From NCBI GenBank assembly GCA_024226555.1, contig JAAELO010000621.1, forward strand, positions 1 through 33,374: a DNA stretch of 33,374 nucleotides, read 5' to 3'. This document shows positions 1 to 33,374 of the stretch, piece by piece. The position numbers and the translations under genes were made by a program. Under the pieces are notes generated by a model. That model was not told the origin of the DNA, did not search any database, and saw only the letters and a program-made list of their open reading frames with translations. The stretch is from Desulfobacterales bacterium (lineage in GTDB: Bacteria > Desulfobacterota > Desulfobacteria > Desulfobacterales > JAAELO01). Within the stretch, counting starts at the first letter, position 1. Every line of letters starts with the position of its first letter.

Positions 1-82
1 TCTGTTTTTAAAATAGATATTACAGAAATGTCTGGGAAAAAATCCGGCTTTTAACATTTCATACGGTTCCCTTTAATCATTT

Positions 83-209
83 AGCCTCCAATAATTAGAA
101 TTTTGGATGAAATACAAGGTTTGATAAAAAATAACGAGCCGATTTTATTACAGTTCTTTTTTGGAAAAAATGCAGTATTTCGCCAAAAGGGCAGTTATTA
201 GAGGTTCCC
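83..209 (+). mobile_element. MITE copy 1 (short type, left end decayed)
   Basis: This is a short-type copy of the GGGAACCTCTAATAA family, with its left end at 83 and right end at 209. The left terminus has decayed to AGCCTCCAATAATTAG. The right terminus TTATTAGAGGTTCCC is intact and is followed by TTAA. A second right-end fragment (GGTTCCCTTTAA, about 65-75) lies just outside, so more than one copy has been here. The interior matches the copies at 10298 and 27924. It holds no gene. The end lies 42 nt beyond the stop of the deacetylase gene. Confidence 0.85.
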
Positions 210-251
210 TTAATGCATGTGTTTGCAGTAAAACCTTTGAGGTTAACAACC

Positions 252-1352
252 CTAAAGATCTTTACACTTTATCCATTTAATACCAGCAAACTTTGTTTGT
301 TCAATGATTTCAGGAAGAGCAACATAGGCTTTTGGATGTACATCATGGAACAGAATCACTCCTTTTCTCCATAACAGCATAAGAGTTATAATTCTGTCTC
401 TTATCATTTCAGGGTTTAATTTCCTGCTCCAGTCCTGGGAATCGATATTCCACAACATAACAGAAATTTTGTTATCCTTAAAAAATGGACTGTTTTTTCT
501 TTGACCATAGGGAGGCCGGAAATAGGAGTTTGATTTTAAATTATTTGGGAAAACCTTATCTAAGAGGTTTTTGGTTTCAATTATTGATTTTTTCCAGCTT
601 TTTTTCTTTGCATGGGAGTAATGCTCCATACCGTGTGAGGACGTGTACATTCCTTTGTAAAGAGTTCTAATATAATCAGGCTCTTTTGTATACCGTCTCT
701 TAAGAGTCTTACCCAGTACAAAAAACAATCCGTCAATATTATATCTCTTAAGAACAGCTATGGTTTTTTCTGTATTTCCTTTTGATTTATTGGCAGGTCC
801 ATCGTCAAAAGTAAGTAAAAATTGCTTATCTTTATATTTATCTCCTCTGATCTCATTTTCAGAAAAAAGTAAAATTTCGCTTGTAATACGAGGGAAAAGA
901 GCTGCTAATCTAAATTGCTCATAAACATATCTTCTGTGGAATCTTAATGATTTATTGTGCCAATCTAAAAGTGCCTTATTAACAACTGGCTTGTTTGCTC
1001 TTTTATACAACTCCTCAGTATTTTTGACATCAAATTCCGGTAACTTTTTAACAGAGATCCTGTAGTTTTTTAACATTAAATCTTCAATTTTATTATGGAA
1101 TTTTTTTATAGAATTAATATCTATCTTTTTAAGAATAAGATATTTCTTTAAAAAATTCTCTTCAAGCTTCACTTCGCTCAGAGCTTTCATAAAAACAAGT
1201 ATTTCAAGAGTTGATGCTTTATCAAAATCTTTTTCTGTTTTTATTAGATATGGATATGAACTCCTGTTATAGGACGCAACTTTTTCAGGACCTTTAGCAA
1301 TGGCAGTATTAGTTATAAAAATCATTAATATAATCAGTATAATTTTTTTCAT
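252..1352 (-). CDS. Secreted polysaccharide deacetylase (NodB-type, carbohydrate esterase 4)
   Basis: The product is predicted to remove acetyl groups from N-acetylated sugars in the periplasm or envelope, using a divalent metal. All NodB motifs are present: TFDDGP (181-186, catalytic base and first metal Asp), H-G-M-E-H (240-244, metal histidines), RPPYG (279-283), WNIDSQDW, and ILFHD (333-337). A signal peptide covers about residues 1-20. Residues 25-175 are lysine-rich and helical and match no domain I know. I chose the ATG at 1352 because GAGGGATGGG lies just upstream as a ribosome site; a GTG at 1367 in the same frame would overlap the previous gene's stop. The substrate cannot be told from sequence (peptidoglycan, capsule and poly-GlcNAc are all possible). 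The small membrane gene directly upstream is probably co-transcribed. Confidence 0.9.
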   Translation of the reverse strand: MKKIILIILMIFITNTAIAKGPEKVASYNRSSYPYLIKTEKDFDKASTLEILVFMKALSEVKLEENFLKKYLILKKIDINSIKKFHNKIEDLMLKNYRISVKKLPEFDVKNTEELYKRANKPVVNKALLDWHNKSLRFHRRYVYEQFRLAALFPRITSEILLFSENEIRGDKYKDKQFLLTFDDGPANKSKGNTEKTIAVLKRYNIDGLFFVLGKTLKRRYTKEPDYIRTLYKGMYTSSHGMEHYSHAKKKSWKKSIIETKNLLDKVFPNNLKSNSYFRPPYGQRKNSPFFKDNKISVMLWNIDSQDWSRKLNPEMIRDRIITLMLLWRKGVILFHDVHPKAYVALPEIIEQTKFAGIKWIKCKDL

Positions 1353-1363
1353 ATTCCCATCCC

Positions 1364-1564
1364 TCACTTTTTTTTATTAATCAAAACAGTACCAAAAATA
1401 AGAAGGCTAACAATAACAGTAACAACAACCACAGATATTACAGCATCATCACCAAATACAGGTAAAATAACAAAAGGGATCAGCCATAGATAAACTGTTG
1501 AATGCAGGGCTCCAATTAGTAAAACGCGAAGCAAAACTCTTTTTTTGTTCATATATGTTTCCAT
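1364..1564 (-). CDS. Small membrane protein, two TM segments, function unknown
   Basis: This is a 66-residue protein with two hydrophobic stretches (about 10-34 and 41-61), a short acidic turn (GDD) between them and a basic C-terminus (NKKK). It probably forms a helical hairpin in the inner membrane. I do not recognise a family. The start is either the ATG at 1564 or the in-frame ATG four codons later; neither has a strong ribosome site. The stop codon lies 11 nt upstream of the deacetylase ATG, so the two genes look like one transcription unit. A MITE begins 22 nt upstream of the start codon, so the native promoter has been displaced or is inside the repeat. Confidence 0.6.
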   Translation of the reverse strand: METYMNKKRVLLRVLLIGALHSTVYLWLIPFVILPVFGDDAVISVVVVTVIVSLLIFGTVLINKKK

Positions 1565-1586
1565 TACGTCTCTTTTAATAACTAAT

Positions 1587-1744
1587 GGGAACCTCTAATA
1601 ATTAGAATTTTTGATGAAAAACAAGGCATAACAAAAAACAACGGGTTGGTTCGTTTATAAAAAAGGTTTTATTTTATAAAGTTTACAGTTTTATTTTTGT
1701 TATAACGCTGTGTTTCGCAAAAAGATCAGTTATTAGAGATTCCC
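1587..1744 (+). mobile_element. MITE copy 2 (long type, TSD TAAT)
   Basis: This is a 158-bp long-type copy. It starts GGGAACCTCTAATAATTAG, ends CAGTTATTAGAGATTCCC, and is flanked by a perfect 4-bp duplication, TAAT (1583-1586 and 1745-1748). The interior is nearly identical to the copies at 9710 and 20571, which suggests recent spread of this subtype. It lies 22 nt upstream of the small membrane gene and contains no coding sequence. Confidence 0.93.
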
Positions 1745-1839
1745 TAATTACAATATAGATCTAACAATTTGTGATTTTAACCAAATACCATAAAAATACA
1801 AGCTAATTTAGATTATCAGAACATAAAAAAATAGTTTAT

Positions 1840-1864
1840 GGGAACCTCTAATAATTAGGTTCCC
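1840..1864 (+). repeat. Minimal MITE relic (two ends joined)
   Basis: This 25-bp palindrome-like unit is a left end (GGGAACCTCTAATAATTAG) running directly into a right end (GGTTCCC), with the whole interior missing. A further right-end remnant, TTTAGAGATTCCC followed by TTAA, lies at 1905-1921 next to the cytochrome b stop codon. The two remnants bracket the intrinsic terminator at 1871-1906. Confidence 0.75.
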
Positions 1865-1870
1865 TATAAA

Positions 1871-1906
1871 TAAAAAACGGGAGGACTGATGTCCTCCCGT
1901 TTTATT
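1871..1906 (-). terminator. Intrinsic terminator of the cytochrome module
   Basis: A perfect 10-bp stem (ACGGGAGGAC / GTCCTCCCGT, 1877-1886 and 1891-1900) with a TGAT loop is followed on the minus strand by TTTTTTA (1876-1870). It lies 11 nt beyond the cytochrome b stop codon. An opposite T-rich run also makes it plausible as a bidirectional terminator. Confidence 0.88.
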
Positions 1907-1917
1907 TAGAGATTCCC

Positions 1918-2568
1918 TTAAGTCTTAACCTTTTTTTCCCACTCTTCAATTACTGTATCTTCTTCAACCTCTTCCCAACCAGTTATCATGGCCCGGATAT
2001 GGCTAAAAATATTGTGACCTGTTGTTGTCATATATACATGAACAATTATAAAAGATAATATTCCAAAGGCCACAGCCATGTGTACAAAGACGACAACTTC
2101 AAGATTTAACCAGCCAATCCCCCAATCGTTCCATGAGTTATAACCCCAATATAGAAATCCGGAAAACATTTGTATTGGAAGTGCGACAACTGCAATGGAA
2201 AGATATACGAGTCTTTGGAGAGGATTGTGCTTTGCTTCTTTTCTCTTTTTTACAGGATGTTCCTCTCCTTTAAAAATTCCATATGAGTAGTAATATACAA
2301 CTTCTAACATTTTTTTGGTTGTTGGTATATATTGTTTCCATTCACCTGTTGTAAATATCCAGAATGCAAAGAATGCAAAGGATATCAGCCAGGTTAAACC
2401 AACATAGTTATGGACCTTTACAGCTATATGAAAACCAAAAAGAGTAAATAAACCATGGACTTCAAAACCTGATAAAAGTAGTGTGAAAATCAGAAACATC
2501 TGAAGCCAGTGCCAAAGCCTCTCAAATCTTGTAAATAGATAGATATTGATCATTTTTTTATCCGGCAT
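1918..2568 (-). CDS. Membrane cytochrome b (b561 / thiosulfate-reductase type)
   Basis: This 216-residue integral membrane cytochrome b should pass electrons between the quinone pool and the periplasmic octaheme cytochrome encoded just upstream. Four TM segments are visible (about 17-37, 52-72, 118-140, 155-180). Candidate heme-ligand histidines are His20 (in R-F-E-R-L-W-H-W), His53 (V-H-N-Y-V-G) and two in the last helix (F-V-H-M and I-V-H-V). This pattern belongs to the prokaryotic cytochrome b561 / Ni-hydrogenase b-type family (PF01292). The ATG overlaps the upstream stop by one base (TAATG), with GGAGG seven bases before it, which indicates translational coupling. The acidic, tryptophan-containing C-terminal tail is cytosolic. 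Whether the pair reduces or oxidises its sulfur substrate cannot be told from sequence. Confidence 0.88.
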   Translation of the reverse strand: MPDKKMINIYLFTRFERLWHWLQMFLIFTLLLSGFEVHGLFTLFGFHIAVKVHNYVGLTWLISFAFFAFWIFTTGEWKQYIPTTKKMLEVVYYYSYGIFKGEEHPVKKRKEAKHNPLQRLVYLSIAVVALPIQMFSGFLYWGYNSWNDWGIGWLNLEVVVFVHMAVAFGILSFIIVHVYMTTTGHNIFSHIRAMITGWEEVEEDTVIEEWEKKVKT

Positions 2569-4193
2569 TATTTATCCTCCTTTTTTCCATATCCGTTGCG
2601 ACGAGCAAAAACCCGACCAAGACCATGGAGGGAAATGCCAAGAAATGATACTGAAATCACAAACCAGCCTATCCAATCAAGAAAAACGAAACTATCTCTT
2701 GCTGGCATATAAACACCAGAAATACTCTTAAGTCTGCTTTCTTCACGAGTATGACACTCATTACAACTAACAACATTATTTTTTGGTGCAACCATGTGTG
2801 TTATCGGATACACATATGTGGATTTCACAAAATCAAACTTTCCGGAATAAGGTACATCAACTGCTTTCATACCCTTTGTAAGAGCTTTATCCCAATCAAG
2901 ATGATTCCAGTATCCGTCAGGACCTGATAGTAGAGGGGTCAAAAGGTTATTGTTTATTTTATCATAGGGCTGGGTTCCCCTGTGAACTTTAAAGGGATAG
3001 ATCCGTGAGTTTTTATCAGAAGCACTACCCACAGGATGACTCAGTTTTACAACTTTTGATGGATCTATTCTGTCCTTTGAGGTAAGACTTGATATGGAAC
3101 CGTTATACCAGAAGTATTCAGGTTTAACTTTTTTATCCCATCTCATTTTTCCCTTTATTGAGAGATAATTATGTTTGCCAAATTTTCCCTTTTCTTTATA
3201 CTTCTTACCATCTTTGAGTTTTCCTGATCTGGACCAGTCCCATGACATCTTAGTTGGATTTACTCTTGCAAAATCCGGAATATGACAACTCTGACATGCG
3301 ACCTTATCAGTATGATCATTTGCCTTTGAGTTCTCTTTATGGGGAGTCTTAGTATGGCAGGACTCACATGTGATTTTTGTTGTCAGGTCATCTTCAATCA
3401 GACTCTTACGGCTTTTTGCAGCAGGTTTGGTGTATACACGGCCAGCGATATTATGGAGAGTAGTTGTGTGACATCTTGTACAATTAAAGTTCTGTCCGTC
3501 TTTTCCCATGTGAACATCAAGGGACTTATTTGGATTTGTCAGGGATGAATCAAGATCCCCGTGCTTTACTCCATCACCACCACCACCATAAAAATGGCAT
3601 GAGCCGCAATTTTTTCTTGTTGGTCTCTTAATATCCTGAACAGCACTTTTTATATTTGTAAATATCTCATCAGCTATTTCCTTCTCTTCAGGATCATCTG
3701 ATTCTGAAAATACTCCATAATCTTCAAAGGATTCTTCCCAGTTTATATCTTTCTGGCTATGGCAAACAAGGCAGTTGGTTCCTTTTTTATTAGTGTTTCC
3801 CCAACCTGGGTGACAGGACATACAACCCTTGTCTTCCATTTTATTCGCAGATATACAGTAATTGTTCAGAGAATGACCAGCTTTCCCGACTAAACCACCG
3901 TTTTTTGTTTCACCACCTATCCATGTCCAGTGTATTGTTTTATGGAATTGTTTTTCAGCTTCTGAATGGCAGGAAAGACATGCTTTTGTAATTTCAGGTC
4001 CAGTTTTAAAGGGCTTGTTCAGAGCCTTAAATTTAGTGTGATCTGCTGTAGTCCACAACTTCATATCTTTAGTTGCCTGTTTGGCCATGGTTCGCCCGAG
4101 CGCCTTTTTCTCTTTACCTGGAGAAGTTGCCATCCCAATACCTGCAAACAGGAAAACTAAAATGATAATTAGTATTTGCGTTTTAAATTTCAT
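2568..4193 (-). CDS. Octaheme c-type cytochrome, tetrathionate reductase (OTR) family
   Basis: This is a periplasmic multiheme cytochrome with exactly eight CXXCH motifs: CLSCH (72-76), CMSCH, CLVCH, CGSCH, CTRCH, CESCH, CQSCH and CNECH near residue 480. An N-terminal signal sequence (about 5-22) and a C-terminal TM anchor (about 507-527, followed by R/K-rich residues) are visible. Heme count, length (541 aa), the CISANK segment just before the second heme motif, and an adjacent cytochrome b all match the octaheme tetrathionate reductase family known from Shewanella. Members reduce tetrathionate, nitrite or hydroxylamine in vitro, so the physiological substrate is open. It is coupled to cytochrome b downstream, and a composite MITE ends 36 nt before its ATG. 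Confidence 0.9.
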   Translation of the reverse strand: MKFKTQILIIILVFLFAGIGMATSPGKEKKALGRTMAKQATKDMKLWTTADHTKFKALNKPFKTGPEITKACLSCHSEAEKQFHKTIHWTWIGGETKNGGLVGKAGHSLNNYCISANKMEDKGCMSCHPGWGNTNKKGTNCLVCHSQKDINWEESFEDYGVFSESDDPEEKEIADEIFTNIKSAVQDIKRPTRKNCGSCHFYGGGGDGVKHGDLDSSLTNPNKSLDVHMGKDGQNFNCTRCHTTTLHNIAGRVYTKPAAKSRKSLIEDDLTTKITCESCHTKTPHKENSKANDHTDKVACQSCHIPDFARVNPTKMSWDWSRSGKLKDGKKYKEKGKFGKHNYLSIKGKMRWDKKVKPEYFWYNGSISSLTSKDRIDPSKVVKLSHPVGSASDKNSRIYPFKVHRGTQPYDKINNNLLTPLLSGPDGYWNHLDWDKALTKGMKAVDVPYSGKFDFVKSTYVYPITHMVAPKNNVVSCNECHTREESRLKSISGVYMPARDSFVFLDWIGWFVISVSFLGISLHGLGRVFARRNGYGKKEDK

Positions 4194-4229
4194 AGATAAT
4201 CCATTTTATGCTTTATAACTTTTAATTAA

Positions 4230-4420
4230 GTGAACCTCTAATAACTGCTCTTTTGGCGAAATCCTTTGTTATTTCCAAAAAAAAACTGTAAGGAATCTCT
4301 AATAACTGCCCTTTGACCGAAATTCTGCGTTCTTCAAAAAAAAGAACTTTAGTAAAATCGGCTCGATATTTTTTGAAATGCCTTGTATTTTATCCAAAAT
4401 TCTAATTATTAGAGGTTCCC
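4230..4420 (-). mobile_element. MITE copy 3, composite (TSD TTAA)
   Basis: This composite carries two copies of the right end in tandem: about 60 bp (4230-4290, starting GTGAACCTCTAATAACTG) stops after CTGTAA, then a full second copy begins at 4291 (GGAATCTCTAATAACTG) and ends AGAGGTTCCC at 4420. The outer boundaries are flanked by a perfect TTAA duplication (4226-4229 and 4421-4424). So either the composite moved as one unit, or a second copy recombined into the first afterwards. It separates the rhodanese gene from the octaheme cytochrome gene. Confidence 0.88.
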
Positions 4421-4454
4421 TTAAGGTGCTTTTGATATGTTAAAAACACCTTAA
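4421..4454 (-). terminator. Hairpin after the rhodanese gene, possible attenuator
   Basis: An inverted repeat, TTAAGGTG-C-TTTT (4421-4433) with AAAA-A-CACCTTAA (4442-4454), has an eight-base loop and one mismatch. It begins 14 nt beyond the rhodanese stop codon. There is no clear U-run on the minus strand after it, so it may stabilise the mRNA or attenuate transcription rather than terminate it before the cytochrome genes. Confidence 0.45.
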
Positions 4455-4468
4455 ATCTAAGGAGACTA

Positions 4469-5575
4469 CTATTCAACTTTCTTCATTGAAAAAGAACCGT
4501 TTTTATTAAAAGTAAATTCTGCATCAACATAATATACTTTATTAAAAGATGGTCTTACATCTTTAACCATATAGTAAGATTCACCACTTCTTGCTCCGGT
4601 TCCACAGATGAATACAACCGGCCTGTTTAAAGGAAATAATTTGATTTTATCTTCAAGAACATCAACAGGGATGTTAACAGCAGTTTTTAGAGTCCCTCTG
4701 TCAAATTCATCCTTATCCCTTACATCAATAAGGTAAATGCTTGCAGGATTTTCATCCATGATCTTTCTGAAAGCTACCATGCTTATACTTCCCTCTTCTT
4801 TTCCTGCTTTTATGGCAACTTTTTTTGATCCTTTAGCAAACTTCTTCCATGCAGGATAACCAGCAGAGAAAACTTTAACATTAGTATATCCAAGAGCAAT
4901 TGCCTGGGCTGCAGATTTATGACTTAATTTACACTTAAAACCACCACAGTAGAAAACTAAAAGTTTACTCTTATCTTTAGGAAGTTTTTTAGTCATTTTT
5001 TTAAATTTAGTGTTGGGAATACTTATGGCTGTCAGGATATGACCTTTATCATACTTTTTTCTTTTAGGTCTTGAATCAATGATTGTCATATCTTTTTTAG
5101 CATCAAGATTCTTTTTAATCCACTCAACAGGAACCTGAGCATATTTACCTTTTGTTTTAACCCATGCAGGAAAACCTTTTGCATAAACCTTAACATTAGT
5201 ATATCCAAGTTTTTCTGCTTTATAAGCTGATTTATGACTTAGTGAGCATTTTAAGCCTTCGCAATAATAGATCAGTAAAGCATTTTTGTTCTTTGGAAGA
5301 AAACGGGCCATTTTTTTAAATTTTGAGTGGGGGATGTTTATCGCCATTGGAATATGACCTTTGTCATATTTTTTTCTTTTAGGTCTGGCATCAATGATCA
5401 TAACATCTTTTGCCATTGGAACTGTAATGTGCTTTGCTACAAAATCAGCATCAACAATATTGGTATATTGCTTAAAACTTTTGCTGCTTTTTGCACTAGT
5501 ATCTTTAGTTGCACAACCCACCGCAATTAACAATGATATGGCGATACTAATAATAGCTATATTTCTTAGTTTCAC
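4469..5575 (-). CDS. Triple-rhodanese-domain lipoprotein
   Basis: This envelope lipoprotein has three rhodanese (sulfurtransferase) domains. The signal peptide ends in the lipobox I-A-V-G-C, with the lipidated Cys at 21. Domains 1 (about 37-140) and 2 (about 147-245) are near-duplicates sharing PKRKKYDKGHI and the active loop Y-C-x-G-x-K-C (C105/C110 and C210/C215). Domain 3 (about 262-365) has the standard C-G-T-G-A-R-S loop with Cys324. All three keep a candidate persulfide cysteine, and domains 1 and 2 add a second cysteine five residues on, which could form a disulfide. An extracytoplasmic rhodanese beside an octaheme tetrathionate-type cytochrome suggests handling of sulfane sulfur from polysulfide, thiosulfate or tetrathionate. 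Its stop is 275 bp from the cytochrome ATG; the upstream gene lies 47 nt away. Confidence 0.87.
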   Translation of the reverse strand: MKLRNIAIISIAISLLIAVGCATKDTSAKSSKSFKQYTNIVDADFVAKHITVPMAKDVMIIDARPKRKKYDKGHIPMAINIPHSKFKKMARFLPKNKNALLIYYCEGLKCSLSHKSAYKAEKLGYTNVKVYAKGFPAWVKTKGKYAQVPVEWIKKNLDAKKDMTIIDSRPKRKKYDKGHILTAISIPNTKFKKMTKKLPKDKSKLLVFYCGGFKCKLSHKSAAQAIALGYTNVKVFSAGYPAWKKFAKGSKKVAIKAGKEEGSISMVAFRKIMDENPASIYLIDVRDKDEFDRGTLKTAVNIPVDVLEDKIKLFPLNRPVVFICGTGARSGESYYMVKDVRPSFNKVYYVDAEFTFNKNGSFSMKKVE

Positions 5576-5622
5576 TTTAGACTCCCTTATATTTGGTTTA
5601 AATGATCTTTTTTTAATAAATT

Positions 5623-5964
5623 TTATTTACATTTTGCCGGAGTCGGTGAATCCGATGCATAGTTATATAAATAAGTATAGATGTCGGTGAGTTTTTTATC
5701 TGACAATTTCCCCCACTCCTCACCGCATTTAAACTTTGAAAAATCTTTGGTTTCAAAAACTTTTGTCCAGCCTGTCTGTGTATGACTGTCAGGATTAAGT
5801 ATTGGTTTTTTAGAATCAACAGCACCTCGTTTATAGCACTTTGAATATACTTTCCTGTAAAGATACTTACCTTTTCTCTTATTTCCCATCTCAAGACCAA
5901 ATACGACACTTGTGGATGCAAACATAAAGAAAAATGTTGCAAGGGCTAAAACTATTTTTTTCAT
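5623..5964 (-). CDS. Exported cytochrome c-like protein lacking the heme motif
   Basis: This 113-residue protein has a signal peptide (about 1-23) and then the architecture of a small monoheme cytochrome c: G-K-Y-L-Y-R-K before the expected heme site and a C-terminal helix, L-T-D-I-Y-T-Y-L-Y-N-Y-A-S-D-S-P. Where CXXCH should be, the sequence reads Y-S-K-C-Y (40-44): the first Cys and the axial His are both Tyr, and only the second Cys remains. Other cysteines are Cys80 and Cys112. The reading frame is intact. Covalent heme attachment in the normal way looks impossible, so it may be a binding or scaffold protein, a thiol carrier, or a subunit that lost heme. It is first in the leftward module, about 100 nt from the sigma-54 promoter. 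The cytochrome-fold assignment is from pattern memory. Confidence 0.75.
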   Translation of the reverse strand: MKKIVLALATFFFMFASTSVVFGLEMGNKRKGKYLYRKVYSKCYKRGAVDSKKPILNPDSHTQTGWTKVFETKDFSKFKCGEEWGKLSDKKLTDIYTYLYNYASDSPTPAKCK

Positions 5965-6008
5965 AACTTCTCCTATAAAAAATTAATAAAATATTTAATA
6001 ACCTATTA

Positions 6009-6028
6009 GGAAATCTCTAATAACTGCC
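6009..6028 (-). repeat. MITE right-end relic
   Basis: An isolated right-end fragment, GGAAATCTCTAATAACTGCC, with no matching interior or second end nearby. It lies in the presumed 5' leader of the cytochrome c-like gene, between its sigma-54 promoter and its start codon. Confidence 0.7.
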
Positions 6029-6078
6029 TATGGTTATTTGGTTTTACTTATAAAACTAACAATCCTACTAATTGTAAT

Positions 6079-6094
6079 AGCAACAGATATGCCA
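6079..6094 (-). promoter_or_regulatory. Sigma-54 (-24/-12) promoter of the cytochrome module
   Basis: The minus strand reads TGGCATATCTGTTGCT. It has TGGCA at -24, TTGCT at -12, and the required GG-to-GC spacing (GG at positions 2-3, GC at 14-15). Transcription would start near 6068 and run left into the cytochrome c-like gene at 5964. A sigma-54 activator gene with its own upstream palindrome lies just to the right, which strongly supports the call. Confidence 0.82.
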
Positions 6095-6189
6095 AAAAAT
6101 GCAAAATCCTATAGCGCTGTAATAGGTTGTTATTATTGCATTATTGATCGGCAATCTTTTTCTTGTAATCATATCTTTAATGGGTTAAT

Positions 6190-6224
6190 GTTAACCTGTT
6201 AACTATAACAGTTAACAGGTTAAC
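6190..6224. promoter_or_regulatory. Perfect palindrome, probable activator binding site
   Basis: Arms GTTAACCTGTTAAC (6190-6203) and GTTAACAGGTTAAC (6211-6224) are perfect reverse complements around TATAACA. The centre (6207) is about 140 bp upstream of the predicted sigma-54 start and about 45 bp upstream of the activator's own ATG. That is the usual place for an enhancer (UAS) bound by a Fis-type HTH dimer, and it would allow autoregulation. Further TTAA-containing half-sites lie on both sides (6184-6189 and 6231-6249). Confidence 0.72.
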
Positions 6225-6252
6225 TCTTTGAATTAACAGTTTGAGGTTAAAA

Positions 6253-7623
6253 ATGGACATTGGTAAATACTGGAAAACTTTGGTTGATACCCTCCAGGAC
6301 GGTATTATGGTCGTAGACCCAAATGGTAATATACTTACAGCAAATAAATCTGCTGAAAGAATTACAGGATACACAATTGACGAGCTTCTTGGAAAATCAT
6401 GCAAAATACTCAACTGCACAGGCTGTAAAATAATAAACAAACCACAAAGTAGTGACTGGTGCGAATTGTTTAAAAGGACAAATATAAACAATAAAAAATG
6501 TATGATAACAAGCAAGGAAGGTAGAGCTGTTCATATCTTAAAAAGTGCTAAAGTTTTAAGAGATGAAAATGATGATATTATTGGTGCTGTGGAAACTCTA
6601 ACAGATATAACGGAATCTATTCGTCAGCAACAGGAGATAAATTCACTTAAACAAACCTTCCTTGATGAGGGATATCACGGCATAATCGGAAAATCCAATG
6701 TCATTAAAAACCTTTTTGAGATGATAGAAAATGTTGCTCAATCAGACACACCCGTCATGATACATGGTAAAAGCGGAACAGGAAAAGAGCTTATTGCAAG
6801 AGCAATTCACAGAGCCAGTAACAGAAGTGAAAAGCCTTTTATAAAGGTCAATTGCGCAGCTCTTAATATAAATTTATTAGAGAGCGAACTTTTTGGTCAT
6901 GTTAGAGGGGCTTATACCGGAGCTGACAAGAACAGAGCAGGAAGATTCGAAGCAGCGCATGAAGGAACAATTCTTCTTGATGAGATCGGTGATATTCCAT
7001 TATCAATACAGGTAAAACTGCTTCGGGTTCTTGAAGAGAAAAAGATTGAAAGAGTAGGTGAAAATAAATCCATATCAATTGATGTTAGAATAATTACAGC
7101 AACCAATAAAAACCTTGATGACCTTGTAGAAAAAGAGGAGTTTAGGGAAGATCTGTATTTCAGGATTAATGTATTCCCTTTATACAGCCCCTCTCTTTCT
7201 GAAAGAAGTGAAGATATACCATTAATTGCGCAAAATTATATTGATATTAATGCAGAGAGAACCGGTCGAAATGTTAATGGGCTTACGCCCTCTTCCCTTG
7301 AAAAACTTATTCAATATCCCTGGCCTGGAAACGTTCGGGAACTTCGTAATGCTATTGAATACGCATTTGTTCTCTGCACTGAAGGCCACATTGAGACTAT
7401 TCATCTTCCACCAAAAATAGTAAATCATAAGGAAAATGAAAATATTTATAGAAAATCAAAACAAACAACAAAAGGCTCAGATGGGAAGGAACAATTGATT
7501 GAAGTCTTAAAAAGAACAGGTGGAAATCAATCAGAGGCTGCAAGACAAATAGGTGTTAGCAGAATTACAGTATGGAAACGTATTAAAAAATATGGAATTG
7601 ATTTAAAAAGAGATATTACTTAA
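6253..7623 (+). CDS. Sigma-54-dependent activator with cysteine-rich PAS sensor
   Basis: This enhancer-binding protein probably switches on the divergent cytochrome/rhodanese module. Domains in order: PAS (about 5-122); AAA+ (about 145-370) with Walker A G-K-S-G-T-G-K-E (172 on), the sigma-54 contact loop G-A-Y-T-G-A (219-224, Tyr in place of the common Phe) and Walker B G-T-I-L-L-D-E; and a Fis-type HTH (about 415-455). The PAS domain holds five cysteines (50, 55, 58, 70, 83) in C-x4-C-x2-C-x11-C-x12-C order, suggesting redox, metal or sulfur sensing. There is no receiver domain, so control is by ligand or redox. The ATG at 6253 follows GAGGT with six-base spacing; a TTG at 6241 is in frame but overlaps that site. 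Confidence 0.9.
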   Translation: MDIGKYWKTLVDTLQDGIMVVDPNGNILTANKSAERITGYTIDELLGKSCKILNCTGCKIINKPQSSDWCELFKRTNINNKKCMITSKEGRAVHILKSAKVLRDENDDIIGAVETLTDITESIRQQQEINSLKQTFLDEGYHGIIGKSNVIKNLFEMIENVAQSDTPVMIHGKSGTGKELIARAIHRASNRSEKPFIKVNCAALNINLLESELFGHVRGAYTGADKNRAGRFEAAHEGTILLDEIGDIPLSIQVKLLRVLEEKKIERVGENKSISIDVRIITATNKNLDDLVEKEEFREDLYFRINVFPLYSPSLSERSEDIPLIAQNYIDINAERTGRNVNGLTPSSLEKLIQYPWPGNVRELRNAIEYAFVLCTEGHIETIHLPPKIVNHKENENIYRKSKQTTKGSDGKEQLIEVLKRTGGNQSEAARQIGVSRITVWKRIKKYGIDLKRDIT

Positions 7624-7680
7624 TTTTATTACTGTACTGCTGCTTAAAATATATTAGGTTCGTTCTGAAAAGTATCGAGA

Positions 7681-7717
7681 TACAGCAGTGTTATAAAAGA
7701 ACTAAAACACTACTGTA
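7681..7717. terminator. Hairpin between convergent genes
   Basis: TACAGCAGTGTT (7681-7692) pairs with AACACTACTGTA (7706-7717), with one mismatch in 12 and a 13-base loop. It sits between the convergent stops at 7623 and 7734. No long U-run follows on either strand, so it is a weak intrinsic terminator at best. Confidence 0.5.
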
Positions 7718-7733
7718 TAATTCAAAATTAGAT

Positions 7734-8174
7734 TTAATTTGCTGATAATGAAAGATTGCTATTAATACTGGCAAAAAGACTGTCAACCCACATTTGGTAA
7801 TTTTTGTGAATATATTTAGTTTTAGTATTAGCTGTAGGGTTGATTTCAGCAAAGGGATTTATACCAAAATTCATATTTTTGCTGGAAACATACTTAAAAA
7901 TAATATTATCTTCTGTATAAGAAATATTGACTTTAATTTCATGTTTTCTAACATTAAGTATAGCTGCAAAATTTTCACCTTTTTTTTTCTTAAAAGCCCA
8001 TCCTCGTGCAATAAAACTTTTTCGTATTGCTTCTTCAACATCCGCTTTTGAATTTGAATTAATATTGAATGGCATCTCTTTTTTTAAAGGAACATAAAGA
8101 GCTTGACAGCTTATAAATGAGAGCATTGAGAAGATAACAAGAATTAAATACAGGTATTGTTTTTTGAAAATCAT
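7734..8174 (-). CDS. Small lipoprotein, function unknown
   Basis: This 146-residue protein has a hydrophobic signal (about 7-21) ending in a lipobox, S-F-I-S-C, so it is probably a lipid-anchored envelope protein. The mature part is basic and of mixed alpha/beta character, with a segment A-R-G-W-A-F-K-K-K and then alternating hydrophobic strands. The layout resembles small lipoproteins with a DUF4156- or BamC-like fold, but I cannot assign a family. It stands alone between the convergent activator and the divergent spacer before the chemoreceptor. Confidence 0.65.
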   Translation of the reverse strand: MIFKKQYLYLILVIFSMLSFISCQALYVPLKKEMPFNINSNSKADVEEAIRKSFIARGWAFKKKKGENFAAILNVRKHEIKVNISYTEDNIIFKYVSSKNMNFGINPFAEINPTANTKTKYIHKNYQMWVDSLFASINSNLSLSAN

Positions 8175-8366
8175 TGAAAATATCCTTTAATTAAAGATTA
8201 AGCACGTTGAAATGAGTAAATGCAGTAACATTTACTAATTCCCATTAAAATTTATTTCTCAATGACATACAAACCATAATTAATGCTTGTCAAGATAATT
8301 ATTACCTTATTCCATAGTCAATATGATCATAAAAATTCTTTTTTGCATTTATTATTACAAAACCAT

Positions 8367-9617
8367 TTACTTGGATATTTCCACCACGCGATTCATTTCC
8401 GCCACTGTTTTACGAATTATTTCAATTCCTTCTTTCTGCTCTTCTGATGCAGCAGAAATTCTGGTTATGAGATCGACCACCTTATCAACGCTCTGTGCTA
8501 CTCTGGAAAAATCTTCATCTGCTTTTTGAGCTAAAACACCACCCTCATTTACAGTTTCTGTTGTTCCTTCAATTATCCCACTTGTTTCTCCTGCAGCTGT
8601 TGCTGAACGTAATGCAAGACTTCTTACTTCATCTGCTACAACGGAAAAACCAGCGCCTGTTTCTCCTGCACGGGCAGCTTCCACAGCCGCGTTCAGGGCT
8701 AATATATTTGTTTGAAAAGCAATCTGGTCGATGGTTTTTACAATTTCAGAAGTATTTTCGTTTGCTTTTGAGATCTCTAATATGGATTCTGTTAACTGGC
8801 CCATGGATTTTCTTGCATCAACCACAACCTGATTTGCCGTATCCATATATTTATCAGCTTCTTTACTATTGTCAGCATTGTTGTTGATATTACCTGCAAC
8901 ATTTTCAAGTTCATTGAATAATTCACCGGATTTGGTTCGGATTTGATCAAAAACTCCTGTAAGAAACAGGTTGTTTTCGTCCGCTTTTGCTTTTGCAGTT
9001 TCCTGGGCATGGAATGTTTCTTTCTGGGCTTCTTTATGCATTACATATGCATATCGCCTGTTTTTATCTGCGAAAAACATTGAAATAGCGATGGCGAATA
9101 AAGGACCTATTACATTTGCAATCTGAGTTTCAAAAATTTTAGCCTTTGTCATTGTTATATTTGGAAGAACGACACCTGCCTTTTCAAAATAAGCAAACAG
9201 CACAATTTCTGTAATCATTACTCCTGTCCAGATAAAAGAACTTTTAAGACCTCCAAAGGTTGCAGCAAAAACCGGTATAACAAGGTTCCAGCATAGGGCG
9301 CTGGAATTAATACCTCCTGTACTATAAGGAAGGAAAATAAAGTGACAGGTTAAAACAGCAAAAATCAAATTTGTAAAAATATTTAGTGATCGCAATTGTT
9401 TAAAGATAAATACTGATCCAACAATCAAGATCATAACAATTCCATTGCTTATTGCCAGTTCAGTACTTCCAATTTTTTTCCATTTGATCATATTAGGAAT
9501 AAAAAAAACAGGAGAAATCAGGCAGAATATAACAATTTGTCTGGCCTTGATTGAATCTTCGATATTGCTTTTGATTGTCTCAGGAATAAGACTGTTAACA
9601 AACGAGCCCATGTTCAT
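8367..9617 (-). CDS. Methyl-accepting chemotaxis protein, multi-TM sensor, no HAMP
   Basis: This 416-residue chemoreceptor has an N-terminal half (about 27-205) with about six TM helices and no sizeable periplasmic domain. It is followed directly by the cytoplasmic signalling hairpin. The conserved tip is visible ([18 protein letters not shown]). No HAMP domain lies between membrane and hairpin. Such receptors usually sense membrane-embedded or cytoplasmic cues such as energy state, but the signal here is unknown. The hairpin is short and lacks a C-terminal tether. The start is near the ATG at 9617 (or 9611); no strong ribosome site is visible. A MITE begins 32 nt upstream, so the promoter must lie inside or beyond it. 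Confidence 0.87.
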
Positions 9618-9649
9618 ATTACCTTATTATTAAATGTTATTAAACTACA

Positions 9650-10048
9650 GGGAACCTCTAAAAACTATAAATTTGATTGAAATTCAGATTATAAAAGCTT
9701 TTAGTTTTAGGGAATCTCTAATAATTAGAATTTTTGATGAAAAACAAGGCATAACAAAAAACAACGGGTTGATTCGTTTATAAAAAAGGTTTTATTTTAT
9801 AAAGTTTACAGTTTTATTTTTGTTATATCTGTGTTTCGCAAAAAGATCAGTCATTAGAGGTTCCCTTTATAAAATCTCTGCGTAAGAAAGAAATAACGAG
9901 GCGATTCGTTTATAAAAATGATCTTAATTTTATAAAGTTTACAGTTTTTTATTTCGAACAATTCAGTGTATGCGAAGCATTCACAGCATAAACGTTGATA
10001 AACGAGAGCCACTGTAGTTCGGTCAAAGAGCAGTTTTTAGAGATTCCC
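9650..10048 (+). mobile_element. MITE copy 4, interrupted host element (about 239 bp without insert)
   Basis: The outer element starts GGGAACCTCTAAAAACT at 9650 and ends TTTTTAGAGATTCCC at 10048, flanked by TACA and TATA (three of four match). Removing the inner copy and one TTTA leaves about 239 bp. It is longer than its relatives because of an extra stretch at about 9960-10015 with an internal repeat (ATGCGAAGCATTCACAGCAT). Its left half matches the reverse of copy 6 (15060-15216), which gives the empty-site comparison for the inner insertion. Confidence 0.85.
9710..9865 (+). mobile_element. MITE copy 4b, nested insertion (TSD TTTA)
   Basis: A 156-bp long-type copy, starting GGGAATCTCTAATAATTAG and ending TCATTAGAGGTTCCC, lies inside the outer element. 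It is flanked by TTTA on both sides (9706-9709 and 9866-9869). Deleting the copy and one TTTA gives AGTTTTATAAAATC, which is exactly what the related element at 15060-15216 reads on its other strand. This fixes both the element ends and the 4-bp duplication. Confidence 0.95.
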
Positions 10049-10297
10049 TATATGAATCAAAAGGACATTATAAGAATATAAAAAAAATTAGGATTTTAAT
10101 CAGGGACAAAGAATTCAACCTGAATTAATTAAATATATATTGATACTAATTTTATTGCAAGTAATTACAATGATATATCTTTATCTTTTTTGTGTTGGAA
10201 TCAAAATTCGGACCAAATAGGAACAATGTATTTAAAAATGAGCTTATATAAAGTGTTAATAGTATTTGATAAATATTTCTTTGTATTGTTAAATAAA

Positions 10298-10426
10298 GGG
10301 AACCTCTAATAATTAGAATTTTGGATAAAATACAAGGCATTTCAAAAAATAACGAGTCGATTTTATTACAGTTTTTTTTGGAAATAACAAAGTATTTTGC
10401 CAAAAGAACAGTTATTAGAGATTCCC
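10298..10426 (+). mobile_element. MITE copy 5 (short type, TSD TAAA)
   Basis: A 129-bp short-type copy with intact ends (GGGAACCTCTAATAATTAG ... CAGTTATTAGAGATTCCC) and perfect TAAA flanks (10294-10297 and 10427-10430). Its left and right halves are imperfect reverse complements, so the transcript would fold into one long hairpin. It ends 43 nt before the methyltransferase start codon. Confidence 0.94.
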
Positions 10427-10469
10427 TAAAAGTACTTTTTGCTTTTAATGAGCTGAGACAGGAGAATTT

Positions 10470-11288
10470 ATGAACAAAAAGAGTGGTTGGCAATTGAACG
10501 ATGATGGACCAGAAGCCTATGAAAAATATATAGTCCCTACTTTCAGTGGAGCCTGGGCTAAAGATATTGTAAAAAGATCTGAGTTAAAAAAGAGTGATCG
10601 AATACTGGATCTTGCATGTGGTACAGGGATAGTCGCACGAACAGTCTCAGAATTTTTAGGAACTTCAAAGCAAATAACAGGAGTGGATGTAAATGAGATA
10701 GTTTTAAAAAAAGCAATTGAAATAGCATCAAAAAAGTCATTATCCATTGAATATATAAAAACAAATGTGCATAAACTACCATTTTCAGATGAATCTTATG
10801 ATGTGGTTCTATGCCAGCAAGGCTTGCAATATTTCCCGGATAAACTCCTTGGTTTAAATGAAGTTAATCGTATACTCACAAAAAAAGGAAAAGTTGTTTT
10901 CAGTGTGTGGAGCACAATCGATCACTCACCATTTTATAAAACTTTGTACAGAGCATTAGATGAATATATTGGTATTGATGCAGCTTCGATTTTATCTTCT
11001 GCATTTATTCTTGATGATCCTGAAAATATTAGAGAGATGTTAAAAAAAACTGGATTTAAGGATATTCATATCCGGTTGGCTATTAAACAGATGAGATATA
11101 AATCTTTGGACGAGTTTCTGATTGGTAGCTTAGCTGCTTCACCTTTTGCAAAAGAGATACTGGCTTTAACTGAATTAAAACAAAATGAAATGTTTCTGAT
11201 GATTAAGGAATCCATATCTGATTATATAGATGATGATGGACTGGCAGCGCCAATGGAATCCTATGTTGTATCTGCTATAAAACATTAA
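10470..11288 (+). CDS. Class I SAM-dependent methyltransferase
   Basis: This 272-residue methyltransferase has the Rossmann SAM site I-L-D-L-A-C-G-T-G (about 46-54), an acidic residue at the end of strand 2 (G-V-D-V-N), and motif F-S-D-E-S-Y-D-V-V-L-C (about 107-117). It resembles the UbiE/Methyltransf_11 group, but the acceptor cannot be assigned. The ATG follows GACAGGAGAA with good spacing. A patatin lipase gene follows 52 nt later on the same strand, so the two may be co-transcribed and both may act on lipids or small metabolites. Only a 43-nt gap separates the start from MITE copy 5, so transcription must start in that gap, inside the repeat or further upstream. Confidence 0.85.
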   Translation: MNKKSGWQLNDDGPEAYEKYIVPTFSGAWAKDIVKRSELKKSDRILDLACGTGIVARTVSEFLGTSKQITGVDVNEIVLKKAIEIASKKSLSIEYIKTNVHKLPFSDESYDVVLCQQGLQYFPDKLLGLNEVNRILTKKGKVVFSVWSTIDHSPFYKTLYRALDEYIGIDAASILSSAFILDDPENIREMLKKTGFKDIHIRLAIKQMRYKSLDEFLIGSLAASPFAKEILALTELKQNEMFLMIKESISDYIDDDGLAAPMESYVVSAIKH

Positions 11289-11340
11289 GAATTTTAAGAT
11301 CATTTTTACAGCCTTATTAAAAATTGACCAGGAGTTGAAA

Positions 11341-12180
11341 ATGTCTAAAAATCTAAACGCTCTTGTTGTTGAGGGTGGTGGAGCCCGAGGAATTTTTGCA
11401 ACAGGCCTGCTGGATGTTTTTGGAGAAGAAGGTTTTAACCCATTTGATTTATACATAGGTGTATCAGCCGGAGCTGGTAACCTTGCTGCCTATCTCGCCA
11501 ATATGCCCGGCCGAAATCTTAAAATTTTTCATGATTACTCCCTGAGAAAAGAGTTTATTAATATTCCAAGGTTTATTATGGGTGGTCATCTGATGGACTT
11601 AGACTGGCTCTGGGAACAAACGATTTCTGATATACGTCTTGATCTGAAAACAATATATGCCAGAAATAAACCCTTTATTGTATGCATGACAGATGTTTTA
11701 ACTGGAGAAGCTGTATATAGAGAAACAAATGCAGAAAATCTTGAACATTCACTTAAAGCTTCAAGTTCACTTCCCATAATATATCGTAATTTTCCGATTG
11801 TTGACGGAAGACCAATGGCAGATGGAGGATTATCTGATTCAATACCTGTAAAAGAAGCAATTAAAATGGGTGCTAAAAACATTATGGTGATTCGAACACG
11901 CAAAAAAAGCTATCTTAAAAAGTCATCCTTCTTAAGAAATCTTCCCAACATTTTTTTACACAAATACCCCGAAGTAAAAAGAGCCTTGAATAATAGGGCT
12001 AAAATATATAATCAAACTGTAGGATTTATCAGAAATCCTCCTGAAGGAATAAATATCAAAGAAATATGTCCACCAGATAGTTTTAAAACTCCCAGGATTT
12101 CCAAAAACCCAGACAAAGTTCTTACTGGTTATAAGATTGGTCGTTCAGTAGCAGTAAAAGCTATGGGAGGTTGGGATTAG
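11341..12180 (+). CDS. Patatin-like phospholipase (cytosolic)
   Basis: This 279-residue serine hydrolase has the patatin Ser-Asp dyad: an oxyanion loop G-G-G-A-R-G (13-18), nucleophile elbow G-V-S-A-G (about 40-44) and the catalytic Asp in D-G-G-L-S-D-S-I-P (about 160-168). The layout matches the YjjU/RssA-type bacterial patatins, which release fatty acids from glycerolipids. No signal peptide or TM is seen, so it should be cytosolic or peripheral. The ATG at 11341 follows AGGAG with seven-base spacing; a TTG two codons earlier would overlap that site. The methyltransferase lies immediately upstream. Confidence 0.88.
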   Translation: MSKNLNALVVEGGGARGIFATGLLDVFGEEGFNPFDLYIGVSAGAGNLAAYLANMPGRNLKIFHDYSLRKEFINIPRFIMGGHLMDLDWLWEQTISDIRLDLKTIYARNKPFIVCMTDVLTGEAVYRETNAENLEHSLKASSSLPIIYRNFPIVDGRPMADGGLSDSIPVKEAIKMGAKNIMVIRTRKKSYLKKSSFLRNLPNIFLHKYPEVKRALNNRAKIYNQTVGFIRNPPEGINIKEICPPDSFKTPRISKNPDKVLTGYKIGRSVAVKAMGGWD

Positions 12181-12568
12181 TCTTATTTAGAACCTTTTAT
12201 TTAGCATTTTCAATAACAAATATAATAGTTAATATTTAAATGAAGGTTAAAATAAATTTGATTTTTGATCTAAAATATTGTAATTTAGATATAAAAATAT
12301 CTTCATATTAAAAAATTAATAGTTGAAATTTTCTTACCTGTGTTTCAATAGAAATACTATTAAACAATCTGAAATTTTATAAGAATTCAAAGCAAATTAG
12401 ATTCAACCGTCACTTGACTTATCAGAGATCTATAGCCTTGAAAAAATGTTGATAGAAATATAGATTTTTGGACACATGTCTTTTCAATATTGATCATAAC
12501 AAAGCATTTTTTAATTTCTAATTATTAGTTTTGTATTTTTGATACGGATAAAACAAAGGGGTATAATT
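12181..12568. other. Gene-free AT-rich spacer
   Basis: This 388-bp spacer contains no open frame worth calling, no MITE copy and no clear hairpin. It should hold the promoter of the chemoreceptor at 12569, but I see no sigma-54 or convincing sigma-28 motif. Confidence 0.6.
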
Positions 12569-14185
12569 ATGCTAAAAAGTATAAGTTTACAAATGAAAAT
12601 GTTATTAGGTAGTTGCGGTCCTTTAATTTTAGTTGTTTTACTTGGTATTTTTATCTATTCAAGTATTCAGTCTTTACTTAAAAACAACAAAATGGTTGAT
12701 CATACACATAATGTTATTGAAGTTGCTATGGAAATAGAAGCTTCCGCTGTTGATATGGAGACAGGGATGCGGGGCTATTTACTGGCAGGTAAGGAGGATT
12801 TCCTTAATCCATACATTGAAGGTGGTAAAAAATTTAATACACTTATTGAAAAACAGTTGCAAACTGTTAATGATAATCCTTCTCAGGTAACACTTCTTAA
12901 AGATATTCAGTCAAATATTAATGATTGGAAAGAAAATGTCACTGAACCATCAATAAAGCAAAGAAGGGAAGTTGGGCAGTCAAAAACAATGGACGATATT
13001 TCAATTATGGTTGGTCAGGCAAGAGGAAAAAAATATTTCGACAAGTTCAGAGGTCAGATAAAAACGTTTATTACAAGAGAGCAGGAATTAATGGAAAAAC
13101 GTAAAGCTGACGCTTTATCCACGGCTAAACTAACAACAAGAGTGATTGTGATTGGGACTTTACTGACTATCTTAATAGCCATAGTAATCTCTTTTTTCCT
13201 TGCAGGCTCTATAACAAAAGTATTTAAACAAATATTTCAGGGGCTGAGCTCTCTTAGTAACAGAGAGCTTGATAATGTAAGACAGCAATTTGGCAGTGTT
13301 ATTAAAGCTTTATCAACAGGATCTGATATGGTTTCCCAGGCAAGTCATCAAATGGCAAGTGGTGCCAATGATCAGGCAGCAAGTCTCGAGGAAACATCAG
13401 CATCCCTTGAAGAGATGGCTTCAATGACTAAATCAAATGCAGCTAATGCAAATGAAGCAAACAATCTGATGCAATCAGCAAATCAGATAGTAACTGATGC
13501 TAACAGTTCCATGGAAGAAGTCACAGTTTCTATGGAAGAGATTACAACCGCAAGTGAAGAAACCTCAAAAATTATTAAAACCATTGATGAAATAGCCTTT
13601 CAAACCAATCTGCTTGCTTTAAATGCCGCAGTTGAAGCAGCTCGTGCAGGAGAAGCTGGTGCCGGTTTTGCTGTGGTAGCTGATGAAGTTAGAAATCTTG
13701 CAATGAGAGCTGCTGAAGCAGCAAAAAATACAGCCGTTATGATTGAAGATACTGTTAAAAAAATATCTTTAGGGTCAACTCAGGTTGAAAAAACCAATGA
13801 AGCATTTAAAGAGGTTGCTATTAGTTCAGAAAAAGTTGCTCATCTGGTCAATGAAATATCTGCTGCTTCCAAAGAACAATCCGACGGAATTGGTCAGGTA
13901 AACAAGGCTGTTGTTGAAATGGATAAAGTAACCCAGGAAAATGCCGCCGGAACTGAAGAACTTTCTTCGCAATCAGGAGAATTAAAGAATCAGGTTAATA
14001 TTCTTCTTGAAATAGTTGAAGGTCAGATAAATCAATCAAAATTTGATACCTATGATAAAAGTTCTGATTATAAACATGCTACAGTACCCCAGACTACTTT
14101 AAAGCCGAAAGTATTCACACCTGCTGCAAAAGAGGTGAAACCTGAAGATGTTATACCAATGGATGATGATTTCGCAGATTTTTAA
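12569..14185 (+). CDS. Methyl-accepting chemotaxis protein with CHASE3-like sensor
   Basis: This 538-residue chemoreceptor has TM1 (about 12-32), a helical periplasmic CHASE3-type domain (about 38-180, with the typical [11 protein letters not shown]), TM2 (about 188-210), then the cytoplasmic hairpin with the conserved tip [18 protein letters not shown]. No clear HAMP is seen after TM2. The C-terminus is a flexible linker ending D-D-D-F-A-D-F, which resembles the aromatic-x-x-F tethers that recruit CheR or CheD in other receptors. The ATG at 12569 follows AAAGGGG; a TTG at 12539 is in frame but lacks a ribosome site. A strong terminator follows. No ligand can be assigned. Confidence 0.92.
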
Positions 14186-14224
14186 ACTCAAGAAAACCTC
14201 AGTTAAAAGTAAAAAATATTTTTT

Positions 14225-14258
14225 AAAAGGGAGGACATAATGTCCTCCTTTTATATTT
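14225..14258 (+). terminator. Intrinsic terminator of the chemoreceptor
   Basis: AAAAGG-G-AGGACAT (14225-14238) pairs with ATGTCCT-CCTTTT (14240-14252), one bulged G, followed by TATATTT. It is 40 nt past the stop codon. The core GGAGGAC/GTCCTCC is the same as in the unrelated terminator at 1877-1900. Confidence 0.87.
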
Positions 14259-14276
14259 AGTGGTTTCCTGCTTAAC

Positions 14277-14465
14277 TTATGTTACCAAGCTTATATTGTG
14301 GCTGAGATTGACTGCCTTTACATTCTGTAACAACCTGTCAATCATCTTTTCTGACAATTTCCTCTTTCCTTGTCTAACCTGATCAAGGATATTTTCAGAT
14401 AACTGGATGATATCCTGAATTTCAAATTCTTCTCTTAAATCTGTATCGATAATATTTGTATTCAA
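14277..14465 (-). pseudogene. Remnant resembling the C-terminal half of a CheA-type Hpt domain
   Basis: This short frame (62 codons from a TTG) contains D-I-I-Q-L-S-E-N-I-L-D-Q-V-R and then L-S-E-K-M-I-D-R-L-L-Q. These are the spacing and residues of the last two helices of a CheA P1 (Hpt) domain. The helix with the phosphorylated His and the rest of CheA are absent. AGGAG lies 14 nt from the TTG but only 4 nt from an out-of-frame ATG, so a frameshift near the start is possible. It ends the leftward signalling operon. It could also be a small adaptor protein in its own right; I favour decay. Confidence 0.4.
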
Positions 14466-14501
14466 TGATCTTCATTTGCTCCTGGTTAATAATGAAAAAA
14501 A

Positions 14502-14612
14502 TCATGTACATAGTATAGCCTTTTTTAAAGCGACAGCATCAATACTAAAACTCTTATCTTTTCCACCTGGTTTTTCAAAAACTTCATCAGCGATTAAAAT
14601 CCTGATATCCAT
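14502..14612 (-). other. 36-codon open frame, uncertain
   Basis: The frame starts ATG GAT ATC AGG and encodes M-D-I-R-I-L-I-A-D-E-V-F-E-K-P-G-G-K, then stops at TGA. It begins six bases beyond the response regulator stop. No ribosome site is visible. It may be the start of a once longer protein that included the CheA-like remnant further left. I do not recognise it. Confidence 0.25.
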
Positions 14613-14617
14613 TATTT

Positions 14618-15037
14618 TTATTTTCTTTTTTTTGAGAAAAGATCTTTCAATGCTTTTTTCCAACGAATAATCTTTGCTTCAGTACTTTCCAAAGCATCTA
14701 ACAGCGTTTCCTTTTTCAATGGCTTAACTAAAAAGTCATTTGCTCCAACATCAAGTGCATTAATCAGGTTATTCATATTACTATCTCCGGTTATAATAAT
14801 AACCTGAACAGTATTCCTCAAAATTTTTATCTTTTTGGTAAAATCTATGCCATCCATCTCCTCCATGAATATATCAGTTATCACAATTGAGATGTTCTCT
14901 TTTTCCATTAGCTCAAGAGCATCTTCCGCAGAATAAGAATGGTGCACTTTCCACCCTTCAAGATAGTGGTCTATTAAATCATGGGCTATTGAATCATCAT
15001 CGACAAACAGCACGGGTAAATGTTTTTTTGCAGACAC
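14618..15037 (-). CDS. Single-domain response regulator (CheY-like)
   Basis: This 139-residue receiver domain has the acidic pocket V-D-D-D (12-15), the phospho-acceptor Asp in V-I-T-D-I-F-M (about 54), the switch Thr in I-I-I-T-G-D (about 81) and Lys in F-L-V-K-P-L (about 103). A short basic tail (K-K-A-L-K-D-L-F-S-K-K-R-K) follows, with no output domain. It is a likely phosphorelay partner of the hybrid kinase encoded upstream on the same strand. The start is GTG, fixed by AAGGAGG eight bases before it. A MITE begins 22 nt upstream of that GTG and separates it from the rest of the operon. Confidence 0.9.
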   Translation of the reverse strand: MSAKKHLPVLFVDDDSIAHDLIDHYLEGWKVHHSYSAEDALELMEKENISIVITDIFMEEMDGIDFTKKIKILRNTVQVIIITGDSNMNNLINALDVGANDFLVKPLKKETLLDALESTEAKIIRWKKALKDLFSKKRK

Positions 15038-15059
15038 TACAACCCTCCTTTTTTTATTA

Positions 15060-15216
15060 GGGAATTTCTAATAACTGCTCTTTTTGCGAAATACTTCGTA
15101 TTAACAAAAAAAATATGTTGTAAAATCAGATCGTTATTTTTGGTCGTCATGCCGAGATTTTATAAAACTAAAAGCTTTTATAATCTGAATTTCATCAAAA
15201 ATTATTAGAGGTTCCT
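15060..15216 (-). mobile_element. MITE copy 6 (TSD ATTA)
   Basis: A 157-bp copy, right end at 15060 (GGGAATTTCTAATAACTG) and left end at 15216 (TTATTAGAGGTTCCT, last base changed C to T). It is flanked by perfect ATTA (15056-15059 and 15217-15220). It provides the uninterrupted version of the site into which copy 4b inserted. It lies between the frameshifted gene and the response regulator. Confidence 0.92.
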
Positions 15217-15222
15217 ATTAGT

Positions 15223-15498
15223 TTATTCATATCCAAGATCAAAATAATATTTCAATCTGATAGAACAACCTGAAAACAATTCCTCATGTTTTGAATACTC
15301 AGGTAGAAAGATATTGTTGTAAAACCTATTATTTCATTCAAAACTATAGCAGCTACTATTTTTTCATTTCTGAATATATCTAATTATTATGGTGCATGAA
15401 GGATTTTCCTTCAGATTTTGAAATAGATCCGGTAGCTGATTAAACTCTTCAATAAAGCTCAAAATGAGATCTTTATTTTCTGCTCCGAAAAGTACCAT
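15223..15498 (-). pseudogene. Small gene with two compensating frameshifts
   Basis: The ATG at 15498 overlaps the kinase stop (TAATG). The first frame reads [19 protein letters not shown] through to I-I-I-R-Y, then meets a stop. The next frame reads F-R-N-E-K-I-V-A-A-I-V-L-N-E. The original frame then resumes as N-R-F-Y-N-N-I-F-L-P-E-Y-S-K-H-E-E-L-F to a TAA at 15223. The shifts sum to three bases (276 bp in total, divisible by three), so about 90 residues would be restored by two indels. The family is unknown to me. A MITE lies six bases beyond its end. Real decay or sequencing error are both possible. Confidence 0.6.
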
Positions 15499-17636
15499 TA
15501 AAATATTTCCTGCTCTATAATCGTTTCTAAAGCATTTAATATATTATTACACTCTTCATTTAATTGGTTAATAACTTTATCTGCTTCATTTGTATTTTTA
15601 CTAACACTCATTGATTCAAGTTGTTCTGCCATCTTTATTGCATTTTGAGCTGCAAGATATTTTAACTGGCCTTTGAGTTTATGTGCTTTTTTTTTAATAC
15701 AGGCATAATCATTTTCTCTAACACATTCTTCAATGCAATCTAAAAGAGGTTTATACGTCGAGGAAAAAGTTTTAAAGCATTTACTTAATAGTGATTTACT
15801 ACCCGTCATAATCTCTTTGAGTTCATTTAAATTTATGGGTCCTTGCTTATCTTTAACAGACTTTTCTTCATTTTCTGGTTCTACATATGGTATTTCCCCC
15901 ATAACCTTGTGAATAATGTCTTTCAATCCTTTTGATTTGATTGGTTTGGTTATATATTCATCCATTCCACAACTGATAAACAGAGCTCTGTCATGCTTCA
16001 TGGCATGAGCAGTTAAAGCAATTATTGGTATTGCTGGAATATTTTTCTTTTTTTCAAAGGTTCTGATCTCTTTAGTCGCATCAATTCCACTCATAACAGG
16101 CATCTGACCATCCATCAAAATGAGATCAAAATTTCCTGAGTGATACATTTCTACTGCTTTTTTTCCATTTTGAGCAATTTCAACCTGTCCTAAACTTAAT
16201 TTTTTAATCATATTAACTGCAATTATTTGGTTGATCTTATCATCTTCAGCAAGTAAAATATTATAGTGACGAGGTTCAGATATTACAGCTGTATTATCTG
16301 ATTCAATATAAGATTTGCTTTGTTGTTCAGGTGAAAAGGCTTTATTTATCTTCTGCTTTTCAAATTCAAGATTAAACCAAAATGTTGAACCTTTATTTTC
16401 TTCGGATTCAATACCAATCTCACCACCCATGAGCTCAACAAGCTGCTTTGTTATTGCTAAGCCTAAACCGGTCCCCTCATATGTACGTGTCATACTATCA
16501 TCAACCTGTGAAAAAGGGCGAAAAAGTTTGTATTGTCTATCTTTTGATATACCTATCCCTGTATCAATCACTTCAAATTTCAATTTAACGATAGATCCTT
16601 TTTGGCTTAATAAACTTACTTTATTAACAATTTTCCCCTTTGAGGTGAACTTTACCGAATTTCCACAAAGATTCATGACAATCTGGCGTAACCTGACAGG
16701 GTCACCAATCAAAAGGGTTGGAACATCTGATCCTAAAATATTGTCAAATGTTAAGTCCTTTTCGAAAACATTTATTGATATAATATCTGATATCTCATCC
16801 AGAAAAATTTTCAGATCAAAATCTAATTTTTCTATATCAAGTTTACCCGCTTCAATTTTTGAATAGTCCAGAATATCATTAATAACCTTTAATAAAGCTT
16901 CCGAGCTGTTTTTCATCAATTTCAGATAATGCCTCTGTTCCTCAGAAAAGTCGGTATCAAGAAGAATATCTATAAAGCCTATCACACCGTTCATTGGGGA
17001 ACGAATTTCATGGCTCATATTAGCAAGGAATTGATCTTTCGCAATATTCGCAGCTTCAGCTTTTCTCTTAGAAAAAAACAGTGCTTCATTAATTTTTTTT
17101 AGCTCAGCAGTTTGTTGTTGGATTTCAGATTGTAACTGGTTTGAATATTCGGCATTCTGTTTCTGGTTTTTAATTAAAATTTCCTGATACTTCTTTTCCA
17201 ATACCGAAATTTTTCCGTCCCGCTGTTTTTTATGGGCTTGAAGCAGTTCGTTTTCATCAATTAATTGCTTATCTTTATTAAATAATTTCTCACATAAAGC
17301 GACAGTACTACCTATCATAGTTTTTACAGTGACAGTATCCAATGTCGCTGGTAGCTCACATATTAAAAGGCTTCTCATCTTTTCAAGTTGTAGTGAACAC
17401 AGCATTACATCTTCTATAACACAAATATATGTTTGTTTGTTTATGGTATTATCCCATAGTTTCTTTTCAAGGAGATCATCTATTTCAATCTTGTGAGTCT
17501 TAGATATTATTTTTTCTGAACTCTCTAATATAATCGAAAATTTGTACTGGGGTATATTTTCGTTTAACGATTTAAGCAATTGACGATTTAAATCAATATC
17601 AGATTCCTGAAAAATTGAGCCTAAAAAATCATCCAT
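15498..17636 (-). CDS. Hybrid histidine kinase (HK-REC-Hpt), soluble
   Basis: This 712-residue multistep phosphorelay kinase has an N-terminal region (about 1-130) of unknown fold with no TM, then a long coiled coil (about 130-200). HisKA follows, with the phospho-His in [14 protein letters not shown], then HATPase with N-box [15 protein letters not shown] and G-T-G-L-G-L. A receiver ([10 protein letters not shown], phospho-Asp in L-I-L-M-D-G-Q-M-P) and a C-terminal Hpt ([11 protein letters not shown]) complete it. Without membrane segments it should sense cytosolic input or partner with the HDOD protein. I chose ATG 17636, which follows GGAGG and overlaps the HDOD stop by eight bases; an upstream in-frame ATG at 17696 would overlap that gene by 68 bases. 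Confidence 0.92.
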
Positions 17637-18510
17637 TCTGATATTCCTCCAGAGTGTATAGCTCTTTTGCTTTTTGAATTTCATAGGGTAAATCATCTAC
17701 AATAGCCTTATACTCTGTAAGGTTATTCTTCATATGCACAAGCAGTGAGTTCGAGTTTAATATGACATTCATTTCAGGAAATGCATTATACTGTAACCGT
17801 GAAATCAAATATTCTGAAATTTGAAGAATTCCTTCAAGACTGTTAGGCTCAACCTTATTAAGTGGTTTGTGATGAACCTTTATCGCTTTGCAAATATCCA
17901 TGTTTAAACCCCACTCTTCAATAAATAGAGAACCTATTGTTGGATGATCCGTACCCATTACTAAGTATTCATAATCGGTAAGAACATCTTTTGCAGGATT
18001 AAAATTACTACAAAAATCACTAAACATCTTTGGTGTTGATTGCTCTTCAACGATTATTCCTATATCATGAAGAAGACCACACAAAAAAGCATCCTCTCCT
18101 TTTTGAGTAAAGATACGCTCCGCAACCATCTGGCTACATACGCTTGCTACTGAGGAGTGAAGCCATAAATAACTCCTTGAAAAATTTTCAGAAATTGTTT
18201 TTTTGGAAAATATATTTTTAAGTACATCAAGAACAAGAAGATTCCTCAAATTATCCATTCCAATATAGGCAACTGCTTCAGAAATATTTTTGATTTTTGT
18301 TTGCAGTGAAAAATATGAGCTGTTAACCAATTTTAATAATCTCAGGACCATAACCGGATCCATTTTAATTACTTTTTCAAATTCCTCAAGTGTGCTTTTA
18401 TCATCCTGAGTCATTTTGATAAGAGTGTTAGCAACAGATGGTATTGTCTTCATTTTATTGAATTTTTTTATAATAGTTCTGGCAGTATTAGTACGGTTAA
18501 TAGGATCCAT
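17629..18510 (-). CDS. HDOD domain signalling protein
   Basis: This 293-residue protein has an HDOD domain over about residues 15-215 (M-K-T-I-P-S-V-A near the start, [18 protein letters not shown] in the middle). It keeps the degenerate HD-like motif [10 protein letters not shown] and a later V-H-H-K-P-L. HDOD proteins generally lack confirmed hydrolase activity and act in two-component and motility regulation. It is first in the leftward operon and overlaps the hybrid kinase by eight bases, suggesting the two proteins are made in matched amounts and work together. No TM or signal peptide is seen. Confidence 0.88.
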
Positions 18511-18832
18511 TATAATATTCTATTTTTTTTGTAATGATTAGCTAATGGTTACAATATTTAATTCTGAAACTGATTTTAGTGACTGAAATTCTAAAGAAGC
18601 TTTATAGTTTTTTCATTCTAACACGCTTGAAATAAAACTACAAAATAATAAATCAAATCAACAGATTCCCTTAAGAATACACTAATACAAAAAGTTTACT
18701 ATTCCATTATATTAGAAGTCAATTCCCGGAATTCGCTCTATAGATTTATTGGTGAATTTATGGTAGTTTTGTCGGGTTAGATCCTAAAAACAATCTAACA
18801 TCAGTTTAATTTTTGTTATCAGGAGATTAATA
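18511..18832. other. Divergent intergenic region with MITE-end relic
   Basis: This 322-bp spacer separates the leftward HDOD operon from the rightward chemoreceptor, so it should hold promoters for both. A ten-base right-end relic (AGATTCCCTT at 18663-18672) is the only repeat trace. I see no sigma-54 motif. Confidence 0.55.
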
Positions 18833-20560
18833 ATGAAAAAAATTTTAAATTCAATTGGTAGAAAAATACTCGTAATCATAATTGTTTCTTTGTTTACCAT
18901 ATCTATTTTGGTTTTTATTAGTCTGAATTTTTTTGGTAAGATTGGTGATATCGCAACTATAAAGGAATCTGCTTTTAGATATGAGGTGTTGACTAAGGAA
19001 GCATCAATTCAATTTAGCAAGTATACGGTTACCGGCGATGAGACAACTTATAATAAGTTAATAAAGATTCTCAATACATTAGCACTTACAGATGGCAGGA
19101 TGAACATAATCCAGAAACTTCTCCAAAAAGGCCATTCAAATGAAGAAGCCCTTGATATCTATATTAAACAAACAGGTGACACTAATCGTAAAGACGCATT
19201 GATGAAAGCTGCAAAACTTATCACAACATTGAAGGGTACAAAACTAATTGCAAATGTGATTGCTGCATCAGACAGAGGCCATAATTTTACAACAGAATGG
19301 AGTAAACTGGTAAAACAATACAAGAGGATCAAAGAGCAGCAAAAAAGGAAAGAGATCGCATATAAAGTTAAGACTATTGAATCTAAAATGCCGTCAATGC
19401 TTAAGGATTTTCATGCCACAATGGGCGATGTTGCTGATCATTTTTCAAGTAAAATCAGGATGGTTTTTATAATTATCTGCACAGTTGCAATGCTTCTAAT
19501 AAGTGTAATAGCTTTTTTTATTACCCGCTCTATAACAAAGCCCCTTAAAGAAACAGTGGATTATGTAAAAACTGTTTCTTCCGGGAATTTCAAAAACACT
19601 CTGGATATTGAAAGCAATGATGAGCTGGGTATAATGGTAGATAGTATGAATTCCATGAGCGAAAGTTTGCGGGATATGGTTAAAGAGATAAAAACCGGTA
19701 TGGAAACACTTAATACTTCAGCTACTGATCTAACAGGCCTTTCAGATCAGGTTTCAGAAACAGCAGTAGATAATGCAGGTAAAGCAAATACGGTTTCTGT
19801 AGCTGCTGAAGAGATGAGTTCAAACATGAATGCTGTAGCAAATAATATGGAAACATCTTCACAAAATACAAATACCGTCGTTATTGCAGTTGAAGAGATG
19901 ACAAATACCATTAGTGAAATTACAAAAAATACAGAACTTGCAAGAGTAGTCAGTGAAAAAGCTGTTGTAAGGTCAAAATCTGCTACAGAGAAAATGGGCA
20001 GACTTGGTGAGGTTGCTAAAAACATAGGTGAAGTAACTGAAAGCATTGCTGACATATCAGATCAAACCAACCTTTTATCCTTAAATGCAACTATTGAAGC
20101 CGCAAGAGCAGGCGAAGCAGGTAAAGGATTTGCAGTTGTGGCAAATGAAATTAAGGAACTGGCCCAATTAACAGCGAAGTCTACTAAAGATATTAAGGAA
20201 CAGATTGATGAGATTCAATCCTCTACACAGGTATCCGTTGAAGAGATCAGTGAAATTTCAGATGTAATCGTTGAAATAAGCCAGATAGTTACAACAATCT
20301 CCTCAGCAATAGAAGAACAATCCATAGCAACCCGTGAAATCGCTCAGAATATAGCTATGGTTTCTGAAGGCATAAACGAGGTAAACGATAATGTTAGTCA
20401 AAGTTCCATTGTTGCAACAGAGATTACAGAATCTATTTCAGAAGTTCATAAATCTACTGATGAGATGAAAAACAATAGTACTCAGGCAAAGAATAAAACC
20501 ATGGGATTGTCTGATCTTGCAGAAAATCTTAATGAGATGATGAATCGTTTTAAAATATAG
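18833..20560 (+). CDS. Methyl-accepting chemotaxis protein with HAMP
   Basis: This 575-residue chemoreceptor has the classic layout: TM1 (about 12-32), an all-helical periplasmic sensor (about 35-205), TM2 (about 210-232), HAMP (about 233-286, starting T-R-S-I-T-K-P-L) and the signalling hairpin with tip [18 protein letters not shown]. The sensor looks like a helical-bundle (HBM-type) domain. The tip has Ser and Thr where the other two receptors here have Ala (L-S-L-N-A-T versus L-A-L-N-A-A), so it may belong to a different receptor class or array. The ATG follows CAGGAGA. A MITE begins 10 nt past its stop. Confidence 0.92.
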
Positions 20561-20570
20561 ACTTTTATAA

Positions 20571-20728
20571 GGGAATCTCTAATAACTGATCTTTTTGCGA
20601 AACACAGCGTTATAACAAAAATAAAACTGTAAACTTTATAAAATAAAACCTTTTTTATAAACGAACCAACCCGTTGTTTTTTGTTATACCTTGTTTTTCA
20701 TCAAAAATTCTAATTATTAGAGATTCCC
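20571..20728 (-). mobile_element. MITE copy 7 (long type)
   Basis: A 158-bp long-type copy, right end first on the plus strand (GGGAATCTCTAATAACTG), left end at 20728 (TTATTAGAGATTCCC). The interior is almost the same as the copies at 1587 and 9710. Flanks are ATAA and TAAA, which do not match. It starts 10 nt after the chemoreceptor stop, where it may act as a 3' hairpin. Confidence 0.92.
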
Positions 20729-20783
20729 TAAATAAACTCAGAAAGATGAAACATAAATTCATAAAATATATTTAAGAAGTCAT

Positions 20784-20908
20784 GTAGGGTGCATTTTATG
20801 CACATTTACAAGGATCAAAGGAATAAAAGGACTGTTAGAGAAATCACAATTGCCTTTTGTATTTATCGAATTTCGGTATTGTTATTATGGTCCATAAAAT
20901 GCACCTAC
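20784..20908. repeat. Second inverted-repeat element (GTAGGGTGCATTTTATG ends)
   Basis: GTAGGGTGCATTTTATG (20784-20800) recurs as the reverse complement CATAAAATGCACCTAC (20893-20908), with one G missing, about 90 bp apart. The left arm also contains a small palindrome (GTGCATTTTATGCAC). It shares nothing with the GGGAACC family. Short elements with GTAGGGTGC-like ends are scattered in many bacterial genomes. It lies upstream of the solute-binding protein gene. Confidence 0.6.
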
Positions 20909-20995
20909 GAAACTTCCAAAAAATGAGACGTTTATAAAAGTGATACTATAAAACCACGCAGTTAATAATGTATTTTCTTCTAATGAGGATTAATT

Positions 20996-21814
20996 ATGTT
21001 GAAACGAATCTTGCTTATGGCGAGTTTAATAGGAACTCTGTTATTATCAAATGGTTTTGCTGAAGAAACGATGCGCCTTGCTATTGGAAAATGGGACCCT
21101 TATCAATCAGAACATTTGAAGTATTATGGAGTCGTTTCAAGGATTGTCACGGAAGCTTTTGCTTTAGAAGGGGTAAAGGTGAAATATGGATTTTTTCCCT
21201 GGGCACGGTCATTTGAGTATGCGAAACATGGTGATTGGGATGGAACAGTGGCCTGGGCAAAAAAGAAGGATAGAATTCCTTTTTTTTATTTTAGTGGATG
21301 GTTAATTAAAGATAGTGCTGAGTTATTTCATTTAAAAAGTTTTAAATTTCAATGGACTATAGGAGACTTTAAAACTTTGAAGGGTGTAGAGATAGGAGCT
21401 ACCATCGGTTACAACTATGGAACAAGCTTTCAAAAGGAAGAAAAATCAGGAATAATTTTCGTTGAACGGGTTCCGTCGGACGAAATTAACTTTAGAAAAC
21501 TTTTAGAAGGCAGAATCGATGTTTTTCCAATAAGTTTAGAAGTTGGGTATTCTATACTCAATAGGAATTTTTCTAAACAAGAAATCTCGTTAATTACTCA
21601 TTCACCGTGGGGTTCAGTTGTAGATACCAACACAGATAATAATAAATATTATTTGATGTTTTCCAAGAAGGTTAAAAAAAATAAAAAGTTGCTAATGTTA
21701 TTCAACAAGGGATTAAAAAGACTCCGTGAGAGTGGAAAATACGATCAATATTTTGAAGAGTCTCGAAGAGAAGATTATCATCAAGAAATAGAAAAAGCTT
21801 ATAAAGTTGAATAA
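20996..21814 (+). CDS. Periplasmic solute-binding protein (SBP family 3-like)
   Basis: This 272-residue exported protein has a signal peptide (about 1-22, cut near G-F-A-E) and the two-lobe layout of family 3 solute-binding proteins: an N-terminal strand (M-R-L-A-I-G-K-W-D-P-Y), G-F-F-P-W-A-R-S-F-E-Y-A, L-K-G-V-E-I-G-A-T-I-G-Y-N-Y, and a C-terminal helix ending S-G-K-Y-D-Q-Y-F. The W-A-R and G-W-D-G-T-V-A-W-A patterns resemble the stand-alone sub-branch found without ABC transporter genes. No permease or ATPase is nearby, so it may feed a chemoreceptor or another sensor. The ligand is unknown. The ATG follows a weak GAGGA site. Confidence 0.82.
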   Translation: MLKRILLMASLIGTLLLSNGFAEETMRLAIGKWDPYQSEHLKYYGVVSRIVTEAFALEGVKVKYGFFPWARSFEYAKHGDWDGTVAWAKKKDRIPFFYFSGWLIKDSAELFHLKSFKFQWTIGDFKTLKGVEIGATIGYNYGTSFQKEEKSGIIFVERVPSDEINFRKLLEGRIDVFPISLEVGYSILNRNFSKQEISLITHSPWGSVVDTNTDNNKYYLMFSKKVKKNKKLLMLFNKGLKRLRESGKYDQYFEESRREDYHQEIEKAYKVE

Positions 21815-21914
21815 ATTGATGCCTTTGCATTGCATTATCTTTTATTATAGCTGGCTACGAAACTAAAAAACCATATATTATTTTTAATATGACTCAATTT
21901 ATACTATTGTAACG

Positions 21915-22050
21915 ACCTGAATCCTTGAGCGCTGTACGGTGTGTTAACGGTTTATCAAGTAGTATCCGAATTTCTTTGAGGAAAACCGAACCTGCCAGTG
22001 CAGCTGACCAAAGGGCGCGATGGCTGACACCATGTTGCCAAAAAATTAAT
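21915..22050. other. Higher-GC tract, no clear gene
   Basis: About 21915-22040 is markedly richer in G+C than its surroundings (for example GAGCGCTGTACGGTGTG and AAAGGGCGCGATGGC) and reads like imported DNA. An open frame runs through it but crosses the following terminator and matches nothing I know. It may be a relic of a mobile element. Nothing firmer can be said from sequence alone. Confidence 0.4.
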
Positions 22051-22089
22051 AAAAAAACAGATGGAGCCAAATCAAGGGTTTGGCTCCAT
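22051..22089 (-). terminator. Intrinsic terminator of the DUF2325 operon
   Basis: A perfect 11-bp stem (ATGGAGCCAAA 22061-22071, TTTGGCTCCAT 22079-22089) with a seven-base loop is followed on the minus strand by CTGTTTTTTT. It lies eight bases past the stop of the DUF2325 gene. Confidence 0.9.
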
Positions 22090-22096
22090 TTAGCTG

Positions 22097-23272
22097 TTAA
22101 TTTACAAGCTGCTGATCTGTCTCAAATAAAGCGTGAGTCACAGTACTTAAACTTGAATTATTTAAAAATTTAACTTTTTTATTATACCTGTTACATAGTT
22201 TTTTAACCCTTAGGCAGGCATTATGACTATTACAGTTTACAGGACAAATAACCATATCGCTCTTTTTAACAAAAGCTTCGATATTAGAGTTTCTGTTTTT
22301 AAAGTATCCATCGTTATAATAGAACTCACCGCCAGCATCTTCTACAATTTTTTTGTACATACTTTTCATTTTTGTCATTCCACCAATCATGAAAATGCGT
22401 TTTGCACACAACTGATATTGTGGACAGAATATTCCCTTACACTCTTCTTTTTCGGTATCACAGGGTGGGATAGTGTTAAAATTTGAAAGAAACATTTCCA
22501 TCTCTTCCTGAACTAATTTGTTTTCGTTTATCAGGCTTAAATTATCAATCTTCAGGGATTTCTGTGCTCTGTCTTTTACTATTATACTTTGTTCATAGTC
22601 TTTAATCTGAGCTTTTAGGTCATCTATCCGGTTCTCATATTCAGCAAGTAAAAGCTGATTGTCAGTATTTTCTGAATTATCAAAGGATGAAATTTTATCT
22701 TTTAACTCTTGATTTTCTTTTTTTAAAGCGTCTGTTTCTTTTATACTTTCATAGTTTTGCTGAACCAGCCGTTTAATTTCATCACCCTTTATTGCCCCAC
22801 TATCTTTTATTATGGATAATTTGTTATCCATATTCTTCAGCTTGTTTCTAACTTCCAATACTTCAGTCATGTTTGAGTGTGACAGCATATGGATATCTCC
22901 ATAAACTTCCTGCAGAATATCGACACTTGTGTCTTCCTTTGCTACAATTGCATAAAGCAGTGGGCCTGGATCGCCATTTTTTACAATATCTTTCCATAAC
23001 TTGAATAGTTCATCATCAGAAAGATCCGTAATTTTTTCCATGAACTTTCCTGCGTGATGTCTTATAAAATTATTTACTTTATATGACACATTATTTTCGT
23101 CAGTCAGGTTACCCATTATCATCTGGTGATATTCATAGGGTTTCATCTGTTTAACATTGTACCCACACTTTTTCAGAATGCTTTTATGTTTATCAACTGA
23201 TAACATTGCTCCTATTACAGGGCACTTGAAGTTACACTCTATCTCCCAGATATTTTTAAAATTTACTTTCAT
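22097..23272 (-). CDS. Cysteine-rich coiled-coil protein with C-terminal DUF2325
   Basis: In this 391-residue protein the last 100 residues match DUF2325 (PF10087): a Rossmann-like segment I-F-M-I-G-G-M (293 on), D-M-V-I-C-P-V-N-C and S-S-L-S-T-V-T-H-A-L. A helical N-terminal domain (about 1-140) and a coiled coil (about 140-260) precede it. Cysteines are clustered: C13/C17/C36 at the N-terminus, C271, C278, C283 and C289 in a knuckle before DUF2325, and C343, C347, C353 and C360 inside it. That pattern suggests a metal- or redox-responsive protein; no enzymatic role is known to me. It lies 15 bp from the upstream Cys-tailed gene, so they form an operon. The ATG at 23272 has only a weak ribosome site (GGGAAAG). 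Confidence 0.8.
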   Translation of the reverse strand: MKVNFKNIWEIECNFKCPVIGAMLSVDKHKSILKKCGYNVKQMKPYEYHQMIMGNLTDENNVSYKVNNFIRHHAGKFMEKITDLSDDELFKLWKDIVKNGDPGPLLYAIVAKEDTSVDILQEVYGDIHMLSHSNMTEVLEVRNKLKNMDNKLSIIKDSGAIKGDEIKRLVQQNYESIKETDALKKENQELKDKISSFDNSENTDNQLLLAEYENRIDDLKAQIKDYEQSIIVKDRAQKSLKIDNLSLINENKLVQEEMEMFLSNFNTIPPCDTEKEECKGIFCPQYQLCAKRIFMIGGMTKMKSMYKKIVEDAGGEFYYNDGYFKNRNSNIEAFVKKSDMVICPVNCNSHNACLRVKKLCNRYNKKVKFLNNSSLSTVTHALFETDQQLVN

Positions 23273-23287
23273 TGTTCTTTCCCTGTT

Positions 23288-23650
23288 TTATACTTTGCTA
23301 ATATTAATATTTTTACACAAGCAGTTTTTACAATTACCTTTACAGGTATGCTTTGTGGTTTTAATACTGAATAACCTGCATCCATCAGGTATTAAGGACA
23401 TAGCGTTATCCCCTCCGAATAAAACTTTTCTTTTTAAAGAGGTATGAAGATTCCTGTTTAAGGTATCTTTTCCATAGGTAGAAATATTTTGGAGCTTGTT
23501 GGTATTAATAAAGATTGAATCTCTTGTATCAACCTCTTGGTAGATAATTTCTATAAGATCCCAGGCAGCTATTTTATCAAATTCACCCAATAAATTTAAA
23601 TATAAATCTGTTCCTTTGCTTTTTTGTTCAATTTGAAAGTTTGTATTCAT
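23288..23650 (-). CDS. Small STAS-like protein with Cys-cluster tail
   Basis: This 120-residue protein begins with a strand-helix layout like STAS anti-sigma-factor antagonists (L-Y-L-N-L-L-G-E-F-D, then S-I-F-I-N-T-N-K-L-Q-N-I-S-T-Y-G-K-D). It ends in a compact metal-site-like tail, H-T-C-K-G-N-C-K-N-C-L-C (H101, C103, C107, C110, C112). The tail could bind zinc or an Fe-S cluster. The STAS link is by pattern only. I chose ATG 23650 because GGAG lies six bases upstream; an in-frame start two codons earlier overlaps that site. The DUF2325 gene follows 15 bp downstream. The two Cys-rich proteins probably act together. Confidence 0.65.
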   Translation of the reverse strand: MNTNFQIEQKSKGTDLYLNLLGEFDKIAAWDLIEIIYQEVDTRDSIFINTNKLQNISTYGKDTLNRNLHTSLKRKVLFGGDNAMSLIPDGCRLFSIKTTKHTCKGNCKNCLCKNINISKV

Positions 23651-23740
23651 TTTCATCTCCAGATAAATTTTAAAGTTACAAATCTTTATAGACAAATATA
23701 GTATGATATGTCAAATAGATTTAGGCGTGCCGAATTTTAA

Positions 23741-24442
23741 ATGTTAAAAAAAAATAAAAAATGGGAGACAATTTTGAAGATAGAATCAACCACCAACAGG
23801 ACATGTTTTGAATGCAACCACCTTTTTTCCGGGCAGAATAATATGCTCCATCAACTTGCTGAATCTTTAGGATCTGCAATAGATGCCAAGGACCCCTATA
23901 CAAGTTTACATTCAGAAGAAGTTGCTGAAATATCATTTACAATCGCAATGGGATTTTCACAAAAAGATGCAGATATAATACACGTTGCAGGACATCTTCA
24001 TGATATCGGTAAAATTGGAGTTCCAGATAATATCTTACAGAAAAGAGGCCCTCTGTCTGATGAAGAATGTAGCCATATAAAAAAACATCCTGAGATGGGA
24101 GCATCCATACTTAAACCTGTTGACTGTCTTATTGAAAGTGGAGTTACAGAGATGGTCCTGTATCACCATGAAAGATATGATGGAGGAGGTTATCCTGAAG
24201 GATTAAAAGGTCATAAAATTCCAATGGGAGCACGAATTATCTCTCTTGCCGATGCTCTCTCTGCAATACTTCAAGACAGACCATACAGATTAAAACAGAA
24301 CTTTGATGAAGCAGTAAAAGAGATCGAAAGGTGTTCCGGGACACAGTTTGATCCAATAGTTGTAAAAGCATTCATTAAGATAAAAGAGGTGGTCAGGTCA
24401 TATTTCTATCAGATAAATGATTTTAGAGTGAATTCGGATTAA
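23741..24442 (+). CDS. HD-GYP phosphodiesterase with N-terminal CXXC
   Basis: This 233-residue HD-GYP protein is likely to hydrolyse cyclic di-GMP. The HD motif is H-L-H-D-I-G-K-I-G-V-P (H87/D88), followed by H-H-E-R-Y-D-G-G-G-Y-P with the GYP residues intact. All metal ligands I can check are present (H57, H87, D88, the HH pair and a later D-A). The first 30 residues hold T-C-F-E-C-N-H (C22, C25, H27), a possible metal or redox site. No receiver or TM is seen. The ATG at 23741 has no ribosome site; a TTG at 23774 (still before the CXXC) follows GGGAG with good spacing and may be the true start. The gene diverges from the Cys-rich DUF2325 operon across 90 bp. Confidence 0.9.
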   Translation: MLKKNKKWETILKIESTTNRTCFECNHLFSGQNNMLHQLAESLGSAIDAKDPYTSLHSEEVAEISFTIAMGFSQKDADIIHVAGHLHDIGKIGVPDNILQKRGPLSDEECSHIKKHPEMGASILKPVDCLIESGVTEMVLYHHERYDGGGYPEGLKGHKIPMGARIISLADALSAILQDRPYRLKQNFDEAVKEIERCSGTQFDPIVVKAFIKIKEVVRSYFYQINDFRVNSD

Positions 24443-24497
24443 AGGTTTTATTAAAAGTATGGCGAGGTATTATAATTATTATTTATCTCCTCTAAAA

Positions 24498-24513
24498 AGG
24501 CCCTTTATTTGCT
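24498..24513 (+). promoter_or_regulatory. Possible weak sigma-54 promoter
   Basis: AGGCCCTTTATTTGCT has GG-to-GC spacing like a -24/-12 element, but it lacks TGGCAC at -24 and has no adjacent activator site. It lies about 130 bp before the exported protein at 24646. It may be chance. Confidence 0.25.
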
Positions 24514-24645
24514 CTTAAAACTATCTTTTGACTATCGAAAAAGTGCTTTTAAGAAATAAATAAGGTATGATAAAAAAACTTAGATTGAACGGCAGTCAAG
24601 TTAGGAAAGTGTTCTGAGATTTGCTATTTTAACGTTAGGTTTTAT

Positions 24646-25320
24646 ATGAAAAGAATATTTTTATTATTAAGTTCTGTTTTTGTTCTATTTGGAAGCATAA
24701 ATATATATGCCGAACCAAGTGATGCATCGTATAAAAAAGAAGAATACATTAAATTAGGCATTCCGAGTAAAATAAATAATTTTAATGATTTTGCTAAAGT
24801 ATATAGAACGATTGATAAATTAAATGCAAAATATCTCCCTAAATATAATAGTAAAAAATCAGGGGAATTATTTAGATACCTTTTTAATAAAGATATAATT
24901 AATAAAATTATAAAAAACAATCAGTCACTTTTTGAAAAAAGAAAGATCCTTGGAAAGTACTCAAAAATGTATTCAGATTTTGCAGATCTTTATCTGTTGA
25001 AAGGAGGCAAATTCTACAAAAATGAAATTCAAAGAATAAGTCTTTTATCTACTTATTCATTGGTTTCAACCTTTGAACTAATGGATAAAGAATTAACAGA
25101 AAAAAACCTTACCCTTATTGATGAGAAAATTCTATTTATCACTAAAATGATTGGACGTGAAATTTGGGGAATTCAGCATAAAATTACAAAAAAAAAAACT
25201 ATAGATTTACAAACACGTTTGTATTTAATTAAAGAACTACCTTTACTAATGGATAAAATCAAAAATATAAAATTTTTGGATTATGAGAATAATATAAAAA
25301 GAATTCAAAGTTTATATTGA
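24646..25320 (+). CDS. Exported protein of unknown function
   Basis: This 224-residue protein has a clear signal peptide (about 1-22, cut near I-Y-A-E). The mature part is basic, all-helical and free of Cys. It resembles the helical N-terminal part of the deacetylase at 252 in composition (E-K-x-L-x-K-K pattern), but not clearly in sequence. I recognise no domain. It stands alone after the HD-GYP gene, 203 bp away. The ATG has a poor ribosome site. Confidence 0.6.
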   Translation: MKRIFLLLSSVFVLFGSINIYAEPSDASYKKEEYIKLGIPSKINNFNDFAKVYRTIDKLNAKYLPKYNSKKSGELFRYLFNKDIINKIIKNNQSLFEKRKILGKYSKMYSDFADLYLLKGGKFYKNEIQRISLLSTYSLVSTFELMDKELTEKNLTLIDEKILFITKMIGREIWGIQHKITKKKTIDLQTRLYLIKELPLLMDKIKNIKFLDYENNIKRIQSLY

Positions 25321-25434
25321 GTGAAATATTTGATGATGGATTGTCAAATCGCTGATGCGAACCAAAATGAATCTGATTCCTTAGGTATCAGACAACAGTC
25401 TTGCGACCGATTATTAAACCGATAGTTGTTAGAG

Positions 25435-25617
25435 TCATATGGATAGATACGAAAGAACTTTATTAAAGATGTACGATTTAGAGCATATAACGGAAATTAT
25501 TCTTCCAAGAAGTTTGTGCTTTTTTGCAACAGCACTATAATTATTCGTTTCTATACACTCTTTAAGAATCTGTTCTTTAAAATTCTTATTATATGTTTTT
25601 AACTTTTTTGAATTCAA
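25435..25617 (-). pseudogene. Truncated transposase, HTH stub
   Basis: The first 37 or so residues (K-T-Y-N-K-N-F-K-E-Q-I-L-K-E-C, then N-Y-S-A-V-A-K-K-H-K-L) match the start of IS3-type OrfA/HTH_Tnp_1 transposases, in which a helix-turn-helix binds the element's end. The similarity breaks off after K-K-H-K-L, and no catalytic domain follows. It marks the left side of the foreign-looking segment. Its ends are not recognisable. Confidence 0.6.
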
Positions 25618-25995
25618 ATTTAATTGCTCCTTTCAGGAAAATCTTAATACCTGATTACGAGCAAAATGTCTCCACATTATATAGGGAGTTAGAGAGGGAA
25701 TATAAAATAATGCCCAACCAAATCAATGGAATAAACGATGTTGCAAATATCAGTTCACTGTTCATCGAATTTCAGCAACATTTGTATAAACAAAAAGCAG
25801 CATAAATTCAGTGGATGCAAGCGGATAATGTCCAAGCCTACCGTTTTACCCTTTGTTCAGGAACATAAATTGGGGTCGCTCATTACATGGTTTTGGATTT
25901 TTAACAAATTCAAAGGAAATTACTGGATGGATACCATTAAAAAACATGAAAGAACTATATTAATTGGCGTTTATGTTATTTGAAGAGGAAATTTT
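25618..25995. other. Gene-free flank of the foreign island
   Basis: This stretch between the transposase stub and the hydrolase start contains only short frames (for example 25593-25805 and 25738-25983) with no recognisable product. Codon and base texture from about 25790 onward resembles the hydrolase rather than the host. I see no intact element ends. Confidence 0.5.
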
Positions 25996-27411
25996 ATGTT
26001 AATACGGATGCTAAGATATGTTGCGTTAATGTGGATATTATTGTTATCAGCTTGTTCAAGTCAGCAAGTAGAAATTAAACCAGGTATTTCTATGCCTGAG
26101 AAAGGTGATCTATTGCCTGCTCAACATTGGCAATTTTCCTATTTCGATGAGCCAAGATTTAATAGCAAAGTGGCGGTATTAGAAGCGGGTGACAAGCATA
26201 ATCCACCTGTTATTCTGATCCATGGGCTTGGGCAATTAGGTATGAAAGACTGGTTTACTGTTATTCCGGACCTTGAAAAAAACTACCATGTTATTGCGAT
26301 AGACCTGCCCGGATTTGGTAATTCATCTGCGTCTTTTTTACGTTTTCTCCCTAGTCATTATGCCGAGGTCATTGCAGCAATTAGTAAGCAATACATAAAT
26401 AGAAAAGCAATTGTGATTGGCCATTCGATGGGTGGGGCGGTTGCCTTACGATACTCCAATTTGTATGGCGAACTTGTTGATAAACTGATTGTGGTGGATG
26501 CCGCAGGTATTATAGAAAAGTCAGCATTTATTAAATATATTGCTAAATTTAAGTTTGGTGATGATTTGCCAGTATTTGTGCAAAATATAATTGATCAATT
26601 AAACGGATTCAGCTCATCTATGATTGAAGCCGAATCGAAACCAGCATCGATAACACACTTCTTACAAAAAAATGATTCTGCATGGAAGTTATTGGTCTCA
26701 GACTCTCCAAATATGAATGCTGCATTAAGCTTGGTGGAAGAAGATTTTAGTCAAGCCGTCGCAGATCTCACCGTACCCGTTGATATTATTTGGGGGGAGA
26801 AAGATACCGTTGCACCATTACGAACAGGCAAAGTATTAAATAAGCAACTTACTAAGGCACGTTTACAGGTGATTAAAGGTGCCGGACATATGCCGATGCA
26901 GAGTCATCATTATGAATTTATTCAAGCATTAAATATAGCATTAACAGAGCCGATAGCAGATAAACAATTGCAGCAAAGTGAGCAAACAAGTCAAGGCGAT
27001 TTAATCTGTAATGATGAAAGTAATATGACCTATTCTGGACGTTATGACAGTATTGAGTTACGAGAATGTTCCAATATTAACTTGGTCAATATTACTAGCA
27101 ATCGATTAATAATCAGTGATTCGGCTGTGCAAATTGAAAACCTTAGACTTACTAATAAAGGCAGGTCACTAGAGATCAATGAGTCTGTTGTGACGATCAC
27201 TAATGCCAATATTTCAGGTCATCATAGTGTGTTAATAAATGGTAGTCGTTTGGATATGGCTGGAGTTTCAATAAAGGCAACAGGTGATGCAGTAATGATA
27301 AGTAATGGCTCATGGATTTCAGCGTCACTGAGTGATATTAGTAGTCCAAACTATCAAGGTGTGGTGCACGGTGCTTTTTATCTAAAACATCAACCATTAA
27401 TATCGGAGTAG
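25996..27411 (+). CDS. Alpha/beta-hydrolase lipoprotein with beta-helix-like tail
   Basis: This 471-residue lipoprotein has the signal M-L-R-Y-V-A-L-M-W-I-L-L-L-S-A-C (lipobox L-S-A-C). Residues about 65-315 are an alpha/beta hydrolase: oxyanion strand I-L-I-H-G-L-G, nucleophile elbow G-H-S-M-G-G, acid in W-G-E-K-D and base in G-A-G-H-M-P. The last 140 residues contain short repeated strands (I-S-D-S-A-V-Q-I, I-N-E-S-V-V-T-I, I-N-G-S-R-L-D-M, I-S-N-G-S-W-I) like a right-handed beta-helix. That combination is unusual. Codon use and G+C look different from the host and recall gamma-proteobacteria, and a transposase stub lies upstream, so recent acquisition is likely. The ATG follows GAGGAAA. 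Substrate unknown; an esterase or lipase on the outer membrane is plausible. Confidence 0.85.
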   Translation: MLIRMLRYVALMWILLLSACSSQQVEIKPGISMPEKGDLLPAQHWQFSYFDEPRFNSKVAVLEAGDKHNPPVILIHGLGQLGMKDWFTVIPDLEKNYHVIAIDLPGFGNSSASFLRFLPSHYAEVIAAISKQYINRKAIVIGHSMGGAVALRYSNLYGELVDKLIVVDAAGIIEKSAFIKYIAKFKFGDDLPVFVQNIIDQLNGFSSSMIEAESKPASITHFLQKNDSAWKLLVSDSPNMNAALSLVEEDFSQAVADLTVPVDIIWGEKDTVAPLRTGKVLNKQLTKARLQVIKGAGHMPMQSHHYEFIQALNIALTEPIADKQLQQSEQTSQGDLICNDESNMTYSGRYDSIELRECSNINLVNITSNRLIISDSAVQIENLRLTNKGRSLEINESVVTITNANISGHHSVLINGSRLDMAGVSIKATGDAVMISNGSWISASLSDISSPNYQGVVHGAFYLKHQPLISE

Positions 27412-27564
27412 GTAAAGAGAATAGAAAAAATAATGGGTCAAAACTTCATTTGGGCTTTGGAAAAGACTAAAATTTTGAAAGAAAGACAAGGCGTCAAGTC
27501 TGCTTTTGCCTGACATAAAAAGAAACGCATCATGGAAGATGGCAATAATGGAATGCGTTAACCA

Positions 27565-27894
27565 TCACTCAGGAAAACTCCGTGTGTTCTGGTATACATT
27601 GTCTGAAATGTTTAGTTCCAATAGGTGAACAGCAGCCATATTATAAATAGCAGCTTTTGGAATCTTTGGTAAATTTTGGGCACCACGAGCAAACATTTTC
27701 CAATCAGTACCATGCATAGAACCCACAGTTGGAATCACTCCGTGATCTCCTGGACCTATAAAAACGGCAGCTAATATACTTCCTCCAAACAGATATTTAC
27801 CCCATTTAAATGCTTTTGAACATCTTTTCATGGCTAAAAGATTTCGACTACAACAACTATCTAAAATCAATTCATTTATTTCAGGATATTGCAT
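27565..27894 (-). CDS. Small glycine-rich protein, unknown
   Basis: This 109-residue protein starts M-Q-Y-P-E-I-N-E-L-I-L-D-S-C-C. It has a short hydrophobic Gly-rich stretch (about 43-60: L-F-G-G-S-I-L-A-A-V-F-I-G-P-G-D-H-G) and no signal peptide. I know no family. The ATG at 27894 follows AAGGAAA. The frame stays open for 64 more codons upstream, but those read straight through the MITE at 27924-28052, so that extension is an artefact of the repeat. Its 29-nt leader adjoins the repeat directly. Confidence 0.5.
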   Translation of the reverse strand: MQYPEINELILDSCCSRNLLAMKRCSKAFKWGKYLFGGSILAAVFIGPGDHGVIPTVGSMHGTDWKMFARGAQNLPKIPKAAIYNMAAVHLLELNISDNVYQNTRSFPE

Positions 27895-27923
27895 AAAATT
27901 TCCTTTTTTAAAAGTTATATAAA

Positions 27924-28052
27924 GGGAACCTCTAATAACTGCTCTTTTGGTGAAATACTTTGTTATTTCCAAAAAAAATTGTAATAAAATCGGCTCGTTA
28001 TTTTTTGAAATGCCTTGTAATTCATCCAAAATTTTAATTATTAGAGGTTCCC
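27924..28052 (-). mobile_element. MITE copy 8 (short type)
   Basis: A 129-bp short-type copy, right end at 27924 (GGGAACCTCTAATAACTG) and left end at 28052 (TTATTAGAGGTTCCC). Flanks are TAAA and TTAA (three of four match). One of its frames is open for its whole length, in frame with the small gene to its left. Confidence 0.92.
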
Positions 28053-28114
28053 TTAATTGAGGTTTTGCTGATGACACTGTTAGCATCAGCTTTCGTTCAT
28101 CAAGAGGGCTACTT

Positions 28115-28214
28115 CATAAAAACTTAAAACCATAGTTTTTTGTTTAAGAGGTTAAAGGTCTAACAACATCTAAGGGGCACATCAAAAACTGAAATCCATG
28201 GTTTTTTATTTAAG
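28115..28214. repeat. Imperfect direct repeat, two units
   Basis: Units at about 28115-28149 and 28180-28214 share the pattern CAT-AAAAACT-AAA-CCAT-GTTTTTT-TTTAAG, differing at scattered positions. Each unit is itself weakly palindromic. They lie just downstream of lpxA on the minus strand and may work together as a tail or weak terminator for it. Confidence 0.5.
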
Positions 28215-28216
28215 GC

Positions 28217-29152
28217 CTAACTTGTTTTCAATATCCCCCTGTTTGAACTTCCCACAAAATTTATAAATCTATCTAAAACAGGACCTTCAGGAATCTCATC
28301 CTTAAGTTTTTGTATTGCTTTATTAGTTGGTATCATATCTATAAAGAATATTTTGTAAATATCTTTGACTACCTTAATATCGTCCTCTGAAAAACCATTT
28401 CGAGATAATCCAATAATATTTATCCCATAAACTTTGCCTCTTGCTCCTGTAACTAAAAGATAAGGCGCAACATCCTGAGCGATACCTGTCATTCCGCCAA
28501 TCATTGCAAAGTCACCTACTTTACAAAACTGATGAATTCCAGCAAAACCACCTGTTACAACAAAAGATCCTATTTCAACATGGCCTGCAAGTGTTGTATT
28601 GTTAGCAATTATGCAGTTGTTACCAACTCTGCAATCATGGCCAACATGGGCATATGACATCAACATGTTATTATCTCCAATAGTTGTTTTACCAATTCCA
28701 CCAGTAGAACCTGTATTTATAGAAACATATTCACGAATATCATTATTTTTGCCGATTGTTAGATATACTTTTTTTTCACTGTTTCCTTTATCCTGTGCCG
28801 GATGACCTAATGTTGTATAGGAACCGAAATAGTTATTTTCATCTATTATAATATTTCCTTTTATAGTAACACCATTTTCAAGGTGATTATTTTTATTAAT
28901 TATAACATCACTCTTAAGTTTTACGATTTCATTATCTTTGCCCATGAAATGACCATCAGAGCCAATATTTGAGTAAGCTCCAATAAAAACATTTTCAGAG
29001 ATCTCAGTCTTTCCTTTTAGATTTACATTGTTTTCAATAATACAGTTATCACCTAAAACAACATCAGATCCAATAATTGAGTATGCTCCAATTTTTACAT
29101 TTTTTCCTATACTTGCATTTTCATTAACAATAGCAGTCTCATGAATATCCAA
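28217..29152 (-). CDS. lpxA: LpxA-type acyltransferase, probably for UDP-GlcNAc3N
   Basis: This enzyme transfers a 3-hydroxyacyl chain from ACP to the sugar nucleotide in the first step of lipid A synthesis. It is a left-handed beta-helix of hexapeptide repeats with A-H-V-G-H-D-C (His172 equals the E. coli catalytic His125), L-A-G-H-V-E and I-H-Q-F-C. It is about 47 residues longer before the catalytic His than E. coli LpxA (extra helix coils around 65-110). By hand alignment, E. coli His99 is Asn here (Asn146, V-S-I-N-T-G). With the gnnA/gnnB neighbours this suggests a 3-amino sugar substrate. I chose TTG 29152 because AGAGGAG lies eight bases before it and the protein then starts D-I-H-E-T-A-I-V as LpxA should. 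The longer frame back to 29266 adds 38 residues without homology. Confidence 0.9.
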   Translation of the reverse strand: MDIHETAIVNENASIGKNVKIGAYSIIGSDVVLGDNCIIENNVNLKGKTEISENVFIGAYSNIGSDGHFMGKDNEIVKLKSDVIINKNNHLENGVTIKGNIIIDENNYFGSYTTLGHPAQDKGNSEKKVYLTIGKNNDIREYVSINTGSTGGIGKTTIGDNNMLMSYAHVGHDCRVGNNCIIANNTTLAGHVEIGSFVVTGGFAGIHQFCKVGDFAMIGGMTGIAQDVAPYLLVTGARGKVYGINIIGLSRNGFSEDDIKVVKDIYKIFFIDMIPTNKAIQKLKDEIPEGPVLDRFINFVGSSNRGILKTS

Positions 29153-29334
29153 AATTTGTTTCTCCTCTGTTTTATTTTTTTTACAAATAGAGTTATAACA
29201 CAAATGCGCGATCTTTTTTAATAAGAAGTTTATAATTAAAGGTTCCAATATAAAATTGACTGTCAATTTCTTTCATTAATATTAATCTGATTGTTTATAA
29301 ACAAAGCTTATTTTATAAGAATACATTAGTTATA

Positions 29335-29461
29335 GGGAATCTCTAAGAACTGACCTTTTTGCGAAAAACAGATATAACAAAAAAAAACTGTAGTAAAATC
29401 AACTCGTTGTTTTTTGTTATTTCTTGTTTTTTATCAAATATTCTAATTATTAGAGGTTCCC
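29335..29461 (-). mobile_element. MITE copy 9 (short type, TSD TATA)
   Basis: A 127-bp copy, right end at 29335 (GGGAATCTCTAAGAACTG), left end at 29461 (TTATTAGAGGTTCCC), with a perfect TATA duplication (29331-29334 and 29462-29465). A right-end relic follows at once on its right side. It lies in the divergent region between lpxA and gnnA. Confidence 0.93.
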
Positions 29462-29465
29462 TATA

Positions 29466-29485
29466 GGCAGTTATTAGAGATTCCC
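29466..29485 (+). repeat. MITE right-end relic beside copy 9
   Basis: GGCAGTTATTAGAGATTCCC stands alone directly after the TATA flank of copy 9. Copy 9 probably inserted into an older copy and most of that copy was lost. Confidence 0.75.
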
Positions 29486-29624
29486 CATATTCATTATTCA
29501 CTATTTACAATCGTTCTTTTTTACAATATTTAATTGTTTTTAACATTTTCGTGATATAAAAGATGTTAAATTAAAAAATACTTTAAAAGGTAAAAACTAA
29601 ATAAATTAAATTCAGGATAATAAA

Positions 29625-30584
29625 ATGAAAAAATTAAGAGCTGCCGTCATAGGTGTTGGTTATTTAGGGAAATTCCATGCACAAAAATATGCAATGCTTG
29701 ATAATGTAGAACTTATTGGTGTTGTGGACGTAAATAAAGAAAATGCAAAAAAGATAGCTGACGAGGTAGGAACCGAAGCTTTCACTGATTACAAAGAATT
29801 GTTTGGTAAAATCGACATCGCAAGCATAGTGGTACCTACACCATACCACCATGAGGTTGGTAAGGATTGTTTGAATAATGGTGTTGATATCTTGCTTGAA
29901 AAACCTATGACTACTACAATCGAAGAGGCAAACGAACTTATTGAGATTGCAGATAAAAAAGGACGACTCATTCAGGTAGGTCATCTTGAAAGGTACAATC
30001 CAGCAGTTGTGGCATTGAAAGATACTATTAAAGAACCAATGTTCATAGAATCACACAGGCTTAGCTTTTATCAGGAGAGAGGAACAGATGTTAGTGTTGT
30101 TCTGGATCTAATGATACACGATATAGATATTATTTTAAATTTTGTAAAATCTGATGTTAAACACATACATGCTGCCGGCGCCCCAATTATATCTGGTAAT
30201 GTGGATATTGCAAATGTCAGGCTTGAGTTTGAAAGTGGTTGTATCGCAAATATAACCGCAAGCAGAATTTCAAGCAAAGTTCAAAGAAAAATACGATTAT
30301 TTCAGAAAGATGCATACGTATCAGTGGATTTTGCAGAGAAATCAATCGATATAATTCAGCAGGACACAAGTAAAACAGATGGTCCACTTCCTGGAATGAT
30401 CAGCAAAAAACTTCCTATTGTCGAATCTGATGCTCTTGAAGAAGAGATCCGTGCATTTGTGGAATCTGTAAATAGTAAAAAAACACCAGCTGTTTCAGGA
30501 GAAGTTGGAAGAGATGCTTTAAAAATTGCTTTAACAGTTATGGATCAGATACAAAATTCAACGGAGAACTGGGGAAAGGCTTAG
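29625..30584 (+). CDS. gnnA: Gfo/Idh/MocA oxidoreductase, likely UDP-GlcNAc 3-dehydrogenase (GnnA)
   Basis: This 319-residue NAD-dependent dehydrogenase has the Rossmann start A-V-I-G-V-G-Y-L-G-K-F-H-A (6-18), the strand V-D-V-N-K, and family motifs L-E-K-P (about 91-94) and G-H-L-E-R-Y-N-P-A (about 117-125). Between lpxA and lpxB and near a DegT aminotransferase it matches GnnA of Acidithiobacillus ferrooxidans and Leptospira, which oxidises C3 of UDP-GlcNAc so that GnnB can aminate it. The name rests on context as much as on sequence. Its TAG is followed directly by the lpxB ATG with no gap, so the two are co-translated. The ATG follows CAGGATAA. Confidence 0.83.
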   Translation: MKKLRAAVIGVGYLGKFHAQKYAMLDNVELIGVVDVNKENAKKIADEVGTEAFTDYKELFGKIDIASIVVPTPYHHEVGKDCLNNGVDILLEKPMTTTIEEANELIEIADKKGRLIQVGHLERYNPAVVALKDTIKEPMFIESHRLSFYQERGTDVSVVLDLMIHDIDIILNFVKSDVKHIHAAGAPIISGNVDIANVRLEFESGCIANITASRISSKVQRKIRLFQKDAYVSVDFAEKSIDIIQQDTSKTDGPLPGMISKKLPIVESDALEEEIRAFVESVNSKKTPAVSGEVGRDALKIALTVMDQIQNSTENWGKA

Positions 30585-31721
30585 ATGCAGAAGGAAAATA
30601 AAAACAGATCTGTAATGATTTTAACTGGGGAGGCTTCAGGCGATGTTCATGGAGCACACCTTATAAAAGAGCTCAGGAAAAAAGATGATTCTTTAGATAT
30701 TTTTGGTATCGGTGGGGAGAACCTTGAAAGAGAAGGAGTTGAGATAATATTCAACTCTTCGCTTCTTGCAGTTATAGGTATAGTTGAAGTTCTTGCAAAA
30801 CTTCCAACTGTATTAAAAGCTTTAAGTGTTGCAAAAAAAGCGCTTAAAGAGAGAAAACCAGACCTTCTTATATTGATTGATTATCCTGAATTTAATCTTA
30901 ATGTTGCAAAAAGAGCTAAAAAGCTTGGAATTAAAGTACTCTATTATATAACTCCACAAGTTTGGGCCTGGAGAACAGGAAGAGTAAAAAAGATTAAGCA
31001 GATTGTTGATCATATGGCTGTTATTTTGCCATTTGAAAAAAAATTCTTTACTGAATATGATATCCCCACAACATATGTTGGGCACCCCTTATTAGATGGT
31101 AATGAGAAAATTGTAGTAAATGACCCAAAAGCTGACAAGACTATTATTGGCCTTCTTCCTGGTTCAAGAGATGGAGAGATAAGGAAAATTCTTCCTGTAC
31201 TTCTTGAAACAGCTGAAGTTTTAAAAAACAAAATCGAAAATGTTCAATTTGTAATACCTCTGGCAAAATCTGTAAATCTTGAACTTTTTAACAGTGTTAT
31301 AAACGAATATAAAGATAAAGTGGATTTTATAATTGAAGAAGATGGTGTAGATAAGGTATTTAAAGGTTGTAAACTTGTAGTGGCAACTTCAGGAACTGTA
31401 ACCACAGAGGCTGCTATTGCAAATGTACCCATGATAATAGTCTACATAACGTCTCCTTTAACATATTATATCGGAAAAAAACTTTCCCATGTTGATCATG
31501 TAGGACTCACAAATATAATTGCAGGTAAAGAGATTGTGCCTGAGCTCCTTCAGGAAAATGTCAATCCATCTAAAATTTCTGAATTGGTTACAGATCTAAT
31601 AGATAATCCAGAAAAAATCTCTGAAATGAAAAACGAACTAAAAAGAGTAAAAAATCTCTTAGGTGGAAGTGGGGCTTCAGAGAAAACAGCCGGGGTTGCA
31701 ATTAATTTGTTAAATCAGTAG
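30585..31721 (+). CDS. lpxB: Lipid A disaccharide synthase
   Basis: This 378-residue inverting glycosyltransferase (GT19) joins 2,3-diacyl-sugar-1-phosphate to its UDP form to make the lipid A disaccharide on the inner face of the inner membrane. Family landmarks are G-E-A-S-G-D-V-H-G (15-23), D-Y-P-E-F-N-L (about 99-105), Y-Y-I-T-P-Q-V-W-A-W (about 121-130), V-G-H-P-L-L-D and L-P-G-S-R-D-G-E-I. Length is normal. It starts on the base after the gnnA stop. A strong bidirectional terminator follows. Because of gnnA/gnnB its substrate here would be the 3-amino, amide-acylated sugar. Confidence 0.95.
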   Translation: MQKENKNRSVMILTGEASGDVHGAHLIKELRKKDDSLDIFGIGGENLEREGVEIIFNSSLLAVIGIVEVLAKLPTVLKALSVAKKALKERKPDLLILIDYPEFNLNVAKRAKKLGIKVLYYITPQVWAWRTGRVKKIKQIVDHMAVILPFEKKFFTEYDIPTTYVGHPLLDGNEKIVVNDPKADKTIIGLLPGSRDGEIRKILPVLLETAEVLKNKIENVQFVIPLAKSVNLELFNSVINEYKDKVDFIIEEDGVDKVFKGCKLVVATSGTVTTEAAIANVPMIIVYITSPLTYYIGKKLSHVDHVGLTNIIAGKEIVPELLQENVNPSKISELVTDLIDNPEKISEMKNELKRVKNLLGGSGASEKTAGVAINLLNQ

Positions 31722-31737
31722 AGTTTCCTTATAAAAC

Positions 31738-31771
31738 GAAAACGGTGATGGTAACATCACCGTTTTTTTTT
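31738..31771. terminator. Bidirectional terminator between lpxB and gnnB
   Basis: A perfect ten-base stem (AACGGTGATG 31741-31750, CATCACCGTT 31755-31764) with loop GTAA is followed by T8 on the plus strand, and by TTTTCG on the minus strand after the mirrored stem. It lies between the convergent stops at 31721 and 31780. A MITE-like relic (GAGGTTCCTA, 31773-31782) adjoins the right side. Confidence 0.9.
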
Positions 31772-31779
31772 CGAGGTTC

Positions 31780-32910
31780 CTAAGAGTAAAATTTCTTAAT
31801 CGTTTCAACAACATAAATTAGCTGATCTTCGTTTAAATCCGGGTATATAGGAATCGCTATTGTTGAATCGGCAGCACTTTCTGAATTAGGAAAGTCACCT
31901 TTTTTATATCCAAGATCTGTAAAGCAATTCTGCAAATGAAGTGGAACTGGGTAGTAAATATCATTTCCAATACCATTATCATTGATGAATTGCCTTAACT
32001 CATCCCTTTTTTCATCCACACTAATTATAAATTGGTTGTAAATGTGGCGACTTTGTACTTCTTCTGGAAGTTTTACATTTTTAAGTGCAGCTTCTTTAAA
32101 TAGTTTTCTGTATATTTCAGCATTTTCCTGCCTTCCTTTAGTCCAGCTATCTAAATGCTTTAGTTTAATTGATACAATTGCTGCCTGAAGAGCATCCAGT
32201 CTAAAGTTGCCTCCAACCATCTCATGATAATATTTCGGATGTGAACCATGATTACGAAGTTTTACAAGCTTTTCAAACATTTCACTTGAATTAGTTGTAA
32301 CAATACCACCATCTCCAAATGCCCCCAGGTTTTTTGAAGGAAAGAATGAAAAACATCCAAAATCACCCATGGAACCAGCCCTTTTTCCTTTAAATTCTGA
32401 ACCAATTGCCTGGGCAGCATCTTCAATAACAACAAGATTATATTTTTTAGCAATATCAAGAATTTGATCCATATCTGCGCATTGTCCATAGAGATGTACG
32501 GGCATAATGGCTTTTAACTTTGATCTTTCATTATCCCCAAGATTTTCAATTGCCTTTATCATGGAGTCAGGGGATATATTATATGTGGATGGATCGATAT
32601 CTGCAAAAAGAGGTTTTGCTCCAACCCTTGATATAGCACCGGCTGTTGCAAAAAAAGTGTAAGGTGTTGTAAGGACGATATCTTCTTTGCCAATATCAGC
32701 ACACATTAAGCTTATAATAAGAGCATCAGTTCCTGATGAAACCCCTAATGAGAATTTGGTATCACAGTATTCGGCAATTTCCTTCTCTAATTTTTCAACA
32801 TGTGGTCCTAAAATGAAATACTGACTCTCATAAATCTCTTCAGTTACTTTTAAAACTTCTTCTTTTATTTCCTGATATTGTTTTTTTAAATCCAGTAAAG
32901 GTACCTGCAT
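31780..32910 (-). CDS. gnnB: DegT/DnrJ/EryC1 aminotransferase, likely UDP-3-keto-GlcNAc aminotransferase (GnnB)
   Basis: This 376-residue PLP-dependent sugar aminotransferase has G-V-S-S-G-T-D-A-L (phosphate site), P-Y-T-F-F-A-T-A, I-E-D-A-A-Q-A-I-G (PLP Asp) and S-F-F-P-S-K-N-L-G-A-F-G-D-G-G with the Schiff-base Lys. It would aminate the 3-keto sugar made by GnnA, giving UDP-GlcNAc3N for LpxA. It lies on the opposite strand, converging on lpxB, so it is a separate transcript. Aminotransferases of this family also make other amino sugars, so the name is contextual. The ATG at 32910 (M-Q-V-P-L-L-D-L-K) follows AAGGAAAATT; the frame is open ten codons further but without a better site. Confidence 0.82.
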   Translation of the reverse strand: MQVPLLDLKKQYQEIKEEVLKVTEEIYESQYFILGPHVEKLEKEIAEYCDTKFSLGVSSGTDALIISLMCADIGKEDIVLTTPYTFFATAGAISRVGAKPLFADIDPSTYNISPDSMIKAIENLGDNERSKLKAIMPVHLYGQCADMDQILDIAKKYNLVVIEDAAQAIGSEFKGKRAGSMGDFGCFSFFPSKNLGAFGDGGIVTTNSSEMFEKLVKLRNHGSHPKYYHEMVGGNFRLDALQAAIVSIKLKHLDSWTKGRQENAEIYRKLFKEAALKNVKLPEEVQSRHIYNQFIISVDEKRDELRQFINDNGIGNDIYYPVPLHLQNCFTDLGYKKGDFPNSESAADSTIAIPIYPDLNEDQLIYVVETIKKFYS

Positions 32911-32955
32911 AATTTTCCTTATATTTAAGTTATTTTTCAATAATTGTTATTTCAA

Positions 32956-33001
32956 GTAGCTCTAATAATTATGATTTCAATCTAAATTATTAGAGGTTGC
33001 C
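32956..33001. repeat. MITE mini-copy (46 bp, TSD TTCAA)
   Basis: An internally deleted remnant (GTAGCTCTAATAATTATG ... TTATTAGAGGTTGCC) is flanked by TTCAA on both sides (32951-32955 and 33002-33006). This keeps the target duplication although the interior is gone. It begins 46 nt upstream of the gnnB start codon. Confidence 0.8.
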
Positions 33002-33232
33002 TTCAATTAAACCAGTTATGTTAACAAAGAAAAATCCTTTTATCAACTCCCTCTAAAATCAAAACTGATAAAATTTAACAGGATTGAATATATAATTAAT
33101 CTGTTTTTATTAAGCAGGGTTTAAGTATCAAGTAAATAATGTTATAATTATAGTTGCTTAAAGAGTTAATCAATAAAATTCAAATTATATCATTAAATTT
33201 TCAAAGTTAAACCGTTAATAAAAATTACAGGT

Positions 33233-33362
33233 GGGAACCTCTAATAACTGCCTTTTGATCGAACTACAGCGTTATTCAAAAAAAAGAACTGTAGTAAAAT
33301 CAGCTCGTTATTTTTTTCTCATCCTTGTATTTCAACAAAAATTCTAATTATTAGAGATTCCC
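33233..33362 (-). mobile_element. MITE copy 10 (short type)
   Basis: A 130-bp copy with right end at 33233 (GGGAACCTCTAATAACTG) and left end at 33362 (TTATTAGAGATTCCC). Flanks AGGT and TGAT do not match. Its interior (TTTGATCGAACTACAGCG) is close to the right part of the interrupted copy at 9650-10048. It is near the window end, so its gene context is unknown. Confidence 0.9.
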
Positions 33363-33374
33363 TGATATGACTAA

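Follow-up and report, generated by a model that had tools for sequence, protein, structure and literature searches.

Published accounts of several systems, drawn on here for the passages that concern them, bear on the locus described below. DsrC of Allochromatium undergoes persulfuration at its penultimate cysteine only (PMC3397948), and TsdA works through a cysteine S-thiosulfonate on its ligand cysteine as an intermediate (PMC4423706, beside which PMC9562282 is cited for the cysteine ligation and intermediate). An octaheme cytochrome of the tetrathionate reductase family (OTR) with a cytochrome b gene nearby has been described in Thermosulfurimonas (PMC4911364). The YTD cluster of sulfur disproportionators comprises YedE, TusA, DsrE and two hypothetical proteins (PMC8780430, PMC9751629, PMC8528874); two of these papers treat its genes as marking sulfur disproportionation (PMC8780430, PMC9751629), and the first step of elemental sulfur disproportionation has been called unknown (PMC8780430). 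DUF3373 is among the putative outer-membrane pore families (PMC4827864), and Sec forms of OTR and of the TsoB rhodanese have already been listed (PMC13188914). The OTR and YTD passages of PMC4911364, PMC8780430, PMC9751629 and PMC8528874 make no mention of a heme-less protein like the one analysed here, and no description of it stands in the titles and abstract openings listed by open-access searches aimed at this protein, its operon or heme-less cytochromes.

The window, that is, the whole stretch of DNA analysed, covers 33,374 nucleotides of contig JAAELO010000621.1 from a Desulfobacterales bacterium. On its minus strand the gene of the heme-less protein comes first and is followed by the rhodanese gene, the OTR gene and a cytochrome b-like gene. 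The operon and its upstream region comprise the following features:

1918..2568, minus strand: cytochrome b-like membrane subunit gene, which overlaps the stop of OTR (naming by sequence and location; relatives keep it behind OTR)
2568..4193, minus strand: octaheme cytochrome of the tetrathionate reductase family (OTR) with eight CXXCH motifs (TIGR04315 and 1sp3 matches)
4469..5575, minus strand: triple rhodanese with a lipobox-like N-terminus, judged by eye, and three PF00581 stretches (open reading frame, Pfam)
5623..5964, minus strand: gene of the heme-less cytochrome c-family protein, 113 amino acids plus stop (open reading frame, homologues, low dN/dS)
6079..6094, minus strand: sigma-54-type -24/-12 site TGGCATATCTGTTGCT, upstream of the operon (its score reached by 0 of 2000 mononucleotide shuffles)
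6190..6224, no strand assigned: perfect 15-nt inverted repeat GTTAACCTGTTAACT/AGTTAACAGGTTAAC between promoter and activator gene (read from the sequence)
6241..7623, plus strand: divergent regulator gene with PAS, sigma-54 activator and Fis-type HTH parts (open reading frame, Pfam)

The OTR protein scored 525.8 bits against TIGR04315 (cut-off 375) and matched 1sp3 in phmmer with an E value of 1.9e-101. Aligned to 1sp3, it retains NNxC and VKHGD, whose residues in that structure we take to be the active-site Cys and Lys of OTR. The pair formed with the cytochrome b-like gene resembles that of Thermosulfurimonas. The 450 bases beyond the activator start were scanned in 52 relatives carrying an activator homologue on the opposite strand. 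A sigma-54-type site scoring at least 12.3, a value reached by at most 3 of 100 shuffles, was present in 45 of them; five had only sites scoring 9 to 10.8 (reached by 15 to 55 of 100 shuffles) and two had none. The inverted repeat is a likely, predicted binding site of the activator.

The 113-codon frame runs from an ATG at 5964 to 5623 on the minus strand with no interruption. The N-terminus of the protein is a hydrophobic, export-type leader, from which we infer that the protein is exported. After the leader it reads GNKRKGKYLYRKVYSKCYKRG... and, at the place of CXXCH, Y40-S41-K42-C43-Y44. Its cysteines are Cys43, Cys80 and Cys112:

5626..5658, minus strand: C-terminal tail ASDSPTPAKCK-COOH with penultimate Cys112, codon 5629-5631 (row counts)
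5725..5727, minus strand: Cys80, falling on or directly beside the position of the axial Met in class I cytochromes c (row counts, profile alignment to cytochrome cc subunits)
5833..5847, minus strand: former CXXCH, now Y40-S-K-C43-Y44, with the Cys43 codon at 5836-5838 (sequence, counts over 82 rows)

The window protein itself matches no sequence in Pfam, NCBIfam or the PDB, and thus its link to cytochromes comes via its relatives. A PDB search with the heme-less profile produced nothing useful either; the PDB searches with protein and profile gave chance-level matches to ribosomal proteins.

A homologue was present in 42 of 96 genomes (the window's own and others of the same order), so the heme-less motif is more than a chance occurrence. 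Across the phylum, 47 of 395 sampled genomes had a family match. A scan of named genomes, taking the best 80 of 193 loci and leaning towards near, heme-less relatives, gave loci labelled mostly Desulfobacterales or other Deltaproteobacteria. In a first alignment of 30 sequences including the window's, 26 lacked CXXCH and four had it, Cys43, Cys80 and Cys112 being present in all 30. The larger set held 113 distinct rows, 82 without and 31 with CXXCH. Left out of the tree and the residue counts were L101 (which holds an X), L172 (a two-piece match of 44 and 73 bits), L173, L174 and L176-L179 (CXXCH proteins, 32 to 43 bits) and L175 (broken frame). Among the 27 heme-less genomes of the 96, only G013 had a second family match, the distant CXXCH protein L174 (E 2.4e-4).

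The heme-less and CXXCH profiles aligned in hhalign over 108 columns with 41% identity and an E value of 3.5e-52. All seven CXXCH members scanned passed the cut-off of the cytochrome c model PF13442 (Cytochrome_CBB3); two of five heme-less members scanned matched nearly the whole profile below the cut-off (18.8 and 22.8 versus 27 bits). In a tree built without the motif columns, the 82 heme-less rows were separated from the 31 CXXCH rows by one branch (support 99/97), a split found in 100% of 200 bootstrap trees; the same branch was recovered with the motif columns included (support 100/99). The tree has few columns for its number of rows, its bootstrap was unsettled, two long CXXCH branches (L155, L158) meet in it, and its root is the midpoint. 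Since the heme-less rows form one side of one branch, a single loss is the simplest account, and since the CXXCH members pass PF13442 the direction is read as loss and not gain. Descent of the window protein from a class I cytochrome c is, by these comparisons, near certain, in agreement with the monoheme ancestry claimed in the earlier note. The homology to CXXCH members extends over the whole length, whereas the first heme cysteine and the axial histidine of class I cytochromes c are gone and the window protein has no Pfam score. The heme site was most simply lost once, in the line leading to many Desulfobacterales.

Substitution ratios were obtained for 10 of 11 close pairs (L107/L130 gave no value, its fixed-length cut being misaligned). 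In eight pairs dN/dS lay between 0.03 and 0.13, the ratios being rough in the four of these with dS above 1; the remaining two gave 0.29 and 0.41, both at low dS. As judged from these ratios, the heme-less gene has evidently stayed under purifying selection in its operon. Thus the description given in the earlier note held on each of its factual points: Y-S-K-C-Y stands in place of CXXCH, the frame is intact and the gene is not a dead one, given its 82 distinct heme-less homologues and low dN/dS, and a sigma-54 promoter, an octaheme cytochrome and a triple rhodanese surround it.

The residues of the heme site have fared very differently within the heme-less clade. The complete CXXCH motif is absent from the window protein and from all 82 heme-less rows, none of which has the first heme cysteine; its place (position 40) is taken by Tyr in 76. 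Position 43 is Cys in 81 of 82. Position 44, the former axial histidine, is spread over nine residues and is His in only 17. Counted as fewest changes, position 44 altered 29 times, position 40 five times, Cys43 once, and Cys80 and Cys112, both present in 82/82 rows, not at all. Conservation of the three cysteines, proposed as a check in the earlier note, is therefore 81, 82 and 82 of 82 rows. Arg46, Gly47 and Pro54 are among the residues better conserved in heme-less than in CXXCH rows. The sole loss of Cys43, to Ala, is in L138, a metagenome-assembled genome (MAG) labelled Planctomycetota, where OTR and cytochrome b genes adjoin. Searched against 119 genomes around and including its own, the L138 protein matched in its own genome only; the window rhodanese found no match in that genome, an empty result which, coming from one genome, shows little.

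The equivalent of Cys112 is present in all 113 core rows, heme and heme-less, and the last cysteine is penultimate in 112 (82/82 heme-less and 30/31 CXXCH; the counts of C-terminal endings include L101 and omit the window copy L001, a one-row difference from the 82 heme-less rows used for the tree). Of these rows, 79 of 82 heme-less and 24 of 31 CXXCH end exactly in P-x-P-x-x-C-x. Among 1460 neighbour genes, mechanically called open reading frames of at least 80 amino acids in the relatives' loci and the window, many of them redundant, this ending does not occur, and a penultimate cysteine of any kind occurs in 22. The ends of L173, L174, L176 and one L175 piece, rows left out of the counts, have no penultimate cysteine. 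Because five CXXCH rows without Cys80 retain theirs, the penultimate cysteine is not there only to pair with Cys80. The DsrC of the window's own genome ends in PKPTGCV, and the family thus shares with DsrC/TusE a penultimate cysteine on a C-terminal P-x-P-x-x-C-x tail. Unlike DsrC, which is cytoplasmic, the window protein has an export-type leader; it has no match to PF04358 and no sequence kinship with DsrC, so the likeness is one of analogy.

No Met is conserved among 17 aligned CXXCH rows. When the profile is aligned to cytochrome cc subunits of solved structure, the conserved cysteine matches, wherever no gap is printed at the place, the residue after a Met which is presumably the axial heme ligand of those subunits. 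The five CXXCH rows without Cys80 have a His in the Cys80 loop. By its position alone, the residue suggests His/Cys heme ligation in the ancestor, with Cys80 possibly the ancestral axial ligand. Such ligation, for which a cysteine lies on or adjoins the axial-Met position while no Met is conserved, would be a likeness to TsdA and SoxA; the core family members differ from these in having one CXXCH or none. The alignment of Cys80 at or next to the axial-Met position, and the penultimate place of the last cysteine in a mostly DsrC-like ending, are the new observations.

An AF2 model of the window protein (pLDDT 86.8, pTM 0.72) shows, besides the leader helix, helices at 29-46, 63-72, 81-85 and 89-101. 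The best structural rows are mostly cytochromes c but the matches are weak: Foldseek gave an E value of 1.2, and VIA a Z score of 5.6 over 63 residues at 3.0 A, which falls in a range possibly reflecting only a common arrangement. The comparison of predicted folds that the earlier note called for leans weakly towards cytochromes c; this model-based search is by itself no proof of a cytochrome fold.

Within the same operon, forms with and without heme are available for comparison. The CXXCH gene of locus L141 lies in the order activator (minus strand), DUF3373, YedE, TusA, CHP, DsrE-like, the gene itself, OTR and cytochrome b; L068, L086, L097 and L129 have the same order with a heme-less gene. 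L140 (CXXCH) is like L141 without YedE and TusA. In L162 the CXXCH gene follows DUF3373, CHP and DsrE-like genes and precedes a rhodanese gene, OTR and cytochrome b lying farther upstream. CXXCH orthologues in the same operon position, the search for which had been suggested beforehand, are therefore found in full in L140 and L141 and in part in L162. With one representative of each scanned, YedE passed PF04143, TusA PF01206 and DUF3373 PF11853; the DsrE-like protein fell below the PF02635 cut-off (18.8 versus 22.7 bits) and CHP had no match. Loci L068, L071, L084, L086, L092, L097, L101 and L129 have genes of the YedE, TusA and DsrE types next to the heme-less gene, a likeness to the YTD cluster. 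The window operon differs from that cluster: queries with YedE, TusA, one CHP and the DsrE-like protein found no such genes around the window gene, and the relatives' DsrE-like gene, as noted, is below cut-off.

The two forms keep different company. Among loci with at least 5.5 kb downstream (L172-L179 left out, L101 included), OTR follows 45 of 54 heme-less versus 4 of 23 CXXCH genes (Fisher 6e-8, kinship ignored), and a PhsA-type Mo enzyme follows none of the 54 versus 14 of the 23 (Fisher 1e-9, kinship likewise ignored). At the level of genomes, where tables were tallied from the per-genome matches to family, OTR and rhodanese among the 96, an OTR-family match (E 0.001) is present in all 27 heme-less genomes versus 29 of the 54 without the family (Fisher 5e-6, again ignoring kinship). 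For heme-less loci with no OTR close by, a TIGR04315 match was found somewhere in each of five genomes checked (those of L138, L108, L107, L097, L126), two of which, L138 and L097, do have OTR beside the gene.

The triple rhodanese of the window type was found in 23 of the 96 genomes at E 1e-20, 22 of them among the 42 with a family member and one among the 54 without (Fisher 3e-9, kinship not taken into account). The 22 comprise 15 heme-less and seven CXXCH genomes, two of the latter seven matches being weak (33-34% identity); 12 of the 27 heme-less genomes lack the rhodanese at this threshold. An in-frame TGA occurs at the position of window rhodanese Cys110 and/or Cys215 in 17 searched loci, 11 of them heme-less (L060, L066, L067, L070, L077, L078, L083, L098, L102, L104, L105, L142, L161, L162, L166, L169, L170), which suggests Cys/Sec interchange in the active loops of the triple rhodanese. 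The second OTR beside the first in L110 (14517-16154) likewise has a TGA at the position of window OTR Cys113, equivalent to Cys64 of 1sp3. Such interchange in rhodanese homologues and OTR paralogues is shared with the TsoB-type selenoprotein rhodaneses and Sec-OTR, whereas the window rhodanese and OTR themselves have Cys, and the window rhodanese, at 118 of 805 bits, falls well short of the TsoB cut-off. At Cys43, Cys80 and Cys112, no Sec was seen in the family matches read through.

We postulate, at somewhat less than even confidence, that the window protein works in the periplasm as a thiol/persulfide carrier built on a cytochrome c scaffold without heme. Such a protein would carry sulfane sulfur or a thiosulfonate. 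The triple rhodanese, probably a lipoprotein, would load sulfur onto the Cys112 tail, as happens in DsrC at the penultimate cysteine, with Cys80 and Cys43, the old thioether cysteine, serving inside the emptied heme cleft as relay thiols or resolving thiols. The electrons exchanged when an S-S bond forms or breaks would be taken or given by OTR with cytochrome b, and sulfur would be moved inward by YedE/TusA/DsrE-like proteins wherever these occur. CXXCH relatives may act likewise, with a His/Cys-ligated heme beside the thiol arm. The earlier note had proposed a sulfur carrier relying on the cysteine left at the heme site; the proposal fits the neighbourhood and the retained thiols, and needs refining in that Cys112 is at least as good a candidate for the carrier residue as Cys43, which was lost once (L138). 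Retention of the cysteines, the OTR context, co-occurrence and Cys/TGA interchange of the rhodanese, the PKPTGCV ending of DsrC and the reported persulfuration of DsrC (PMC3397948) together bring this reading close to an even chance. Against it, a structural disulfide may be all that Cys80 and Cys112 form, L138 has Ala for Cys43 and still has its OTR and cytochrome b genes, the triple rhodanese is missing from 12 of 27 heme-less genomes at E 1e-20, the window operon lacks YedE/TusA/DsrE, the three cysteines show no Sec in the matches read through, and the match to the cytochrome c fold is weak.

The main rival is that the protein is a structural relic, a heme-less scaffold or adaptor subunit of an OTR/cytochrome b/DUF3373 assembly, in which a Cys80-Cys112 disulfide would pin the tail and Cys43 would be kept for packing or for an intermolecular disulfide. 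We consider this possible, if rather less than probable. The close linkage to OTR and cytochrome b, the linkage to DUF3373 even without OTR near (L108, L125, L134, L139, L181), the joint presence of Cys80 and Cys112 in 82/82 heme-less rows and the loss of Cys43 in L138 next to persisting OTR and cytochrome b genes are all as expected of a scaffold. The disulfide is harder to reconcile with the five CXXCH homologues that have the penultimate cysteine but not Cys80. Moreover, Cys43 is near-invariant beside a freely changing neighbour, more than packing usually demands, and the rhodanese co-occurs near-exclusively with the family.

Three nearly invariant cysteines might also bind a metal (Cu or Zn), but this seems unlikely: the identified neighbour families belong to sulfur and electron transfer, none to metal handling, Cys43 is lost in L138, and Cys112 is kept in CXXCH members of which five lack Cys80. 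Heme might still be bound, either through a single thioether link to Cys43 or without covalent attachment, Cys80 then being the ligand, as the His44 of 17 rows and the retention of Cys80 would allow; we judge this very unlikely, with His44 missing from 65 of 82 rows, the first cysteine from all, and at least 29 changes at position 44, unexpected for a heme ligand. That the gene is decaying and without function, as loss of the defining CXXCH motif might imply, has hardly any probability left in the face of 82 distinct heme-less homologues that a single branch sets apart, dN/dS of 0.03-0.13 in eight of 10 close pairs, and a conserved promoter and operon; the same homologues and ratios rule out a dead gene, a sequencing error or a contig artefact.

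Returning to the carrier reading, its fullest form remains doubtful as a whole. In it, a class I cytochrome c with a His/Cys heme and a DsrC-like penultimate-Cys arm, the tail having arisen by convergence, would have lost its heme once to become a periplasmic sulfur carrier, the old heme-binding cysteines becoming thiols that line the empty cleft; it would be loaded by the Cys/Sec triple rhodanese and read by the octaheme cytochrome. It is in itself unusual for a cytochrome c to lose its heme site while the gene is retained for long. Were the carrier reading right, schemes for how sulfate reducers and disproportionators turn over thiosulfate, tetrathionate and sulfur would gain a sulfur carrier located in the periplasm, and the case would show how a redox scaffold can switch from electrons to thiol chemistry.

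A few further observations concern individual loci. A Sec reading of G047/L175, which contains one TGA (at residue 76) and one TAA, was rejected as this looks like a broken frame. The L150 rhodanese homologue has a TAG at a non-cysteine residue. The window's genome contains selA, and a single TGA is present in many of the order's OTR paralogues. The protein of L117, from a MAG labelled Lentisphaeria, is almost identical to that of L113, a Desulfobacteraceae MAG (tree distance about 0.015), reflecting either a mislabelled contig or a recent transfer. In the Desulfotignum loci L108, L125, L133, L134, L135 and L139, the heme-less gene stands directly before the DUF3373 gene, which looks broken in L139, and no OTR was found in the stretch examined. 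In L142, L145, L147, L167 and L169, OTR follows an HmcC/NrfD-like membrane domain to which it is fused (L142: about 1090 residues), and these clusters also hold HmcB-/PhsA-like genes and a CXXCH relative.
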